Positions 1 to 64,000 of a stretch of 64,000 bases of DNA are shown one piece after another. The notes beneath the pieces are model-generated. The model searched no databases and was not told the origin of the DNA. It saw only the letters and a program-made list of their open reading frames with translations. Location of the stretch: the NCBI GenBank assembly GCA_017465885.1, contig JAFTVG010000029.1, forward strand, positions 41,541-105,540. Direction: 5' to 3'. Position 1 is the stretch's first letter. Each line of letters opens with the position of its first letter. The stretch is from Clostridia bacterium. Lineage in GTDB: Bacteria; Bacillota; Clostridia; Oscillospirales; CAG-272. A program made the position numbers and the translations under genes.

Positions 1-33
1 CGTAGGCTTCGGGTATTTTCATTTTATTGTAGA

Positions 34-1314
34 TCACGCCGCAGGAGCGAAGACGTATTCTGCCTTGCCCGTGCCTTCGATGAGCTCCTTGGTGACAATC
101 ACCTTGGTAAGCCCCTCCATAGCAGGGATCTCATACATGATGTCAAGCATTACGGATTCCATAATGGAGCGAAGACCTCTTGCGCCGGTGTTGCGCTGGA
201 TGGCAAGGTCGGCAACCATCTCGATTGCCTCATGGGTGAACTCCAGCTCCACACCGTCCATACCCACCAGCTTCTGATACTGCTTCAAAAGGGCGTTCTT
301 GGGAGTGGAGAGGATGGAGGTCAGCGCTTCCTTGTCAAGGGGGTCAAGAGATACCAGAACGGGAAGTCTGCCCACAAGCTCGGGGATCATACCGAACTTC
401 ACGATATCGTGCGCCTGCGCGTCACGAAGAACGGTGGACTTGCTTCTTTCCTCCTTGGTCTTCACGTTACCGCCAAAGCCCATGCTTTGCGAGCCCGAGC
501 GTTGCTCAATGAGCTGATCGAGCCCCTCAAAGGCACCGCCGCAAATGAAGAGGATGTTTTCGGTGTTGATCTGGATAAAGTCCTGATTGGGGTGTTTTCT
601 GCCGCCGTTGGGAGGCACGTTTGCCACCGTTCCTTCAAGGATCTTCAAAAGCGCCTGCTGAACGCCCTCGCCCGAAACGTCACGGGTGATGGAGCGGTTT
701 TCGCTTCTTCTTGCGATCTTGTCGATCTCGTCCACGTAGATGATGCCGTATTCTGCCTGATCCACGTTGAAGTCTGCCGCCTGAATGAGCTTTAAGAGGA
801 TGTTTTCCACGTCCTCGCCCACGTAGCCCGCTTCGGTCAGCGTGGTGGCGTCGGCAATGGCAAAGGGAACCTGCAGGGTCTTTGCCAGCATTTGCGCAAG
901 GAAGGTCTTGCCCACACCGGTGGGACCGATCATCAGCACGTTACTCTTTTGAATATCCACGCCGTCCTCTGCGCCCTTCTTCTTTTTCTTGGAGAGGATG
1001 CGCTTGTAGTGGTTGTATACAGCCACGGCGAGGGTCTTTTTTGCCTGATCCTGCCCGATCACGTATTCGTCAAGCGATTCTTTGATGGCAGAGGGGCGGG
1101 GAAGGGTTTCAAGAGTGAAGGGGAGCTGCTTACCGCCCTTGCCTCTTTTTGCGGGAGAGGTGTTTCTGTGCTCTGCGATCAGCTCACTGCAGGTCTCGAT
1201 GCAGTTGTCGCAGATATACGCCCCCTCGGGAGAGGGGATGAGAAACTCCACCGACATTTCGTCTCTGCCGCAAAATGAGCAGTGACGAAGACGGTTATTC
1301 GATTGATTTGCCAT
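34..1314 (-). CDS. clpX: ATP-dependent Clp protease ATPase subunit ClpX
   Basis: AAA+ unfoldase that recognises substrates and feeds them to the ClpP peptidase in the cytosol. The 426 residues are full family length. An N-terminal C4 zinc-binding domain (CSFC near residue 12, CDNC near 35) is followed by Walker A GPTGVGKT, the pore loop GYVGED, Walker B IYVDEID and the ClpX C-terminal domain. The ClpP-docking loop, usually [LIV]GF, reads MGF here (SQSMGFGG), a mild departure. It is last in a minus-strand cluster tig-clpP-clpX, the usual clostridial order; the next gene would lie left of the window. Confidence 0.98.
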
Positions 1315-1406
1315 ACTGTTGTTTAATCCTTTCGTATGCCGTAAGGTCTGATGGGTGTATGCACTTTTTTCGGGGATGCCGCAAGCGACACCCCCGATAG
1401 TCAGTT

Positions 1407-1997
1407 TTATCCGTCGTTTCTCGAGACGACCACCTTGTCGATCAGTCCGTATGCCTGCGCCTCGGCTGCAGTCATAAAGTTGTCTCTTTCGGTGTCTCTT
1501 GCGATCTCAGCGGGATCCTTGCCGGTGTTTTTGGCAAGAATGGCGTTGAGATTGTCCTTGATCTTCAGGATGTTCTCGGCGTGGATCTTGATATCCGTTG
1601 CCTGACCCTGGAATCCGCCAAGAGGCTGATGGATCATGATCTCGGAGTTGGGCAGAGCGTATCTCTTGCCCTTTGCGCCCGAGGAGAGGAGAAATGCACC
1701 CATGGATGCCGCCATACCGATACAGATGGTGGAAACGTCGCACTTGATGTAATTCATCGTATCGTAGATCGCCATACCTGCGGTAACAGATCCGCCGGGG
1801 CTGTTGATATACAGCGAGATGTCCTTGTCGGGATCCTGCGCCTCAAGGAAGAGAAGCTGAGCCACAACGAGGGATGCGGTCACGTCGTTCACCTCGTCTG
1901 CAAGGAAGATGATGCGGTCGTTGAGCAGTCGGGAATAGATGTCGTACGCCCGCTCACCGCGGCCTGTTTGTTCGATAACGGTTGGTACAAGTGCCAT
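1407..1997 (-). CDS. clpP: ATP-dependent Clp protease proteolytic subunit ClpP
   Basis: Serine peptidase that forms the tetradecameric Clp chamber. At 196 residues it has the normal length. The catalytic triad is visible as Ser98 in GMAASMGA, His123 in MIHQPLGG and Asp172 in ERDNF. The start follows an AAAGGAG ribosome binding site. It sits between tig (31 nt upstream) and clpX (93 nt downstream), so the three genes are probably cotranscribed and supply folding, unfolding and degradation functions together. Confidence 0.98.
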
Positions 1998-2028
1998 TGT
2001 GTTCTCCTTTGGTAATTACGGTAAAAGA

Positions 2029-3378
2029 TTATTCGGTCTCTTCGGTAGCGGTTGCTTCCTCAGCGGAAGCCTCTGCCTTTTCAACCTTTGCTTTCTTTGC
2101 GCGGGGCTTCTTTACGCTTGCCTTGACCAGGTCCATAGCCTTTCTTGCAAGCAGATCGTTCTTGATGTCCTCGGGATCGATGTATGCCTTGATCTGATCA
2201 ACGGGCATATTGTAAGCGGTGGAGAGGGTCTCCAGCTCGTTGTTGATCTCCTCCTCGGAAACCTCCAGATTTTCCTTCTCTGCGATCTTTTCAAGAGCAA
2301 GTCTCATCTTGATCTGCTTCTCGGCTCTGGGCTTGAAGTTTTCGCGCAGAGCATCCAGAGTGCTGCCGGTGTACTGCATATAGGTCTTCAGATCAAGACC
2401 GTTCTGTCTGAGGTTCATATCGTAGTCGCGGAGCATATTCTCAGCCTCAGCGTTGATCATTGCTTCGGGAACGCAAACCTCCAGCTTTTCAAGCAGAGCG
2501 TCCATCAGCTTGTTTTCAAATTCTCTGTCAGCCTTTTCTTCCTTCTGCTTTTCAAGTTTAGCCTTCAGATCCTTTTTATATTCAGCAAGGGTGTCAAATT
2601 CGGAAACGTCCTTTGCGAATTCGTCGTCAAGCTCGGGCAGCTCGGTCATCTTGATGGCGTTGATCTTGGTCTTGAATACTGCTTCCTTGCCTGCAAGCTC
2701 GGGTGCGTGGTATTCGGTGGGGAAGGTCACGTTAACGTCGAACTCCTCGCCAACGTTGTGACCGCAGATCTGCTCTTCAAATCCGGGGATGAAGCTGCCG
2801 GAGCCGAGCTTCAGATCGTATCCCTCGCCCTTGCCGCCGTCGAATGCTACGCCGTCAGCGAAGCCCTCGTAGTCGATGTTTGCAATGTCGTCCATAGCAG
2901 CTGCTCTGTCGCTAACCTCGATGGTTCTTGCTTGACGCTCTCTGACCTTAGCAAGCTCCTCTTCCACCTCAGCGGCGGTAACCTTTTCAACTTCCTTAGC
3001 CATAGTGATGCCGGTGTAGCCGGTGATCTCAGCCTCGGGCTTAACGGTTACCTTTGCAACAACCAGTACGCCCTCTTCGTCGATGGTCTCCACGTCGATC
3101 TCGGGAGCGGCAACTGCCTTAATGCCCGATTCCTTCAAAGCCGCATCGTATTCAGCGGGCAGAAGGTTGTTGAGTGCATCCTCATAGAACACGCCCTTGC
3201 CGTAGATCTTCTCCACGACCTGACGGGGAGCCTTACCGGGACGGAAGCCCTGAACGGTAATCTTGCTCTTCTTCTGGTTAAACACCTTGGTCACTTCTGC
3301 TTCAAATACGTCCTTGGCGATCTGGAACTTCAGTTCAACGGTGTTGGTCTCAATTTTGTTAGCTGATACAAATTTCAT
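2029..3378 (-). CDS. tig: Trigger factor
   Basis: Ribosome-associated chaperone with peptidyl-prolyl isomerase activity acting on nascent chains. From the chosen start it has 449 residues: an N-terminal ribosome-binding domain with the signature GFRPGKAPR, a central FKBP-type isomerase domain, and a helical C-terminal chaperone domain. The tail is rich in Lys, Ala and Glu. An in-frame start 45 nt upstream exists, but the ATG at 3378 is preceded by GGAGG at good spacing and begins with the typical MKFVSANK, so I use it. First gene of the tig-clpP-clpX cluster. Confidence 0.97.
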   Translation of the reverse strand: MKFVSANKIETNTVELKFQIAKDVFEAEVTKVFNQKKSKITVQGFRPGKAPRQVVEKIYGKGVFYEDALNNLLPAEYDAALKESGIKAVAAPEIDVETIDEEGVLVVAKVTVKPEAEITGYTGITMAKEVEKVTAAEVEEELAKVRERQARTIEVSDRAAAMDDIANIDYEGFADGVAFDGGKGEGYDLKLGSGSFIPGFEEQICGHNVGEEFDVNVTFPTEYHAPELAGKEAVFKTKINAIKMTELPELDDEFAKDVSEFDTLAEYKKDLKAKLEKQKEEKADREFENKLMDALLEKLEVCVPEAMINAEAENMLRDYDMNLRQNGLDLKTYMQYTGSTLDALRENFKPRAEKQIKMRLALEKIAEKENLEVSEEEINNELETLSTAYNMPVDQIKAYIDPEDIKNDLLARKAMDLVKASVKKPRAKKAKVEKAEASAEEATATEETE

Positions 3379-3521
3379 TTGTGATGTCCTCCGTGGGATT
3401 CTCTTCTGTATTTTTTTACACATTTGGTATCCGTATTATTGTACAGATTTTTTATCGTTTTGTCAATGGCTTTCCAAAAAAAGTAGCGAAATTTTTCGGT
3501 GTTTTCGCGATTTTCCGCAAT

Positions 3522-4220
3522 TCAAGGAATATACAGCGGATCGAATTGAAGATGGTCTGCCGCAACGATGGAAAAATCGATCCCCTCAAAAGTAAAGGTC
3601 ATGGGGATGTTGTAGACCCCGTGCATATGCCCGTAAAAGCATCTTTTCACGCCGTAAGCGTGCAAGACGTCCAGAATCTCTCTGCAGATGAAGTCGTTGA
3701 GTACGGGAGGAAAGTGGAGAAAGACCAGCGACTCTTTTTTGGATAACGCCTTTCCCGCTTCCAGAGAGCGGGCAACTCTGCCTGCCTCTCTTGCCACGAT
3801 CTTTTCAAAATCGGTGCCCGAGGGGCTCGCGTTTTCGGTAAACCACCCACGGCTGCCGCAGACGGCGTAATCGTCTACCTCGAAAGCATTGTTATAGAGC
3901 AGCTTGATGGTGGTCGCATTGTGTTCCTTTAAAAGCCGTTCGATCTTTGAAACGGTATCCCACCAGTAATCGTGGTTGCCCTTACCAAGGATCTTTGTGC
4001 CGGGTAGGCTTTCAAGAAAAAGCAGATCGGGAAGTGCTTCCTTCAGACTCATTCCCCAGGAGATGTCACCGGGCAGAATGACGGTATCTTCATTTCTGAT
4101 CTTTCGTTCCCAAAAGTATCTGATCCGTTGGGGGTGATCCTTCCAGCGGTTGCCGAAGATGTCCATCGGCTTGTCGACCGCAAAGGAAAGATGGGTGTCC
4201 GATAAAGCATACAGTGCCAC
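3522..4220 (-). CDS. Calcineurin-like metallophosphoesterase
   Basis: Predicted cytosolic metal-dependent phosphoesterase of 232 residues. The five signature blocks of the family are in order: SDTHL at the N terminus, LPGDISWG, GKGNHDYWW, LHFPP and GHMHG near the C terminus; these supply the Asp, His and Asn ligands for a two-metal centre. Families of this size include the bacterial YkuE/YfcE-like group, but the substrate cannot be told from sequence. The start follows GAAAGGAG. It reads away from the DUF1540 gene, with 86 nt between the two starts. Confidence 0.9.
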   Translation of the reverse strand: MALYALSDTHLSFAVDKPMDIFGNRWKDHPQRIRYFWERKIRNEDTVILPGDISWGMSLKEALPDLLFLESLPGTKILGKGNHDYWWDTVSKIERLLKEHNATTIKLLYNNAFEVDDYAVCGSRGWFTENASPSGTDFEKIVAREAGRVARSLEAGKALSKKESLVFLHFPPVLNDFICREILDVLHAYGVKRCFYGHMHGVYNIPMTFTFEGIDFSIVAADHLQFDPLYIP

Positions 4221-4306
4221 GTTTTTTTCTCCTTTCTCAAAATAGTGTGGTGTATAGAAGGCGTTTTTTTAGGGCAAACTGAAGGAAAAAGAAAAGGAGC
4301 TTTGCC

Positions 4307-4504
4307 ATGAACAGATTTTTACCCCCCGAAGAAAACGATCCTTCTACCAAAAAGAAAAACAAGGGTGTGGTGTGCGACGTGAAAAACTGTATGTACAATG
4401 ACAAAAACAGCCATTGCACCGCTGAAAAGATCGCCGTAGGTCCCACCTACGCCACCTCCTGCAGCGACACCGTCTGTGCCACCTTCCGTCAGAGAAACAT
4501 CTGA
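4307..4504 (+). CDS. DUF1540 small cysteine-rich protein
   Basis: 65-residue protein carrying a DUF1540 block near residue 23: CDVKNCMYN, then a cysteine before the conserved AEKIAVGP, and CSDTVCATF at the end. The four to five cysteines suggest a small metal-binding fold; the function of the family is unknown, though it is common in spore-forming Clostridia. The ATG follows AAAGGAG. It stands alone on the plus strand between two minus-strand genes. Confidence 0.85.
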   Translation: MNRFLPPEENDPSTKKKNKGVVCDVKNCMYNDKNSHCTAEKIAVGPTYATSCSDTVCATFRQRNI

Positions 4505-4531
4505 AGGACGGGCGTAAGCCCGTACATATCC

Positions 4532-5164
4532 TTATTCGTTTTTCAGGCAGTCCTCAAAAGGGGTGTCCTTTAAAATCTTTGAAAGAAAGCTCCTTCTGTG
4601 AATGGGGCAGGGACCAAGCTCCTTCAATGCCGCAACGTGGGTCTTCGTGGCGTAGCCCTTGTGTCCCGCAATGCCGTATTCGGGGTAGAGTTCATCCCAT
4701 TTCAGGCACATTCTGTCTCTCGTGACCTTTGCAAGAATGGATGCGGCGGCAATGGAGCAGGAAAGGGCGTCCCCGCCGATGACTGTCCGGGTCTCCATTT
4801 CAAAATCTCTTGCGATATTGCCGTCCACCAGCACCAGATCGGGGGTGGGGGAGAGCATTGCCACCGCTCTTCTCATGGCAAGCTGAGCGGCGTTTAAAAT
4901 GTTGAGTCGGTCGATTTCCTCAACGGATGCACTTGCAATGCCGTAGCTGACGGCGTTTTCGATGATGAGCTCGTAAAGCTTTTCCCGCTTCTTCTCGCTG
5001 AGCTTCTTGGAGTCGTTGAGCCCCTCGATGTAAAGACCCTGCGGCAGGATCACCGCGGCGGCGACCACCTCTCCGCACAGAGGCCCTCTTCCTGCCTCAT
5101 CGGTGCCTGCCACTACGGCAAATCCCCTTGAGAGGGCGGCGTTTTCATAGCTGTAATCGGGCAT
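4532..5164 (-). CDS. rnhB: Ribonuclease HII
   Basis: Endonuclease that removes ribonucleotides misincorporated in DNA and RNA-DNA hybrids. 210 residues, usual length for bacterial RNase HII. The diagnostic GTDEAGRGPLCG block sits near residue 20 with the first acidic metal ligands; VLVDG near residue 112 supplies the next acidic position, and the C-terminal HRRSF segment is typical. It follows rbgA with a one-base overlap, and the rbgA-rnhB order is the standard Firmicute arrangement, so the two are translationally coupled. Confidence 0.97.
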   Translation of the reverse strand: MPDYSYENAALSRGFAVVAGTDEAGRGPLCGEVVAAAVILPQGLYIEGLNDSKKLSEKKREKLYELIIENAVSYGIASASVEEIDRLNILNAAQLAMRRAVAMLSPTPDLVLVDGNIARDFEMETRTVIGGDALSCSIAAASILAKVTRDRMCLKWDELYPEYGIAGHKGYATKTHVAALKELGPCPIHRRSFLSKILKDTPFEDCLKNE

Positions 5165-6054
5165 TATTCGTTACTCTCCTTTAAGAGCAGATCGGCAGGG
5201 CGCTCCAAGGAGATCTGTCCGATCTTTGTCTGTCTGAATTCATCAAGGATCATGTTGGCGGTGCGCTCGGTGTCGATCTCGCCGCCGGAGATGAGCATTC
5301 CTCTTTTTCTGCCCACCTTCTCAAAGATCTCCCAGCCTTCAAGTCCCTCAAGGCTTTTGGGATCCAGCTTGTAGCGGGTGCAGAACTTGTCGGGAGCGAT
5401 CGTATAAAGCTGTCCGCAGAGGGTGACTGCCACCGCTTCAAGATCCAGCACGTCGTCCTTGATGGCACCGGTGGCGGCAAGATTCTGTCCCACCGTCTGG
5501 TCTTCAAATTTGGGCCACAGCACGCCGGGCATATCCAATAGATCAATACCGATGGAGGTGGACACCCATTGCTTGGTCACCGTTACGCCCGGACGATCCT
5601 CGGCTTTTGCCTTAGCCTGACCGCAAAGACGGTTGATCAGGGTGGATTTGCCCACGTTGGGGATGCCCACGATCATCGCCTTTAAGCGCATACCGTTCAT
5701 GCCCTTGTCCTCGTATCTCTTGATCTTATCGGAGAGGATAGAGCGGATGGCGGGATTGATGCGATCGATGCCGCTTCCCGTTTTGCAGTCGATAAAGATG
5801 GCGTTTTGTCCCTGCTCTTTATAATATGCCATCCATTCCTTGTTGATCTGAGGATCGGAGAGGGCGGATTTGCTCAGCACCGTCAAAATGGGCTTTCCGC
5901 TGCAAAGCCCCAGGATCTCGGGGTTTTTGCTGGAAAGGGGGATGCGGGCATCGAGGATCTCAATGACCACGTCCACAAGAGAATGGTTTTCCTTGATCAG
6001 GCGTCTGGTTTTTGCCATATGCCCGGGAAACCATTGGATCACACTTGAAGGCAT
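5164..6054 (-). CDS. rbgA: Ribosome biogenesis GTPase RbgA/YlqF
   Basis: Circularly permuted GTPase required for late assembly of the 50S subunit. 296 residues with the permuted motif order: G4 region TVLSKSALSD near residue 59, G5 DCKTGSG, G1 GIPNVGKSTLIN near 129, G2 GVTVTKQW and G3 DMPGVLWP, then a C-terminal RNA-binding helical domain. The G4 motif, normally NKxD, begins with Ser rather than Asn here, which is worth noting because this position reads guanine. Between lepB and rnhB. Confidence 0.95.
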   Translation of the reverse strand: MPSSVIQWFPGHMAKTRRLIKENHSLVDVVIEILDARIPLSSKNPEILGLCSGKPILTVLSKSALSDPQINKEWMAYYKEQGQNAIFIDCKTGSGIDRINPAIRSILSDKIKRYEDKGMNGMRLKAMIVGIPNVGKSTLINRLCGQAKAKAEDRPGVTVTKQWVSTSIGIDLLDMPGVLWPKFEDQTVGQNLAATGAIKDDVLDLEAVAVTLCGQLYTIAPDKFCTRYKLDPKSLEGLEGWEIFEKVGRKRGMLISGGEIDTERTANMILDEFRQTKIGQISLERPADLLLKESNE

Positions 6055-6082
6055 TTCTTGCTCCTTTCGTCAGAAGATCGGC

Positions 6083-7030
6083 TTAATCTACCACTCCGAT
6101 GCGGTCAAAGGGGTAAATGCGGATGATGGACTTGCCGATGATCCAGCGTTCGTCGATGAGTCCGATGGCACGGCTGTCCTTTGAATTGTTGCGGTTGTCA
6201 CCGAGAATGAATACCTGACCGCTGGGAACGGTGAAGGAATGGACCGTACCTTCGTTTTGGTAGTCGTACCGTTCGTCTGCCTTCATTTTTTCGATAACTG
6301 CGGGGTAAAATCCTTCCATCGGTTTCAGGGGCGTACCATCTGCAGCGAGTCCGCCAACGTAATTCACGTAATCCACAGACCCAAAGCCCGCCTCATATTC
6401 TTGTCCGTTGATGATGATCTGCCACTTGGTGAAGTCAATTTCCACTCTGTCGCCCTCGGTGGCAATGATCCTCTTTACGATGGGATGACCAAGGGAGAGA
6501 GCGACGTTGCTTTCCCCTTTGATGTTGGGGGTCTGTACCACGACGATGTCTCCTTTTTTGGGAGAGTAAAAGAGGTTTGAAATGAGCAGGGTATCTTTTC
6601 CGATGGTCTCTGTAGCAGAGCCTTCGCTTCTGCCAAGGATTGTGGGGTACATTGACGAGCCGTTCACAGGAGAATGTCTTGTGAAAACGGTCAGGATGAC
6701 CATTACAGCCACAAGAGAGATGGCAACCAGCTCTACGGTATCGTAAATGAACTGCACGACGGACCCGCTTTTTTCCTTTTTGGGGGTGTTTTCAGCGCTG
6801 CTCTGTTCAACTCCGGTAAGCTCCTCTTGTTGCGCATCCTGCATCTGCTCCTCCTCAGACACCTGCTCTTCAAGGCACTCTTCAGCGGGGCAGGCTTTCT
6901 TTACGGTGTCTTCGTCAGCGGGGGCGGCAGAATCCTCGGGCTTGCCGTCGGTCTGATTTAAAAAAGGCGCAGTCTCATCGACTTCCTTGTTGCTTACGTC
7001 TTCGATCGATCCATCTAAATAAAGACTCAT
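6083..7030 (-). CDS. lepB: Type I signal peptidase with long acidic N-terminal extension
   Basis: Membrane peptidase that removes Sec/Tat signal peptides. The catalytic serine lies in NGSSMYPTI and the general-base lysine in IVKRIIATEG; the box GDNRNNSKDSRAIG is present near the C terminus. A transmembrane segment (about residues 98-120) precedes the catalytic domain. The first roughly 90 residues are acidic, low-complexity (many Glu, Asp, Ala) and predicted cytoplasmic, much longer than in typical Gram-positive enzymes. The ATG at 7030 is preceded by AAGGAG, favouring it over the in-frame start 30 nt upstream. Confidence 0.93.
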   Translation of the reverse strand: MSLYLDGSIEDVSNKEVDETAPFLNQTDGKPEDSAAPADEDTVKKACPAEECLEEQVSEEEQMQDAQQEELTGVEQSSAENTPKKEKSGSVVQFIYDTVELVAISLVAVMVILTVFTRHSPVNGSSMYPTILGRSEGSATETIGKDTLLISNLFYSPKKGDIVVVQTPNIKGESNVALSLGHPIVKRIIATEGDRVEIDFTKWQIIINGQEYEAGFGSVDYVNYVGGLAADGTPLKPMEGFYPAVIEKMKADERYDYQNEGTVHSFTVPSGQVFILGDNRNNSKDSRAIGLIDERWIIGKSIIRIYPFDRIGVVD

Positions 7031-7216
7031 ATCGACGCTCCTTATCAATAATACATTCATATTATTATATCATATTTTTATCAAAAAAACAATAGAAAAT
7101 AACCATTTTTTCGGTGATTGCGCCGTTTTGTTTTCAATTTCCGAAAGCGGAAAAAAAGAGACGCAATAATACTTAAAAAAGTAAACGAACGTTCAACTTT
7201 TTTTAAAGAAAAGCTA

Positions 7217-7245
7217 TTGCGGAATATAATGGATTATGTTATAAT
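7217..7245 (+). promoter_or_regulatory. Promoter of the 7296 lipoprotein gene
   Basis: TTGCGG (7217-7222), 17 nt, TATAAT (7240-7245). An imperfect dyad GTAAACGAACGTTCAAC at 7181-7197 lies 19 nt upstream of the -35 box and resembles the operator half at 31427-31441. Confidence 0.65.
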
Positions 7246-7295
7246 ATAAACGTAAAGAATGTCTTTACAAATCTCTTTTGAAAGGAATTATTGAA

Positions 7296-8105
7296 ATGAA
7301 AAAGTTATTATCGATTCTGTTGGCTGTAATGCTGCTGGTATCTGCATGCGTGCTGACCTCTTGCGAAGAGCTGAGTGCATACGAGCTGGTTCACTCTGCT
7401 CTTGCAAAGATGGAAACGCTTGACTCCTTTGAAGCAGACGTGGTGATGTCTATGAAGATGACCATGGATCTGCAGGGCGTCTCTCAAACGGTGGACGTTC
7501 CCATGAACGTAAAGGTGAAGGCGTCCGGCTTGAAGAGCGAAGCTCCTCTGACCTCCGGTACCATGTCCATGTCGGTGATGGGTACCGAAACCAAGGCTGA
7601 CATCTACAGTGACTCTAAGGACGTATACGTTGCCACCAATGTGATGGGACAGTCCGTAAAGGTAAAGATGGGTGTGGACAGCGAAGCGGCTGACGAGTAT
7701 GATCTGACCGATACCACTTCCTCCTTTATGGTTGATATTCCCGAGGACGTGCTTGAGAGTGTGGCTGTCGTTGAAAACAGCGACGGCACCAAGAGCGTTG
7801 AGGTATTGCTTGATCCCTCGGTATTTGCAGAGAATTACGAAGACCTGATCGATCAGGTGAACCAGAGCGCAGCAGGCGAGGTTTCCGATCTGTCCTTTGA
7901 AGATGTCAAGGTAAAGGTCGTTGTTACTTCCGACGGCTACATTTCGGGCTATTATCTGACCTTCACTATGGTGATGAACGTGACCACCGCAGGTGTTACT
8001 GCTGCCACCACCACCCAGGTCAGCGCAAGCGTTGAGTATAAGAACCCCGGCACGCCCGTCACCGTAGACGTACCTGCCGATCTTGATTCCTATCAGGGCT
8101 TCTGA
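7296..8105 (+). CDS. Secreted lipoprotein, unknown function
   Basis: 269 residues beginning MKKLLSILLAVMLLVSAC, a lipoprotein signal peptide with candidate lipobox cysteines at VSAC and LTSC. The mature part is a beta-rich domain with regularly spaced Val, Asp, Lys and Thr, resembling the LolA/DUF6612-like lipoproteins of Clostridia, but I do not recognise a specific family. ATG at 7296 follows GAAAGGAATT. It is monocistronic, with its own promoter and a strong terminator shared with the convergent LCP gene. Confidence 0.8.
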   Translation: MKKLLSILLAVMLLVSACVLTSCEELSAYELVHSALAKMETLDSFEADVVMSMKMTMDLQGVSQTVDVPMNVKVKASGLKSEAPLTSGTMSMSVMGTETKADIYSDSKDVYVATNVMGQSVKVKMGVDSEAADEYDLTDTTSSFMVDIPEDVLESVAVVENSDGTKSVEVLLDPSVFAENYEDLIDQVNQSAAGEVSDLSFEDVKVKVVVTSDGYISGYYLTFTMVMNVTTAGVTAATTTQVSASVEYKNPGTPVTVDVPADLDSYQGF

Positions 8106-8145
8106 TATCAGAATCGCTTTTATGCTTCTTGAATAGCAAAGAAAT

Positions 8146-8180
8146 ACCCCTTGCAGTTTGACTGCAAGGGGTGTTTTTGG
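8146..8180. terminator. Bidirectional terminator between lipoprotein and LCP genes
   Basis: Hairpin with arms ACCCCTTGCAGT / ACTGCAAGGGGT around a short TTG loop, followed by TTTTT on the plus strand; it lies between convergent genes. Confidence 0.85.
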
Positions 8181-8184
8181 TTGA

Positions 8185-9414
8185 TCAGTAGCCGTAGACA
8201 AGCTTTTTGAAGCGCTTGGTGTTTTCAAGATAGTCCATCGCAAGGACCTGTTGCTTGGTTCCTGCAAGAATGATGATCTTTTCCCACCACGTACCCGACT
8301 GGGGGATCTGCATTCCCTGGTGCTTGTAGGAGAAGACGTTTCTCGTGATCATCTTCATCAGCAGGGCGGTGCATTCTGCAGCGGGAATGTCTGTTGTGAC
8401 CTTGGGAAGCATCAGCTCCATCAGATCGTAAAGCTCGGTAACGCTCAGGGTAGCGAGCTTTTTGACAGTGTTGCTGATCAGCTCTCTTTGTCTTTCGGTT
8501 CGTCCGAAGTCGGAGTCGCCGCCGGTAGAACGGTTTCTGACGTAAGTCAAAAGCTGTACACCGTCCAAGTGGTTAATTCCTTCTTTTAAGGGTTCTGTCT
8601 TTACGTTATATCCTTTGGGGGCATACAAGGCGTAATAGATGGGAATGCGCTCGTTTAAGAGCTTTACCTGGTTTGCCAAAATATTGACGTCCATTCCGCC
8701 GATGGCATCGTAGAAATCAATAAAGGAATGGAAATCCAAAGCAACGTAGTTGTCAATGGTGATACCGAAGTTGTTTTGGATGGTGGTTTTCAAAAGGGGA
8801 TATCCGTTTACCGCATAGGCAACGTTCAAGCGATTGTAGCCAACGCCGGGGATCTGGACGTAGGAGTCTCTCATAAAGGAGGTCATCGTCAGCGTTTTTG
8901 CCTTGAAATTGATGGAAAGCAGGATCATCGTGTCGCTGTTTTTCGCGCCACTCTCGCTTTTATAGTCATATCCGATGAGCAGCACGTTGTAAACGTCCTT
9001 GTCAGAAATGGGATCCTTGTTTGCAGCCAGCGCTTCTTTGATCTGCTCCTCGATCTTTTTCTGCTCTTCCTTGCTGATGGCATCGCCTTCAACCTGATTG
9101 TCCTTCAAATGCTGCAAGAGGATCAGCAGCTGTTCCTTGGTCAGTGTCGTCTTTTTGTTATCCTCTTCATTGGTGTTGTCGTCGGGCTTGGAGGGAGAGG
9201 GAGGCAGGATTCCGCTTGAGGTGTCAGGCAGGGTGGGCGTGAGCACCGGCGTGGTATCGCCCGTGCTCACGTCGGGGACGGTGGGCGAGGGCTTTTCCGT
9301 AGGAAGGGAAGGAGGGAGAGGATTCGTTCCCGTTGTTTTCTCGGTGGTACAAGCCGAAAAAACGGTTAACAGGACGAATAACAATGCAAAAAGTAAGCTG
9401 AGAGTTCTTTTCAT
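8185..9414 (-). CDS. LytR-CpsA-Psr family protein, lipoprotein-anchored
   Basis: LCP proteins transfer teichoic acid or other glycopolymers to peptidoglycan at the outer membrane face. 409 residues. The signal peptide ends at FSAC, so this is a predicted lipoprotein rather than the usual type II membrane protein. A Pro/Thr/Ser-rich linker (about 20-75) and a charged segment precede the LCP domain, marked by SDTMILLSIN, SFMRDSYVQIPG and YNRLNVAYA, with the conserved Arg and Asp of the phosphate-binding pocket. The C terminus carries the late LCP motif TYVRNRS. ATG follows AAAGGAAACC. Confidence 0.92.
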   Translation of the reverse strand: MKRTLSLLFALLFVLLTVFSACTTEKTTGTNPLPPSLPTEKPSPTVPDVSTGDTTPVLTPTLPDTSSGILPPSPSKPDDNTNEEDNKKTTLTKEQLLILLQHLKDNQVEGDAISKEEQKKIEEQIKEALAANKDPISDKDVYNVLLIGYDYKSESGAKNSDTMILLSINFKAKTLTMTSFMRDSYVQIPGVGYNRLNVAYAVNGYPLLKTTIQNNFGITIDNYVALDFHSFIDFYDAIGGMDVNILANQVKLLNERIPIYYALYAPKGYNVKTEPLKEGINHLDGVQLLTYVRNRSTGGDSDFGRTERQRELISNTVKKLATLSVTELYDLMELMLPKVTTDIPAAECTALLMKMITRNVFSYKHQGMQIPQSGTWWEKIIILAGTKQQVLAMDYLENTKRFKKLVYGY

Positions 9415-9559
9415 AATCGGTTTCCTTTGGTAGTTGCGGTAATTCGTAATTTGTCAAAAACAAAATTGGTCGTGTGAACTTTAACAGTATACCACGCAAG
9501 ATGGTTTTTTTTGTGTGTTTTTTTTGTACAAAGTGTAAATTGTTCGCTTTTTTGAAGAA

Positions 9560-10630
9560 TTACGAGGGTTGATAAGCGGTTAAGCCAAAGCAGGAGATGT
9601 CATCAAGGGTCAGTGCTTTTCCGAATTCCGTGAGATAAAACCAGCCGTAAAGACCGTCCTGCTCCACGTAAATGATTATACTGTCGGAATAGGGGGAGAG
9701 TGGAGCGGTGCTGTTTTCAAGGTGAGGCATCGGATAGGTTTCGATGACGTAAAAGTTCTTTTCGTCTTTGGTAAATCTGCTTTCAACGCGCGTGTAGCGG
9801 ATGCCGTTTTCGCTGTAGGTGGTGATCGTCTGGGGAATGCCGTCGGTTTCTTGCGTTGTGACATCACGGATGAGGACGTCGGGATTGTCCTTCAGATAGC
9901 TTGTGATATCATTGATCGACTGCTCGTATTCGCTACGATCAACAAAGGCGTCAAAGAGACCGTTGGTAAAGTAGTGAGAGCGGATCTGCACACGGTAGTT
10001 TCCGGTGAGCATATAGGTGAAGCCGCAATAAAAGCTGTCGGGCAGAGTAGGAAGATAAAGGGAACCGGGGTCGGGAAGTGCGATGCCGTTTTCGTCCTGC
10101 TCAAAATTCGCGAGCAGATAGGAGGCAAGCCACAGAGGAATGCTGTCGGGGGTCAGCGCCATATTCACCATATTGTCCATATTTTGAAATGGCATACAGT
10201 CGGTACGCTTGAAGACAGCGGGAATGTGCTCAGGCATCATAAATTGCGTTTTATCCATATACTGACAAAGGGTCAATATATCATCGGTGGGGGTGAAGCT
10301 GATGTAGCTGTTTCCATTTTTGGTAAAGCGCTGAACCTCCACGGGAAGGTTCATGTTGGATAAAACCGAACTATCGCTTTCTGTGTTGGGCGTGTCGGGT
10401 GAAAGGACGGGCGGGAGCGTGGGGGCGGGACCGTCGTTTTTTAACAGAAGACTGCCGGCGATGGTGGATAAGGCAAGAATGACTGCAACCCCTGCAAGCA
10501 AAGAGATCCTTGCAATGCGTCTTTTGGATGTTTTAGCGGGGAGTGCGGCGGTTTCGGCAAGGGCAATACCCTCAAGCAGGTTTTCTTCGCTGATGCCGTT
10601 GAGCGCTTCAATGAGATCGTCGCGTTTCAT
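9560..10630 (-). CDS. Putative transmembrane anti-sigma factor
   Basis: 356 residues: about 45 cytoplasmic residues (MKRDDLIEALNGISEENLLE), one transmembrane helix (near 45-66), then a roughly 290-residue extracellular part after a Pro-rich stretch. It overlaps the upstream ECF sigma gene by four bases (ATGA), the classical arrangement for a membrane anti-sigma factor that sequesters its partner. No recognised zinc anti-sigma motif (HxxxCxxC) is visible, so the assignment rests on topology and context. The outer domain is not recognised. Confidence 0.65.
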   Translation of the reverse strand: MKRDDLIEALNGISEENLLEGIALAETAALPAKTSKRRIARISLLAGVAVILALSTIAGSLLLKNDGPAPTLPPVLSPDTPNTESDSSVLSNMNLPVEVQRFTKNGNSYISFTPTDDILTLCQYMDKTQFMMPEHIPAVFKRTDCMPFQNMDNMVNMALTPDSIPLWLASYLLANFEQDENGIALPDPGSLYLPTLPDSFYCGFTYMLTGNYRVQIRSHYFTNGLFDAFVDRSEYEQSINDITSYLKDNPDVLIRDVTTQETDGIPQTITTYSENGIRYTRVESRFTKDEKNFYVIETYPMPHLENSTAPLSPYSDSIIIYVEQDGLYGWFYLTEFGKALTLDDISCFGLTAYQPS

Positions 10631-11220
10631 AATAGAAATCCCTCCGTTTCAAGTTGTTTTTTCAGTTCGTTTTTAATACGTTCAAGTTTTTTGCACACCT
10701 TTGTTTTGCTGAGATCCTTGGCTCGCGCGATGCTGTCAACCGACATACAAAGATAATAGCGGCTGACGAAGAGTGCGCGGTCCTCACTGTCAAGCTCTTT
10801 TAAGAAGCGGTCGAGGGCTTCGGTCAAAAGCTTGGTTTCAAAGGTGCGCTCAGGCGAGTCGGGGGAGCAAAGAAGAAATTCAAGCTCGGAAAGGGAAGAC
10901 GCCATTTCGTCGGGCACGCGCTTTTGGCGTTTTCGCATACGATAGCGGTCGGTGGCGATACGGCGCGTCAGAGCGATCAGATAAGCCTTAAAGGAATTGG
11001 GGCGGTTGGGTGGGATGGTTTCCCATAGCGCGAGGTAGACGTCGTTGAGGCATTCCTCGCTATCTTGGCGATCCTTGACGATATTGTAGGATATGGTATA
11101 TAGAAATCTACGGTATCTTTGCGCGGTAGCATCAAGCGCACCTTGATCTCTTGCAAAAAACAGCTCGATGATCTCTTGGTCCGTGGGCGCTGAAAGGTTT
11201 GATATTGAGGATGTTGCCAT
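10627..11220 (-). CDS. ECF-type sigma-70 family RNA polymerase sigma factor
   Basis: 197 residues with a sigma region 2 (DSEECLNDVYLALWETI, then AYLIALTRRIATDRYR) and a region 4 helix-turn-helix near the C terminus (LCMSVDSIARAKDLSKTKV). It redirects RNA polymerase to a small regulon, presumably envelope-related given the membrane partner encoded immediately downstream with a 4-nt overlap. The start follows GGAGGG. Region 2.4/2.3 looks complete. Confidence 0.9.
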   Translation of the reverse strand: MATSSISNLSAPTDQEIIELFFARDQGALDATAQRYRRFLYTISYNIVKDRQDSEECLNDVYLALWETIPPNRPNSFKAYLIALTRRIATDRYRMRKRQKRVPDEMASSLSELEFLLCSPDSPERTFETKLLTEALDRFLKELDSEDRALFVSRYYLCMSVDSIARAKDLSKTKVCKKLERIKNELKKQLETEGFLL

Positions 11221-11678
11221 TGACGCAGCCCTCCCCCCTTTCTTGTTTTATACTTCAAAAAGAGTAGTCGTTTTTTTTTTCGAAAATTTCCGCTTTTTTG
11301 AAAAAAATTTAAAAAAAATCAAAAAAATTTTTATACTCACTTTTTTTGTGCAAACTCACGCTCAAAAAAAGGAAGCACAGGAACAATGCAGAAACAAAAA
11401 GGCAGATATCTCCTTTATTAAAGGATTTCAAGGAAAGGAAAAAGAGAGCGTCCTGTCCGCTCCCATAGAAAACGTGTTGATGTAATGAAATAAAGAGTGC
11501 AGCCTGAGCATATACTGCATATGGAGATGTATGATCGTGCTTTCATAACGTCAGTATAGCATAGGTAGGAAAAAAAGTCAATATTATAGACCGGTTACTG
11601 AAAGAAAGGTAAGAGAAATCGAGGATGATGAGAAGGGAACGGCGAGGAAGAAAATATAAAAAACTTTTCACTTTGCTC
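11221..11678. other. Intergenic region, no gene seen
   Basis: About 460 nt before the tRNA-Cys promoter. The part nearest the sigma gene (11260-11340) is A/T tract-rich and must hold the minus-strand promoter of the sigma/anti-sigma operon, but I cannot fix its boxes. A short GAGCG...CGCTC hairpin followed on the minus strand by TCTTTTT lies near 11444-11462. No open frame with a ribosome binding site was found. Confidence 0.5.
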
Positions 11679-11707
11679 TTGACAAACCAAAGAGTATGTG
11701 CTATAAT
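11679..11707 (+). promoter_or_regulatory. Promoter of tRNA-Cys
   Basis: TTGACA (11679-11684), 17 nt, TATAAT (11702-11707), placing the start about 35 nt before the mature tRNA. Confidence 0.85.
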
Positions 11708-11744
11708 ACACGAGCGTTGAAAAACGTACCCGCAATTTACATAT

Positions 11745-11818
11745 GGCGCCATAGCCAAGCGGTAAGGCAGAGGTCTGCAAAACCTTTATCCCCGGTCCGA
11801 TTCCGGGTGGCGCCTCCA
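11745..11818 (+). tRNA. tRNA-Cys (GCA)
   Basis: 74 nt including an encoded CCA. Acceptor arms GGCGCCA / TGGCGCC, D arm with AGCGGTAAGGC, anticodon loop CTGCAAA giving GCA, T arm CCCGG/CCGGG, discriminator T. Followed at once by a strong terminator. Confidence 0.97.
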
Positions 11819-11824
11819 GAAAAA

Positions 11825-11857
11825 AGAGAGCAAGTCTTTGACTTGCTCTCTTTTTTC
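11825..11857 (+). terminator. Terminator of tRNA-Cys
   Basis: Arms AGAGAGCAAGTC / GACTTGCTCTCT around TTT, then TTTTT. A near copy recurs at 16952-16983. Confidence 0.9.
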
Positions 11858-11861
11858 AACT

Positions 11862-12035
11862 AAATCCGTCCTTGCGGACGGGATAAATCCCATTATCGTG
11901 GGATGAAATCACTTCGTGATGAAATCCGACTTCGTCGGGATAGGAGGACGGATTTAATTTCATCTGAGGCGGCATACCGAAGATTTCATCCGAACGGAGC
12001 GAGGATTTCATCGCGCCTCGCGCGATTTCATTAAT
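11862..12035. repeat. Array of small hairpins joined by GATGAAATC linkers
   Basis: Five or more short palindromes (for example CGTCC-ttg-GGACG, TCCCA...TGGGA, ATCAC-ttc-GTGAT, TCCGAC-ttc-GTCGGA) are separated by the 9-mer GATGAAATC or its complement GATTTCATC. An outer inverted repeat AAATCCGTCC / GGACGGATTT encloses the first part. No coding capacity; resembles a REP-like or MITE-like element of Clostridia. Confidence 0.7.
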
Positions 12036-12052
12036 ACCTTCCCCCTCGTGTC

Positions 12053-12081
12053 TTGAAAAACACCGAAAAATGTGCTATAAT
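12053..12081 (+). promoter_or_regulatory. Promoter of cassette gene 1
   Basis: TTGAAA (12053-12058), 17 nt, TATAAT (12076-12081); the transcript would carry the AGAAAGGCGGTG ribosome binding site shared by the next two cassettes. Confidence 0.8.
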
Positions 12082-12108
12082 AAAATCAGAAAGGCGGTGA
12101 GTAAATTT

Positions 12109-12606
12109 ATGGAAATATATACATTTGAATCTGGTTCTTTTTTGAATATTATTTTTGCACTTGCCGCCATCGGAATGCTCGTAGTTACTGGGTTTGTTAT
12201 CAAATTTGTAGTTCGACAAATAAAAAATGAATTGGAGAGTGGGTTGAAGAATCCCTTAAAACGCAGCCTTATCTTTGCACCGTTTGTAATCATCCCTTTC
12301 GCATTTTCAATTGTATTTGGCTCCTTCTTCTTAAAATATACGTCTTGGGATTATCATATGGAAAAAGGGAACGCCTCTGTTTTAGAGGGAGATGTTACTG
12401 TTGTTTCGGTGGAGGAAGAATATTATAGGGGAAGTTTTTCAGGATATACCGTTGTTATAGAAATAGAAGGGCAGATCATTTCCCCTGCCAATACTTTTCC
12501 TGAAGAAGTTGTGGATGCCTTTGAAAGCAATCAAATACTTATCATACAGTACGGTGAGATTAAAAATGATGGTACATATATTTGGAGTATCAAAACATCA
12601 AACTGA
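12109..12606 (+). CDS. Small membrane protein, DUF3592-like, cassette gene 1
   Basis: 165 residues from the ATG at 12109, which follows AAAGGCGGTGAG. Two transmembrane helices (about 10-32 and 48-72) are followed by an outward-facing domain with YYRGSFSGYTVVIEIEGQ, similar in layout to DUF3592-type proteins where a Tyr/Arg-rich beta domain follows two helices. Function unknown. Base composition is AT-richer than the flanking housekeeping genes. First of three cassettes that share promoter, ribosome binding site and terminator sequences. Confidence 0.65.
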   Translation: MEIYTFESGSFLNIIFALAAIGMLVVTGFVIKFVVRQIKNELESGLKNPLKRSLIFAPFVIIPFAFSIVFGSFFLKYTSWDYHMEKGNASVLEGDVTVVSVEEEYYRGSFSGYTVVIEIEGQIISPANTFPEEVVDAFESNQILIIQYGEIKNDGTYIWSIKTSN

Positions 12607-12629
12607 TGGCATCTTTTTTTGTCAACACG

Positions 12630-12760
12630 CCCCAAAAAATTCCGTACACGCAAGTGTGCGGAATTTTTTACTTTTTCACTTTTCACTCTTCATTTTTCAC
12701 TAATTCGGCGTGCACGGAATTTTTTGAAAGTAATAAGTAATAGTGAAGAGGTAAGGTAGC
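12630..12760. repeat. Repeated intergenic unit, copy 1
   Basis: Contains a hairpin terminator (AAAAAATTCCGTACACGC / GTGTGCGGAATTTTTT), runs of TTTTTCAC, the segment TTTTCACTAATTCGGCGTG and GAAAGTAATA. The same order recurs at 13485-13590 with scattered differences. Confidence 0.75.
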
Positions 12761-12796
12761 TTTTCGCTGTGGCGAAAAGCATTTTTATTATAAAGC

Positions 12797-12825
12797 TTGA
12801 AAAGTAAGAGGTTTTGTGATATAAT
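12797..12825 (+). promoter_or_regulatory. Promoter of cassette gene 2
   Basis: TTGAAA (12797-12802), 17 nt, TATAAT (12820-12825). Confidence 0.8.
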
Positions 12826-12848
12826 AAAACCAGAAAGGCGGTGTCACT

Positions 12849-13460
12849 ATGAAAACAAAGGAAATGGACAAAATCAAAAAACACTTTGATAAATATTTCG
12901 AGCAAACCGATGCTATGGTTATGCATCCTATTGTTGACAACGGATTTCACGTTGATGTTCTTTTGTATAAACCAAACGATAAGTACCCTTTTTGGAAGCT
13001 TGTGACTATGGGGGCAAGCGATTATAAAATGCCGCCCGTGTCCAATACAGTTTCTCAATATAATGAATACATTATGTTTGTTCACGCTGATGAAAATTTG
13101 GAAAATCAAGAGATTGCAAGTTGGTATTTCAACAAGTTGGTAATGATTGCCACATTTGCTCATGACAATCAATGTCACATTACCTACGGACATAGCTTTG
13201 AATGGCAGAATGTCGATACCGATGATGAAATGATCGCGGCATTTATTGAGTTCCCACAGATAGTTAAAACGGTTGAAATATTGCGTTGTAAAATAGGTAT
13301 GCTTAAAAAAGTTGCCTGCCTTCAGGTAGTTTTGCTCAACAAAAACGATCTTGCAAAGTTGATGGAGATTGGTCCACAGGCGTTCAGTGAGTATTTATAT
13401 CCGGATAATGATGAGCGGTCGCATTTTCTTTCCGAAAGGTATAGAAGTGATAATTTCTGA
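12849..13460 (+). CDS. Suppressor-of-fused (SUFU) domain protein, cassette gene 2
   Basis: 203 residues. The pattern HVDVLLYKPNDKYPFWKLVT followed by MGASDYKM matches the bacterial SUFU family, in which a beta-rich fold often serves as an immunity protein to polymorphic toxins. No signal peptide or membrane segment. The ATG at 12849 follows AGAAAGGCGGTG. No cognate toxin is visible nearby, so it may be an orphan immunity gene; that role is inference from family knowledge and from its place in a cassette row. Confidence 0.8.
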   Translation: MKTKEMDKIKKHFDKYFEQTDAMVMHPIVDNGFHVDVLLYKPNDKYPFWKLVTMGASDYKMPPVSNTVSQYNEYIMFVHADENLENQEIASWYFNKLVMIATFAHDNQCHITYGHSFEWQNVDTDDEMIAAFIEFPQIVKTVEILRCKIGMLKKVACLQVVLLNKNDLAKLMEIGPQAFSEYLYPDNDERSHFLSERYRSDNF

Positions 13461-13484
13461 GTTGCATTTTTTTGTAAACTCATG

Positions 13485-13590
13485 CCAAAAAATTCCGCAT
13501 ACGCAAGTGTTCGGAATTTTTTACCTCTTCACTTTTCACTAATTCGGCGTGTGCGGTTTTTTGGAAAGTAATAGGTAAGAGAGAATAGTG
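13485..13590. repeat. Repeated intergenic unit, copy 2
   Basis: AAAAAATTCCG...CGGAATTTTTTAC hairpin, then CTTTTCACTAATTCGGCGTG and GGAAAGTAATAGGTAA, matching 12630-12760. Confidence 0.75.
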
Positions 13591-13605
13591 AAAAGCAACT
13601 TTATC

Positions 13606-13634
13606 TTGCAATCCACTGTCAAGTATGCTATAAT
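13606..13634 (+). promoter_or_regulatory. Promoter of cassette gene 3
   Basis: TTGCAA (13606-13611), 17 nt, TATAAT (13629-13634). Confidence 0.8.
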
Positions 13635-13676
13635 ATATTTGACGCAAGCGTTAATTTCAAGAAAGGCGGTGGAGTC

Positions 13677-14105
13677 GTGAAAAATAAAAAATTTATATTT
13701 GTTTTAATAAGTGTACTTATTGTTTGCTTTATTGGAGCATCTATTTTCTTTGCGTTGCAAGGAATTTCTGCCGAAAATAAGAGACAGGAATACTTTGATG
13801 TTTATCGGGATATGGCAGAGAAATATATTGAAGCAAATTCTGAAATGTTAAACAAGTACGGAGATGATATTTCTGTTGAATTTGACAACTCGGTCACATA
13901 TTCAGAAAGCGGTGAAAGAGGTTTTTTTGATAGGTACATTGAAGTCTTTGTTCCTAACATTCCCGACACGCTTGAAGAATTCACCGATGGAATGGATATG
14001 ATAAAATTCAATGTTAAGATCAGCGGAGACGAATACGAAATAATTTTTGAAAAAAACGATCTTGGCAAACTTGTGGTTACAAATCTGTCGGAAATTACTC
14101 AATAA
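13677..14105 (+). CDS. Membrane-anchored small protein, unknown, cassette gene 3
   Basis: 142 residues with a GTG start after AAAGGCGGTGGAG. An N-terminal hydrophobic segment (KFIFVLISVLIVCFIGASIF) anchors a soluble outer domain rich in Glu, Asp and Tyr. I do not recognise the family. AT-rich like its two cassette neighbours, and followed by GGCATCTTTTTTGTCAACACG, which also follows cassette gene 1. Confidence 0.6.
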   Translation: MKNKKFIFVLISVLIVCFIGASIFFALQGISAENKRQEYFDVYRDMAEKYIEANSEMLNKYGDDISVEFDNSVTYSESGERGFFDRYIEVFVPNIPDTLEEFTDGMDMIKFNVKISGDEYEIIFEKNDLGKLVVTNLSEITQ

Positions 14106-14145
14106 TTTAAAAGGCATCTTTTTTGTCAACACGCCTCAAACAAAA

Positions 14146-14175
14146 GAGCACTGCGAGAGCAGTGCTCTTTTGTTT
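14146..14175 (+). terminator. Terminator after cassette gene 3
   Basis: AAAGAGCACTGC-gaga-GCAGTGCTCTTTTG. Confidence 0.75.
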
Positions 14176-14177
14176 GG

Positions 14178-14335
14178 AAATGAAGCGCACCTGCGGTGCA
14201 TGAAGCGAGTTGCGAAGCAACTCATGAAGCAGGGCTTCGCCCTATGAAGCGAGCCTTCGGCTCACGGAGAAGTAACATCGCGATTCGCTTCATGGCGGCA
14301 AAGCCGCCGCTTCATGCAAGCCAACGGCTTGCGCT
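14178..14335. repeat. Array of small hairpins joined by ATGAAGC linkers
   Basis: At least six palindromes with three- or four-base loops: GCACctgcGGTGC, GAGTTGCgaaGCAACTC, AGGGCttcGCCCT, GAGCCttcgGGCTC, GGCGGCaaaGCCGCC, GCAAGCcaacGGCTTGC. Most are separated by ATGAAGC or its complement. Same architecture as 11862-12035 with a different linker word. No gene in this 350-nt gap. Confidence 0.7.
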
Positions 14336-14339
14336 TGTC

Positions 14340-14361
14340 GGGCGTTTTTCGACAGACTGAA
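14340..14361 (+). repeat. 22-bp direct repeat, left copy
   Basis: Begins GGGCGTTTTTCGACAG and is identical to 16931-16952; the similarity extends leftward over GCTT(G/A)CGCTTG. Confidence 0.8.
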
Positions 14362-14394
14362 ACACTGTAAAATCGACAGCGCATTTGTTTGGTA

Positions 14395-14423
14395 TTGACA
14401 AGGTATGATTGGGGCGGTATAAT
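14395..14423 (+). promoter_or_regulatory. Promoter of the LRR gene
   Basis: TTGACA (14395-14400), 17 nt, TATAAT (14418-14423). Confidence 0.85.
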
Positions 14424-14455
14424 GATATAAAAGAAATATAGTTGAGGATCGTGTT

Positions 14456-16621
14456 ATGGATTATAGTAATGATCAAAACTTTATATCGTTATACAAATAT
14501 GCTACTTTATACAAATATGAATCGTCAGGTCTTGAATTTGAAAGAATAAAAGGTGGTACTTATAGTGTAAAGAGCATTGGTAGTTGTACGGATACCCGTA
14601 TTGTTATCCCATCTGAATACAATGGCAGACGCGTCACTGAAATTGGTAATTTTGCGTTTGATAAATGCTCTTCTATTACGAAAGTCAGTTTACCCGATAG
14701 CATTACAAGAATCGGAAGATGTGCTTTTCGTGGTTGTTCAGGTATTACAAGTATTAATATCCCTGACGGTGTTAGAGACATTGATTTCGATGCTTTTTCC
14801 GGCTGTACAAATCTTTTGAATATCATAATACCGGATAGTGTGACAAGCATTGGTTCTGATGCTTTTGAGGATACAAAGTTTTACAATGATTCAATCAATT
14901 GGACAGACGACGTATTGTACATTGGTAAGCATTTAATTAAGGCTAAAGAACTGTTAGTTGGAAATTATACTATCAAAAATGATACTATAAGCATTGCCGG
15001 TCGAGCATTTGAAAATTGTAATAAACTTACAAATATTGTTATTCCCAATAGTATAAAAGACATTGGGAATGAAGCTTTCTCACAATGCACTAGTTTAAGC
15101 AGTATCTCCATTCCCGAAACCATTACAATCATTAGTAGAGACCTCTTCTATCGATGTAAAGAACTAAAATCCGTAACAATTCCAAGTTCTGTTACGCGGA
15201 TTGATGGTTTTGCCTTCGCTAATTGTACGGGACTTACCGATATTACTATTCCTGACAGTGTTACAAGAATTGGAGACTATGCTTTTTCTGGTTGTACTGG
15301 TCTTTCTAATATCGTTATTCCGGATAGCGTTACAAGTATCGGTCGTCATGCATTTAATGGATGTGTTAGACTTGAAGGGATTCGTATTCCCGAAAAAGTT
15401 ATGAGTATCGAATACAATCCATTTTCAAATTGCGCCAGTCTTGTTTCGATATCAGTATCACCAAATAACGAGGTTTACTATAGTCAAGATAACTGTATTA
15501 TCAATAAGGCGACCAAAGAATTGGTTGTCGGTTGCAAAAGTAGCGTGATTCCCGATGACGTGACAAGTATTGGAGCTTTTTCATTTTATGATTGTTTAGA
15601 ATTAAAGCATATTATCATACCAGAAGGTGTTAATGATATCAGTTTCTGTGCATTTTCAAATTGTTTTGAGATAGAATCACTATCAGTGTCTCCGAATAAT
15701 TCAGTGTATTATAGTGAGGGTAATTGTATTATTGAAAGAGAAACACAAGGTCTGATTCTCGGATGCAAAAATAGTATTATTCCAAATACTGTTAAAAGTA
15801 TATTCGAATTTGCTTTTAGCGATTGTAGGAATCTAACTAGCATTTCAATTCCTAACAGTGTTATTAACATTGATGAAAATGCATTTTCTTGTTGTCACTC
15901 TTTAAAATACATTTACTGCGAAGCGAAATGTAAGCCGACTGGGTTTGACCCCAACTGGTTATCAGGATGCTCTGCCAAAGTATATTGGGGTGGGAAAATG
16001 GAAGTGCTTGCATACGAATATGATTCCAGTTCAAAAACATATTCGGTAACCGGAATTAATGATCCAACCGTTACTTGTATTGACATTCCGTCTAATTATA
16101 ACGGATATGCAGTAGAGAATATTTATGGAATATATACCGAAAACAAATTGGCTGTTACTGATATCACTATTCCGGATAGTATTATAAGCATTGATCCTTG
16201 CTTTTTCTATAATAGTCCGTTTTTAGCGTCAGTTTCTGTGTCTAAGAATAATCAAATATATTATAGCCAATACAATTGCATTATTGAAAAGGCAACCAAA
16301 AAATTGATACTCGCTTGTAGAAATAGCAGTATACCCAGTGATATTCTAAGCATCGGTGACTTTGCGTTTGTTAAATCTGTCGGTTTAACAGAGATTCGTA
16401 TTCCCGATAGTGTGACAAGCATTGGATCCTGTGCGTTTTCAGGATGCGTGGATTTGACAAGCATTATAATACCGATTAGCGTTAAAGAATTGGGAGAATG
16501 TGCTTTTTGTGGTTGTGATAAACTCAAAGAAATCCATTGTGCTGTAGACTGTAAACCTGACGGATGGGACGATTATTGGGACGATGGGTGTGAAGCACAG
16601 ATTAAATGGGGAGTAAAATGA
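14456..16621 (+). CDS. BspA-like leucine-rich-repeat protein
   Basis: 721 residues made almost wholly of about 23-residue LRR_5 (Treponema/BspA type) repeats with the signature CxxLTxIxIPDSVTxIGxxAF. Three longer spacer modules share the words VSPNNEVYYS / CIINKATKELVVGC and recur near residues 335, 412 and 595. There is no signal peptide and no membrane anchor, unlike secreted BspA proteins, so it is probably cytoplasmic or released by another route. The ATG follows TTGAGGATCG. Codon use is strongly AT-biased compared with flanking genes, and it is flanked by direct repeats and a transposase relic, suggesting transfer. Confidence 0.88.
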   Translation: MDYSNDQNFISLYKYATLYKYESSGLEFERIKGGTYSVKSIGSCTDTRIVIPSEYNGRRVTEIGNFAFDKCSSITKVSLPDSITRIGRCAFRGCSGITSINIPDGVRDIDFDAFSGCTNLLNIIIPDSVTSIGSDAFEDTKFYNDSINWTDDVLYIGKHLIKAKELLVGNYTIKNDTISIAGRAFENCNKLTNIVIPNSIKDIGNEAFSQCTSLSSISIPETITIISRDLFYRCKELKSVTIPSSVTRIDGFAFANCTGLTDITIPDSVTRIGDYAFSGCTGLSNIVIPDSVTSIGRHAFNGCVRLEGIRIPEKVMSIEYNPFSNCASLVSISVSPNNEVYYSQDNCIINKATKELVVGCKSSVIPDDVTSIGAFSFYDCLELKHIIIPEGVNDISFCAFSNCFEIESLSVSPNNSVYYSEGNCIIERETQGLILGCKNSIIPNTVKSIFEFAFSDCRNLTSISIPNSVINIDENAFSCCHSLKYIYCEAKCKPTGFDPNWLSGCSAKVYWGGKMEVLAYEYDSSSKTYSVTGINDPTVTCIDIPSNYNGYAVENIYGIYTENKLAVTDITIPDSIISIDPCFFYNSPFLASVSVSKNNQIYYSQYNCIIEKATKKLILACRNSSIPSDILSIGDFAFVKSVGLTEIRIPDSVTSIGSCAFSGCVDLTSIIIPISVKELGECAFCGCDKLKEIHCAVDCKPDGWDDYWDDGCEAQIKWGVK

Positions 16622-16671
16622 ATCGTATAGAAACGTTCAATGCGTTATTATGCAAGTATAACCCTGGTTAA

Positions 16672-16929
16672 AGAATTTATTACGCCGAGTTCTACAAGCG
16701 ACGCAAAAAAACTATTGAGCGCATTTTTGCGGATGCGAAAGAAAAACACGCTATGCGTTATACACCTTACAGCGGCCTCGCCCAAGTCTCAAATTGGATA
16801 AGGCTTAAATTTGCTGCCATGCATCTCAAAAAATTTGCAAAAAGAAAGTGGGGAGATAGCCGCCCCTCCGATTTCTTCAAATCTTTTTTCTTCATAACCA
16901 CAAAAACGCCCACTCTCGCTTACGCTTGA
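16672..16929 (+). pseudogene. Transposase C-terminal remnant (IS1182-like)
   Basis: The frame encodes a fragment with IERIFADAKEKHAMRYT and LKFAAMHLKKFAKRKW, the conserved end of DDE transposases of the IS1182/IS4-type group (an RxFxDxKEKHGMRYTR block). No start codon or catalytic N-terminal portion precedes it, and a stop codon directly bounds its 5' side. It is a relic that marks past insertion at this locus. Confidence 0.8.
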
Positions 16930-16930
16930 G

Positions 16931-16952
16931 GGGCGTTTTTCGACAGACTGAA
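16931..16952 (+). repeat. 22-bp direct repeat, right copy
   Basis: Identical to 14340-14361; together the two copies bracket the LRR gene and transposase relic. Its 5' half is also the right arm of a hairpin with AACGCCC upstream. Confidence 0.8.
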
Positions 16953-16983
16953 GAGAGCAGGTCAATGACTTGCTCTCTTTTTT
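16952..16983 (+). terminator. Second copy of the tRNA-Cys terminator hairpin
   Basis: AGAGAGCAGGTC-aat-GACTTGCTCTCT then TTTTT; nearly identical to 11825-11857, including the following AACT. Confidence 0.85.
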
Positions 16984-17089
16984 AACTTTAACGAAATTTG
17001 CTTGCGGTAAGTGAACTATCTACTGACGGCAACATGGGTAAATTCATCTCACTTTGCGCCAAAGGGGCAAAAGAAGTATCATTACGGTG

Positions 17090-18604
17090 CTATTTGCTCT
17101 TCTTTTTTCGCCCCTCTATGCGGTCGATCAGCTTCATAATCAGATCCTTTTCAAAGCCCTTGATGGGATGGACCTCATTGGTGTCGATCTTTTTGGGCTT
17201 GATCTTATAAAAGTCAAGGATGGGGATGAGGATGATCGCGGTAAGACCTGCGTTAAAGCCGCCGTTATACAGCACGAATCCGCCGTGCATTGCCGCCGTG
17301 GAGGTGCAGATGATGGCGCTGACAAGCCCTGCGATCACACCGTATTTAAAGCCGTAGCTTCCCGCAATGGGGCAAAGTCCCGTGGCAAAGGCAAGACCGT
17401 TGATGTATGCCTGGGTGGAAAGGGTCCAGGGAATATCCGCTCCCGTGATCAGACAGATGCCGCAAACCAAAGCGAAAAGCGCGGTATAGCCAAGGGCGAT
17501 GGGCGCAACGTTTTTGGGATGCTGACCGTCTGCCGAGAAGGTCAGTGCGGCAAAGGTCACGCCCACGGTGGGGCCCGTAAAGCCTACTCCCTGAGGCAAG
17601 AAGGGGAAGATGGTAGGAAGCCAGAAGACGATGTTCAGATAGGCGAGAATACAAAAGCCGTAAACGCCGAAATTGACCAGACACAGCGGCATTCCGAATT
17701 TGTCGGCGAAATCCAAGCCGTATCCTGCGCAGGAGGTCAGCTTTCGGTAATTGCGAAAGCTTCTGCCGTTGCGAAAGAACCCAAGGATCAAGGCGATGAG
17801 AAAGATGGAGGCGAAGAAGGCGTTAATGAACCAATAGTGGGCACTGTTAAAGGATTCGTAGCCCGAGCCGATATCGGGTCCGGTGCTGTGGGGGGCAATG
17901 CCCAAGGTCTTATAAAGGAAGCAGTAGACGAAGATGCCGAGAATTCCGATGGCAAGTCCCGCTTTATACATATTGTATCCGCGGTGCATCGCCGTTGTGC
18001 CGGGAAGGAGCGCGGGGACAAGAAAGCCCGCAAGAACACCGAACACGATGGAAAGAATAATGCCCAGCACGCTGAAACTGCCGATCTTCAGGGCTTCTCC
18101 CGGGGGATAGTAAAAGAGAAAATCGCTGATGAAGGGTGCCAGCGCGGTGGAAAACATGGCAATGTGCAAATGATCCCGACGGGAATGATCCGTCAGCATA
18201 CAATAAATCAGCACACCGATGAAGGGTGGCCACATATTGATGAAATTCAAACCGTAAAAGCAGTGGGCAATCACCAAAATGTATGCCGCAAAGGTGGTGC
18301 TGTTGGCGTGTGCGCGGCTTACCGTAATAATCAGCGTGCAGGCAATACCGCAAAGCCCTGCATTAAAAAGGGCGCTTGGCAGACACCCAAGGGCGAAGTA
18401 GTCGGTGACAAGCTTGGAGGGACCGGTGAAAATATCCCAAAGATTGCTCCAAAAAAGACTTCCGCTCACGCCTGTGATCACCTGGGCAATAGGGGTGGCA
18501 ACGAAAAAAGAGAGGTTGAGGAGTACGATAAAGCATTTGAAGGCGATGCTGTTTTCCCGTAATCGCTTTTCAATCAAATGATTTGGAGTGCCGCTTTGAC
18601 TCAT
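17090..18604 (-). CDS. DUF1576 multi-pass membrane protein
   Basis: 504 residues with about 12 predicted hydrophobic helices and few charges; consistent with the DUF1576 family, a Firmicute integral membrane family of unknown function built from two similar halves. Characteristic stretches include YGLNFINMWPPFIGVLIYC in the first half and GSYGFKYGVIAGLVSAIIC in the second. The C-terminal tail is basic (RKKKSK). The start follows AAAGGATCTC. Not linked to any neighbour by spacing. Confidence 0.75.
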   Translation of the reverse strand: MSQSGTPNHLIEKRLRENSIAFKCFIVLLNLSFFVATPIAQVITGVSGSLFWSNLWDIFTGPSKLVTDYFALGCLPSALFNAGLCGIACTLIITVSRAHANSTTFAAYILVIAHCFYGLNFINMWPPFIGVLIYCMLTDHSRRDHLHIAMFSTALAPFISDFLFYYPPGEALKIGSFSVLGIILSIVFGVLAGFLVPALLPGTTAMHRGYNMYKAGLAIGILGIFVYCFLYKTLGIAPHSTGPDIGSGYESFNSAHYWFINAFFASIFLIALILGFFRNGRSFRNYRKLTSCAGYGLDFADKFGMPLCLVNFGVYGFCILAYLNIVFWLPTIFPFLPQGVGFTGPTVGVTFAALTFSADGQHPKNVAPIALGYTALFALVCGICLITGADIPWTLSTQAYINGLAFATGLCPIAGSYGFKYGVIAGLVSAIICTSTAAMHGGFVLYNGGFNAGLTAIILIPILDFYKIKPKKIDTNEVHPIKGFEKDLIMKLIDRIEGRKKKSK

Positions 18605-18691
18605 AATGAGATCCTTTCATTTGGTATTCGGGGGTATTCTATCACATTTGACAGCAAATTGCAATAAGTCAGAGAAAAAATGAAGGGAATC

Positions 18692-18720
18692 TTGACTTAC
18701 AAAAGCCCGTTTGCTAAACT
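18692..18720 (+). promoter_or_regulatory. Promoter of candidate small RNA
   Basis: TTGACT (18692-18697), 17 nt, TAAACT (18715-18720), in an otherwise empty gap on the strand opposite to both flanking genes. Confidence 0.55.
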
Positions 18721-18726
18721 GATCCG

Positions 18727-18863
18727 GAAAATACGGTATCGAGGTTGACGACCGGATGGAGATACGAAAAAATAACTGTGAGGCTTGAAGACGTCTTTTT
18801 CAAAGCCGAAGCTGAAGAAAAGATCGCCGCTTATACCTTTCGGTATGAACAGCGATCTTTTTT
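18727..18863 (+). ncRNA. Candidate structured small RNA
   Basis: About 137 nt from the predicted start to the end of a terminator. Pairings seen: GTATC (18736) with GATAC (18761); GGCTTGAA with TTCAAAGCC (18782-18806), one bulge; and the terminator stem AAAAGATCGC / GCGATCTTTT (18818-18861) with an inner ATACC/GGTAT helix. The terminator also serves the convergent DAHP synthase gene. No matching open frame and no riboswitch family recognised. Confidence 0.45.
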
Positions 18864-18869
18864 GATTGG

Positions 18870-19892
18870 TTAAAGCTTGTCTGCGATCTCCAAAACCAGC
18901 TTTTCACTCTTCTCCCATCCAAGGCAGGGGTCGGTGATGGAGCAGCCGTAGCGGCCCTCTCCGATCTTCTGCGCGCCGTCCTCGATGTAGCTTTCGATCA
19001 TCAGTCCCTTTACAAGGCTCTTGACGTTAGGATCGTAGCGTCTGGAGTGAAGTACTTCGTTGGCAATGCGGATCTGCTCAAGATATTTCTTGCCTGAGTT
19101 GGAGTGGTTGGTGTCCACGATCACGGCAGGATTTTCAAGCCCCCTCTGGCAGTAAAGCTCGTAAAGGGTGCGCAGATCTTCATAGTGGTAGTTGGGCATA
19201 GACTGTCCGTGCTTGTTCACGTATCCGCGCAGGATGGAGTGGGTCAGGGGATTGCCCTCACTCTTGACCTCCCACCCTCTATAGAGGAACATATGCTGAT
19301 GCTGACCTGCCATCACCGAGTTCATCATTACCGAAAGGTCACCCGAGGTGGGGTTTTTCATACCGACAGGCACGGGGATACCGCTGGCAACCAATCTGTG
19401 CTGTTGGTTTTCAACAGAACGTGCGCCCACTGCAACGTAGGAGAGAATGTCGGACAGATATCTGAAGTTTTCGGGATAGAGCATCTCGTCGGCAGGGAAC
19501 AGTCCCGTTTCGGAAGCCACGCGGGTGTGCAGACGTCTGATGGCGATCAGTCCCTCCAGCATATCGGTCTCGTGGGTGGGGTCGGGCTGGTGGACCATGC
19601 CCTTGTAGCCATCGCCGGTGGTGCGGGGCTTGTTTGTGTAAACACGGGGGATAATGAGGATCTTGTCGCTGACCTTTTTCTGCAGGTCGGCAAGGCGCAG
19701 AGAGTAGTCCATTACAGACTCCTCGTTGTCGGCAGAGCAGGGACCGATGATCAGCAGGAATTTATCCGATTCACCGCTAAAAACTGCGGCAACCTCTCGG
19801 TCATATTTTTGTTTTTTTGCGATGAGCTCCTCACTGAGCGGATATCTCTCTTTGATTTCCTGAGGGATGGGCAGTTTGCGAATGAAGTTCAT
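18870..19892 (-). CDS. 3-deoxy-7-phosphoheptulonate (DAHP) synthase, class I
   Basis: Joins phosphoenolpyruvate and erythrose 4-phosphate in the first step of the shikimate pathway. 340 residues, the length of AroF/AroG/AroH-type enzymes. Signature blocks: IIGPCSADN near residue 50, NKPRTTGDGYKG near 88, GARSVENQQHR near 152, MKNPTSGD and VDTNHSNSGKK near 260. The N-terminal extension resembles that of feedback-regulated enzymes, but which amino acid inhibits it cannot be read. A shikimate kinase gene lies 8 kb away. Start follows AAAGGAAAC. Confidence 0.95.
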   Translation of the reverse strand: MNFIRKLPIPQEIKERYPLSEELIAKKQKYDREVAAVFSGESDKFLLIIGPCSADNEESVMDYSLRLADLQKKVSDKILIIPRVYTNKPRTTGDGYKGMVHQPDPTHETDMLEGLIAIRRLHTRVASETGLFPADEMLYPENFRYLSDILSYVAVGARSVENQQHRLVASGIPVPVGMKNPTSGDLSVMMNSVMAGQHQHMFLYRGWEVKSEGNPLTHSILRGYVNKHGQSMPNYHYEDLRTLYELYCQRGLENPAVIVDTNHSNSGKKYLEQIRIANEVLHSRRYDPNVKSLVKGLMIESYIEDGAQKIGEGRYGCSITDPCLGWEKSEKLVLEIADKL

Positions 19893-19913
19893 GAGTTTCC
19901 TTTCCCGCCGATG

Positions 19914-20723
19914 TCAGTCGGCGTTTTTCTTTTTGTATATCAGATACACCCCGTATGAAATGGCTGCGCCAAGGGGAGCTGCTGCAATAATGAGAATGAC
20001 GTGTAAAGGGGACACCGAGGTGTCAAGAGGACGGGAGGAATGAAGCTCGCCCTCATTTGAGAAATTGTAGCGGACACCGTCAATATCGGCAGAGCCGGTG
20101 ATCATACGGTTGTTTCTGAAGTAGCGCTTGGCACCTGAAAGAAAGTCAAAGCCCTCGGTTTGTAAAATACCTTCCTCGTTAAAGGTCCGTTGCTTGCCCT
20201 CTGTGGTGATGCTTTCACCCTTCACAAGCTTTCCTCTCAGGCAGAAGCGCACCGAAAGGTCAAGATATTCGTAGTAACAGCTTGCAGTACAGATCAGGCA
20301 CTCATCCTTGATCTCGGAAGGGCAGTGCCCAACGGGCGAAAAGGGCAGATCCTCGGCTTCCTCAAAGCTTTCAACATCGGTCTTTGCAATTTTTGAAAGA
20401 CCTTCCTCAAGCTCGGGCTCTGCGGCACAGTAGACCCCCTTTAAGCTTTCTTCGGAAAAAATTCCTTCTTCGATTTCCTCAACGCCTGCGGCAACAAACA
20501 GATATTCCGCCTTTTGAAAATAGCTGACCGTGCAGATGCGATTGCTTTTTTTCAATACTCCCTGACCGCTGACGATCATCAGCGCCCGGTCTTCGAGATA
20601 AAGATATTCGATGCCGTCGCGGTTGCCTCTGTAGGGCTCGTCCCGCTGAGAAGAAAAGCAGGAGCAAAGAAGTCCTGTGAGAAGACTGCAAAGAACAAGA
20701 GATAAAACGATTCGTTTCTTCAA
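19914..20723 (-). CDS. Lipoprotein with C-terminal membrane helix, unknown function
   Basis: 269 residues from a TTG at 20723, chosen because AAGGAG precedes it at good spacing and it directly yields the signal peptide KKRIVLSLVLCSLLTGLLC. Lipobox near LCSC. The outer part has no recognised domain, and a C-terminal helix (VILIIAAAPLGAAISYGVYL) with a basic tail would anchor it a second time. It lies 21 nt upstream of the DAHP synthase start, so the two may be cotranscribed, though no functional link is apparent. Confidence 0.65.
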   Translation of the reverse strand: MKKRIVLSLVLCSLLTGLLCSCFSSQRDEPYRGNRDGIEYLYLEDRALMIVSGQGVLKKSNRICTVSYFQKAEYLFVAAGVEEIEEGIFSEESLKGVYCAAEPELEEGLSKIAKTDVESFEEAEDLPFSPVGHCPSEIKDECLICTASCYYEYLDLSVRFCLRGKLVKGESITTEGKQRTFNEEGILQTEGFDFLSGAKRYFRNNRMITGSADIDGVRYNFSNEGELHSSRPLDTSVSPLHVILIIAAAPLGAAISYGVYLIYKKKNAD

Positions 20724-20930
20724 GGTGTACTCCTTTTTGGCACATCGGTGGGATGCGCCCTGTTTTGAACCCAAATATTATAGCACAGAAGCGGGTCAAA
20801 TGCAAATGATTTTTTTGATTTCTTTATTTTTTTCTTTAAAATTGCGATTATGCCTTGCCAAAAGGGTGAATTAGTGGTAAAATAACAAGAGCAAAAAAGG
20901 TGTGATAGGCACACGGAAGGATGATAGAAT

Positions 20931-22016
20931 ATGAAAAGAATTCGGCTTTTGTCACTGTTGCTGGCTTTGCTTTTGGCAGCCGCTCTCTTGCCCTCCTGCA
21001 AAAAGAGCATCAAGGAGCCGGAGGGGCACGACTTCACGCTTTGGACGGTAGAAAAAGAGCCCACGTACAAGAAAAAGGGTGTGCTCACAAGAAGCTGTAA
21101 GGACGAGGGTTGCACCTTCAGCCAGAGCGTGAAGGTGAAGTGTGCCAAGGGGCTAAGCTATGAAGAGGATCTGGATGGTAAGATCTATATCACCGGTATC
21201 GGCTCTTTTGACGGAGAATTCTTATATATAGCAGACCAAACGCCCAAGGGACAGAAGGTCAGCGGCATTGCAGAGCAGGCGTTCATGGACGAACCGGGCA
21301 TTCGTTACGCCTATATAGAGGATGGAGTGAACGTTCTTCACGACTATACCTTCACCGGATGTGAAAACCTCCTTGAGGTAAGACTTCCCGAGGCTTGCGA
21401 GATAATGGGCGTGGGTCACTTCCTCTCCTGCAGAACATTGAAAAGGATCAATCTGCCGGATAAAATGACCGAGATCCCTATGCAGTTTTTTGACGGCTGT
21501 GAGGAGCTTTCCCGGATAGATCTGCCCGAGAGCTTGGAGACCATCGGCTTTTCCGCCTTCAATCTTTGCCTTGGACTGACCGAGATCAGCCTGCCGCAGG
21601 GTTTAAAGCGTATAGAGAGAGATGCCTTCTCCGCCTGCCATAATCTGAAAGCGATCGTCTTTCCCGACGGACTGGAGTCGATCATGGATAGTGCCTTCGT
21701 CGGATGTCTGTCTTTATCCGAGGTCGTGTTGCCCGAGGGGCTGGTGGAGCTGAGAGAGCTTGCTTTTGCCCACTGCAGCGGTCTTAAAAAAGTGTATATC
21801 CCTTCCAGCGTGCAGGGTATTTACGTGAACACGGGCTTTTCTCCCTTTAACTATTGCAGCAAGGACCTGAAGCTGATCACAGACGCAGAGAGCCGTCCGC
21901 AGGGCTGGTCGGAGCATTTTAACGTATACTATGCGGGACAAAGCGAAACCGCAGATCCCGTGGACGGATATGAATATTTAGAGGTCCTTTACGGACAACC
22001 CATTCCAAAAAACTAA
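20931..22016 (+). CDS. Secreted LRR lipoprotein, BspA-like
   Basis: 361 residues. The signal peptide MKRIRLLSLLLALLLAAALL ends in a lipobox LPSC. A short Cys-bearing region is followed by about eight LRR_5 repeats with the pattern CxxLxxIxLPxxLxxIxxxAF. Predicted to be tethered to the outer face of the membrane, in contrast to the signal-less LRR protein at 14456. It is followed after 9 nt by a membrane protein gene, likely in one operon. Confidence 0.85.
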   Translation: MKRIRLLSLLLALLLAAALLPSCKKSIKEPEGHDFTLWTVEKEPTYKKKGVLTRSCKDEGCTFSQSVKVKCAKGLSYEEDLDGKIYITGIGSFDGEFLYIADQTPKGQKVSGIAEQAFMDEPGIRYAYIEDGVNVLHDYTFTGCENLLEVRLPEACEIMGVGHFLSCRTLKRINLPDKMTEIPMQFFDGCEELSRIDLPESLETIGFSAFNLCLGLTEISLPQGLKRIERDAFSACHNLKAIVFPDGLESIMDSAFVGCLSLSEVVLPEGLVELRELAFAHCSGLKKVYIPSSVQGIYVNTGFSPFNYCSKDLKLITDAESRPQGWSEHFNVYYAGQSETADPVDGYEYLEVLYGQPIPKN

Positions 22017-22025
22017 GGAGAGACT

Positions 22026-22646
22026 ATGTACGAACAGCTGCTTTATCCCCAAAAGCATCCGGTAAGAACCGTCATTTTTGTGATCGGCATCCTGCTTTTG
22101 CCCTTTGCATTTTTTGATTTCTCCATTCAGCAGGGGCGCTTTGTTTTTGAGTGGTCCTTTGATTTTATCGAGTTGATTGGATCGATCGCCTTATCGATCA
22201 CCTATTTCCTTCCGGCTCATCAAAAGTTCCATTATCAGAACATCCCCTATCTTGCCGTTCTCGTGCTTGAATTCATACAGTTTGGTACGGTATCGATCTT
22301 AGGCAACGAGATTCCCTTCGTTCCTTACGTTGCCTCTGCTTTTTTGATGCTCAGCGCGCTGGGGGCGGCGTTTGTCACCCATTTCGTAGCGGAAGGGAAG
22401 ATGAGGAGCCGCACACCCATGGTGCTCTGGTCCTCGGCAATGATCGTCATTGCTCTTGTGAGCATTATTCTCGGATATCCGCCCTTGGGTGTGTATACCG
22501 AGATCACCGAGGGCATCCTTGTAAGAAACCTGTCGGGATGCATCTGGTTCGTTCTCTTCAATTCCACGCCCATTCTTCTTGCGGTGGCATTGAAGAGCGA
22601 TCACTTTCCCAAAAAGCAAAAAAGAAAGAAGAAAAAAGCCGAATAA
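22026..22646 (+). CDS. Multi-pass membrane protein, unknown
   Basis: 206 residues with six predicted hydrophobic helices and a strongly basic C terminus (PKKQKRKKKKAE). No family recognised. The ATG follows AAGGAGAGACT, 9 nt after the LRR lipoprotein stop, so the two are probably cotranscribed and may act together at the envelope; that is inference from spacing only. Confidence 0.65.
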   Translation: MYEQLLYPQKHPVRTVIFVIGILLLPFAFFDFSIQQGRFVFEWSFDFIELIGSIALSITYFLPAHQKFHYQNIPYLAVLVLEFIQFGTVSILGNEIPFVPYVASAFLMLSALGAAFVTHFVAEGKMRSRTPMVLWSSAMIVIALVSIILGYPPLGVYTEITEGILVRNLSGCIWFVLFNSTPILLAVALKSDHFPKKQKRKKKKAE

Positions 22647-22660
22647 GCAAAAGCGTAAAT

Positions 22661-22719
22661 AAAAAGGCGTCCCCGATCGGTTGGCTGATTCAATACACCG
22701 TTTGGGAACGCCTTTTTTA
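22661..22719. terminator. Bidirectional terminator
   Basis: Arms AAAAAGGCGTCCC / GGGAACGCCTTTTT separated by about 30 nt with inner CGATCGG/ACCG pairing, between convergent genes. Confidence 0.75.
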
Positions 22720-22720
22720 T

Positions 22721-25027
22721 TTAGTTGAGTGAACCGCCCATATAAGCGCAAAGGATCTTGATGTTTGCCTTTTGCTCGGCGGAGAGGGTTTCATCGCCCA
22801 GCAGCTCACTGCAGACAGTGCTCAGCCTTGCGCGATCCTCATCGTTCATATTGCCAAAGAAGCCGTCGGGATCTGAGACCTTGTCAGGTGAACGTTCGAA
22901 GGATCTCGAAACGGTCTGCATCAGCACAACCGAGGAGGAAACTTCCGTCACAAAGCCCCTCAGGTCGCCGCCAACTGCGGTTTCAAGGGCAGTCGTGCCG
23001 TCGTCAGGCTTGTTTTGAAGCTTGTTTTCGGCATCCAGCAGCAGATCATTCATCCTCATTACCGCTTCGCGCTCGCGGACGATGTCTCCTTCGGTTTCGC
23101 CTTCAAATTCTGCCATATTGCCGATCAGATCCTTTACGAACCCTTCGGTGTTGCCGCCGGTCTGTCCGTTTTTATTGATGGCGTCCATCACGTCCTTGGA
23201 GATGGCGTTTTGGATGATCTCTGCGGATTCCTTGGACATATCGGTCAGCAGAGAATCGATGGTGTCACGAAGATCGGTGCGATCGGGATCACTGCTTGCG
23301 CCCGTGCCCGTGGAAACGATCACCGTCAGATTTTTGGCAGTCAGCAGCAGATTTTCAAACTTTCCTTTTTCTGAGTCGGAAGCGGGATGTGTGACGTCGT
23401 AGACCAAGGCGTCCACAGCCGAATTGATAAAGTCGTCGGTGAGGATGGATGCCTCGTTTGAGGAAACGAAGGAGGGAAGAAGGTCTCTTAAAAGCGTTCC
23501 AACGGCATCTGCACCCACGTGAGGATGTCTGCCAAGACCGATCAGCAGCTTGGAGATGCCCTCAGTGTTGATGGCTTCAATGCCCTCAGTTGACGGTGCA
23601 CTGCTCAGTGCGGAAAGTCCCGCTGCAATTTGCTTCAGCGAGGAGATCTCCTCGTCCACGCTCAGCTGTCCCTTGTTCACGTTTTCCTCAATGGTCTTTT
23701 TCAAATCGTGAAATGTATCGGCAAGAGCGCTGTCCTCTGCGGTATCAAAGATGTCTGACATCACGTCCATCATTGCGATGAGCAAATTGTCCGCAACCGA
23801 GGAAAGAGTGCTGTTTGAGCGAAGCGCGGTGACGGTGTCATCGATAAAACTGCCCTTTGCCACCTGACCGAACAGATCGCCGTCCTCTTCAAGGCCTGAA
23901 AGGACGCCGTGACTAACGGCACTTTCAAAAATGTCGACAAGTGCAGACGCGCTCTCCTTGACGTCGTCAACCGTGCAGGATTTGAAGGGGTCGATCAGTG
24001 TGGTGATCAGTGTAGAGGCTTGGTTTTCTTCGGGGAGAGCCTCAAGGAGAAAACGGTCGGAAAAGCGCACGCCGTCAAGGAAAAGTCCATAGAAAAAGTC
24101 ATTCTCTTCGGCAGTGCGAATCAGATCCTTGAGAAGAGCGACTTCCTCATCAGAATATTGCGCAGGCTTTTTTTCAAGAAGGCTTACTCCGCCGAGGATC
24201 AGATCGGAGCCGTCGTAAAGGACGTCGTAAAGGTTGTATGCTCTGCCATCACATCGGAAGGAGCAGAAAACCCTTTGAGGAAAATTGAAGCCGGGGAGAA
24301 GGGAAGCCTTTACGAGAGGACTGTCAGAAACGGGAGAGCAGACGGTGTTGAGAGCGGAAGCGAACAAAGAGATGTCTTCTTCCCCCTCGGTTTGCACGGT
24401 TTGGACCTGTGCAGCGCCGTTTACGGCGTCGGCTGTGTTTTCTCCCAGTGCCGCCGCACTGCCAAGCAGACAGTATAGGGGGACGAGAAAAAGAAAGGAA
24501 ACGAGAAGGGCATCTACGCCGCGGATCAAAAGTCCTCCGGTTTTGAAAAGCCCTCCGGGATTTTCCTTGGTCAGATACTTTTTCAAAAGCTTGCAAATCA
24601 GATTTTTTAAAAGGATCAGCAGAATGAAAGCGAAGAGAACGAATAAAACGGTGGCAATAACAGCCGAAAAAACGCCCTCAAAATACGCACTTAAATAGGT
24701 CGCAGAGGAAAGGATGCCCGAAAGGGAAGGAACTGCAGAGGCGATCAGATCCTCAAGGGAGGCAGTCAGCCCTCCAAAGACAAGAGAGGCGATCAGCGAG
24801 GCGCAAAGCTTTGCAAGAGGAATGCTGATCAGAAATGCAAGAAGAGAACATCCAAGGGAAACGAGCCCGTGAAAGGTTCCTTTCTTGAATCCTTTGACCA
24901 TAAAGACGGGCATCAGGATCAAAAGAAGGAGTAAAAAGGGAAGGGCAAGTAATAGCCAGGTGATCAACCCGCCGTAGCTTTGAAAAAAGAGTGCAACCTG
25001 AGAAATAACGGAAATCATACTATCCAT
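22721..25027 (-). CDS. Large membrane protein with CvpA-like N terminus
   Basis: 768 residues from the ATG at 25027, preceded by GAGG at six nt. The first about 200 residues hold five to six helices and the word KGFKKGTFHGLVSLG, reminiscent of the CvpA (colicin V production) family. The remaining roughly 550 residues are an extended, mostly helical outer domain with many Ser, Asp and Leu and no family I can name. The frame stays open upstream to 25600, but a terminator hairpin (25188-25221) interrupts that part, so I exclude it. Confidence 0.6.
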   Translation of the reverse strand: MDSMISVISQVALFFQSYGGLITWLLLALPFLLLLLILMPVFMVKGFKKGTFHGLVSLGCSLLAFLISIPLAKLCASLIASLVFGGLTASLEDLIASAVPSLSGILSSATYLSAYFEGVFSAVIATVLFVLFAFILLILLKNLICKLLKKYLTKENPGGLFKTGGLLIRGVDALLVSFLFLVPLYCLLGSAAALGENTADAVNGAAQVQTVQTEGEEDISLFASALNTVCSPVSDSPLVKASLLPGFNFPQRVFCSFRCDGRAYNLYDVLYDGSDLILGGVSLLEKKPAQYSDEEVALLKDLIRTAEENDFFYGLFLDGVRFSDRFLLEALPEENQASTLITTLIDPFKSCTVDDVKESASALVDIFESAVSHGVLSGLEEDGDLFGQVAKGSFIDDTVTALRSNSTLSSVADNLLIAMMDVMSDIFDTAEDSALADTFHDLKKTIEENVNKGQLSVDEEISSLKQIAAGLSALSSAPSTEGIEAINTEGISKLLIGLGRHPHVGADAVGTLLRDLLPSFVSSNEASILTDDFINSAVDALVYDVTHPASDSEKGKFENLLLTAKNLTVIVSTGTGASSDPDRTDLRDTIDSLLTDMSKESAEIIQNAISKDVMDAINKNGQTGGNTEGFVKDLIGNMAEFEGETEGDIVREREAVMRMNDLLLDAENKLQNKPDDGTTALETAVGGDLRGFVTEVSSSVVLMQTVSRSFERSPDKVSDPDGFFGNMNDEDRARLSTVCSELLGDETLSAEQKANIKILCAYMGGSLN

Positions 25028-25187
25028 AGAAAACCTCGTTTCAATATGTGATGGAAAAGTCTTGGCTTGGAAATCGACGAGCAAGTCGTCAAAGGCGAGC
25101 TTATTGTAGCATTCTTTTGCCTTTTTGTCAAGGGTTTGAGAATGACGCCGAAGCATCAGCTGGAAGAGCGTGACTGGACCTTTTGTC

Positions 25188-25221
25188 AAAAAAAGCCAAG
25201 GAAAATTTTGCCTCGGCTTTT
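25188..25221 (-). terminator. Terminator inside a continuous frame
   Basis: AAAAAGCCaAGG / CCTcGGCTTTTTT hairpin with T-runs on both strands, lying between the 25239-25600 gene and the CvpA-like gene although no stop codon separates them. Confidence 0.75.
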
Positions 25222-25238
25222 TTGAATACCTATAGCCC

Positions 25239-25600
25239 CTAAGAAAAATTTGTTCGGCAACTTGTTTAGTGAGCTTAGTTTTGTAATTTTCGTCTTTCTC
25301 TATCTTTGATTTTTCGTCTGCTGTGAGAAAAATCGTGTTTGCTTTGTGCACCCCAACAATATGTTTACAGATGTCATATTCCGGTGCTGGTCCATTTCCA
25401 GTTACCATTCGCTCATCAGACCATCTAAAATCATAAAGCGTTAAACACTTTTCTCCAATTACATTAAAAACCCGATATTTAATGTTTATAAGGAAAGAAC
25501 CTCTAATATCGTTTTTGAACAAATCTTTTAATGATCGATTGTTTTGCCTTTGTATTCGTTCAGCTATTTGCGAAAAATTGTTGGGCAACATTGGCAACAT
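25239..25600 (-). pseudogene. Hypothetical gene with lost stop codon
   Basis: About 120 residues starting MLPMLPNNFSQIAERIQ, with a central stretch VFNVIGEKCLTLYDFRW and charged C-terminal half; family not recognised. The frame runs on without a stop through a terminator hairpin into the CvpA-like gene. In the neighbouring frame a TAG at 25239-25241 follows a T5 run, so a one-base deletion in that run would explain the lost stop. Either a recent frameshift or a homopolymer sequencing error. Confidence 0.5.
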
Positions 25601-25627
25601 ATTAAAGTTCCTCCTTCTTTTGTCGAA

Positions 25628-25654
25628 AAAAGCCCCGAAAATCGGGGCTTGGTG
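25628..25654 (-). terminator. Terminator of the 25730 gene
   Basis: AAGCCCCG-attt-CGGGGCTT followed on the minus strand by TTTTTTCG. A second strong hairpin, GCACCCCCTTT / AAAGGGGGTGC, lies at 25681-25708. Confidence 0.8.
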
Positions 25655-25729
25655 AAGACTAACCTTAATCTTAATACAAATGCACCCCCTTTGAGCAAAG
25701 GGGGTGCAAAGTCATTTCAGTGGGTGCAT

Positions 25730-26242
25730 TTAGTGAGTAGGGGGTGCAAAATTGCAATATCCAACGATCGCAGGTTGTTCCCAATCGTCAAAAGAATCTA
25801 AATTCATTACTGTGTCGGTTCCGCGATCTGCCCAAAAACGAAGGGTAACCGAACGGGTCGGCAATTCGCCTTCATCCAAAATCAGCATATCGCCATTATC
25901 ATACGATGCAAAAACGTAAAACCGCGTTTCAGGATATTGATATTCGAGAATTCTCTTCCAATATAGCAATATACCTACTGCTGTGGTGAGGAGTGATTTT
26001 ACTCCCTCATCTGTTTGGACACCCAAATGTATTTCGTTTCCATCCCATTCAAGTTGGGATAAATCCTGAGTGGATTTAATCTGGTTTCTGTCCATTCCAC
26101 AGAAATTGGAAACACCCCAATACTTTCTTCCAATGGCATCTTCTTTTTGCCAGATGGGATAGCTACTATCCTGTGAGATAAGATGCACATCGTCAATCTG
26201 GTATTGTTCAAGAAGCGATTCCATGGCACTATTCGTTTTCAT
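25730..26242 (-). CDS. Hypothetical cytosolic protein
   Basis: 170 residues, acidic, no signal peptide or membrane helix. It starts MKTNSAMESLLEQYQIDDVH and is rich in aromatic residues (YWGVSNFCGMDRNQ, ILLYWKRILEYQYPETRFYV), a texture seen in immunity-type proteins, but no family is recognised. Start follows GAGGTGATGC. Its promoter region carries an unusual five-fold repeat, so expression is probably controlled by a cooperatively binding regulator. Confidence 0.6.
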   Translation of the reverse strand: MKTNSAMESLLEQYQIDDVHLISQDSSYPIWQKEDAIGRKYWGVSNFCGMDRNQIKSTQDLSQLEWDGNEIHLGVQTDEGVKSLLTTAVGILLYWKRILEYQYPETRFYVFASYDNGDMLILDEGELPTRSVTLRFWADRGTDTVMNLDSFDDWEQPAIVGYCNFAPPTH

Positions 26243-26263
26243 TCTGCATCACCTCTTTTTTGA

Positions 26264-26292
26264 ATTATACCATAATAGTAATTCTCTTTCAA
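26264..26292 (-). promoter_or_regulatory. Promoter of the 25730 gene
   Basis: On the minus strand TTGAAA (26292-26287), 17 nt, TATAAT (26269-26264). The first AATCGTT box overlaps the -35 element. Confidence 0.8.
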
Positions 26293-26376
26293 CGATTGTT
26301 GCCTATAATTTAACGATTACCCCTATAAATCAACGATTATGGTTGTAATTTAACGATTGCTTGTCTGTTAACGATT
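26291..26376. repeat. Five AACGATT boxes at about 20-nt spacing
   Basis: The 7-mer AACGATT starts at 26291, 26312, 26332, 26352 and 26370, each within a longer (T/C)AACGATT context, spaced 21, 20, 20 and 18 nt, about two helical turns, immediately upstream of the 25730 gene promoter. Confidence 0.8.
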
Positions 26377-26449
26377 TGAAACAGGATTAAACAGCCAATT
26401 GGAGGATGTCTTTCCCGAAAAGTTCTCGAAATAGTGGATTTAAGCATAA

Positions 26450-26487
26450 TATAACCGTCATTCTGTTGTATCAGAATGACGGTTATT
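26450..26487 (-). terminator. Terminator of tRNA-Ser
   Basis: AATAACCGTCATTCTG / CAGAATGACGGTTATT hairpin directly downstream of the tRNA. Confidence 0.85.
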
Positions 26488-26490
26488 CTT

Positions 26491-26578
26491 TGGCGGAGGG
26501 TGTGGGATTCGAACCCACGTGGGCAGGGCCCAAACGGTTTTCAAGACCGCCTCGTTATGACCGCTTCGATAACCCTCC
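26491..26578 (-). tRNA. tRNA-Ser (TGA)
   Basis: 88 nt with encoded CCA. Acceptor GGAGGGT / ACCCTCC, discriminator G, anticodon loop CTTGAAA giving TGA, a long variable arm (GGGCCCTGCCCAC region) and T loop GTTCGAAT. The long variable arm confirms serine. Confidence 0.96.
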
Positions 26579-26616
26579 GTAAATATGATGCACATTTGTG
26601 CATCATATTTACGGAG
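26575..26616. repeat. Perfect 20-bp inverted repeat overlapping the tRNA-Ser 5' end
   Basis: Arms 26575-26594 and 26597-26616 are exact reverse complements around a TT centre; the left arm ends inside the first bases of the tRNA (GGAG). Confidence 0.85.
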
Positions 26617-26964
26617 TCTCAAGAGAAGAGGCTTGACGAGTCCTGCTCGTCGAATTCGCTTGACGCACCCACCCGAAGATCGACAAGCTCGCCCTTCAGT
26701 CGTAGGGTGCGGGGTTTTCGCCGTAGGCAAAATAACCCGTCCGTGATGCAAACTGTGCAATTCATACTCTTTAGATAATATCATATTTTGCTCGTTTTGT
26801 CAAGACGTAAGTGAAAATTCCCAAACAAAAAGAAGAATGAGTGAGGAGCGGGGGTACAAAACCAAAAGAAATACTTTACATCAAGGTGGATTTGTGATAT
26901 AATGTTTACCAAAGAATTTGCGTGCGCGCACCGCAAGGGCGCATCTGAAGAGGAGGGAGCAAGG
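26617..26964. other. Intergenic region, no gene seen
   Basis: About 350 nt upstream of the GNAT gene. It holds direct repeats GCTTGACG (26632, 26660), a small GACGAG/CTCGTC palindrome and, on the minus strand, must include the tRNA-Ser promoter, whose boxes I cannot fix. A TTTACA...TATAAT pair near 26876-26904 is a plausible plus-strand promoter for the GNAT gene. Confidence 0.4.
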
Positions 26965-27603
26965 ATGATCGAGGATTTCAAGGATGTTTTTAAAAATCCG
27001 CCTGCCATCGAGACCGATCGCTTGTTGTTTCGTCCCATGCAGATCCGCGATGCCGAGGATATGTTTGAGTATTCCTCTAAGCAGACGGTTACACGCTATC
27101 TTCTGTGGTCTCCCCACGAGAGCGTGGAGTATACCAGGCGCTATCTTGCATTCGTTAAAAAGCAGTACAGTCAGGGTCTGTTTTACGATTGGGCTGTCGT
27201 TGTGAAGGATACGGGCAAAATGATCGGCACGGGCGGCTTTACCACCATCGACGGGCGCCATCAGTCGGCAGAGATCGGCTACGTTTTAAACGACGATTAC
27301 TGGGGCAAGGGCTATGGCAGTGAGATCGCAAGGGAGCTTTTGTGCTTCGGCTTCAATTATTTGGGTGTAAACCGCATTCAGGCGCGCTATATGGTGGGCA
27401 ACGAGGCAAGCCGCCGTGTAATGGAGAAAAACGGAATGCAGTTTGAGGGTGTGGCGAGAAATCTGATGTACGTGAAGGGCTCTTTTCGCGATATCGGATG
27501 CTGTGCCATTCTGAAGGAGGACTATTTTGAAAAATACGGAAAGAAGGAGTACCGTCTTGACTACTTCAAGGCCGATACTCATTGGTATGACCGGTTGTGG
27601 TAA
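26965..27603 (+). CDS. GNAT family N-acetyltransferase (RimJ/RimL type)
   Basis: 212 residues from the ATG at 26965, which follows GGAGGGAGCAAGG. An acetyltransf_3-type domain transfers acetyl groups from acetyl-CoA to an amine: ETDRLLFRPMQIRDAEDMF at the N terminus, the acetyl-CoA loop YWGKGYGSEIARELL, and NEASRRVMEKNGMQ near the end. Substrate unknown; RimJ/RimL relatives act on ribosomal protein N termini or small molecules. The 3' end overlaps the shikimate kinase gene by 77 nt in another frame. Confidence 0.88.
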   Translation: MIEDFKDVFKNPPAIETDRLLFRPMQIRDAEDMFEYSSKQTVTRYLLWSPHESVEYTRRYLAFVKKQYSQGLFYDWAVVVKDTGKMIGTGGFTTIDGRHQSAEIGYVLNDDYWGKGYGSEIARELLCFGFNYLGVNRIQARYMVGNEASRRVMEKNGMQFEGVARNLMYVKGSFRDIGCCAILKEDYFEKYGKKEYRLDYFKADTHWYDRLW

Positions 27604-28057
27604 GAGTACCGTAGGCAAGGAGCTTGCAAGGCTTGCGGGATTTTCCTTCGTGGATCTTGACGAGATGCTCGTGAAGGGAGAAGGGAAGACGCCCCGTGAG
27701 ATCTTTGACGAACAAGGAGAGGACTATTTCAGAAAGATTGAGCACGGCTATCTTTTAAAGGCCCTTGAAATGGAAAATGCGGTCATTTCCTGTGGCGGAG
27801 GCGTTGTTTTGCTGGAGGAAAACCGAAAAGCCCTTGCAGGGCAGGAGGTCATTTGGATCGTCCGATCGGTGGACGCCGTTTTACAGCACAAGGGGGTGCT
27901 TTCCCGTCCTCCCGTAAACGGTGATCCCGAAAACTACAGAAGGCTCTACAGAGCCCGCCGCCGTCTTTACGCAACCTGTGCCAAAACGGTGATCGGAAAT
28001 GTGGATTCTTGGCAATGCGCTGCTGATCTTGCAAGGATGTACGGCTACGTAAAATAA
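27527..28057 (+). CDS. aroK: Shikimate kinase
   Basis: ATP-dependent phosphorylation of shikimate at the 3-hydroxyl. 176 residues with the P-loop IGMTGCGKSTVGKELA, the shikimate-binding FVDLDEM, the GGGVV block (SCGGGVVLLEEN) and the lid arginine in LSRPPVNG. The TTG at 27527 is preceded by GGAGG and gives an N terminus of about 17 extra residues; it lies inside the GNAT gene, so the two are tightly coupled. With the DAHP synthase gene it supports an intact shikimate pathway. Confidence 0.92.
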   Translation: MKNTERRSTVLTTSRPILIGMTGCGKSTVGKELARLAGFSFVDLDEMLVKGEGKTPREIFDEQGEDYFRKIEHGYLLKALEMENAVISCGGGVVLLEENRKALAGQEVIWIVRSVDAVLQHKGVLSRPPVNGDPENYRRLYRARRRLYATCAKTVIGNVDSWQCAADLARMYGYVK

Positions 28058-28075
28058 AGAAAAGAAGGTGTGGCA

Positions 28076-29455
28076 TTGAAATATATCAGCTTTGACGCCA
28101 TCAAAAAGAAAAAGGCGGTCTCTGCCGAGAGCATTTTGCTGTTCGGCTTTCTGATCATCATTTTCGCGGGAAGCATTTTGCTGTTTTTGCCCTTTGCAAA
28201 CAACTTTCCCTCAATGCACCCCAAATACTACCTTGACTGTCTGTTTACTGCTGTCAGCTGTGTGTGCGTTACGGGGCTTTCCACGATCACACCTGCCTTG
28301 GACTTTACTCCCTTCGGGCAGGCGGTGATGCTGCTGCTCATTCAGGTGGGCGGACTGGGGTTTATGACCATTGCGGTGTTGCTTTCAAGGATCATCCGTC
28401 GAAAGATCACCCCCAAAGAGCAGCTCATCGCCGCTCAGGCGTACGGTCTTTCTTCAAATGAGAATGTGCGCGGTCTGATCACGAGGATCGTTTTAAGGAC
28501 GCTTGCCATAGAGGGCGTCGGGGCACTTCTTCTGATGACCCGTATGTGGGTCTATGCTGAAAGCATCGGTCAGGCGGTGTGGATGAGCGTCTTTCACTCG
28601 GTTTCCGCCTTTTGTAATGCGGGCTTTGATCTCTTTACCTTTGAAAACGGGTCGCTTACCGGCATCTTCGACGATTATCTCGTGCTGTCGGTGCTGATGC
28701 TGCTTATCATCGTGGGTGGTATCGGTTTTGTGATCTGGGATGATCTGGTCGGCTATTTTAAGGGCAGACGGCAAAAGCTGTCGGTCTATTCCAAATTCAT
28801 TCTGATCGCATCGGGCATCCTGATCCTTACGGGTGCGCTCTTGACCTTGATCTTGGAGTGGAATAACCCTCAAACCCTTGGAAAAATGAACATTCTTGAG
28901 AAGTGCTTCAACGCTCTTTTTCATTCGGTGACCCTCAGAACAGCGGGCTTTGCGTCGGTTCCAAACGTTTCTTTGAACGATTCCACCAAGCTGATGTCCT
29001 GCATCTATATGTTCATCGGCGGAGCATCGGGCTCCACGGCAGGCGGTATCAAGGTAGGAACGGTGGGTATTATTCTCTTTTCGGTCTTTGCCAGCGCCGT
29101 TGGCAAAAAAACGCTGGTCATCGGCAAAAGAACGATCAGCTGGCAGGTGGTGCAGAGAGCAACAGCACTCTTCTTTATCGGTGTTTTCATCGTTCTTGCC
29201 TTTACGGGGCTCATCAGTCTGATAGAAAACAAACCCGTGGTAGATCTGCTTTACGAGGTGGTCTCGGCCTTTGCTACGGTGGGGCTGTCCGCAGGTCTTA
29301 CCCCGAGCCTTTCGGTGGTGACCAAGATCCTTGTGATGCTGCTGATGTATTTCGGCAGGGTAGGTGTATTGACCATTACCACCTCTCTTGCGGGCAACGG
29401 TGCCGTGAAGGAAAGCGGCATCCGCTATCCCGAAACCAGCTTTTATATAGGATAA
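28076..29455 (+). CDS. ktrB: Potassium uptake transporter subunit KtrB (TrkH family)
   Basis: 459 residues with four repeated M1-P-M2 units. The four selectivity-filter loops are visible: CVCVTGLS, AFCNAGFD, TLRTAGFA and AFATVGLS, each with the key glycine. Acts as a membrane potassium (often sodium-coupled) channel-like transporter with cytosolic KtrA. TTG at 28076 sits seven nt after AGAAGG, better spaced than the GTG at 28070. ktrA follows after 41 nt. Confidence 0.95.
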   Translation: MKYISFDAIKKKKAVSAESILLFGFLIIIFAGSILLFLPFANNFPSMHPKYYLDCLFTAVSCVCVTGLSTITPALDFTPFGQAVMLLLIQVGGLGFMTIAVLLSRIIRRKITPKEQLIAAQAYGLSSNENVRGLITRIVLRTLAIEGVGALLLMTRMWVYAESIGQAVWMSVFHSVSAFCNAGFDLFTFENGSLTGIFDDYLVLSVLMLLIIVGGIGFVIWDDLVGYFKGRRQKLSVYSKFILIASGILILTGALLTLILEWNNPQTLGKMNILEKCFNALFHSVTLRTAGFASVPNVSLNDSTKLMSCIYMFIGGASGSTAGGIKVGTVGIILFSVFASAVGKKTLVIGKRTISWQVVQRATALFFIGVFIVLAFTGLISLIENKPVVDLLYEVVSAFATVGLSAGLTPSLSVVTKILVMLLMYFGRVGVLTITTSLAGNGAVKESGIRYPETSFYIG

Positions 29456-29496
29456 CCTGCATACATACAAACATATTAAATTGGAGAATGTGAAAG

Positions 29497-30153
29497 ATGA
29501 AAAGCTTTTGTATTATAGGTCTTGGCAAATTTGGACAGACCTTGGCTGTGGCTCTTTTAAGAAACGGTCATCAAGTGATGATCATGGATGAATACGAGGA
29601 AGCGGTGAATACTCTTGCCGACTACGCCACCAACGCCGTTATCGGCGATCCCACCAACGAGCAGACCCTGCGCGCCTCGGGTGCGGCAGAATACGACTGT
29701 ACGGTGATCGCCCTTTCAAACGATATCAATAAAAGCCTGCTTATCACCATGCTTTTGAAGGATATGGGAGCGCCTTACGTGGTAGCAAGAGCCAATTCCG
29801 ATCTTGATAGACGGGTGCTTGAAAAGGTGGGCGCCGATCGCATCGTCTTTCCCGAGCAGGAAATGGGCGAAAAGCTGGCAAGTATGCTGGAATCCAACAA
29901 TATTCTGGAGCGTATTCAATTTTCAAACGAGTATTCCATCGTGGAAATTCCTATGCCTGCAGAGTGGGTTGGTAAAAACCTTATTGAGCTGTCGGTACGT
30001 GCAAATTACGGGGTGAACGTGATCGCCATCACCAATGAAAAGGATAAAATGAATATCTCCCCCAACCCCAAGGAGCCGCTGAAGGCGGGACATTCCATCA
30101 CGGTGATTGGTGAAAACAAAAAAATTGACCGTTTGGTCAGCAAGAATTCATAA
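29497..30153 (+). CDS. ktrA: Potassium uptake regulatory subunit KtrA (TrkA/RCK)
   Basis: 218 residues. An RCK_N Rossmann domain opens with IIGLGKFGQTLAVALL (GxGxxG variant) and continues with VIGDPTNEQTL; an RCK_C domain occupies about residues 140-215. Binds ATP/ADP or NAD(H) and gates KtrB from the cytosolic side. The gene directly follows ktrB, consistent with an operon encoding a complete Ktr system. Confidence 0.95.
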   Translation: MKSFCIIGLGKFGQTLAVALLRNGHQVMIMDEYEEAVNTLADYATNAVIGDPTNEQTLRASGAAEYDCTVIALSNDINKSLLITMLLKDMGAPYVVARANSDLDRRVLEKVGADRIVFPEQEMGEKLASMLESNNILERIQFSNEYSIVEIPMPAEWVGKNLIELSVRANYGVNVIAITNEKDKMNISPNPKEPLKAGHSITVIGENKKIDRLVSKNS

Positions 30154-30160
30154 ATACCCC

Positions 30161-30189
30161 TTGCAAAAGCAGAAAAAATGCGGTATAAT
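30161..30189 (+). promoter_or_regulatory. Promoter of yajC
   Basis: TTGCAA (30161-30166), 17 nt, TATAAT (30184-30189). Confidence 0.8.
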
Positions 30190-30241
30190 AATGGGGATAG
30201 GCAATTGCCAAAAGAATAATGGACCATTGGAGGTATATAAA

Positions 30242-30535
30242 ATGGGCGGCGGAATGGATTTAATAATGACGCTTGTAATGCTGGTAGGTGTGGTGGTAGT
30301 ATTCTACTTCTTCATGTACCGTCCTCAGAAAAAGCAGGAGAAGCAGGCTGCTGAGATGATGAACAATCTGGCGATCGGCGACGAAATCACCACCATCGGA
30401 GGCATCATCGGCAGAGTGGTACGTATCAAGGACGATACCTGCGTGATCGAAACCAGCAAGGATGGCACCAAGATCCGCATCCTCAAGTCTGCGATCAAGT
30501 CTGTGGACGTAAAGGCAGAGGACGCACAGCAGTAA
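30242..30535 (+). CDS. yajC: Preprotein translocase subunit YajC
   Basis: 97 residues from the ATG at 30242 after GGAGG. One N-terminal membrane helix (DLIMTLVMLVGVVVVFYFFM), the family signature RPQKKQEK, and a cytosolic domain with IGDEITTIGGIIGRV. Accessory to SecDF-type export. It precedes a TIGR04086 gene, a frequent clostridial pairing. Confidence 0.95.
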   Translation: MGGGMDLIMTLVMLVGVVVVFYFFMYRPQKKQEKQAAEMMNNLAIGDEITTIGGIIGRVVRIKDDTCVIETSKDGTKIRILKSAIKSVDVKAEDAQQ

Positions 30536-30603
30536 TCAAAAAGGAATAAGCTTTCGCACTGCCGCATACACTGTATCAGATCGATACATAAGGCGGTGGC
30601 GGT

Positions 30604-31017
30604 ATGAAACTATTGAAATGCGCCGTTTTGCCCGCGTTTGCGGGCTTTGCAACGGCGCTCCTTTTTTTGCTTGCAGGCAGCTTGGCTTTGGCAAAAACGA
30701 TGGATCCCTCGGCGGCAATGCGGATCTTACCGTTCGTTGCCTGCATTCTTGGCGCGTCTTTGTGCGGTGTGCTTTCGGTATTGCTTGACGGAGAAGAACG
30801 AATCGGAAGAAGCGTATTGGCGGGAGCGATGCTTTTGGTGCTTCAGCTGATCTGCTCACTTGCCCCGGGCGGCGCAAAGGGGATCATTTTGCCGATCGCA
30901 ATGGGGGCAGGAGAGCTTGCAATTTGTGTTGCCATTTCGTTTTTATTCAAGAAAACGAGAAAAAAAGGAAGGAAAAGAGGGCGCAAAACTGTAAAAAGAA
31001 GATCTCATCAGTATTAA
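30604..31017 (+). CDS. TIGR04086 family membrane protein
   Basis: 137 residues, four hydrophobic helices and a highly basic C-terminal tail (KKTRKKGRKRGRKTVKRR). Matches the size, topology and yajC-neighbour context of the TIGR04086 family found in Clostridia; function unknown. ATG preceded by GGCGGTGGCGGT, a weak ribosome binding site. Confidence 0.75.
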   Translation: MKLLKCAVLPAFAGFATALLFLLAGSLALAKTMDPSAAMRILPFVACILGASLCGVLSVLLDGEERIGRSVLAGAMLLVLQLICSLAPGGAKGIILPIAMGAGELAICVAISFLFKKTRKKGRKRGRKTVKRRSHQY

Positions 31018-31137
31018 CTGCTTAAAATCGGAAGAGCAGGAATTCATTTTTTTGAAAGAGCGGGGAATGAATCGCACCATTGCGGGCATTCTTATTTATG
31101 AAGAGCGATCTTCAAAAATAAGAAGGAGACGTCAAAA

Positions 31138-31317
31138 ATGAAGGTTTCTGCAATGGGTGCCGTTGGAATGGTCGCAGGCGTAATGCTGGGCACTGCGGCA
31201 GGGTATGCATTAAAGAGTATGATGCCCCAAAAGACCAAGAGCGCGGGTAGCATGGTTTCTTCCGCGCTGGGAACGATGGGTGAGATGTTTACCGGTCTTT
31301 CCAAGCATATGGGCTGA
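31138..31317 (+). CDS. Small Gly/Met-rich membrane-anchored protein (YtxH-like)
   Basis: 59 residues; ATG at 31138 follows AAGGAG. The N terminus MKVSAMGAVGMVAGVMLGTA is a glycine-rich membrane helix, followed by a short Met/Ser/Lys tail. Layout resembles YtxH-type envelope proteins, which also have a Gly-rich N-terminal helix, but the match is only general. Ends just before a terminator. Confidence 0.65.
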   Translation: MKVSAMGAVGMVAGVMLGTAAGYALKSMMPQKTKSAGSMVSSALGTMGEMFTGLSKHMG

Positions 31318-31343
31318 GTACCAACGGCTTTTCCGGATAAACG

Positions 31344-31379
31344 AAGAGAGGGGATGATAAAATCTCCTCTCTTTTTTTA
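31344..31379 (+). terminator. Terminator after the 31138 gene
   Basis: AGAGAGGgGAT / ATCtCCTCTCT hairpin then TTTTTT. Confidence 0.85.
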
Positions 31380-31386
31380 AAAGCTC

Positions 31387-31415
31387 TTGACAAGTGAACG
31401 ATCGTTTGCTATACT
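31387..31415 (+). promoter_or_regulatory. Promoter of the TetR gene
   Basis: TTGACA (31387-31392), 17 nt, TATACT (31410-31415). The spacer holds GTGAACGATCGTTTGC, itself a dyad. Confidence 0.88.
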
Positions 31416-31419
31416 ATAT

Positions 31420-31447
31420 CAGGTGGTAAACGACCGTTCACCACCTG
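31420..31447. promoter_or_regulatory. Operator of the TetR regulator
   Basis: 28-bp inverted repeat with outer arms CAGGTGGT / ACCACCTG and inner AACG / CGTT, spanning the start of transcription. The inner AAACGACCGTTC resembles the dyad in the promoter spacer. Confidence 0.8.
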
Positions 31448-31468
31448 ATATTTTGTGTGAGGTGTGAA

Positions 31469-32056
31469 ATGACACAGCAGATTGGAAATACGAAGGAGCA
31501 GATCCTGTTTGCCGCTCTTCAGGTCTTTGCAGAAAAGGGCTACGAGGCAAGCTCGGTAGCGGATATAGCGGGGAAGCTGGGCTTTGGAAAGAGTGCTCTT
31601 TATAAGCATTATAAGAACAAAAGAGATATTTTGGATAGCATCCTTTTAAGGATGGAAGAAGGTGACCGTGCCTTTAAGGAAGAGAATCCTTACAAGCGCG
31701 AAGAGGGTCAGGTAGATTTTAAGGCGTTGGAAAGCTACGTTTTTGCCCACTTTTGCAGATGGACCGAGGACGAGTTTTGTGCTTGTTTTCGCAAGCTTTT
31801 GACCTTAGAGCAGTTTTCAAGTGACGAAATGGCAAGGCTCTACAGACACTATCTTACCGAAGGACCGGTTTTTGAGCTGACCGACGTTTTTTCTTCCTTC
31901 GGAGGTAGCAAGGCGGCGGCAATGGGCATGGCGATGTATCTCTATTCTCCTCTTTATCTCTATTACAGTATGTACGACAGCGCTGACGAAAAGCGCATCG
32001 TGGTGGGTGCGGCAAAGGCACACGTGCACCGTTTTATGACTCAGCTTCAGGTTTGA
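31469..32056 (+). CDS. TetR/AcrR family transcriptional regulator
   Basis: 195 residues from the ATG at 31469. The N-terminal helix-turn-helix reads VADIAGKLGFGKSALYKHYKNK, the standard TetR fold; the C-terminal ligand-binding domain is unassigned. Two operator-like dyads in its own promoter indicate autorepression. A related dyad is found upstream of the 7296 lipoprotein gene. No neighbouring efflux gene is present, so the inducer is unknown. Confidence 0.9.
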   Translation: MTQQIGNTKEQILFAALQVFAEKGYEASSVADIAGKLGFGKSALYKHYKNKRDILDSILLRMEEGDRAFKEENPYKREEGQVDFKALESYVFAHFCRWTEDEFCACFRKLLTLEQFSSDEMARLYRHYLTEGPVFELTDVFSSFGGSKAAAMGMAMYLYSPLYLYYSMYDSADEKRIVVGAAKAHVHRFMTQLQV

Positions 32057-32080
32057 GTTGTTCTATGTGGAACAAAATGG

Positions 32081-32112
32081 AAAATCCCAAGAGAACTCTT
32101 GGGATTTTTTGA
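32081..32112. terminator. Bidirectional terminator
   Basis: AAAATCCCAAGAG-aact-CTTGGGATTTTTT between the convergent TetR and XRE genes. Confidence 0.88.
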
Positions 32113-32118
32113 TGCAGA

Positions 32119-33303
32119 TCAATGCTCATCCTGTTCTTTGATGAAGGACTTCATCCGCTCAAGACACCGTTGATAGCGGGGCTCGGTGCGGATCTTTTCA
32201 AACCAGATCCAGCCATCCTTGGGGTCAAGGGGCAGGATATCGTAATGCGACCAGTAGACCTGATAAAAGGAGGGGCTGTTTTCAGCAGAGCGAATGATTC
32301 GTGCGCTGTGTGCCACGTTAAAGCGGGGTCCTGCCTCGGGACCGCAAAGCATAGAGGAGGAGAGCACGCCTTCAAAACGGTCAAGTGCGGAACAGCGGTA
32401 AGTGAGCCTTGAGCCGTCGGGCAAGCGCCAGAAGCCTTCGTAAAGGTCCGTTAGATCTTCAAGAGCAAGAAGTGCTTGCTCCTTTTGCCCTGCCTCTGCA
32501 AGCTGGCAGGAGAGGCGCAGACCGCTTTGGATCCGTTCTCCAAACCATAGATCGGGGATCTTGTCCCCCGAAATGGGATTGCCGTATCCTTCGGTTCCCG
32601 AAAGCAGGTCCACCAATGCAAGACGTGTTTTTGACGCCTGAAGGCTATAATCGACGTTCAACTCCTTGGGATAGTTTTTTACAAGGCGGGGAAGCAGGAG
32701 ATGAAAAATGCCGGTGTGTAGATTTTGTTGCTTCTGCTCCTCAAATTTATCCCATTCCTTGCGATAATGGTAGCGCTCCTCTAAACGAAGCTCACGACTG
32801 AGGTTGAAGCTGGCGGTGTATTTATCAAGAAAGGACGGCAGCCGCCCCTCCTCCTCGGCGTTGATGAGCAGTCCGATCGCAGATTCTCTGTAGTATTCGG
32901 TTGTGCTGATCTCCAGCAGTTTTTCGGTCAAGCGGCGTTGTTCATCAAGATCTTTGCTGTGGTAGCATAACTTCCATAAGAGCGTTTCGTCAAGAGGGTA
33001 TTCTCTGTGAAGCTTTTTGAGGAGAAGAAGGATTTCTTCGTCGTCCACAAGGGCGTTTAGCTGATCGTAGCACTCCTGGGGAGCCTGACGGAGCTTTTCC
33101 TTTTCTACTCCGAGAAGTCTTTCCATACTTACGCCGAATAGCTCTGCCATCACGGGGAGCAGTTCGATGTCGGGATAGGTCGCGCCCGTTTCCCAACGGC
33201 TGACCGATTGAAAGGTCACACCAAGGAGCTCGGCAAGCTGCTCTTGGGTCAGATCTTTTTCTCTGCGCAGCTTGCGCAGGTTTTCTCCGATATTCAGTTT
33301 CAT
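32119..33303 (-). CDS. XRE family regulator with long helical C-terminal domain
   Basis: 394 residues from the ATG at 33303 (after GGGGAGG). An N-terminal HTH_3 domain (LRREKDLTQEQLAELLGV then TFQSVSRWETG) is followed by about 320 residues of mostly helical sequence with TPR-like spacing but no clear motif. Probably senses a signal through the C-terminal part. One of six XRE genes between 32 and 55 kb; similar in plan to the gene at 35951. Confidence 0.8.
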   Translation of the reverse strand: MKLNIGENLRKLRREKDLTQEQLAELLGVTFQSVSRWETGATYPDIELLPVMAELFGVSMERLLGVEKEKLRQAPQECYDQLNALVDDEEILLLLKKLHREYPLDETLLWKLCYHSKDLDEQRRLTEKLLEISTTEYYRESAIGLLINAEEEGRLPSFLDKYTASFNLSRELRLEERYHYRKEWDKFEEQKQQNLHTGIFHLLLPRLVKNYPKELNVDYSLQASKTRLALVDLLSGTEGYGNPISGDKIPDLWFGERIQSGLRLSCQLAEAGQKEQALLALEDLTDLYEGFWRLPDGSRLTYRCSALDRFEGVLSSSMLCGPEAGPRFNVAHSARIIRSAENSPSFYQVYWSHYDILPLDPKDGWIWFEKIRTEPRYQRCLERMKSFIKEQDEH

Positions 33304-33407
33304 TGTCTTCCTCCCCATTTTAGATTTATAAGACTATTATACTGATTTTTCTGCCTTTGTAAATAGCGGATTTCGAGAGAACGGCAGCAAAAATTCTCGT
33401 TTTGATT

Positions 33408-33455
33408 GAAAAAAGAGAAGCGAAGCGGTCTTTTTGACCGTTTCGCATCCTTCTT
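33408..33455 (-). terminator. Terminator of the glycosidase-like gene
   Basis: GCGAAgCGGTC-ttttt-GACCGtTTCGC hairpin directly after the stop codon. Confidence 0.7.
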
Positions 33456-35378
33456 TTAAACAGTTTGAATGAGTATGCGCTTTTCTTCGTTTGGGCCTTC
33501 TGCAATCAGTTTGCCCTTTTTGTATACCGTGAAGCCCTTGGGGTCGATCAGGATGTCAAAGCATTCGCCGCTAATAGGGACGGAATGAAGGTGTAAATGG
33601 GGCAGTCCCTTGGGCAGACGGGGGATGAAGGAGAAGGAACGCAGGCTTTCGGGACGCAGAGCAAAGAGTCCTTCTGTCACGATCCTGAAGGCAAGGGCGC
33701 TTTCGCCTGAAAGGTGGCGTTTTCCTCCCTCGGGGTAAGCCTCCACGGCGTAGGGAATGCGCTCACCAAGGAGCCTCTTTTTACAGTAACGTAAAAGCGG
33801 CTCGAGCATCCGATCGCCCTGACCCGATAAGAAGGCACATTTCATACCGTAAAGGGTGGAGCGGTCCCAAATGGTGTTGCTTTGGTTTTCTTGGCTATGC
33901 TGGCAGGTGAGCATTCCTTCGTCTGTCCAAAGATGTGAAGAAAGCATGGCGTCAAGCGTGCCCACCTTCCGTTCCTCAATGCCCACGCAAAGGGGCAGAC
34001 AGATCCAAGCCCGCAGGGTGTCAAAGCCCTTGGAGTAGCGATAGGTCTGAAAGCCGCTCAGTTCCGCGCCGAAATACTCTTCGATTGCAATTCTTAGTGC
34101 TTCGGCTCGTTTTTCGAAGATCTCCCCTTTTTTTTCTTCATTCAGAGAACGGGCAAGCTTTGCCGCCTCCACGAGTCCGCCGTAGCAAAGGCAGGAGGTG
34201 GACAGGTTGGCAATTCCGTCGGTGGGGAAGCGACCCTCCAGCTCGTCGGTATCGGAGGAGATCACCCCTTCGGGGGTCTTCTTTCTTTCGCAGTATTCTG
34301 CGCACCAGCAGATGGCAGGGAAGAGCTCTCGGGCGATCTGCTCGTCACCCGAGCAGAGACAGAAAAGGGAGGCGCCGTAAAGATACATTGCGGCATCGCC
34401 CCGATCTCCCGCCCCCTCCCAGATGTCAAGTCCCTCTGCGATGATGGAGGAGGGCAGACGGTGGTAGCAGTCGGACATAAAGGGAATATAGGAGCGGTAT
34501 GCGTTCAAGGAGGCTTCGATTGCGATAGGATCGCCCGTCATCGCAAAATGGGGTCCTGCATACTCTATCTGGTCGTTACACCAGGTGGCGGCGTAGTAGG
34601 TCCTGCCGCCGGGAGAGTGAAACTTGCCTGAAAGTGTTTCAAAAATGCTTTCTCCCGCGCGAAGCTTGGATAGGCGCATAAAGGCGTCAAGCACGGGCTC
34701 TCCCGAGGAGAAGACGAGGGCATCGTCGCAAAGACTGCGTATGCGCTCCTTGCGGGCGGCAAGCTCCTTGTTGCCATCAAGGATCACGGGTGGTTGGTTT
34801 GCGATCCGTGCGCTGTAAAGGATATCGAACTCAAAGACTCCCTCATCGTTAAAACAAAGGACTTCGGGAGCCGTATGGCTGATCTCGGCAAGGTAAACGC
34901 CCTTGGTGCCTCTGCCGTACGAAAGGACACGACGGCAGGGACTGCTTAACGAAAGGCTGCCTTCAAAGCCTTCCGCGCGTTTTATACTGACCCGTTCAAA
35001 ATAGCCCCTTGCATTGCTTGCGGGGAAAATGTGTCGCTTGATGAAAAGACCCTTTGCGCAACTGCTTTGGACGTGAAGAATGCCGTCAAAGGAAAAAGAG
35101 TGCGCATCCTCGCTTATCGGTTCACCATTCAAAAGCAGGCGCGGACGGTCGTCCTGACCTACTTTAAAGCAGTAGGTACCGTGGGTGTTGTTTGGAATGG
35201 TGCGCAGGGTTGGGAAATATAGATCGTGGGAAAGAAAGAGCTTGCCGTCTTTTACGCCGTAAGAGGTGATCCCGTCGCAGTAAAGACCGCTCATTTCAAT
35301 ATCGTCCTTATGCTCCTGCCCTTTTTTTACCTCCCAAAGGGGTGCGCCGTTTTCAAGCTTCCAAATGCAGTCGTTCAT
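33456..35378 (-). CDS. Six-hairpin glycosidase-like protein
   Basis: 640 residues, no signal peptide. The central and C-terminal parts look like an (alpha/alpha)6 barrel of the six-hairpin superfamily: YYAATWCNDQIEYAGPHFAM, WEGAGDRGDAAMYLYGAS and YAVEAYPEGGKRHLSGESAL. The N-terminal 200 residues are beta-rich, as in GH65, GH78 or related families. Expected to act on an intracellular oligosaccharide; the family and substrate cannot be decided by eye. Start follows GGAGGTAAACAG. Confidence 0.7.
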   Translation of the reverse strand: MNDCIWKLENGAPLWEVKKGQEHKDDIEMSGLYCDGITSYGVKDGKLFLSHDLYFPTLRTIPNNTHGTYCFKVGQDDRPRLLLNGEPISEDAHSFSFDGILHVQSSCAKGLFIKRHIFPASNARGYFERVSIKRAEGFEGSLSLSSPCRRVLSYGRGTKGVYLAEISHTAPEVLCFNDEGVFEFDILYSARIANQPPVILDGNKELAARKERIRSLCDDALVFSSGEPVLDAFMRLSKLRAGESIFETLSGKFHSPGGRTYYAATWCNDQIEYAGPHFAMTGDPIAIEASLNAYRSYIPFMSDCYHRLPSSIIAEGLDIWEGAGDRGDAAMYLYGASLFCLCSGDEQIARELFPAICWCAEYCERKKTPEGVISSDTDELEGRFPTDGIANLSTSCLCYGGLVEAAKLARSLNEEKKGEIFEKRAEALRIAIEEYFGAELSGFQTYRYSKGFDTLRAWICLPLCVGIEERKVGTLDAMLSSHLWTDEGMLTCQHSQENQSNTIWDRSTLYGMKCAFLSGQGDRMLEPLLRYCKKRLLGERIPYAVEAYPEGGKRHLSGESALAFRIVTEGLFALRPESLRSFSFIPRLPKGLPHLHLHSVPISGECFDILIDPKGFTVYKKGKLIAEGPNEEKRILIQTV

Positions 35379-35433
35379 TCTGTTTACCTCCCGTAGGTTG
35401 CTGCGTTCAGTATACCACTGGTGGGCAAAAAAG

Positions 35434-35640
35434 TCAATCGTTTTCCCCCAGGATCAGAGCGTCGCAGGTGATGGAAAGGAGGGTGGCAATGCGGGCGATG
35501 GTGGTCAGGTCGGGGAGCGAACGGTCATTTTCCCATTTTGAGACCGTTTGAGGACAGACGGCAAGCCGTCTTGCAAATTCTTTTTGGGTCAGCCCTCTTT
35601 TTTTGCGGTAGTAAAAGATCCGTTGTCCGATGGTATTCAT
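35434..35640 (-). CDS. Small XRE family DNA-binding protein
   Basis: 68 residues forming a single helix-turn-helix: KRGLTQKEFARRLAVCPQTV then SKWENDRSLPDL. No further domain. Lies 55 nt upstream of the glycosidase-like gene on the same strand and may be its regulator, which is inference from position. Confidence 0.85.
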   Translation of the reverse strand: MNTIGQRIFYYRKKRGLTQKEFARRLAVCPQTVSKWENDRSLPDLTTIARIATLLSITCDALILGEND

Positions 35641-35753
35641 TCTTTCGTCCTTGTCGTATTTTGCGTTATCTTATTTTATACTACTTTAGGCGATTTGTCA
35701 AGATATAATCCTTTCTTTTGGTATAATATGAAAAAAGGCAGAGGAGAACGCGC

Positions 35754-35909
35754 ATGAAGCCCCTGAAGGAAAAGATCAGTATCACCATCGACAGCGATAT
35801 ATTGGCAGAGATCAAGGATCTGGCGGAGCGGGACGATCGGTCCCTTTCCCAGTACATCAATCTGATTTTAAAGGAGCACGTGAAAAAGAGCGGAAAATCT
35901 GCAGATTAA
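35754..35909 (+). CDS. Ribbon-helix-helix (CopG/Arc-like) small protein
   Basis: 51 residues; ATG at 35754 follows GAGGAG. The N-terminal strand EKISITIDSDILAEIK and following helices (AERDDRSLSQYINLILKEHV) match the ribbon-helix-helix DNA-binding fold. No toxin partner follows; a terminator begins 9 nt later, so it is a stand-alone repressor or orphan antitoxin. A TATAAT at 35722-35727 is its probable -10 box. Confidence 0.8.
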   Translation: MKPLKEKISITIDSDILAEIKDLAERDDRSLSQYINLILKEHVKKSGKSAD

Positions 35910-35916
35910 AACATAA

Positions 35917-35950
35917 AAGGGTGACTTGCATAGGGCAAGTCACCCTTCGT
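35917..35950. terminator. Bidirectional terminator
   Basis: GGGTGACTTGC-atag-GGCAAGTCACCC hairpin between convergent genes. Confidence 0.85.
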
Positions 35951-37042
35951 TTATTCTTCGGTATATTTGGGCAGATCGTCGCAGATCCTCTGATACTTTT
36001 GGAAAATCTCTTCAAAACGGGGATCGGCGGTAAGGGACAGAATACGCTTTGCAAAATGCAGTTCGGATGCAAGAGCGTTTCCGTAGTGCTTGTATTCCTC
36101 TTTAAGTCCGCTTTTCACGGGATAGCGGTCAAAAAAGATGTCACCGTAAAGGCAGTTTTCCTTTTGCTCCTCGTATAAGAGCGCCTCGCTGTGGGCAGAG
36201 CGCAAAAACTCTTCAAACATCGGCAGTGCTTCATCAGTCTTCTCCTCTTCAAGAAGCCTGATGGCAAAGCGGGAGTGAATGTATCCGCGGTGCTGGTAAT
36301 AGGAGATGGAGGGGAGGGGACAGATCAGATCCACAAAGCGCAGGGCAAGACGATATGCTTCCTCACTTCCGTCGCTGACCAGCTCATCCCGAAGCTGAAG
36401 AGCAGCCATTAAAATGGTATGGTGGTGATGTCGTTGCTTTTCTTCTCCCTCAAGACAATCCTTCAGCGCCCTGTCTCTGCATTTTCCCGAGATCTTGCAG
36501 GCGATCTCCTTTGCCTCCTGCCTTTTTCCTCTGGCAGAAAGAATGGAGCAAAGATGCTCACCGGCAGAGTCCACCGAAAGTCCTCCCTGTGCCCGTTGTT
36601 CAAGGGCTTTTTCATAAAGAGCTCTGTAGTGGGCTTCGGCAAGGGCACCGTAATGCTCCTTTTGGGCAGTATCCGAGGTGTCGTTAAAAAGACGATGTTC
36701 GCAGATCGCCCTGCGGAAGAGCCACGCAGGATCGGAGGGGAAGAGACGAACCGCCTCTTCAGCTACGGAAAGGGCACCCACTTCGTCATTTTTTAAGGCA
36801 AAGTCGAGAAAGCGGGCGTTTAGCTCCTTGTCGGTCTGCTCGGTGCAAGCGCCGAGCAAGAGATCGGTGCTTACCGACAGCGCTTTGGCTAAGGGTAAAA
36901 TGAGGGATAGATCGGGATTGGTCTGATCGTTTTCCCATTTTGAAACCGCTTGAAAAGAAACGCAAAGCTGCTCTGCCAGCTGCTCCTGGGTCAGCCCTGC
37001 GGCCTTGCGCAAGTTTTTCAGTCTTTGTCCGAAGCTTTCCAT
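35951..37042 (-). CDS. XRE family regulator with helical repeat domain
   Basis: 363 residues. HTH_3 at the N terminus (RKAAGLTQEQLAEQLCVSFQ, AVSKWENDQTNPDL) and about 290 residues of helical repeats with TPR flavour (EEAVRLFPSDPAWLFRRAIC). Start follows GGAGG. Similar in plan to the 32119 gene, indicating a local paralogous family whose C-terminal domain may bind a peptide or nucleotide signal. Confidence 0.8.
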   Translation of the reverse strand: MESFGQRLKNLRKAAGLTQEQLAEQLCVSFQAVSKWENDQTNPDLSLILPLAKALSVSTDLLLGACTEQTDKELNARFLDFALKNDEVGALSVAEEAVRLFPSDPAWLFRRAICEHRLFNDTSDTAQKEHYGALAEAHYRALYEKALEQRAQGGLSVDSAGEHLCSILSARGKRQEAKEIACKISGKCRDRALKDCLEGEEKQRHHHHTILMAALQLRDELVSDGSEEAYRLALRFVDLICPLPSISYYQHRGYIHSRFAIRLLEEEKTDEALPMFEEFLRSAHSEALLYEEQKENCLYGDIFFDRYPVKSGLKEEYKHYGNALASELHFAKRILSLTADPRFEEIFQKYQRICDDLPKYTEE

Positions 37043-37171
37043 ACTTCACTTCCTCCTTGGATCGTCAAAGGACGTTTTCTCTGTGCCTTCAGTATACCAC
37101 AAGCACGTGAAAGACGCAATAACCGAGTTTTTGAAGGAAATTCAACCGGAGGTTGAGCGGTGAACAAGCGT

Positions 37172-37828
37172 TCACTCGGCTTTCAAGAGCAGATCCTTCA
37201 GCTCGTTTACCGTTTGGGCGATCGCAATTGCCCCCGCATCCTCAAGCTCGCCTTTTGATCCGTAGCCGTAAAGGACGCCGATGCAGTCAAGCCCGTTTTC
37301 TTTTGCCCCGAGCACGTCGTGCTTTCGATCACCCACCATAATGATGCGGCTCTTGTCCTGCTCCTTTAACCCGGATAGGGCGTAGGCAATGACCTGATCC
37401 TTTCTGTTGCGGCTTTCATCCATGGAAGCGCCTGCCACCAGATCAAAAAATCCCTCAAGCAGAAAATGCTTTAGAATTTCCACAGCATACTTTTCGGGCT
37501 TGGAGGTGGCAAGGGCAACGGTCAGCCCTTCCTTTTTCAGCGCGGCAAGAAGGGCGGGGATGCCCTCGTACACGCTGTTTTCAAAAAGTCCCTTTACCGA
37601 AAAGTATTCGCGGTAAAAGTCCACGGTCAGCAGAGCGTCCTCCCTTGAAAAGCCGTAATCGCGGGTAAAGGAGTCAACAAGCGGCGGCCCGATGAATTTA
37701 TAAAGGCTCTTTTTATCCTCTACCTCGATGTTCCACTTGTGAAGGGCGTAGACGATGGAGTTGGTGATTCCCTCGGCAGGATCGGTCAGCGTGCCGTCAA
37801 GGTCGAATAAAACGGTTGTGTATTTCAT
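37172..37828 (-). CDS. HAD family hydrolase, phosphoglycolate phosphatase-like
   Basis: 218 residues, cytosolic. HAD motif I VLFDLDGTLTD at the N terminus, a helical cap, motif II LATSKPEKY, and motif III/IV region MVGDRKHDVLGAKENGLDCI. Resembles the Gph/PpaX subfamily; physiological phosphate ester unknown. Start follows AAGGAG. Eight nt downstream of the 37837 gene, so probably cotranscribed. Confidence 0.9.
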   Translation of the reverse strand: MKYTTVLFDLDGTLTDPAEGITNSIVYALHKWNIEVEDKKSLYKFIGPPLVDSFTRDYGFSREDALLTVDFYREYFSVKGLFENSVYEGIPALLAALKKEGLTVALATSKPEKYAVEILKHFLLEGFFDLVAGASMDESRNRKDQVIAYALSGLKEQDKSRIIMVGDRKHDVLGAKENGLDCIGVLYGYGSKGELEDAGAIAIAQTVNELKDLLLKAE

Positions 37829-37836
37829 AATGCTCC

Positions 37837-38925
37837 TTATTCTTTGGTTTTTGAGGGATGCTCCTTGATCTTATAGATCGTGATCTTTGCCGTTTCCTCG
37901 TAAAAGAAGGCAAAAAAGGAGGTTTCGCTTGCAACCAGCAGGTGATCTCCTTCTATATCGGCAAAGCGTCCCTTGATAGGGCGGCGGGCAACGACCTGCA
38001 GGCTGTTATTTATAAAATAAAGGCGTCTGTTTCCTTCGGCAATCAGATACCGATCCCCAAGAAAGGCAACGGGATAGCTGTCCCTTGGTAAAAGCATTTG
38101 CTTTCCCGCAAAGGATGGCGGGGCTTCGCTTGTAAAGATTGCGGTGTCAAATGGTTCTCCGTACTCTCCCCGCACTGCCTTATCAATATATCGATCGATG
38201 GTCTGATCCTTCGTATATTCCTCGGCAGGAATGGGACAAAGGCTCCCCCCCTCAAATCTGACGGGGGTAAGCTCTCTTTCCTTCTCGTTTCGACAGCCAA
38301 GCAGGAAGCAATGCTCCTTAAACGTTTCCTTGTGGGATCCGAAGGGGTGAAGAAAGAGCTTGCCGATGAATTGATCCTCTTGCTCAAGGGACAACGGGGC
38401 GTTTTTTCCCGAGAGCATCCGCTCTTCCTTTAAAAACGCCTTATATTTCACGTCCTCGCGACGGCGCTCTAACTCCGCCTCACGCTGTTCAAAAAAGTAT
38501 TCTTCAAAGGGAAGCAGACAAACGCCAAGGTATTCTTCAAGAAGCTCGATCTTCAGATCCACCGAGTCACAGGCAAGAATACGGGAGATCCTCCTCTTTC
38601 CCCCTTCCTCGTAGCCGATAGAGGCAGGAAGATTTGAAAGATTCTTTGCACGGGTAAAGGCAAGATCGTCGTACCGTGCGATAAGCTTCCCACCTTCAAA
38701 GAGGGCGAGCTTTATCAGATCGCTGTCGAAAAGCGAGAAGAAGAGAACCGGTGCGTCCACCTTTTGAGAGATCAGCTTTGCGGCTTTATAGCAATACGCG
38801 GCATCCTTTCCCGAAAGCCCCTCTATGCAGGTCTGCCAGCCTTCGGAAAAGGAGGAGAAAAGAAAGCCGGGAAGGGTGACAAAGCCCTCCTTATATACGT
38901 GGATGCTTGAAAAACTCGTGCCCAT
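37837..38925 (-). CDS. Hypothetical protein
   Basis: 362 residues from the ATG at 38925, chosen because AAGGAG lies six nt before it. No signal peptide or membrane helix; the middle is highly charged (REAELERRREDVKYKAFLKE), while the C-terminal third is beta-rich with propeller-like strands (DRYLIAEGNRRLYFINNSLQ). I do not recognise the family. Directly upstream of the HAD hydrolase gene on the same strand. Confidence 0.6.
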   Translation of the reverse strand: MGTSFSSIHVYKEGFVTLPGFLFSSFSEGWQTCIEGLSGKDAAYCYKAAKLISQKVDAPVLFFSLFDSDLIKLALFEGGKLIARYDDLAFTRAKNLSNLPASIGYEEGGKRRISRILACDSVDLKIELLEEYLGVCLLPFEEYFFEQREAELERRREDVKYKAFLKEERMLSGKNAPLSLEQEDQFIGKLFLHPFGSHKETFKEHCFLLGCRNEKERELTPVRFEGGSLCPIPAEEYTKDQTIDRYIDKAVRGEYGEPFDTAIFTSEAPPSFAGKQMLLPRDSYPVAFLGDRYLIAEGNRRLYFINNSLQVVARRPIKGRFADIEGDHLLVASETSFFAFFYEETAKITIYKIKEHPSKTKE

Positions 38926-39075
38926 AGGATACTCCTTCAACGTTATTCTTGCTTTTACTATAGCATATTTTCGCTCTTTTTACAAGAGGCATTTCTTTTT
39001 TGCCCTTTGATTACAATTTGATAACATTTTTGGTATATAGTATTATGGGAAATTACAGTAAAAGGAGGACGGCGT

Positions 39076-39723
39076 ATGGCAAAGATTTTGATCGTGGAGG
39101 ACGAGCAGGCGATCAACGATCTGATCTGCTTGAATCTCAGGCTTGTGGGACATCAATGCCACCAATGCTTTGACGGGAAAGAGGCACTTTCTCTTCTTGA
39201 GGGGGAGCGTTTTGATCTGGTGATCTTAGACGTGATGCTCCCGGGGGCATCGGGCTTTGAGATCGTGGAGGAGATCAAGGATACCCCCGTCATTTTCGTT
39301 ACCGCAAAAGGGACGCTTGAAGACCGCTTGAAGGGTCTTCGGGCAGGCGGGGACGATTATATCGTCAAGCCCTTTGAGATCTTAGAGCTTGTGGCAAGGG
39401 TGGAGGCGGTGCTTCGCAGAAAGAACAGACAGGAGCGCGTTTTGGAATTTGACGATCTCAAGGTGGATTTCGGGAGCAAGCAGGTCTTTAAGGGCGGTGA
39501 GGAGATCGCGCTCAAGCCCAAGGAATACGCTCTTCTTGAAACGCTTTTAAAAAACAGAAATATAGCCCTTTCCAGAGAAAAGCTGATCAATCTGGTGTGG
39601 GAATTTGACTATGAGGGCGATACCCGTACGGTAGACGTGCACATTCAGCATTTAAGGGGGAAGCTGGGCTTGCAGGAGCGGATCAAGACCGTTTATAAGC
39701 TTGGCTACAGATTTGAATTATGA
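39076..39723 (+). CDS. OmpR-family response regulator
   Basis: 215 residues. Receiver domain with the acidic pair EDE near residue 8, the phospho-acceptor Asp in VILDVMLPG, Thr/Ala FVTAKG and Lys IVKPFE; then a winged-helix DNA-binding domain ending RTVDVHIQHLRGKL. Controlled by the histidine kinase whose gene overlaps its end by four nt. Likely envelope-stress or antibiotic sensing, by analogy only. Start follows AAAGGAGG. Confidence 0.95.
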   Translation: MAKILIVEDEQAINDLICLNLRLVGHQCHQCFDGKEALSLLEGERFDLVILDVMLPGASGFEIVEEIKDTPVIFVTAKGTLEDRLKGLRAGGDDYIVKPFEILELVARVEAVLRRKNRQERVLEFDDLKVDFGSKQVFKGGEEIALKPKEYALLETLLKNRNIALSREKLINLVWEFDYEGDTRTVDVHIQHLRGKLGLQERIKTVYKLGYRFEL

Positions 39724-41129
39724 AAACGAGATTTTGGCAGAGGATCTATCTTTTAACGTTGATCCTCTTTCTCCTTTTTTTGAATATCGCCGTATTTTGC
39801 TTTGCCTATTATACGTACGGTGAAAAGGTGTCGGCGTGTGAGGAAACGCTTTCTGCAGAGCAAAGATATATCGTTTCCTCAATAGAACGGGATATGGAGG
39901 AGCTTGAGAAAGAGGGACTGACAGAAAACGTTCCTCTGCTGTTTCAAAGCTATCTTAGCCACTACGGGCAAAAGGGAACGGCACTTGCCTTTTATGAGGT
40001 GGAGGGCGAGGTGCCCGTTTCTGCCGCTCCCTTGTTTGAAAAGCTTACGGGCAGGGAAAAAGCGGGAACGCTCAGCCATAAACGAATCGGCGGGGTACGC
40101 TACCTGCTGATCGTATCTCCTCTTTTTAAAGGACGGTACGAGCTGCACTTTTTAAAGGATGCGTCCGAGGTGGACGGCGATTTAAAAAGCCTGATTTTCA
40201 CCTTTGTTCCCCTTTCGGCGGGGCTGTCGCTGCTTCTTGCCCTCATTCTGTTTTTCTTGATGAAGGGAATGTCAAAGCCTCTTGAGGAGTTAAAGATGGT
40301 AACCGAGCATTATGCGGCGGGAAAGACGTCGGTAAGAGCGAGGGTGAAGGGGACGGATGAATTTGCCGCACTTCAGGACAGCTTTAACGGAATGCTTGCA
40401 ACCATTGAAGAGCAGATGCACGGTCTTGAGGAGCAATCGGAAAAGAACAAACGGCTGGTGGACGATATGGCGCACGAGATCCGCACCCCGCTGACCGTTA
40501 TCAGAGGATATGCCGAGGTGATCGCCTGTGCCGCCGTAGATGAGGAAACCAAGCTTGAATCGGCTGAGCGGATCATTGAGGAAAGCAAGCGGTTGTCGGG
40601 GATCTCGGAAAAGATCCTTGAAATGGCGGTGCTTGAAAAGGACGGAATTAAAAGAGAACGGATCAAGACGGCAAAGCTTCTTGAAGAGACAAAGGAGAGC
40701 TTAGCGCCCTTTGCCGAAGGAAGAGGCGTGAAGCTTCGGTGCAGGACGGAGGACTGCTTTTGTCAGGGTGATCCCACCCTGCTTTCCATGCTCCTTTATA
40801 ACCTGACAGAGAACGCAGTGAAGGCGTGCTCTGAGGGTGGGCAGGTGATCCTTGCCTGCGTAAAGACAGAGGCTGGGGTCGTGGTTACCGTCAGCGACAA
40901 CGGAAAGGGTATGACCAAAGAACAGCTTGAAAGGATCACCGAGCCCTTTTACCGCACCGATAAGGCGCGCAGCAGAAGGGACGGCGGCGCAGGGCTTGGT
41001 CTTTCACTTTGCAGCAGCATTGCCCAAAGCCACGGAGGGTCACTTACCTTCACGTCACTCCCGGGGCAGGGCACGCAGGTCAGCGTGCTTTTAAGGACCC
41101 GCTTGGACGGGGGAGGGGAAGATCAATGA
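39720..41129 (+). CDS. Sensor histidine kinase
   Basis: 469 residues. Two membrane helices (about 9-30 and 160-182) flank an outer sensing loop of about 130 residues; then HAMP (MSKPLEELKMVTEHYAAGKT), HisKA with the phosphorylated His in DMAHEIRTPLTVI, and HATPase_c with N box LYNLTENAVKA, G1 DNGKGM and G2 GGAGLGLSL. Partner of the response regulator upstream (ATGA overlap). A lipoprotein gene also overlaps its 3' end. Confidence 0.95.
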   Translation: MKTRFWQRIYLLTLILFLLFLNIAVFCFAYYTYGEKVSACEETLSAEQRYIVSSIERDMEELEKEGLTENVPLLFQSYLSHYGQKGTALAFYEVEGEVPVSAAPLFEKLTGREKAGTLSHKRIGGVRYLLIVSPLFKGRYELHFLKDASEVDGDLKSLIFTFVPLSAGLSLLLALILFFLMKGMSKPLEELKMVTEHYAAGKTSVRARVKGTDEFAALQDSFNGMLATIEEQMHGLEEQSEKNKRLVDDMAHEIRTPLTVIRGYAEVIACAAVDEETKLESAERIIEESKRLSGISEKILEMAVLEKDGIKRERIKTAKLLEETKESLAPFAEGRGVKLRCRTEDCFCQGDPTLLSMLLYNLTENAVKACSEGGQVILACVKTEAGVVVTVSDNGKGMTKEQLERITEPFYRTDKARSRRDGGAGLGLSLCSSIAQSHGGSLTFTSLPGQGTQVSVLLRTRLDGGGEDQ

Positions 41130-42301
41130 AAAGCAATTTAAAGGTACTTTTACTTGCTCTTGCGTTCACCATCACCTGCACCCTTATGATGTCCTGCGGA
41201 CTGCTGCTCCTTCCCTTTACCGTGGAGGAGATCCTTCCTTATGGGGTGGATTTGCCCGATATAGAGGGGCTGTTTGCAAACGATGCTCAAAAATCACCCC
41301 TTTCCCAAAAGGAACTGAAGGAAAAGTTCACGCCCTATACCCATACTGTCTATTTGAGGGACGGTGCAGACGTTTCCTTTTTCACCGCAGAAGAGTATGC
41401 TGATCTTGAAAAAGCCAAGGAAAATGGGGGAAGGGGGCTCTCCCTTGAGGAGCTTTTATATCTTCTCAGCGACTCTTTTACCCTTTATAAGAACGCCCAA
41501 ACCATTTCCCTTTACGGCAGGGACCGGCCGATCGTCCCTCCGAAGAACTATATGGATCTGCCCTATACGGCATCCTTTGAAGCATACGGGCAGATCAAAC
41601 GGGAGATCCTGTTGATCTCTGCATACCGTATTGCCGCGTTTGACGACCGCCTTGTGTTTTTCGATAAAGAGGGCGAAGTGTGCCCTATGGAAGGTCTTTT
41701 TGAGAATGAGGATCGGCTTTCCTACTGTGCGATCCTCTTAGACGAGCCGATGAACGAGGGGTATATAAGGAAGCTGAAAGAAGCAATAGGGGTGATCAAG
41801 ATCGAAGAGGGGCGACTGCTGCTGTTTGATTTTGAAGGAAGTGTCGAGATACACGGGGACGGTTCCTCAGTCAACCTTTTTGAAGCGATGACAGAGGATT
41901 TACGTCCGTATGAGGATGAGCGCTTTGATTGCTCACGTTCCTCGGGGATCACTCTTTCGTATTGGGAAATGGATGGCAAAAGCCCCCGCTTTATGTGGGA
42001 AAAAGAGATCCCCAAGGAGAATCTTGCTCTCTATTACGATGCCTTAAACGAAAGGGAATACCTGATCCAGCCGGAGCTTGGGACGGATTTTGAAAGCTAC
42101 GGAGGGTATTACGTGGCAGATCTTCAAAACGGTATATGTATCTGGATACCTGCCGATTTAAAAGACCTTGAGCATCGCCAAGAGTCGGTCTTATGTATGA
42201 TTCTCAAAAAGGATGTGATACCCGAAACGGTATATTTGGGCGACTATGCTTCGCTGAACCTCGCACGGCTTATCTACGGTAGTATGGAAGATCGTGATTG
42301 A
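41126..42301 (+). CDS. Lipoprotein cotranscribed with a two-component system
   Basis: 391 residues from the ATG at 41126, overlapping the kinase stop as ATGA. The signal peptide (KVLLLALAFTITCTLM) ends at the lipobox MMSC. The mature protein is acidic, with no known domain. Translational coupling with the kinase suggests an outer-face partner of the sensor or its output; that is inference. Confidence 0.75.
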   Translation: MKSNLKVLLLALAFTITCTLMMSCGLLLLPFTVEEILPYGVDLPDIEGLFANDAQKSPLSQKELKEKFTPYTHTVYLRDGADVSFFTAEEYADLEKAKENGGRGLSLEELLYLLSDSFTLYKNAQTISLYGRDRPIVPPKNYMDLPYTASFEAYGQIKREILLISAYRIAAFDDRLVFFDKEGEVCPMEGLFENEDRLSYCAILLDEPMNEGYIRKLKEAIGVIKIEEGRLLLFDFEGSVEIHGDGSSVNLFEAMTEDLRPYEDERFDCSRSSGITLSYWEMDGKSPRFMWEKEIPKENLALYYDALNEREYLIQPELGTDFESYGGYYVADLQNGICIWIPADLKDLEHRQESVLCMILKKDVIPETVYLGDYASLNLARLIYGSMEDRD

Positions 42302-42342
42302 AGAATAAAGTGTCAAAAAGCAGATATTTTTTCTTTTGCTTC

Positions 42343-42371
42343 TTGACACTTTTCCTTTACCGTGCTATACT
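42343..42371 (+). promoter_or_regulatory. Promoter of the MFS transporter gene
   Basis: TTGACA (42343-42348), 17 nt, TATACT (42366-42371). Confidence 0.85.
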
Positions 42372-42403
42372 TCTGTGGTCGAACAAGAAGGGAAGTGACG
42401 TAT

Positions 42404-43618
42404 ATGAAAGAAAAAACAAGGGTGACGAGGATCGCCGTCCTCTTTACCCTGATGTATATGATCAGCTATATCACGAGAATCAATTACGGTGCCATCATTT
42501 CCGAAATGGTCACCGATACCGGCTACACCAAGGATCTGCTTTCCCTGGCGTTAACGGGCAGCTTCATCACCTACGGCGCGGGACAGATCGTCAGCGGGAT
42601 CTTCGGTGACCGCTTTTCGCCCAAGAGGCTGCTTTCGGTGGGGCTTGGCGTTTCGGTGCTGATGAACGTGCTGATCCCCTTTTGCAGCAGCAGTCCCTAT
42701 CTGATGCTTGCGGTGTGGTGCGTTAACGGCTTTGCGCAGGCCTTTATGTGGCCGCCGCTGGTCAGACTGATGACCGTACTTTTGTCTGAGGAGGACTACA
42801 AAAAGGTGAGCGTGAAGGTGTCCCTCGGCAGCTCCATCGGCACCATCGTGGTCTATCTGGTAGCCCCCCTTTGTATTTCGCTTATGGGATGGCGCTGGGT
42901 CTTCTTTTTCTCGGCACTTTGCGGCATCGTGATGCTGGTGTTCTGGCAGATCTTCGGAGTGGATGCCCAAAAGACCGTGGCAAAGAAAAGGGAAGAGCAG
43001 AGCGGCTCTGCTCCCGCCGAAAAGAAGGGTCTTCTCTTCTTTTTGCTGATGGCGGGCATTATGCTTCCCATTGTTCTTCAGGGAATGCTTCGTGACGGGG
43101 TGACTACCTGGATGCCCTCCTACATTTCCGAGACCTACCAGCTTGGAAATGCCGTTTCCATCCTGACGGGTGTGGTATTGCCCATATTCAGCATCCTTTG
43201 CTTTGAGCTTGCCTCCTTTATCTACAGAAAAAAGCTGAAGAATCCCATGGTTTGCGCAGGACTCTTTTTTGGTATCGGATTCCTTTCGGCGGTGGTGCTG
43301 AATTTCGTTTCGGGCTCGGGGGCAATTCTTTCGGTCTTGTTCTCGGCACTCCTTACGGGATGTATGCACGGCGTCAACCTGATTCTCATTTGTATGATCC
43401 CCGCTTTCTTCAAGGGAAGCGGCAAGGTGTCCACCGTTTCGGGTGTACTTAATTCCTGCACCTACGTTGGAAGCGCCCTTTCCACCTACGGCATCGCCCT
43501 CCTTTCAGAAAAGATTGGTTGGTCATTCACTCTTGCCGTGTGGGCAGGCATAGCCGCTCTTGGCACGGCGGTGTGCTTCCTTTGTGCAGTGCCCTTTAAA
43601 AAGAGATTTATGAAATAA
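42404..43618 (+). CDS. Major facilitator superfamily transporter
   Basis: 404 residues, twelve predicted membrane helices. The first loop MISYITRINYGAIISEM and GSFITYGAGQIVSGIFGDRF hold the MFS motif A region; the pattern resembles the organophosphate:phosphate antiporter branch. The ATG at 42404 follows GGGAAGTG. Own promoter and strong terminator make it monocistronic. Substrate unknown. Confidence 0.85.
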   Translation: MKEKTRVTRIAVLFTLMYMISYITRINYGAIISEMVTDTGYTKDLLSLALTGSFITYGAGQIVSGIFGDRFSPKRLLSVGLGVSVLMNVLIPFCSSSPYLMLAVWCVNGFAQAFMWPPLVRLMTVLLSEEDYKKVSVKVSLGSSIGTIVVYLVAPLCISLMGWRWVFFFSALCGIVMLVFWQIFGVDAQKTVAKKREEQSGSAPAEKKGLLFFLLMAGIMLPIVLQGMLRDGVTTWMPSYISETYQLGNAVSILTGVVLPIFSILCFELASFIYRKKLKNPMVCAGLFFGIGFLSAVVLNFVSGSGAILSVLFSALLTGCMHGVNLILICMIPAFFKGSGKVSTVSGVLNSCTYVGSALSTYGIALLSEKIGWSFTLAVWAGIAALGTAVCFLCAVPFKKRFMK

Positions 43619-43621
43619 CAG

Positions 43622-43673
43622 GATCGGGGTGTCTCAAATGCGAAATGCAATTGAGACACCCCGATCTTTTTGC
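43622..43673. terminator. Terminator after MFS gene
   Basis: GATCGGGGTGTCTCAA / TTGAGACACCCCGATC hairpin, then TTTTT. Confidence 0.9.
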
Positions 43674-43737
43674 CTTGTCGGTTAAAATACGCTATTTTGC
43701 TTCCGTGAGGAGGCGGAAAGAGAAAAAATGTGGCTCT

Positions 43738-45291
43738 CTATTCTCTTGTAAATACGTACCAATAGGCTCTTCCGCCGCCGAAGGAATAATCCCCGCTTTT
43801 CCATTCTCTAAACAGGTATTCTTGCCCGTTGATCTCTTTTATGAAATAGGCAGATGCGGTTTTGCTTCTTTTGTTTAATATCAGTCCTTTGGTCCAAGAA
43901 GAGACACCGGTGTTCGTTCCGTTTTTAGTGGTTGATGAGAATACGCCGTCCTTCTTAAATTCCATCCTCAAAAGGTACAACTCGTCCGTAGCCCAATTTT
44001 GACGTTTCGGATCAAAATCGCTAAGATCGGTAACGTAAAAATCGCGTACCTTCCATGTTCCAAGAATAGCAGGGTCGTTGATAAAGGGATAGTCGATGGG
44101 ATCGCATTTTTGGATATCATCGGGTGAAGAATAGTGTTGATCTTTCACCTTTTCATATACCCAGATTTCGGGCACGTCAAAGGACCCGTCCGCCCCGCCG
44201 TCACAATAATTGTACATCTCAAGGAATAACAGCTTTCGATCTTCATAATTCTCTATGGTGTATTTGTTGATATAAACTGTTTGCAATTTGGGTCCATGGG
44301 TGAATAAGTATCCCTTTGTCCAACCGAATACAGACCAATAGGACTGTCCGCCGTCAATAAAATAAATCTCGTTTAACCACGCAAGATGACCGCACTTGGG
44401 CTTTCCATAAACAAAGTGCTCGCGCGTGGGAAGAATATCAATCATTTCCCATTTTCCGCAAGCATCGGGATCGTTTTCAAAAGGCAGCGCTATATGCTCC
44501 GCTTGATAAAGAGGCTCATTGGTACTCGCGCACACGGGTACCTTTAATTCTACGGTATCATCACTATGATAGATCTCATAATATGCTCCGCAGGCTTTGT
44601 AGGAGGTACAGTCGAGATGCTTGATCATTGCCTTATAGGCATCGTCAAGCTCTTCTTTTTTGCAAATCAGAGTAGCCGTGCTTCGGTCAAATGAAAGTAT
44701 CTTTTCAGAATAGGGACTGTTTTTTGGCAAACTTCCGGTGATTTCCACGCAAGATGCAAGGTCAAAATCATTTTCTCTATATTCTGTTTCGTAATTGATC
44801 ACGATTCTTCTCTTGCCCACGATGGTTTTGGGCAATGATTTTTTGATTTTACAGATGTCATAAATTGCATCAGATTTGGACGCATAATTTTTGCGCACAA
44901 AAGCAACCCGCACTTCGTCTGCTTTTCTTATAAGAATATTAAACATCTTTGACTCCCCCTCTGTCAGATTTTTCCTAAGTTCTTCGATTTTTTGTAATTG
45001 CTTTTCCGTAGTTATGATAAGTTGATTCAGTTCTGCGATTTTTGAGTCAAGCTCCGCTGTGATCTTTTCATTATCGTTTGCTGTAAGCTGTGTTCTGATC
45101 TCATCTAAAGAGAAGCCAAGTTCTTTGAGTGCGATAATACGGTAACAGTCGTCAAGCTTTGATGCAGAATAATAACGATAGCCTGTAAACTTGTCGATCA
45201 TATCCGGAATAAGCAAGCCTTCTGCGTCATAATAGCGCAATGTCTTAACTGAAATGTTGCATAGCTTTGATAATTCACCAATCTTATACAT
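43738..45291 (-). CDS. MerR regulator with GyrI-like and tandem C-terminal domains
   Basis: 517 residues, much longer than typical MerR proteins. An N-terminal MerR winged helix (KIGELSKLCNISVKTLRYYD) is followed by a coiled-coil dimerisation segment (about 75-110) and a GyrI-like effector domain (about 115-270). The last 250 residues hold two related beta-rich units, each opening with DP-x-G-x-W (DPDACGKWEMIDI; DPAILGTWKVRDF) and containing SxWTKG (FGWTKGYLF; SSWTKGLIL). Probably a multidrug or lipid-type sensor; function of the C-terminal repeats unknown. Confidence 0.82.
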   Translation of the reverse strand: MYKIGELSKLCNISVKTLRYYDAEGLLIPDMIDKFTGYRYYSASKLDDCYRIIALKELGFSLDEIRTQLTANDNEKITAELDSKIAELNQLIITTEKQLQKIEELRKNLTEGESKMFNILIRKADEVRVAFVRKNYASKSDAIYDICKIKKSLPKTIVGKRRIVINYETEYRENDFDLASCVEITGSLPKNSPYSEKILSFDRSTATLICKKEELDDAYKAMIKHLDCTSYKACGAYYEIYHSDDTVELKVPVCASTNEPLYQAEHIALPFENDPDACGKWEMIDILPTREHFVYGKPKCGHLAWLNEIYFIDGGQSYWSVFGWTKGYLFTHGPKLQTVYINKYTIENYEDRKLLFLEMYNYCDGGADGSFDVPEIWVYEKVKDQHYSSPDDIQKCDPIDYPFINDPAILGTWKVRDFYVTDLSDFDPKRQNWATDELYLLRMEFKKDGVFSSTTKNGTNTGVSSWTKGLILNKRSKTASAYFIKEINGQEYLFREWKSGDYSFGGGRAYWYVFTRE

Positions 45292-45427
45292 CGTAAAATC
45301 CTTTCACCGGAATTATATGTGGGTAAAAACAGCGCTATTTCCACCTTCCAAGTGTAGTATATCATTATAGTTAGGGGGAGAGTCAATAGGTTAGCGAAAT
45401 TTTATTGAAAGATTTATTGCGCATTGG

Positions 45428-45472
45428 CAAAAAAATGGCGGTGCCGTGAGAGGCGCCGCCATTTTTTGTTTT
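45428..45472. terminator. Terminator between MerR promoter side and DUF4234 gene
   Basis: AAAATGGCGGtGCC / GGCgCCGCCATTTTTT hairpin, just after the DUF4234 stop on the minus strand. Confidence 0.8.
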
Positions 45473-45484
45473 TTAAGTGCTGTT

Positions 45485-45934
45485 TTATCGCTTTTTTGCA
45501 GCGTTTTGCTCGTTATAGTGTGCGCAAAGCAGATTCATCGCTTTGCAAAGCTTGTGGAAGTATACGAAAGGTCCTACAAGAATGAAAGAGCCCCAGAAAA
45601 ACCATCCCCAGAAGGTGCCCGTGCCGAAATCGTAGTCGATGCCGCACTGCTGTAACGCCTCCTCCACCCGCACCGCGATCTGATAATGCCATACTGTCAT
45701 AACGATAGAGAAGGTGAAGAGTGACAAAATGAATGCAAGGAGATAGTTCATCGTTTTGGAACCGTCTCTTTTGGGGGCGACCTTATCGAGGTCAAAGGAA
45801 AAAGGGATAAAAAACAGTACGGTGTAAATGCCCAAGGTCAAAACACTAAGGATCATCAGCTTCCACATGCTTCTGTCCGTTTTTAACTTTGCGGGGGTAT
45901 AGCTTCTTTCTTCATCGTCGTATCGATATGCCAT
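45485..45934 (-). CDS. DUF4234-type membrane protein
   Basis: 149 residues from the ATG at 45934, after AAAGGAG. Three hydrophobic helices: WKLMILSVLTLGIYTVLFFI, YLLAFILSLFTFSIVMTVW and FWGWFFWGSFILVGPFVYF. Size and the TLGIYT motif fit the DUF4234 family of unknown function. It has its own strong promoter with an upstream dyad shared with other promoters of this region. Confidence 0.75.
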   Translation of the reverse strand: MAYRYDDEERSYTPAKLKTDRSMWKLMILSVLTLGIYTVLFFIPFSFDLDKVAPKRDGSKTMNYLLAFILSLFTFSIVMTVWHYQIAVRVEEALQQCGIDYDFGTGTFWGWFFWGSFILVGPFVYFHKLCKAMNLLCAHYNEQNAAKKR

Positions 45935-45971
45935 ATTTTTCTCCTTTACATACGATTTTTTTGTTTTTTTC

Positions 45972-46000
45972 AGTATAGCATCTTTCTTCTTTTGTGTCAA
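45972..46000 (-). promoter_or_regulatory. Promoter of the DUF4234 gene
   Basis: On the minus strand TTGACA (46000-45995), 17 nt, TATACT (45977-45972). A motif with CAACCAACTGTTAACTT lies directly upstream (46008-46024). Confidence 0.85.
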
Positions 46001-46084
46001 TATAACTCAACCAACTGTTAACTTAACGAAGGGTTAAGCTATCTAAAAACAAGTGTTTTCCTTTGTTCCCGATAACAAAAACGT

Positions 46085-46118
46085 CTTCCTTGGCAGTGCG
46101 CCAAAGAAAGACGTTTTG
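46085..46118 (-). terminator. Terminator of glnA
   Basis: AACGTCTT...GGC / GCC...AAGACGTT hairpin immediately after the glnA stop. Confidence 0.8.
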
Positions 46119-46120
46119 AT

Positions 46121-47545
46121 TTAAAGATTATAATATCTTTCAAATTCTGCAGGATTGGGGATCCTTGAAAGTTCACTGCATTCAGCGCGCTTTGCCTTGA
46201 TGAAGTTCTTCAGTAGCTCCTCGGGGAAGACGCCGTCGGCGGTCAGATAGTCGTGGTCGGCTTCAAGAGCGTCCAGCGCATCCTCCAAGCGTGTGGGAAG
46301 CCCCTGCAGCTTTGCCTTTTCTTCATCAGACAAGTGGAAGAGGTTGAAATCGTAGGGACCCCAGCCGTTTGCATGGGGATCGATCTTATTCTTGATACCG
46401 TCAAGACCTGCCATCAGAATTGCCGCATAGCAGAAATAGGGATTGCAGGTGGCGTCGGGATTACGAAGCTCAAAGCGACGCTTTTCAGGGCTCTTGGCAT
46501 ATGCGGGAATACGAATAACGGCACTTCTGTTGGAGGTGGCATATCCAACGGTTACGGGTGCTTCAAAGCCGGGAACCAGGCGTTTGAAGGAGTTGGTGGA
46601 GGGATTAGTGAGAGCACAAAGGGATGCGATGTGCTTTAAAAGTCCACCCATGAAGTAATGAGCTGTTTCGCTTAAATGAGCGTAGCCGTTATCGTCGGAG
46701 AAGACGGGCTGACCGTCCTTTAAGAGCAGCATATGCACGTGCATACCGCTTCCTGCCTCGCCGTAGATGGGCTTGGGCATAAAGGTGGCGGTTTTTCCAT
46801 ACTTTAACGCGGTGTTGCGAATGATATATTTGATCATCATGGTGGCGTCTGCCATATGCACCACCTCGCCCAACTGAGGCTCTATTTCGTACTGACCGGA
46901 TGCTGCAACCTCGGGGTGATGATAGTTGATCTCGATGCCTGCTTCCTTCATTAGCATGCACATTTCACTTCTGCATTCAAAGGAGGTATCAAAGGGTTTG
47001 GCAATGTGATAGTTCTTCTGCTTTGGCACGATCACGCCCTGACCCTCGGTGGCGCTGTTCCAATAAGACTGGCTGGCATCCACTGTGGCAGAAAGCTCTC
47101 TGCCGCTGACCTGCCATCCTGCTTGATCGAAAAGATAAAATTCAAACTCGGGCAGGATCATCATAGTGTCTGCAACGCCGTCCTTCTTCATCTTCTCCAC
47201 AGCCGCGCGCACGATGTTTCGGGGATACTGTGCAAGAGGTCTGTTTTCGGGTGTGTCGATGATCATGGCGTTGCCCGTCATAGATAAGGTGGGAATAGAG
47301 CAGAAGGGGTCAACAACCGCCGTATCGGGATCGGGAATGAAGACCATGTCGCTTTTTTCTACCACAGCATAACCGTAGTTGGAGGCATCAAAGCCAATGC
47401 CGCTTTTCATGGTGTCCTCGGAGAAATTTTCTGCAGGAATGGTCACGTGGCGGTACTGACCGTTGATGTCCACCATCTTGAAATCCACCATTTTAATGTT
47501 TTTTTCTTGAATCAGGGAAAGAATATCTGCTACGCATTTGGACAT
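46121..47545 (-). CDS. glnA: Type I glutamine synthetase
   Basis: ATP-dependent amidation of glutamate; forms a dodecamer. 474 residues. Metal and substrate motifs: LPEFEFYLFD, GSGMHVHMLL, NPSTNSFKRLVPGFEAP and RRFELRNPDATCNPY. The length matches the longer GSI-beta-like form, but at the place where that class carries the adenylylated Tyr (NLYDLP in enterobacteria) the sequence reads NLFHLS, so adenylylation at this site is excluded. Start follows GAGG. Monocistronic with its own terminator. Confidence 0.95.
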   Translation of the reverse strand: MSKCVADILSLIQEKNIKMVDFKMVDINGQYRHVTIPAENFSEDTMKSGIGFDASNYGYAVVEKSDMVFIPDPDTAVVDPFCSIPTLSMTGNAMIIDTPENRPLAQYPRNIVRAAVEKMKKDGVADTMMILPEFEFYLFDQAGWQVSGRELSATVDASQSYWNSATEGQGVIVPKQKNYHIAKPFDTSFECRSEMCMLMKEAGIEINYHHPEVAASGQYEIEPQLGEVVHMADATMMIKYIIRNTALKYGKTATFMPKPIYGEAGSGMHVHMLLLKDGQPVFSDDNGYAHLSETAHYFMGGLLKHIASLCALTNPSTNSFKRLVPGFEAPVTVGYATSNRSAVIRIPAYAKSPEKRRFELRNPDATCNPYFCYAAILMAGLDGIKNKIDPHANGWGPYDFNLFHLSDEEKAKLQGLPTRLEDALDALEADHDYLTADGVFPEELLKNFIKAKRAECSELSRIPNPAEFERYYNL

Positions 47546-47652
47546 AAAAGCTTACCTCGAATTCCTTTTAGGATAGATTTTTATATGGTTTAGTATAGCA
47601 CACTTTTCTCGTTTGTCAATGCGAAATTGCTTAATTCAGGGTAATTTAACAA

Positions 47653-47685
47653 AAAATCTGCAGAGTACTCTGCAGATTTTTGGGG
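47653..47685. terminator. Palindromic hairpin upstream of glnA
   Basis: AAAATCTGCAGAGT / ACTCTGCAGATTTTT, a perfect stem with T-run on the plus strand in the gap between glnA and the XRE gene. Confidence 0.75.
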
Positions 47686-47789
47686 TAAATATCACTCTAA
47701 AATTGTTTTAGAGAGTATCTCTGTGAAGCAGTTTTGATTCTTATCGGTTTTTAATAACATTTAAATCCTTTTATCATCTGAGATATCTG

Positions 47790-48602
47790 TTATTTTTCAA
47801 AAGCGTAATCACGAATCATAGATGTATCTCTCACAACAGCCCAGCAGGGATCTTCGGACAGTAATTCGACAAGCTTGTAGATTGCGTGAGCATATAAGGC
47901 ATTTGAAATCAAAAATACATATTTTTTTGTTTTCGTTGCCGTGTCGGTGTAAACATCATTGATGCGGGTGTCCTTTAGTAGCCTTAAAGCCGCTGCGGTC
48001 TCATCCTCTGTGAGATTGCAAGCGTTCATAATTTCCTCAAAAGTGAATTCAGTATTATTTACCTTTGATTTTTCAAAAGCTGTCTTGTACTGATAATAAA
48101 AAACTTTTCGGAAGTTTTTATCGGTCAAATACATAAGCGTATAATCATCAGCTTGGCTTTTAATGACATTTTCACTATTGACGGCCTTATAGGTGTTGTC
48201 GATGAATGAAAAATCTTCTGTTGTAACGATCGCCCCTTGCGTATTGGAAAGACAGGCGATTCTGTTACCATTCATCAACTTTTTGCTTTGAAATTCTAAC
48301 TCTAAATCCTCTTTGACCTTTATGTGATGATAGAATGTTTCGATAAGCTTTTGATTGCAGAAAGATGGAAAATCATCGGCTGAAACCGATACTTTTTCGG
48401 GTTCCTTTGCTATGCCATATAGATCATCCAATGTAATATTCAAAGCCTTTGCAATTTCGGGAAGAAGCATCACGTCGGGCATCGAAACTTCCGATTCCCA
48501 TTTTGATACAGACTGATTGCTCACTCCGATCGTTGTCCCCAATTCCTCTTGGGTTAACCCTTTTGCTTTTCTATATTTTGCAATATTTTTTCCAATACTC
48601 AT
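47790..48602 (-). CDS. XRE family regulator with unknown C-terminal domain
   Basis: 270 residues from the ATG at 48602, after GGAGGG. HTH_3 domain KAKGLTQEELGTTIGVSNQS then VSKWESEVSMPDV. The C-terminal 190 residues form a helical domain containing a second winged-helix-like unit (FTFEEIMNACNLTEDETAAA), so it may be a two-headed DNA binder. AT-richer than its neighbours. No linked target gene is obvious. Confidence 0.82.
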   Translation of the reverse strand: MSIGKNIAKYRKAKGLTQEELGTTIGVSNQSVSKWESEVSMPDVMLLPEIAKALNITLDDLYGIAKEPEKVSVSADDFPSFCNQKLIETFYHHIKVKEDLELEFQSKKLMNGNRIACLSNTQGAIVTTEDFSFIDNTYKAVNSENVIKSQADDYTLMYLTDKNFRKVFYYQYKTAFEKSKVNNTEFTFEEIMNACNLTEDETAAALRLLKDTRINDVYTDTATKTKKYVFLISNALYAHAIYKLVELLSEDPCWAVVRDTSMIRDYAFEK

Positions 48603-48735
48603 AACGTTTTTCCCTCCTTGATTTTGTGACTTTATTATAGCACACGTCAGGCTCAAAATGAAGATATCATTTGTCGAATTGCCGAATATTCAACATAAAT
48701 AAATCGCCAAATGGTTGGAAAACGAATTCTTACGC

Positions 48736-49593
48736 TTATTCTTGATCTTGTGCCGCAAGCCCCGTGAGCCTTTCAAATAAAGGAAGCTCGTAGCAGGGGA
48801 AATATATACCGTACTCTTCCCCTTCGTGCATAAGGGTGAGAATATGATAGGGCTTGAAGAAGACGAAGCCCGCATCGTTTTGAGTCATTTTATACTGCTT
48901 GTATTCGCCTTTGTTGTAGTCAACGTCCTTGTTCCAGGAGGGGACGGAGATACGCTTTTTTACCGTTCTGATGCCCGTAAGGGAGGAAAGCGGCAGGGCG
49001 TGTACCGTTTCAAGATCGGTAATGCAAAGGCAGTCGTTTTGAATATAGACCTTGGCATCCAGGTTCATATATTCAAAAAAGCCGTTGCTTTTGACTTTTA
49101 ACTCATCCCCTTTTTTCTTGTAGGAGAAGACGAGGATATCGGCGCTTTCAGCTCCTTCGGGCACGCCAAGCTCGTCGTAAATCGCCTTACTGTTGGCATT
49201 CAGCTCTTCTTCGGCATTTCTGACCGTGGTGTCGTCAAGCACCTCCTTCTCCTTCTTTTTTGACAGCAAAAAGAGGATGAGCCAAAGGGCGATACAAATA
49301 CCTCCGATATAAAAAACCGCGGGCGCATTTTGATACGCCGTGGCAATTCCCACGTCGGGTAGCGCTTTGATGATCGCCACGGCGCAGATCGCACCCGCTA
49401 TCCCGCACAGCCACTGAACGATCCGATAGGGCAGGGGCAGCTTTGCCTTTTCTTCGGTTTCAAGAGCTCTGTCAAGAGCGTCCTCCATTTTATCGGAGCG
49501 CTCCTTTGATACCCGCCCGGTCACGAATTCTTCGCCGTTGATCGCTTCGTTATCCTTGTTTTCCGTTACGTCAATACAAAATATCGGTTTCAT
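48736..49593 (-). CDS. Membrane protein, two helices, unknown
   Basis: 285 residues from the ATG at 49593, after GGAGG. A charged N-terminal 65 residues is followed by two membrane helices (about 68-86 and 100-120) and a cytosolic C-terminal domain of about 165 residues. No family recognised. The promoter at 49617-49645 carries an upstream dyad like that of the 7296 lipoprotein gene. Confidence 0.65.
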   Translation of the reverse strand: MKPIFCIDVTENKDNEAINGEEFVTGRVSKERSDKMEDALDRALETEEKAKLPLPYRIVQWLCGIAGAICAVAIIKALPDVGIATAYQNAPAVFYIGGICIALWLILFLLSKKKEKEVLDDTTVRNAEEELNANSKAIYDELGVPEGAESADILVFSYKKKGDELKVKSNGFFEYMNLDAKVYIQNDCLCITDLETVHALPLSSLTGIRTVKKRISVPSWNKDVDYNKGEYKQYKMTQNDAGFVFFKPYHILTLMHEGEEYGIYFPCYELPLFERLTGLAAQDQE

Positions 49594-49616
49594 AATTTCC
49601 TCCGTTTTTTGTATCA

Positions 49617-49645
49617 AGTATAGCAGACTTTTCCTTCAATTGCAA
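49617..49645 (-). promoter_or_regulatory. Promoter of the 48736 gene
   Basis: On the minus strand TTGCAA (49645-49640), 17 nt, TATACT (49622-49617). CAACCAACGTTCAAC lies 18 nt upstream of the -35 box. Confidence 0.8.
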
Positions 49646-49685
49646 TATGAATAGAACGGAAAAAGTTGAACGTTGGTTGAGTTTC

Positions 49686-49731
49686 AAAAAAGGTGGCTTT
49701 CTCAAATTGCAATTTGAGAAAGCCACCTTTG
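49686..49731. terminator. Terminator of the 49737 gene
   Basis: AAAGGTGGCTTTCTCAAATT / AATTTGAGAAAGCCACCTTT, a long perfect stem directly after the stop codon. Confidence 0.85.
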
Positions 49732-49736
49732 AAGAA

Positions 49737-50300
49737 TCAGAGAAGATTCCTTAGTTCATCGGAAAGGTCGTAAAGCTCCTTGTTATAGACGTGCAGGATG
49801 CGGGGCTTATTTTTGCCGATGCATAAAAGATATAACTCGTCAAAAATGACAGACTCGTTATAGGCGTTTGAAAGCTCGGCATCCACCTCAAACCTTCCGT
49901 ACCGCTCTAAAACGAAGTAGTAATGCACGGTTTTGCCGTATTTGCTTCGACTTGTTTCGCTGAAGCAATCCATCACCTTGTCTTCAAGGAAGAAATAGCT
50001 TTCACTTTTTACGGCGATCAGCTCCGTGACATATCGGTAAATATTCACGATGGCATAGTTGCCGAAAATAAAGGCGAAAAAGAAGGGAAGTGCCACCGAT
50101 TCAAAAATACTGCCCGATTCTTCTTCACTTTGCCCCATGGCAAAAAAGTTTCCCACCGAAAAAAGAAGGGAGGGAAGGACCAACACGATAAAAAGGACGA
50201 TCAAAAAGAGGATTTTCTTTCTGTTTTTCTTCAGGCGCATCTGTAAATAGTCGGTAATCAGCGCCTTGGTGACCTGTCTTTTCGTCTGTTCTTCCATCAT
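49737..50300 (-). CDS. Membrane protein, unknown
   Basis: 187 residues with two helices (about 30-52 and 65-90) and a cytosolic C-terminal domain. Starts within the stop codon region of the GH43 gene (ATGA-type overlap), so its translation is coupled to that gene. No family recognised; similar in plan to the preceding 48736 product (short N-terminal region, two helices, soluble domain), though I see no convincing sequence match. Confidence 0.6.
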   Translation of the reverse strand: MMEEQTKRQVTKALITDYLQMRLKKNRKKILFLIVLFIVLVLPSLLFSVGNFFAMGQSEEESGSIFESVALPFFFAFIFGNYAIVNIYRYVTELIAVKSESYFFLEDKVMDCFSETSRSKYGKTVHYYFVLERYGRFEVDAELSNAYNESVIFDELYLLCIGKNKPRILHVYNKELYDLSDELRNLL

Positions 50301-51208
50301 TTCAAGACAAGTCCCTTTTCATCAGTTACAAGCTCACCGTGCCAGAAGTCTACGGTGTTCCATACCACCGTTGCACCCTTTGACCATCCGTGAAAGAACA
50401 CGTCGGCGCTGTTGCCGTCCTCTCTTACGATCACGGAGCAATGACCCGCGCCAAACACGGTCTCGTTGCCCGAAAAGAGGGGCTTTTCTGCCTTTTTCCA
50501 GCAGTTTATGTCAAGGGGATCGTTGCCCACAAGCTCCAAAAGAGCAATGCAGTAGTCCTCACACCAGGAGCCCGCACCCGAAAAGCTAAGATAGGTTTTT
50601 CCTCCAAGGGTGAATACGTAGGGACCCTCGTTGATAAAGGGCGACTCGGGCGTGCCGTCAGCACCGTACTTTTCCCACTCGTATTCAGGGGTGGAGATCA
50701 GATGGCGCTTTGAGCAAAGGGTGAAGGGATCTGCCATCTCAGCAATATAGAGGTTTTGGCAGACGTTTTTATCGCCCTCCCAGCCCGACCATACGAAATA
50801 GCGCTTGCCATCGTGGGAAAAGACCGTGCCGTCAATTGCCCACTTGTCCGTATCGTCGGAGATCTTGCCGTGCATCGTATAGGGGATCAAGGGATCATTG
50901 CTGCCGTTTTCAAGAACGTACATCCGATGGTTGTGGTTGTCACCGTCGTCTGCCGCAACGTAGATATAGCACTTGCCATCGATCACGTGCAGCTCGGGCG
51001 CCCAAAGCTGCTTTGACCACATCGTGCCCGCTTCGGGAGTAAAGACCTTCACGGGCTCTGCCTTGGCAAGTCCCTCAACGTCGGGGGCGCAGATGATGGA
51101 AAGGCTGTCGCCTGCAGAGGCAAAGCAACCGTAATACTGTCCGTTATGGAAGATCACCGCAGGATCTCTTGAGGACAGCTCGTTTGTAAAAGGACGGATC
51201 TTTTTCAT
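50297..51208 (-). CDS. Glycoside hydrolase family 43-like enzyme
   Basis: 303 residues, no signal peptide, five-bladed beta-propeller size. GH43 landmarks: the general base Asp in SSRDPAVIFHNGQYYG, the block LWAPELHVIDGKCYIYVAA, the modulating Asp in WAIDGTVFSHDGKRYF, and the acid Glu in INEGPYVF. Expected to release arabinose or xylose from short oligosaccharides in the cytosol. ATG at 51208 after GAGG. Overlaps the next gene by four nt. Confidence 0.9.
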   Translation of the reverse strand: MKKIRPFTNELSSRDPAVIFHNGQYYGCFASAGDSLSIICAPDVEGLAKAEPVKVFTPEAGTMWSKQLWAPELHVIDGKCYIYVAADDGDNHNHRMYVLENGSNDPLIPYTMHGKISDDTDKWAIDGTVFSHDGKRYFVWSGWEGDKNVCQNLYIAEMADPFTLCSKRHLISTPEYEWEKYGADGTPESPFINEGPYVFTLGGKTYLSFSGAGSWCEDYCIALLELVGNDPLDINCWKKAEKPLFSGNETVFGAGHCSVIVREDGNSADVFFHGWSKGATVVWNTVDFWHGELVTDEKGLVLK

Positions 51209-51305
51209 TTTGTACCTCGTTTTTAACCTTATATAGTGCTGTTTTATCACGTTGATATCGGTATTTTAGCACACTTGTTATGGATTGTCAATCGGTATGC
51301 CTCTA

Positions 51306-51340
51306 AAAAAACCGCATTCTCTTGAATGCGGTTTTTTTAT
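51306..51340. terminator. Bidirectional terminator
   Basis: AAAAAACCGCATTC-tctt-GAATGCGGTTTTTTT. Confidence 0.88.
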
Positions 51341-51367
51341 TAAAAGTATGAGGGTGAGCGTGTCCTT

Positions 51368-52681
51368 TTATTTGTTTTTAAGGCGCTCTATTTCCTTTTT
51401 TACTTCGCGGTTGAGCTCTTCTTGCTCGCGTTCGATCTGGGCATTGTGTCGATCCAGCTCTCTCTTTACGCTTTCGTTGTGAGCACGCTGTTGTGCTAAC
51501 AATTGATCGTTGTATCTCTGTGTTTCCTTACGATCAAGATCAGCCAAATAACGATCGTTCTCCATCTTCATTTGCGCGATACGTAGCTGAGTAGCACGGT
51601 CTTTTTCTCTTTCCTTGTCCATATCGACCATATGAAGCGCCTCTTTTAGAGTATCGGCACGGTCATTTTCCAAATAATCCAGAAGCTTGGTTATCGTGTA
51701 AAGATTATTATCCTTTTCGGGAATAACAGACGATCCTGTCTGTTTCATCAGATTGGCAATAGTGCTTGTGTGGGTATCAATCTGCAGATCGTAATCCGCG
51801 ATCTCTTTAGTATACTCGTCAATATGCTTTTTTTGTTGGAGCTTGAATTTCTTTTCTTCTTTTGCATTGGCTTCACGGCGTGCTGTTTCGTTTGCAGCCA
51901 TATTGCGTGCGTCCTCTTCTTTGGCTTTTTCTAACCGAGTATATTCATCAGCGGTGGGTCTGGGAACTCGAGAATCATCAAGGCCAGACATAATCGCAAT
52001 GAGAATGGGTAATAAAACGACGATCGGCACCAATCCCACCATACCGATTGGGTTAACGGAAAACCAGGTCACAGCAGCGATCATACCTGCGATCACGGTA
52101 GCAACGATCCAAAAAACCTTAAACGTATGCCCTAACTCGGGTACGCGCGAGCAGGCCTTGGATTTTACGATAGATGCCGCAGCAACGCCGGCAAGAAGGA
52201 TTGCCAATGACTGCGCACCGGCACAGAAGAGCGCAAGCACCATATTTACGATCTCTTGGAATTCTGCCACGTCTTCACGCAGGTTAAAGTTGATCAGACC
52301 CGAAAAGGTATTGTAAGCATCCATATTGCCGCCGGTCAGATTGGTAATATGGGGATAAACCGTAAGTATGATTCCGATGATCGTTGCAACGAACAATAAG
52401 AAACGAGCCACGGGGAGTTTTTTCTTTGCCGCCTTGATACAGTCTTTCTTATGACGTTGTGCAATTTCGTCGGAAATCTGCTTGGCGTTGTTTTCAGGAA
52501 GCTCGTTTTTGATCTTTATATCGGGAATATAAAGATACTTTTTTGAACTCACTCTGTCTCGTCGGTCAATAGCAGAGCCTTTTTGAGCGGCAATTCTTGT
52601 GCATTCCTCGGTAAGAGGGACGATTTTGTTCCATAGTGCTTGTTTTTGGCGCAATTCCTCAATAATAGCTTGCTTTTCCAT
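51368..52681 (-). CDS. Membrane protein with long C-terminal coiled coil
   Basis: 437 residues. A charged N terminus (about 95 residues) is followed by four hydrophobic helices (about 97-118, 148-172, 182-205, 210-230) and about 200 residues of Glu/Lys/Arg/Gln-rich coiled coil (RATQLRIAQMKMENDRYLAD and similar). No family recognised; could organise an envelope complex. Start follows AAAGGAG. Confidence 0.65.
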   Translation of the reverse strand: MEKQAIIEELRQKQALWNKIVPLTEECTRIAAQKGSAIDRRDRVSSKKYLYIPDIKIKNELPENNAKQISDEIAQRHKKDCIKAAKKKLPVARFLLFVATIIGIILTVYPHITNLTGGNMDAYNTFSGLINFNLREDVAEFQEIVNMVLALFCAGAQSLAILLAGVAAASIVKSKACSRVPELGHTFKVFWIVATVIAGMIAAVTWFSVNPIGMVGLVPIVVLLPILIAIMSGLDDSRVPRPTADEYTRLEKAKEEDARNMAANETARREANAKEEKKFKLQQKKHIDEYTKEIADYDLQIDTHTSTIANLMKQTGSSVIPEKDNNLYTITKLLDYLENDRADTLKEALHMVDMDKEREKDRATQLRIAQMKMENDRYLADLDRKETQRYNDQLLAQQRAHNESVKRELDRHNAQIEREQEELNREVKKEIERLKNK

Positions 52682-52892
52682 TGTTTTAACTCCTTTATTT
52701 GTTAGTATTCAAGTGATTCACCGGGGTATGGGAAGATACAATATCGATTCAACCTGAGTGTTAAACCGATGAAGTATAGCAAGTTAATCTACCAATATTA
52801 TAGCATATTCACTTTGCAAATTCAAGTGTTTTGGTCTATTTTGCTTTTTTTATGACATTTAAACGCAAAAGGGACAAAGTGACGATATTAAA

Positions 52893-52936
52893 ATCTCTTG
52901 TTGGCTAAAAGTCTGTTTTAAGCCAACAAGAGGATA
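52893..52936 (-). terminator. Terminator after the 52949 gene
   Basis: CTCTTGTTGGCTTAAAA / TTTTAGCCAACAAGAG hairpin on the minus strand. Confidence 0.8.
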
Positions 52937-52948
52937 TAGTATATTGTT

Positions 52949-53566
52949 TTAGTGTTTATAGATCATTCCGTTTTCCTGAAGTAACGCTGCGAATTCTTCA
53001 TTTAAGACCCAAGCCTTTCCCATACGTATAAGATACCACTCGTCCCCCTGCTTGAAGGGCCCCGACAGCTCTATTTGCACGCGGGGATCGTCCTTCAGGT
53101 ACATCCGCAGAGTAGCACTGCCTTCGCTGTCTACTTTTGATGCGTCGATAAGGCTTGGGGTCATTGCAGAGGACAGCGGAAGTGAAAGGTCGGTGCCGTC
53201 AACGGTAAACAGCGCGTCTTGAAGATCATAATCCGATCGAACGTACAATCCTTTGTTATAGAGCGTGGACTTTTGGTTGTCGCAAAAAATGAAGAGCGGC
53301 GCCTCTTCTTCAAAGGCGTAAAAATGCATATCGGGGAAGAAGGGAAACTGGGAGTGTCTGCCAAGCTCAATGACGTCCCCGTCGGCAGATGTACACACCT
53401 GAAAACGATCGTCTGCGGGATCGTAGACGTTTTCGCCGTAAAGGAGTCTTCCTTGATCGTCGTAGTCAATTTTACTCATATCCCCTTTAAAACGGTCAAT
53501 GACCGCGCACGAGGGCAAAGAAAGCAAAAGGGCAAGCGATAGAATCAAACAAAGCATTTTTTTCAT
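52949..53566 (-). CDS. Lipoprotein, unknown function
   Basis: 205 residues. Signal peptide MKKMLCLILSLALLLSLPSC with lipobox LPSC. Mature part acidic, beta-rich (DDQGRLLYGENVYDPADDRF) without a recognised domain. Start follows AAAGGAG; own promoter with an upstream dyad (53630-53646). Confidence 0.75.
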   Translation of the reverse strand: MKKMLCLILSLALLLSLPSCAVIDRFKGDMSKIDYDDQGRLLYGENVYDPADDRFQVCTSADGDVIELGRHSQFPFFPDMHFYAFEEEAPLFIFCDNQKSTLYNKGLYVRSDYDLQDALFTVDGTDLSLPLSSAMTPSLIDASKVDSEGSATLRMYLKDDPRVQIELSGPFKQGDEWYLIRMGKAWVLNEEFAALLQENGMIYKH

Positions 53567-53600
53567 TGCGAATCTCCTTTATGAGTTCTTTTTTACTTAC

Positions 53601-53629
53601 AGTATACCACTCCATCGCTCCCGTGTCAA
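53601..53629 (-). promoter_or_regulatory. Promoter of the 52949 lipoprotein gene
   Basis: On the minus strand TTGACA (53629-53624), 17 nt, TATACT (53606-53601); dyad GTTAACTGACAGTTG directly upstream. Confidence 0.85.
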
Positions 53630-53691
53630 ACAACTGTCAGTTAACCTTCCCACCGGCAAAGGGAAAGTGCAGGAATTTACGCCTTGCTTAA

Positions 53692-53721
53692 CAATTCAAG
53701 GCGGGCATAAAATGTCCGCCT
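53692..53721 (-). terminator. Terminator of the XRE-SUKH transcript
   Basis: TTCAAGGCGG / CCGCCTTGAA hairpin, about 200 nt past the annotated stop of the 53920 gene. Confidence 0.75.
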
Positions 53722-53735
53722 TGAATGCTTCGTTG

Positions 53736-53954
53736 TTAATCCCACGCGGCTATAGAACCGTACGGAACGCTTTGTACAAAACGATCGTTCCCGATTACTT
53801 CCTTTAGCTCGTCTCGTTCAATAGTAGCACCGTTGCCGCTTTCATCGTATAAATAATAGATATCGTCCTTTATATAGGCATCGGGGGCAAAGATATTTGC
53901 GGTTACAATATGGCGAAGCTCATTCCACGATATAGTACCAGATGCCGGTGTCCT
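53736..53954 (-). pseudogene. Out-of-frame tail after the XRE-SUKH gene
   Basis: Frame open for about 72 codons with a coding-like composition (SWNELRHIVTANIFAPDAYI, YYLYDESGNGATIERDELKE) but no start codon. It begins inside the end of the 53920 gene in another frame and stops just before the terminator. Either the decayed rest of a downstream gene or the true C terminus displaced by a frameshift. Confidence 0.45.
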
Positions 53955-54696
53955 TCATCCGATCAGAGATCTTTCCGAGCGTCAGTCCGGAGGCTAAAAA
54001 CTCGTTTTCCAAATAATTCTCAAAATCCGATCCGTAAAATATAGTGTCGATAGGTTGAGAAAAGGAAACGATGGGCATATGATCCATACCGTCAAAGAAG
54101 CACCGATGTCCGTAAAAGGGAATCAGACGGGGACTGCCGTTTAACTGATCCAATATAGCTCCGCGCAGCGAGTCGGTGTCGTAACAGCCTTTGGTAGTTT
54201 TGCGGAGCATCGCAGATAAGGTTTCGCCGTTATTATCAAGGTCAAACAGAAATGCATCGCGGATCCCTTTTTGAAAGTCTTGAAATGCCGCCAGATTTTT
54301 GGCTGATAAATCGTTGTACCGAAAGAATCTTGATCCCGTCGGATAGGCGTAGGATAGAAAGTCGGCTATTTCCTTTGGAAAACGAAAGCCGAAGGTGCGC
54401 TCAATCTCACGGATTTCGCTTGGAGTCAGTCCGTCCGTAAAGGGGACGCCTGATGCCTTGAGCCGTTCAACCATTCGCTCTATATCAAAGGAGGAAAAAT
54501 CAAACAGCTCGTCCATCGAAATATGAAAGAGCTGCGCGATCTGAGGGAGCATTTCCACATCGGGATAGCTCTCACCGTTTTCCCACTTGCTGACCGCAGC
54601 CTTGCTTACGCCAAGTATAGCGGCAAGCTCTTCTTGCGTAAACTCCCACTCCCTTCTTTTTGCTTTGATCTTCTCTCCGATTTTCAGATTTGACAT
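53920..54696 (-). CDS. XRE helix-turn-helix fused to a SUKH (SMI1/KNR4) domain
   Basis: 258 residues. Residues 1-66 form an HTH_3 domain (REWEFTQEELAAILGVSKAA, VSKWENGESYPDV). From about residue 85 a SUKH domain follows: GLTPSEIREIERTFGFRFPK, then AYPTGSRFFRYND and, near the end, PIVSFSQPIDTIFYG. SUKH domains usually serve as immunity proteins or adaptors; the fusion suggests a regulator that senses a partner protein. The HTH half is almost identical, also at DNA level, to that of the next gene. Start after GGAGG. Confidence 0.85.
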   Translation of the reverse strand: MSNLKIGEKIKAKRREWEFTQEELAAILGVSKAAVSKWENGESYPDVEMLPQIAQLFHISMDELFDFSSFDIERMVERLKASGVPFTDGLTPSEIREIERTFGFRFPKEIADFLSYAYPTGSRFFRYNDLSAKNLAAFQDFQKGIRDAFLFDLDNNGETLSAMLRKTTKGCYDTDSLRGAILDQLNGSPRLIPFYGHRCFFDGMDHMPIVSFSQPIDTIFYGSDFENYLENEFLASGLTLGKISDRMKDTGIWYYIVE

Positions 54697-54749
54697 AATA
54701 TGATTCCTCCGAAAGAGTAATTGTTATGCTTATGAAACCACTTGTGCAA

Positions 54750-55364
54750 TTAAAATGCGTCTTCTTTTCCGATCAAGCCCATATCCAACTGTTCATTGAT
54801 CATTGTGCGTATATATTTTTGATCTTTAATATTGTAGTTCCAGACTTTTTCTCGACAAACAAAGTGTTTATTCGGTTTGTTGTCGATGATGGCTTTACCA
54901 TCGGCAATTCGTACACTTACACCATCCATCACAACGCCGGGGTGAATGTATTTTTGAATGATATAAGGAAAATCCTCTTCTCTTGAGATTACTTGAACAC
55001 GGACTTCCCATAAATTCTCAAACTTGTCTTCAGCATAATGACCGCAATTACAAACCTCGCATTTTTTAACAATGCAGTGATCCAGAATTCTACGATTAAT
55101 ATTGTCAAGTGAAAATCCGAAGCAGTATTCAGTAACGATTTCAATCGGCTTATATTCCAAGGTGTATTCAAACAGTTCGTCCATCGACATATGAAAGAGC
55201 TGCGCGATCTGAGGGAGCATTTCCATGTCGGGATAGCTCTCACCGTTTTCCCACTTGCTGACCGCAGCCTTGCTTACGCCAAGTATAGCGGCAAGCTCTT
55301 CTTGCGTAAACTCCCGCTCCCTTCTTTTGGCCTTGATCTTCTCTCCGATTTTCAGATTTGACAT
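54750..55364 (-). CDS. XRE helix-turn-helix regulator with unknown C-terminal domain
   Basis: 204 residues. The first 66 residues differ from those of the adjacent 53920 product at only a few positions, while the rest (from EYTLEYKPIEIVTEYCFGFS) is unrelated, a C-terminal domain with a CEVCNCGH cysteine cluster that may bind metal. It is divergent from cas3, sharing the 55365-55596 control region, so a role in cas3 regulation is possible. Start after GGAGGG. Confidence 0.82.
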   Translation of the reverse strand: MSNLKIGEKIKAKRREREFTQEELAAILGVSKAAVSKWENGESYPDMEMLPQIAQLFHMSMDELFEYTLEYKPIEIVTEYCFGFSLDNINRRILDHCIVKKCEVCNCGHYAEDKFENLWEVRVQVISREEDFPYIIQKYIHPGVVMDGVSVRIADGKAIIDNKPNKHFVCREKVWNYNIKDQKYIRTMINEQLDMGLIGKEDAF

Positions 55365-55404
55365 ATCAACACCCTCCCGAACTGACTTTCTTTAAACCGA
55401 TTAC

Positions 55405-55433
55405 AGTATACCATATCCCTGCAAAAATGTAAA
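55405..55433 (-). promoter_or_regulatory. Promoter of the 54750 XRE gene
   Basis: On the minus strand TTTACA (55433-55428), 17 nt, TATACT (55410-55405); a GGTTAACAGTG element lies 12 nt upstream. Confidence 0.78.
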
Positions 55434-55521
55434 GCGAATGTTACTAAACACTGTTAACCGTTAGTTGATTATTGAAAAAGCACGCTTGAATATAATGCAT
55501 AACGAAAATTCTGAAAAACAG

Positions 55522-55550
55522 TTGCAAATCGACGTAAAAAAGTGTAAACT
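55522..55550 (+). promoter_or_regulatory. Putative promoter of cas3
   Basis: TTGCAA (55522-55527), 17 nt, TAAACT (55545-55550). An alternative TATAAT at 55491-55496 has no well-spaced -35 box. Confidence 0.55.
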
Positions 55551-55596
55551 ATACGTAGTTGTGTACCGTTGCACAGAACATACAGGAGAAAAGCGT

Positions 55597-57723
55597 ATGA
55601 AGGAATACATTGCCCACAAAACTGAAAACGAAGTTCAAACCGTTAAGGAGCATCTGGAAGGCACCGCAAACCTGAGCGCGTCCTTTGCCGCCGCCTTCGG
55701 TGCGGAGGAGCTTGGAAGACTGTGCGGGTTGGCTCATGACATCGGCAAATATTCGGAGGGCTTTCAGCGGCGTATTATGGAGGATGGCCCCAAGGTAGAC
55801 CACGCTTCGGCAGGCGCAATCGAATGCTGCCAGCGCAAACAAGACATTGCCGCCATGTGCGTGATGGGGCATCACGGCGGGCTTATGAACCTGGGTGGCA
55901 GGGATGATCTGGAGGATGCCGATAGCTTTTGCGGTAGAATGAATCGGTATAAAGGATCAAAAAGATATGCTTATGATGCGTGGAAGCAGGAGGTAAAGCT
56001 TCCGTCTGTTGACGCCCCCTCTGTGGAGTGGAAGCACTGGGTGTTTTATACCCGTATGCTCTATTCCTGCCTTGTGGATGCGGACTTTCTGGATACGGCT
56101 GCTTTTATGGGAGAAAAACGGGATCACGTCGTTGCAAAGTGGAACGAGCTAAACCACCGCTTGGATGAATATACTTGCGGATGGTATCCACCCAAGGGAG
56201 AACTCAATCGCATTCGTTGCGCTATCCTTGACACCTGCAGGTCGCAGGGCGAGACGGGGGAGGGATCACTTTTTACTTTGACCGTTCCCACGGGTGGCGG
56301 CAAGACCGTCTCCTCTTTGGCATTCGCCCTACGTCATGCAAAAGCGGCAGGGAAGGACCGCGTCATCTACGTGATTCCCTACACCTCCATCATCGAGCAG
56401 ACCGCCGCCGAGTTTCGAAAGATTCTTGGGCAGGATGTCGTGCTGGAGCATCACAGCGGGATCGTCTACGATGACGGCGAGGGAGAAAATCCCGATGCAA
56501 GACAAAAACGAATGAAATACGCTTCCGAAAACTGGGACATGCCCGTGGTTGTAACTACTGCGGTACAGTTTTTTGAGTCACTGTACGATCATCGCCCTTC
56601 CGCTTGCCGCAAGCTTCACAACATTGCCAACAGCGTGGTGATCTTTGATGAGGCACAGATGCTCCCGCTCCCCTATCTGAAGCCATGTGTCTATGCGATC
56701 TCCGAACTGACAAGAGCATACAACGTGACTGCAATCCTCTGTACGGCAACCCAACCGGCGCTTGGCACATTATTTGAGAAGTATTTGAATGAAACGCCCC
56801 AGGAAATCTGCCCGCATCAGCTACGGGAGGATAAGATTTTCAAGCGTGTCACTTTCCATAGGAGCGGAAAGCTGACAAAGCATGAACTGGCCGAGGGCTT
56901 GAATCAACACCCGCAGGTTCTCTGCATCGTCAATTCCCGTGCCGCGGCTCAGGAGCTTTATGGGCTGCTGGACGAGGAAGGGCGGTACCATCTGTCTACC
57001 CTTATGCCACCGGCGGAGAGACAAGAGAAGCTGAAGAGCATTCGAGAGCGTCTTAAGCAGGGACTTACCTGCCGCGTGATTTCTACGTCTTTGATCGAGG
57101 CAGGAGTGGACGTGGACTTTCCTACGGTGTACCGCGAAATGGCAGGATTGGACTCCATCCTGCAGGCAGCAGGACGGTGCAACCGCAACGGAGAAAGACC
57201 GCGGGCGGAAAGCCACGTGCAGGTGTTCGAGTCGGAATGGAGGACCCCGCCTATATTGGATGTCGCGATCGGTGCATGTCAGTCGGTATGGGACGGAACG
57301 TCTGATCCATCGGAGGAGTCGATCATACACCACTACTTTGGAGAATATCTCTTTCTGAAGGGAGAAGAGGCGCAGGATGCCAAGTCCATCATGTCTATGA
57401 TGAGCAAGTGTACGTTACCTTTTAAGGATATTGCCCGTGCATTCAAATTGATCGATTCGGGGGCGGTTACGGTTTACGTTCCAACCGAGGAGTCCCGCTC
57501 TCTCATCGATCAGTACCGCAGCGGGATGATCGACCGTGCCTTGATGCGCAAGCTGGGACGATATGGCGTGACGGTATATCCAAACCGTCTGAAAGACTTG
57601 CTTAACGCAGGAGACGTGGAGAATCTGGGCGGCGAGGTGTACGTGCTGCTGAATGAACAGATGTATTGTGAGGAGACGGGGCTTTCTCTGAACGTTGAGC
57701 TTGGAAAAGCAATTATTTGCTAA
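55597..57723 (+). CDS. cas3: CRISPR-associated nuclease-helicase Cas3 (type I-C)
   Basis: 708 residues from the ATG at 55597, after ACAGGAGA. An N-terminal HD nuclease domain (GLAHDIGKYSEGFQ, then VDHASAGA and MGHHGGL) is followed by a superfamily 2 helicase: motif I VPTGGGKTVSSLAFAL, motif II VIFDEAQML, motif III CTATQP and motif VI QAAGRCNRNG. It degrades the non-target strand after the Cas5-8-7 complex binds a protospacer. It ends in a hairpin before cas5c, so it is probably a separate transcription unit, unlike in many I-C loci. Confidence 0.97.
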   Translation: MKEYIAHKTENEVQTVKEHLEGTANLSASFAAAFGAEELGRLCGLAHDIGKYSEGFQRRIMEDGPKVDHASAGAIECCQRKQDIAAMCVMGHHGGLMNLGGRDDLEDADSFCGRMNRYKGSKRYAYDAWKQEVKLPSVDAPSVEWKHWVFYTRMLYSCLVDADFLDTAAFMGEKRDHVVAKWNELNHRLDEYTCGWYPPKGELNRIRCAILDTCRSQGETGEGSLFTLTVPTGGGKTVSSLAFALRHAKAAGKDRVIYVIPYTSIIEQTAAEFRKILGQDVVLEHHSGIVYDDGEGENPDARQKRMKYASENWDMPVVVTTAVQFFESLYDHRPSACRKLHNIANSVVIFDEAQMLPLPYLKPCVYAISELTRAYNVTAILCTATQPALGTLFEKYLNETPQEICPHQLREDKIFKRVTFHRSGKLTKHELAEGLNQHPQVLCIVNSRAAAQELYGLLDEEGRYHLSTLMPPAERQEKLKSIRERLKQGLTCRVISTSLIEAGVDVDFPTVYREMAGLDSILQAAGRCNRNGERPRAESHVQVFESEWRTPPILDVAIGACQSVWDGTSDPSEESIIHHYFGEYLFLKGEEAQDAKSIMSMMSKCTLPFKDIARAFKLIDSGAVTVYVPTEESRSLIDQYRSGMIDRALMRKLGRYGVTVYPNRLKDLLNAGDVENLGGEVYVLLNEQMYCEETGLSLNVELGKAIIC

Positions 57724-57725
57724 TT

Positions 57726-57762
57726 AAGAGGAGCACCCCCGCAATGCGGAGGTGCTCTTCTT
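57726..57762. terminator. Long hairpin after cas3, also ending the antisense guide RNA
   Basis: Core arms GAGCACCCCCGC / GCGGAGGTGCTC with AAT loop, extendable by five further pairs outward. T-runs are weak on both strands, so it may instead act as the 3' hairpin of the minus-strand RNA. Confidence 0.65.
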
Positions 57763-57814
57763 GGTCAACAAATATCATATTACTATTTCAATCCACATTT
57801 GCCAAGCAAATGAC
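57731..57814 (-). ncRNA. Candidate cas-repressing crRNA-like RNA (CreR/CreA type)
   Basis: On the minus strand, 30 nt (57814-57785) form a solitary degenerate CRISPR repeat: GTC, a 6-bp stem ATTTGC-TTG-GCAAAT, then GTGGATTGAAAT, the exact 3' end of the array repeat. It is followed by about 27 nt of spacer-like sequence (from 57784) and a strong hairpin. Positions 1-16 of that spacer match the site at 57892-57907 except position 6, and TTC (57910-57908) precedes this site. Transcription would start at the first base of the repeat from the promoter at 57821-57849. Inference: the Cas5c-processed RNA directs the Cas complex to the cas5c control region. Confidence 0.8.
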
Positions 57815-57820
57815 GAAAGG

Positions 57821-57849
57821 ATTATACCATATACGCGCAAAAAAATCAA
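57821..57849 (-). promoter_or_regulatory. Promoter of the crRNA-like RNA
   Basis: On the minus strand TTGATT (57849-57844), 17 nt, TATAAT (57826-57821), then six nt to the G that opens the degenerate repeat. Confidence 0.82.
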
Positions 57850-57873
57850 TAGAAATTTTTTTAGACGTTATTT

Positions 57874-57910
57874 ACGATACTGATTCTTCGTCAAATATCA
57901 TTTTACTGAA
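57874..57910 (-). promoter_or_regulatory. Predicted target site of the crRNA-like RNA
   Basis: Minus-strand TTC (PAM) at 57910-57908 followed by AGTAAAATGATATTTG (57907-57892), matching the guide in 15 of 16 positions. Lies between the two divergent promoters, with the PAM 13 nt from the cas5c -35 box. Confidence 0.78.
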
Positions 57911-57923
57911 CAAAAAACAAGTA

Positions 57924-57952
57924 TTGACAAAGTGGTTGTAAAGTATTATAAT
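57924..57952 (+). promoter_or_regulatory. Promoter of the cas5c-cas8c-cas7c-cas4-cas1-cas2 operon
   Basis: TTGACA (57924-57929), 17 nt, TATAAT (57947-57952): consensus boxes, so strong unless repressed. Confidence 0.88.
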
Positions 57953-58001
57953 AAAATTACCGATTTGAAAATCGAAGAAATATGAAAGGAGTGATCCAAA
58001 T

Positions 58002-58664
58002 TTGTCTATCAAGTTAGAGGTTTGGGGCGATTACGCCTTGTTCACCCGTCCCGAAATGAAGACCGAGCGCGTTAGCTACGATGTTATGACCCCTTCCGCT
58101 GCAAGGGGAATACTGGAAGCCATCTTCTGGCATCCGGGACTCGTGTATAGGATCGATCGAATCTACGTATGCGCTCCGATCCGCTTTGCCAACATTCGGC
58201 GCAATGAGGTCAAGTCTACCGTTAGCGCACGGAGTGCCAAGCTTGTTATGGACAGTGGGCAAGGAGAACTGTACATCTCTACGTCGGATGATATTCAACA
58301 GCGAGCTGCTATGATTCTGCGAAACGTCCACTATGTTATTGAAGCCCACTTTGACATGACCGATAGAGCAGCGCCGAGCGACAACCCGGGAAAATTCTGC
58401 GATATCATCAGACGACGTGTGGAAAAAGGCGGTTTTTATCATCAGCCATATTTTGGGACCAGAGAGTTCCCTGTTTTCTTTGCTCCCTGCCATGAGATCC
58501 CGTCCTGTCCTGAAGAACTGAAGGGAAGGCGTGATCTGGGATATATGCTGTTTGATATGGATTACACGCATAGGGAGGACGTTCGTCCGCTCTTTTTCCG
58601 TGCAGTTCTGGAGAATGGCGTGTTGCGGGTTCCGTCCCGTGATTCGGGGGAGGTGATAGGATGA
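58002..58664 (+). CDS. cas5c: Type I-C Cas5c, pre-crRNA endonuclease
   Basis: 220 residues from a TTG at 58002, after AAAGGAG. Begins KLEVWGDYALFTRPEMKTER, the Cas5 RAMP fold; FDMTDRAAPSDNPGKFCDII and GGFYHQPYFGTREFP are typical of subtype C. In type I-C, which lacks Cas6, this protein cuts within the repeat and stays on the 5' handle of the crRNA. Overlaps cas8c by four nt. Confidence 0.96.
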   Translation: MSIKLEVWGDYALFTRPEMKTERVSYDVMTPSAARGILEAIFWHPGLVYRIDRIYVCAPIRFANIRRNEVKSTVSARSAKLVMDSGQGELYISTSDDIQQRAAMILRNVHYVIEAHFDMTDRAAPSDNPGKFCDIIRRRVEKGGFYHQPYFGTREFPVFFAPCHEIPSCPEELKGRRDLGYMLFDMDYTHREDVRPLFFRAVLENGVLRVPSRDSGEVIG

Positions 58665-60409
58665 TCCTGCAAGCATTGGTGGAATTTTATGAGAGTATGG
58701 CTGCGGGAGGTAAAATGCCGCCCTTTGGTTGGATGCAGGTGCCGATCTCTTATATCCTCGATATCGATCGGGAAGGAAATCTGATCCGGGCAATCCATAC
58801 TATAAGTGAGGTGAGAATTGGTAAAAAGATGGTTCTCAAGCCTGTATCCCGTATGTGTCCCGCACAAGTATCTCGTACTGTAGGCGTAAAGTCCAATTTT
58901 CTTTGCGACCATTCAGGGTATATGTTGGGGGTGGACAATAAAGGAAAGCCCAAACGCACGAAAGAATGCTTTGACTGTTGTCGAGAATTGCATCACACCA
59001 TTTTGGATGACGTTGACTCTTACGTAGCGCGGGCAATACTCGAATTTTTTGATCGATGGGAGCCTGAGATGACAAGGGATCATCCTGCATTGAAGGATAG
59101 ATTTGACGATGTGATCTCAGGTGTCAACCTGCTGTTCCGCTGTGACGGATGTCTTGCCTCGGAGGATCGTGCGATCAAGGAGGCGTGGGATCGGTATTAT
59201 GGAGGGAAAGGTGAGGATGAGGGCTATTGCTTGGTTACGGGCAAATACGGTGCGGTCGAGCGGACACATCCACAGATTCGTGGTTTTGTTGGCGCCCAAT
59301 CTTCAGGTGCAGCGTTGGTTTCTTTCAACGCTCCCGCATTTGCGTCTTACGGGAAAGAGCAGAATTTGAATGCTCCCACGGGGAAATATGCTTCGTTTGC
59401 TTATACCTCCGCAATCAATTATCTAATTAAAGATGCCGATCGCCACATTCGTGTCGGAGAGACAACGGTGCTTTTTTGGATGAACGGTGAAAATACGGCA
59501 GGAGAGCAACTTGTGGGCTTTATTTTCGATGATGACCCTCCAGCAAATTACACGAAGGATGAATTATGGGAAAAGATCAGGACGCTGTCCAAAGGCATCC
59601 CCGTGGAACTTGACGGAACGAGAGTAGACCCCGAACGACCCTTTTATATTTTGGGTCTATCTCCTAATGCAGCACGACTTTCGGTTCGTTTTTTCTATCA
59701 GAACTCTTTCGGTTCCTTTCTTAAAAATGTGTGTTCACATCAGGAGCGTTTGCGGATTGTCAGACCTTCTTATGATCTCTATGAGACGATCCCGATTTGG
59801 AAACTGCTTGATGAAACTGTAAACCAGAAGTCAAAGGATAAACTACCGTCACCGCATATGGCGGGAGATGTGCTACGGTCGATCTTGACCGACACCCCGT
59901 ATCCTGCGTCGCTTTTGAACGGAGTAAACCTGAGAATACGTGCCAATCGAGAAATTACACGCGGTCGCGCTGCGATCATTAAAGCCTATTATTTGAAAAA
60001 TGCACATCCCAATGTGCCAAAGGAGGTATTGACGATGTCCCTGAATCGGGATTCCAACAACGTTCCATATTGTCTTGGACGTTTGTTTGCAATTTTAGAA
60101 AAGCTTCAGAATGATGCAAACGGAGCATCTACTGTAAAGGATCACTATTTCGTTTCTGCTGCGGCGACCCCCGCGTCTATCTTCACTATCTTGCTCCGGC
60201 TGTCGAAAAGCCACTTGAAAAAGCTGAAGGGGTCGGATAAGGATTGGCTGGCACCTTATTATGAAAGAATGATCCGTGAGATCATGGACAAGTTCGGAGA
60301 AACGCTCCCTGCTCGTTTGACTCTTGCCGAGCAAGGCTCGTTTCAGTTAGGTTACTATCATCAAAATATTGCTTTGTATCAAAAGAAGGAGGATCAGGAA
60401 AATGTCTGA
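58661..60409 (+). CDS. cas8c: Type I-C large subunit Cas8c (Csd1)
   Basis: 582 residues, normal length for Csd1. Starts within the cas5c stop (ATGA). Typical features: [20 protein letters not shown] at the N terminus, [32 protein letters not shown] and [12 protein letters not shown] at the end. It recognises the PAM and, through an internally translated C-terminal piece in studied I-C systems, provides the small Cas11 subunit; a suitable internal start was not pinned here. Confidence 0.96.
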
Positions 60410-61295
60410 TATCATTAAGAATCGCTACGAGTTCGTTATTCTGTTCGATGTGGAGAACGGAAATCCCAACGGTGATCCCGATGCGGGAAATATGCCACGT
60501 GTAGATCCCGAGACCGGTCTGGGGATTGTGACGGACGTTTGTCTTAAGCGTAAGATCCGCAACTTTGTAGAGGCGGTTAAGGAGAATGAACCCGGCTACA
60601 AAATCTACATCAAAGAAAACGCGCCCTTGAACACAAGCGACAAGCAGGCATATCTGGCTCTGGGGGTGGACGAGAAGAAGGTCAAGGAAGCCAAAAGGAA
60701 CGATCCGGATTTGGACTTAAAGGTGCGTGATTGGATGTGTAAGAACTATTTTGACATACGTACCTTTGGTGCAGTTATGACCACCTTTGTGAAGGATGCT
60801 TTGAATTGCGGTCAGGTGCGCGGTCCCGTACAGTTTGGCTTTGCTCGTAGCGTTGAGCCGATCTCCCAGCAAGAGATGACCATCACTCGTGTTGCCATCA
60901 CAACTGAGGAGGATGCTGCCAATAAGAATACCGAAATGGGCCGCAAGTATATCGTCCCCTATGGTCTATACCGTTGCGAGGGCTTTGTTTCAGCCAATCT
61001 TGCGCGCAAGACCACGGGATTCTCTGAGGAGGATTTGGCTTTGCTCTGGCAGGCGATCATCAATATGTTCGAATTTGACAGATCTGCCGCGCGGGGTAAG
61101 ATGGCTGTCAGAGAACTGATCGTCTTCAAGCACGATAGCGAATTCGGCAATGCTCCTGCCCACAAGCTCTTCGATTTGGTCAAGGTTGCTCGCAAGAATG
61201 ACAACGGTCTGCCTGCTCGCGCCTACACCGATTACGAGGTCAGCGTGAACGAGGATGCGCTCCCCTCCGGCGTGACCTGTACCCGAATGATCTGA
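60402..61295 (+). CDS. cas7c: Type I-C backbone subunit Cas7c (Csd2)
   Basis: 297 residues from the ATG at 60402, after AAGGAGG inside the end of cas8c. Forms the helical backbone on the crRNA. Signatures: [40 protein letters not shown] and [16 protein letters not shown]. Overlaps both neighbours slightly, indicating tight translational coupling. Confidence 0.97.
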
Positions 61296-62005
61296 TGGAA
61301 TACAGGGAAGAGGAGTGGCTCCAGCTTTCGGGGCTTCAGCATTTTTCCTTTTGCCGCAGACAATGGGCTTTGATCCACGTTGAACAACTCTGGGCGGAAA
61401 ATTTGCGCACGGTGGAGGGGAATCTCCTCCACCAAAAGGCGCACGACAGCACCGATCGGGAAAGTCGCGGAGATTTGTATATACTGCGAGGTGTCAATAT
61501 CCAATCCCGTGAGTTGGGTGTTTCGGGGCAGTGTGACGTGATTGAATTTCACCGTTGTCAGGAAGGAGTTCCACTACAAGCAAAGGAAGGTTTGTGGCAG
61601 CCCTATCCGGTGGAATACAAGCGAGGTCATTCCAAGGAAAACGATGCCGACCGCCTCCAGCTTTGCGGACAGGCTATGTGTCTTGAGGAAATGCTGTCCT
61701 GCGAGATCAAGCGCGGTGCTTTGTTCTACGGAGAGACCCGCCGGCGCGAGGAGGTGATCTTCACTGCCGAGCTGCGTAGCCGGGTGCGGGAATGTCTTTC
61801 GGAAATGCACGATTATCTCAAGCGCGGCCGTACGCCTCGGGTTAAGCCCTTTAAAGGGTGTAACGCCTGTTCTATGGCTGAATATTGCCTGCCCGGGATG
61901 CTCAGGAAAAGGCGGGTAGGTGATTATCTGGACAGATTTATGGAGGAAGCCATAAGGGAAGGTGAAGATGTCGGATCAATCAAAGAAGGGAGAGGGGACG
62001 AATGA
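61295..62005 (+). CDS. cas4: CRISPR-associated exonuclease Cas4
   Basis: 236 residues, one-base overlap with cas7c (TGATG). RecB-like nuclease: LQHFSFCRRQWALIHVEQ at the N terminus with the first cysteine, QCDVIEF and PVEYKRGH with the catalytic Asp and Lys, and the C-terminal cluster CNACSMAEYC for an iron-sulphur centre. Trims prespacers and helps choose PAM-adjacent ones with Cas1-Cas2. Confidence 0.97.
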   Translation: MEYREEEWLQLSGLQHFSFCRRQWALIHVEQLWAENLRTVEGNLLHQKAHDSTDRESRGDLYILRGVNIQSRELGVSGQCDVIEFHRCQEGVPLQAKEGLWQPYPVEYKRGHSKENDADRLQLCGQAMCLEEMLSCEIKRGALFYGETRRREEVIFTAELRSRVRECLSEMHDYLKRGRTPRVKPFKGCNACSMAEYCLPGMLRKRRVGDYLDRFMEEAIREGEDVGSIKEGRGDE

Positions 62006-63033
62006 AGCAACTGTTGAATACTCTGTTCGTAACCAGCGAGGACGTCTATCTGGCGTTGGACGGAGAGAATGTAGTAGCTAAGCGTGGCGATGATATTGTG
62101 GCACGCTATCCCTTGCATACTTTGCAGGAGATCATCACTTTTTCCTATGCAGGAGCCTCTCCTGCCTTGATGGGTGCTTGCGCGGATAAAAGGATCGGAC
62201 TGGCGTTTTGCACCCCTCGTGGCAGATTTCTGGCGCGTGTAAGCGGAGAGAACAACGGGAACGTGTTGCTCCGCCGCAAGCAATACCGGGAAGCAGACGA
62301 CGACCGATCGTCCTGTCTTGTTGCGCGCAATATGATCTTCGGAAAGTTATATAACTCAGCTCACAGTATCGCTCGAACCTGCAGAGACAACGGAATGCGC
62401 GTGGATGTCTGTACCCTACGGAACGCCGAAAACATCCTGAAGGACCTTTACCCTAAAGTCCGTGACTGTACGGATACTGAGACGTTGCGCGGTCTGGAGG
62501 GAGTGGGAGCTACGGCATATTTCGGTGTGCTGGATCATATGATCCTGGGGCAAAAGGACGCTTTTTCTTTCAACCAACGCAGCCGCCGTCCGCCACTCGA
62601 CCCCGTCAACGCTATGCTGTCCTTTGCCTACAGCCTTTTGGCTCACGATTGCGCGTCGGCATTGGAGAGCGTCGGTCTGGACGCCTACGTTGGTTTCCTG
62701 CACAAGGACAGACCGGGCAGAAGCTCGCTTGCATTGGATCTTATGGAGGAGTTGCGACCGTGTATGGCAGACCGATTCGTGTTGACCCTTATCAACAATC
62801 GAGTTTTGTCCGAAAAGAGTTTTGAGTATCAGGAATCAGGAGCGGTTCTATTGACAGATGCAGGCAGAAAAACGTTTCTGAAGCAGTGGCAGGAGCGAAA
62901 AAAGGAGAAAATTACCCATCCTTATCTTGAAGAAAAGATGGCTTGGGGGATGATCCCATATGCTCAGGCACTCCTGCTTGCCCGATACCTACGAGGGGAT
63001 CTGGACGAATACCCACCGTTTTTGTGGAAGTGA
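62002..63033 (+). CDS. cas1: CRISPR integrase Cas1
   Basis: 343 residues, ATGA overlap with cas4. Landmarks: LFVTSEDVYLALDGENVVAK at the start, the acidic active-site region RGLEGVGATAYFGVL, the His/Asp block HKDRPGRSSLALDLMEELRP. Together with Cas2 inserts new spacers at the leader end of the array. Confidence 0.97.
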   Translation: MKQLLNTLFVTSEDVYLALDGENVVAKRGDDIVARYPLHTLQEIITFSYAGASPALMGACADKRIGLAFCTPRGRFLARVSGENNGNVLLRRKQYREADDDRSSCLVARNMIFGKLYNSAHSIARTCRDNGMRVDVCTLRNAENILKDLYPKVRDCTDTETLRGLEGVGATAYFGVLDHMILGQKDAFSFNQRSRRPPLDPVNAMLSFAYSLLAHDCASALESVGLDAYVGFLHKDRPGRSSLALDLMEELRPCMADRFVLTLINNRVLSEKSFEYQESGAVLLTDAGRKTFLKQWQERKKEKITHPYLEEKMAWGMIPYAQALLLARYLRGDLDEYPPFLWK

Positions 63034-63042
63034 GGATGAATG

Positions 63043-63333
63043 ATGCTGGTACTCATAACATATGACGTCAACACCGAAACACCGCAAGGAAAAAAACGTC
63101 TGCGGCAGATCGCCAAGCAGTGTGTGAATTACGGTCAGCGCGTGCAGAATTCAGTTTTTGAATGTAAGCTGGACGCCGCACAGTGCCGTCTCCTGCAAGC
63201 TAAATTGGTATCCCTGATGGATGAGGAGACCGACAGCCTACGGTTTTATTATCTCGGAAATAAATACGAGAACAAGATCGAGCATTTTGGTTGCAAGGAG
63301 ACCTATCTGCCTGATGACCCTATGATCATTTAG
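63043..63333 (+). CDS. cas2: CRISPR-associated Cas2
   Basis: 96 residues; ATG at 63043 is seven nt after GAGG, and an in-frame ATG at 63040 is possible. MLVLITYDVNTETPQGKKRL and YGQRVQNSVFECKLD match the type I-C form. Structural dimer at the centre of the Cas1-Cas2 integrase. Last gene of the operon. Confidence 0.96.
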   Translation: MLVLITYDVNTETPQGKKRLRQIAKQCVNYGQRVQNSVFECKLDAAQCRLLQAKLVSLMDEETDSLRFYYLGNKYENKIEHFGCKETYLPDDPMII

Positions 63334-63503
63334 TTTTATTCGTGTGCGAAGCCATAGTGTACAGAGATCTATGGGAGGTTCGCGCGCCAAATACACAGTT
63401 GTTTCGATAAAAAATTCCGAAACGAAGGAGTTTTTTAAACGAAATGTGTGAAAAATGTGTTATATACACAAAACGAAAACCCACTTTTTTGTGAGTTTTT
63501 GCT
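63334..63503 (+). promoter_or_regulatory. CRISPR leader
   Basis: 170 AT-rich nt between cas2 and the first repeat with ACGAAATGTGTGAAAAATGT and repeated TTTTTGTGAGTTTTT-like tracts. Expected to hold the array promoter and the integration signal; a TTAAAC...TATATA pair near 63434-63466 may be the promoter but is not certain. Confidence 0.7.
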
Positions 63504-64000
63504 GTCACCCCCCCTCGCGGGGGGTGTGGATTGAAATCGATCCTGTCAATGCAAGCACGCCCAACGTGGAAGTCACCCCCCCTCGCGGGGGGTGTGGATT
63601 GAAATACTTGCAAAAAATGTTGTTTGGGGAAGCAGCCCGGTCACCCCCCCTCGCGGGGGGTGTGGATTGAAATTTGGTCGTTGAAGGTGCACGCCACCCT
63701 TGAAGAGTCACCCCCCCTCGCGGGGGGTGTGGATTGAAATCTCGGGATCAACAACATTCTCGCCGAAAAGAAGGAACGTCACCCCCCCTCGCGGGGGGTG
63801 TGGATTGAAATTACGTATTTTATCAACGTCAACCCCGTCGCTTTGACGTCACCCCCCCTCGCGGGGGGTGTGGATTGAAATCCGTCCTACGCTAAAAAGT
63901 GTGGTATTTATCATGTCCCCCCCCCTCGCGGGGGGTGTGGATTGAAATACCGATCGCCTCCTCCAGCTCCTTGAGCTCAGGCGTCACCCCCCTCGCGGGG
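63504..64000 (+). CRISPR. Type I-C CRISPR array, continues past the window end
   Basis: 34-nt repeats, GTC-ACCCCCC-CTCGC-GGGGGGT-GTGGATTGAAAT, start at 63504, 63572, 63640, 63707, 63778, 63848 and 63915; an eighth begins at 63983 and is cut off. Spacers are 34, 34, 33, 37, 36, 33 and 34 nt, all different. Repeat 7 has C for A at position 4; repeat 8 has one C fewer in its C-run. Leader-proximal repeats are identical. No spacer matches elsewhere in the window by eye. Confidence 0.98.

Follow-up and report, generated by a model that had tools for sequence, protein, structure and literature searches.

Why should the minus strand of the cas3-cas5c gap hold a single CRISPR repeat that stands alone and leads into a guide resembling the promoter region of its own cas operon? 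The question is raised by the window analyzed here, a 64,000-nucleotide stretch from a contig of a Clostridia bacterium (assembly GCA_017465885.1, contig JAFTVG010000029.1), which harbors a type I-C locus with the complete expected cas gene set (Table 1). The original prediction, made from the letters of the window, described a cas5c-cas2 operon and, opposite to it, a crRNA-like RNA acting as its built-in autorepressor. The operon stands, in the order cas5c-cas8c-cas7-cas4-cas1-cas2, as judged by matches to TIGR families. As for the RNA, we consider it very probable that the element is a single-repeat CreR-type autorepressor of cas5c-cas2 that works through the I-C Cascade. The window also carries a 198-nt direct repeat, 96% identical between its copies (54500-54697 and 55168-55365), which spans the N-terminal helix-turn-helix parts of two adjacent regulator genes.

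Table 1. Features of the type I-C locus and of the solitary RNA element in the window
Feature	Position	Strand	Remarks
cas3	55465..57723	+	Listed ORF; likelier start is ATG at 55597; upstream of, and convergent with, the solitary RNA
Terminator-like hairpin	57731..57757	-	12 pairs; expected to terminate the RNA; not followed by a second repeat
Guide as far as the terminator stem	57758..57784	-	Match in positions 1-16 (57784-57769)
Degenerate I-C repeat GTCATTTGCTTGGCAAATGTGGATTGAAAT	57785..57814	-	Hairpin CATTTGC-TTG-GCAAATG, then handle GTGGATTGAAAT
Predicted promoter of the solitary RNA	57821..57849	-	TTGATT-17-TATAAT; 10/12 consensus letters plus TG
Target (protospacer-like) of the guide	57892..57907	-	15/16 paired; position 6 mismatched
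PAM TTC adjoining the target	57908..57910	-	TTC or TTT described as PAM for a type I-C system (PMC10865793)
Predicted cas5c-cas2 promoter	57924..57952	+	TTGACA-17-TATAAT; 12/12 consensus
cas5c (Cas5d)	58002..58664	+	TIGR01876, 172 bits; expected repeat-processing subunit
cas8c/csd1	58661..60409	+	TIGR01863
cas7/csd2	60369..61295	+	TIGR02589
cas4	61295..62005	+	TIGR00372
cas1c	62002..63033	+	TIGR03640
cas2	63040..63333	+	TIGR01573
CRISPR array	63504..64000	+	At least 7 complete repeats plus a partial eighth; runs into the contig end

Read 5' to 3' on the minus strand, the element consists of a predicted promoter, one degenerate I-C repeat, a guide (AGTAATATGATATTTGTTGACCAAGAA), a 12-pair hairpin, and the tail CTCTTAATTA, all located between the end of cas3 at 57723 and the start of cas5c at 58002. 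Both the minus-strand promoter (57849-57821) and the repeat ending like that of the array (57814-57785) were found where they had been proposed. The repeat is 30 nt long, and its last 12 letters are identical to those of the array repeat GTCACCCCCCCTCGCGGGGGGTGTGGATTGAAAT; its arms differ from the array repeat yet stay complementary over 7 pairs (CATTTGC/GCAAATG). In the 1.9-Mb assembly, which is approximately 81% complete, the handle occurs eight times, seven in the array and one in the solitary element, and a reversed control pattern gave 0 copies. A CRISPR array has at least two repeats with spacers between them; here, a single repeat is followed by a terminator-like hairpin. A search of Rfam with the region 54000-64000 returned no match at gathering scores. 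When the 91-nt RNA was folded in isolation, the lowest-energy structure paired the guide with a repeat arm and the repeat hairpin was not formed; this hairpin would be favored only if folding during transcription or Cas5c binding helps.

Type I effectors leave each sixth guide base flipped out, and positions 1 to 5, 7 to 11, and 13 to 16 (14 letters) were counted as read. The match of the guide to 57907-57892 in 15 of 16 positions, with its sole mismatch at position 6 and a TTC beside it, was found exactly as originally proposed; alignment of guide and target likewise confirmed the sparse matching past position 16, where only 19, 20, 23, and 24 agree, and the distance of 13 nt from the TTC (57910-57908, minus strand) to the cas5c -35 box. 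Position 17 is unpaired in the window, compared with paired in 21 of the 24 element-bearing loci described below. Since the target lies next to the -35 box without covering it, occlusion would depend on the footprint of the complex. Downstream of the predicted cas5c promoter, a 5' region of approximately 43 nt (start site estimated) and a Shine-Dalgarno (SD) sequence precede the TTG start at 58002; promoters, here and in relatives, are consensus matches only. The match is also specific to this place. When the stretch from the guide to cas5c was dinucleotide-shuffled 20,000 times, no TTC-adjoining site matched at all 14 read positions, and 3 shuffles gave 13. Within the same assembly, the read pattern AGTAANATGATNTTTG has exactly two copies, the guide and the target. 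Allowing one mismatch added two further sites, which adjoin ATC and CGG, not TTC or TTT, and the reversed control gave one.

The arrangement recurs in relatives. We compared 92 cas5c loci, namely the window, the best 80 of 161 loci from named genomes, and 11 of 25 further matches, and scanned 600 nt upstream of cas5c (less than 250 nt in two loci) for a TTGAAA-type handle with a guide and a target adjoining TTC or TTT. The scan gave 22 loci at 13 to 14 of the 14 read positions; one of them, L042, was a false pairing, so that 21 were kept, and three were added, L011 (after strand correction), L042 (with its true pairing), and L044 at 12/14. The element is present in 24 of the 92 loci, that is, in the window and 23 of the 91 others, and all 24 guides are different over positions 1 to 17. 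One bearer is a cultured strain, Butyricicoccus pullicaecorum DSM 23266 (L039). Applied to shuffled stretches, the same 600-nt scan scored 1 in 1,840. Among 27 repeat-handle candidates examined against their own region, 19 had a TTC target at 12/14 or better and 4 had a TTT target (L044, L062, L063, and L102), while no matching target was found for L057, the second candidate in L065, L076, and L096 (4/27). When guides were set against foreign regions as a cross-locus control, only 3 of 700 reached at least 12/14, against the 19 of 27 on their own region. A search that ignored the handle, with low-complexity guides dropped and at most four pairs per locus, listed 22 pairs at 14/14, of which 18 were preceded by a handle; the other four were three mirror images of handle-led pairs and one hairpin in L037.

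The other 68 loci had no guide-target pair in the scanned 600 nt. One is L034, the closest relative among the 92 (cas5c 81% identical), whose intergenic region contained neither a pair nor a repeat handle. On a Cas5c tree, the element label (25 loci, L091 included) needs 22 changes, and shuffled labels need 22.1 on average; bearers of the element are dispersed over the tree, and one ancient gain is not supported. L091 came from a scan of the 92 whole loci: its element (13/14, TTC) lies approximately 2,360 nt upstream of cas5c, ahead of cas3, and its cas3-cas5c gap is only 17 nt. With the element ahead of cas3 and the two genes this close, the element seems to track the operon promoter. In a phylum-wide sample, 108 of 398 genomes had a cas5c match, and 30 loci of these were scanned with flanks of at most 1.5 kb per side, so that a promoter ahead of cas3 would escape detection; of 50 plasmid records with a cas5c match, five (Nitratidesulfovibrio, Zymomonas, Treponema, Brevibacillus, and Thermus) were scanned as well. 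A pair was present in 3 of these 35 (L118, L126, and L135; CTC and TCC PAMs also allowed) and in none of the five plasmids; like that of the 92 whole loci, these are counts uncontrolled by shuffling. Viral contigs, searched for exact copies of the end of the solitary repeat joined to its guide, gave 0 matches.

Across the 24 loci, guide and target agree at positions 1 to 5 and 7 to 11 in 23 to 24 loci and at positions 13 to 17 in 21 to 24. Agreement falls to 9 loci at position 6, 8 at position 12, and 12 at position 18, then to 2 at position 19 and a background of 3 to 7 at positions 20 to 34. Positions 6, 12, and 17 to 34 had no role in selecting these loci. We also observed that agreement at position 19 lies below the level of positions 20 to 34, as if longer pairing were avoided. 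The PAM is TTC in 19 loci and TTT in 5. Targets lie on the minus strand in 16 loci and on the plus strand in 8, so that the arrangement is not a simple tandem duplication.

An orthologous group of five loci (Cas5c 86 to 90% identical) has a recognizable common guide. Its guides show 18 differences at read positions (position 17 counted as read), and the target has the same change in 15; of 13 differences at positions 6 and 12, only 1 is mirrored in the target. These counts refer to pairs of loci and hence not to independent events. By its own terms, the original prediction would fail if guide and target drifted independently in related genomes; the relatives show the opposite, with targets following their own guides at read positions and drifting at 6, 12, and 18 (24/92 loci). 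Guide and target appear to have been kept together in evolution, the mark by which we would recognize such a regulator. In addition, these natural guides indicate which letters Cascade probably reads (1 to 5, 7 to 11, and 13 to 17) and where the match ends. The anatomy, the specificity of the match, and this covariation are direct observations on the DNA.

The same pattern bears on two other readings. The two similar stretches might be operators of a protein repressor, with the repeat handle nearby by coincidence; guide and target do form a 16-nt near-repeat in one orientation in the window, and direct operators exist elsewhere. Nevertheless, the similarity in the 24 loci begins at the handle end and at the PAM, breaks down at positions 6 and 12, ends at 17 to 18, and differs in sequence from locus to locus, and the two stretches are on opposite strands in 8 of the 24, leaving this explanation next to no chance. 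Alternatively, the element could be a nonfunctional leftover of a CRISPR array whose spacer was self-matching, which would agree with its single degenerate repeat and with the absence of a pair from the scanned stretch in 68 of 92 loci. Such a remnant is extremely unlikely given that guide-target covariation is maintained, that hairpin pairing is retained despite changed letters, and that the element has its own predicted promoter and terminator.

The surroundings of the guide are also similar across loci. In 22 of the 24, the highest-scoring minus-strand -10-like box has its end 26 to 38 nt upstream of the guide, immediately before the repeat. Further, a stem of 10 to 21 pairs with at most one mismatch starts at guide positions 17 to 32 in all 24 (an uncontrolled count); a T run (at least 4 T in the 8 letters after the stem) follows in 9, and the stem itself absorbed T in several others. 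A repeat stem of at least 4 pairs was found in 19 of the 24 solitary repeats, compared with 428 of 1,200 shuffles, and the hairpin seems to be retained in the solitary repeats, a view that these counts support but not strongly by themselves. In each of the 17 loci with a readable array repeat (1 to 8 copies), the solitary repeat folds more weakly than the array repeat; array crRNAs may therefore outcompete the solitary RNA, and the latter would then act as a sensor of free Cascade.

The target lies 1 to 18 nt upstream of the best predicted cas5c -35 box in 18 of 24 loci, and in the remaining six (L045, L100, L105, L107, L113, and L013) it lies across or downstream of the promoter with the best prediction. 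What this promoter drives matters for a third reading, in which the guide would silence a gene for a small toxic RNA transcribed from 57924-57952, as in CreTA, and cas regulation is a by-product. CreTA is known in haloarchaeal and I-F systems (PMC9458426 and PMC10097628), and SD-led short ORFs do lie between target and cas5c in L037, L038, L045, and L013 (32, 82, 29, and 35 codons, respectively). In the window, however, the promoter leads through the short 5' region and its SD sequence directly to cas5c, and no short ORF led by an SD sequence intervenes between the target and that gene; in all, 18 of the 24 loci lack such an ORF, and the candidates in L042 and L044 (17 and 10 codons, respectively) all have non-ATG starts. 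We therefore regard a CreTA module in the window as very unlikely. The ORFs of L038 and L045 start alike (M-x-x-L-x-x-x-K-A-x-P-V-x-G), and the four SD-led ORFs are possibly I-C CreT toxins or leader peptides.

The autorepressor reading of the solitary RNA is supported by the 24 of 92 loci with distinct guides and targets that follow their own guide. The same arrangement in 23 of 91 other loci, each with its own guide letters, suggests that it is likely a built-in dimmer for defense genes when they are not needed. Transcription, Cas5c processing, loading, repression, and its relief by crRNAs or anti-CRISPRs are steps whose course we infer, by analogy, as follows. The RNA would start at approximately 57814 and end at the hairpin at 57757-57731. 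The cut by Cas5c would fall below the hairpin of the repeat and leave the usual handle on the RNA, with the terminator hairpin substituting for a second repeat. Cascade would then bind 57910-57892 through approximately 15 read pairs, a match probably too short for destruction by Cas3, and, lying against the -35 box, would keep RNA polymerase off. Plentiful Cascade would thereby shut down the operon in a negative feedback, and cas expression should rise when array crRNAs occupy Cascade or an anti-CRISPR blocks it, a prediction that applies to any blocking of I-C Cascade. Published parts of such a circuit include promoter repression by I-C Cascade without Cas3, with TTC or TTT accepted, and a one-repeat, one-spacer array whose knockdown is similar to that of repeat-spacer-repeat (PMC10865793). 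In I-F1, shortened R-loops are described as leaving interference off (PMC7296934). More tentatively, and with somewhat less than even confidence, we propose that I-C loci of Bacillota hold a natural one-repeat CRISPRi circuit that reads approximately 15 letters of the cas promoter and senses free Cascade (crRNA abundance and anti-CRISPRs), that guide and target re-evolve together in nearly all lineages, and that a short ORF captured in a few relatives has turned the circuit into an I-C toxin-antitoxin guard.

The closest known counterpart is CreR, a crRNA-like RNA with a partial match to its own cas promoter that autorepresses cas genes and whose effect is lifted by abundant crRNAs or by anti-CRISPRs (PMC13131331 and PMC12737573). 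PMC13131331 names subtypes I-B, I-E, and V-A, and the review PMC12737573 speaks of type I and V-A generally. The RNA of the window is also crRNA-like and partially matches the promoter of its cas operon, and its degenerate repeat, of the same subtype as the locus, lies within the cas locus but not in the array. It differs in belonging to I-C, where Cas5, not Cas6, trims the repeat (PMC10013973), and in its short read match of approximately 15 pairs; its one repeat, with a terminator hairpin in place of the second, may be a further difference. Among the papers listed by our literature search, none described an I-C CreR. Shmakov 2023 reportedly predicted such elements widely and may include I-C. 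The CreR-like principle is known, and a single-repeat autorepressor in I-C may be, as it appears from the literature surveyed, an unreported case of it.

The CreA RNA of CreTA shares the degenerate repeat and the partial match beside a PAM, with an I-F example unpaired at bases 6, 11, and 18 (PMC10097628), and CreA has one or, mostly, two repeats (PMC9458426). In the window, the controlled promoter leads to cas5c and not to a small toxin, and a search for coding candidates in the stretch where a toxin gene would lie found no SD-led short ORF. Racr RNA anti-CRISPRs and solitary repeat units of phages also have a single repeat directly after a promoter, with an I-C example known (PMC10651486). 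These are virus or plasmid borne and come without cas genes, whereas the window element sits in a host cas locus, between cas3 and cas5c, with a guide that matches a promoter. Finally, engineered type I-C CRISPRi uses one repeat, one spacer, a TTC or TTT PAM, and a promoter block by Cascade (PMC10865793); it lacks Cas3, whereas the element described here is natural, has Cas3 present, and carries a shortened match.
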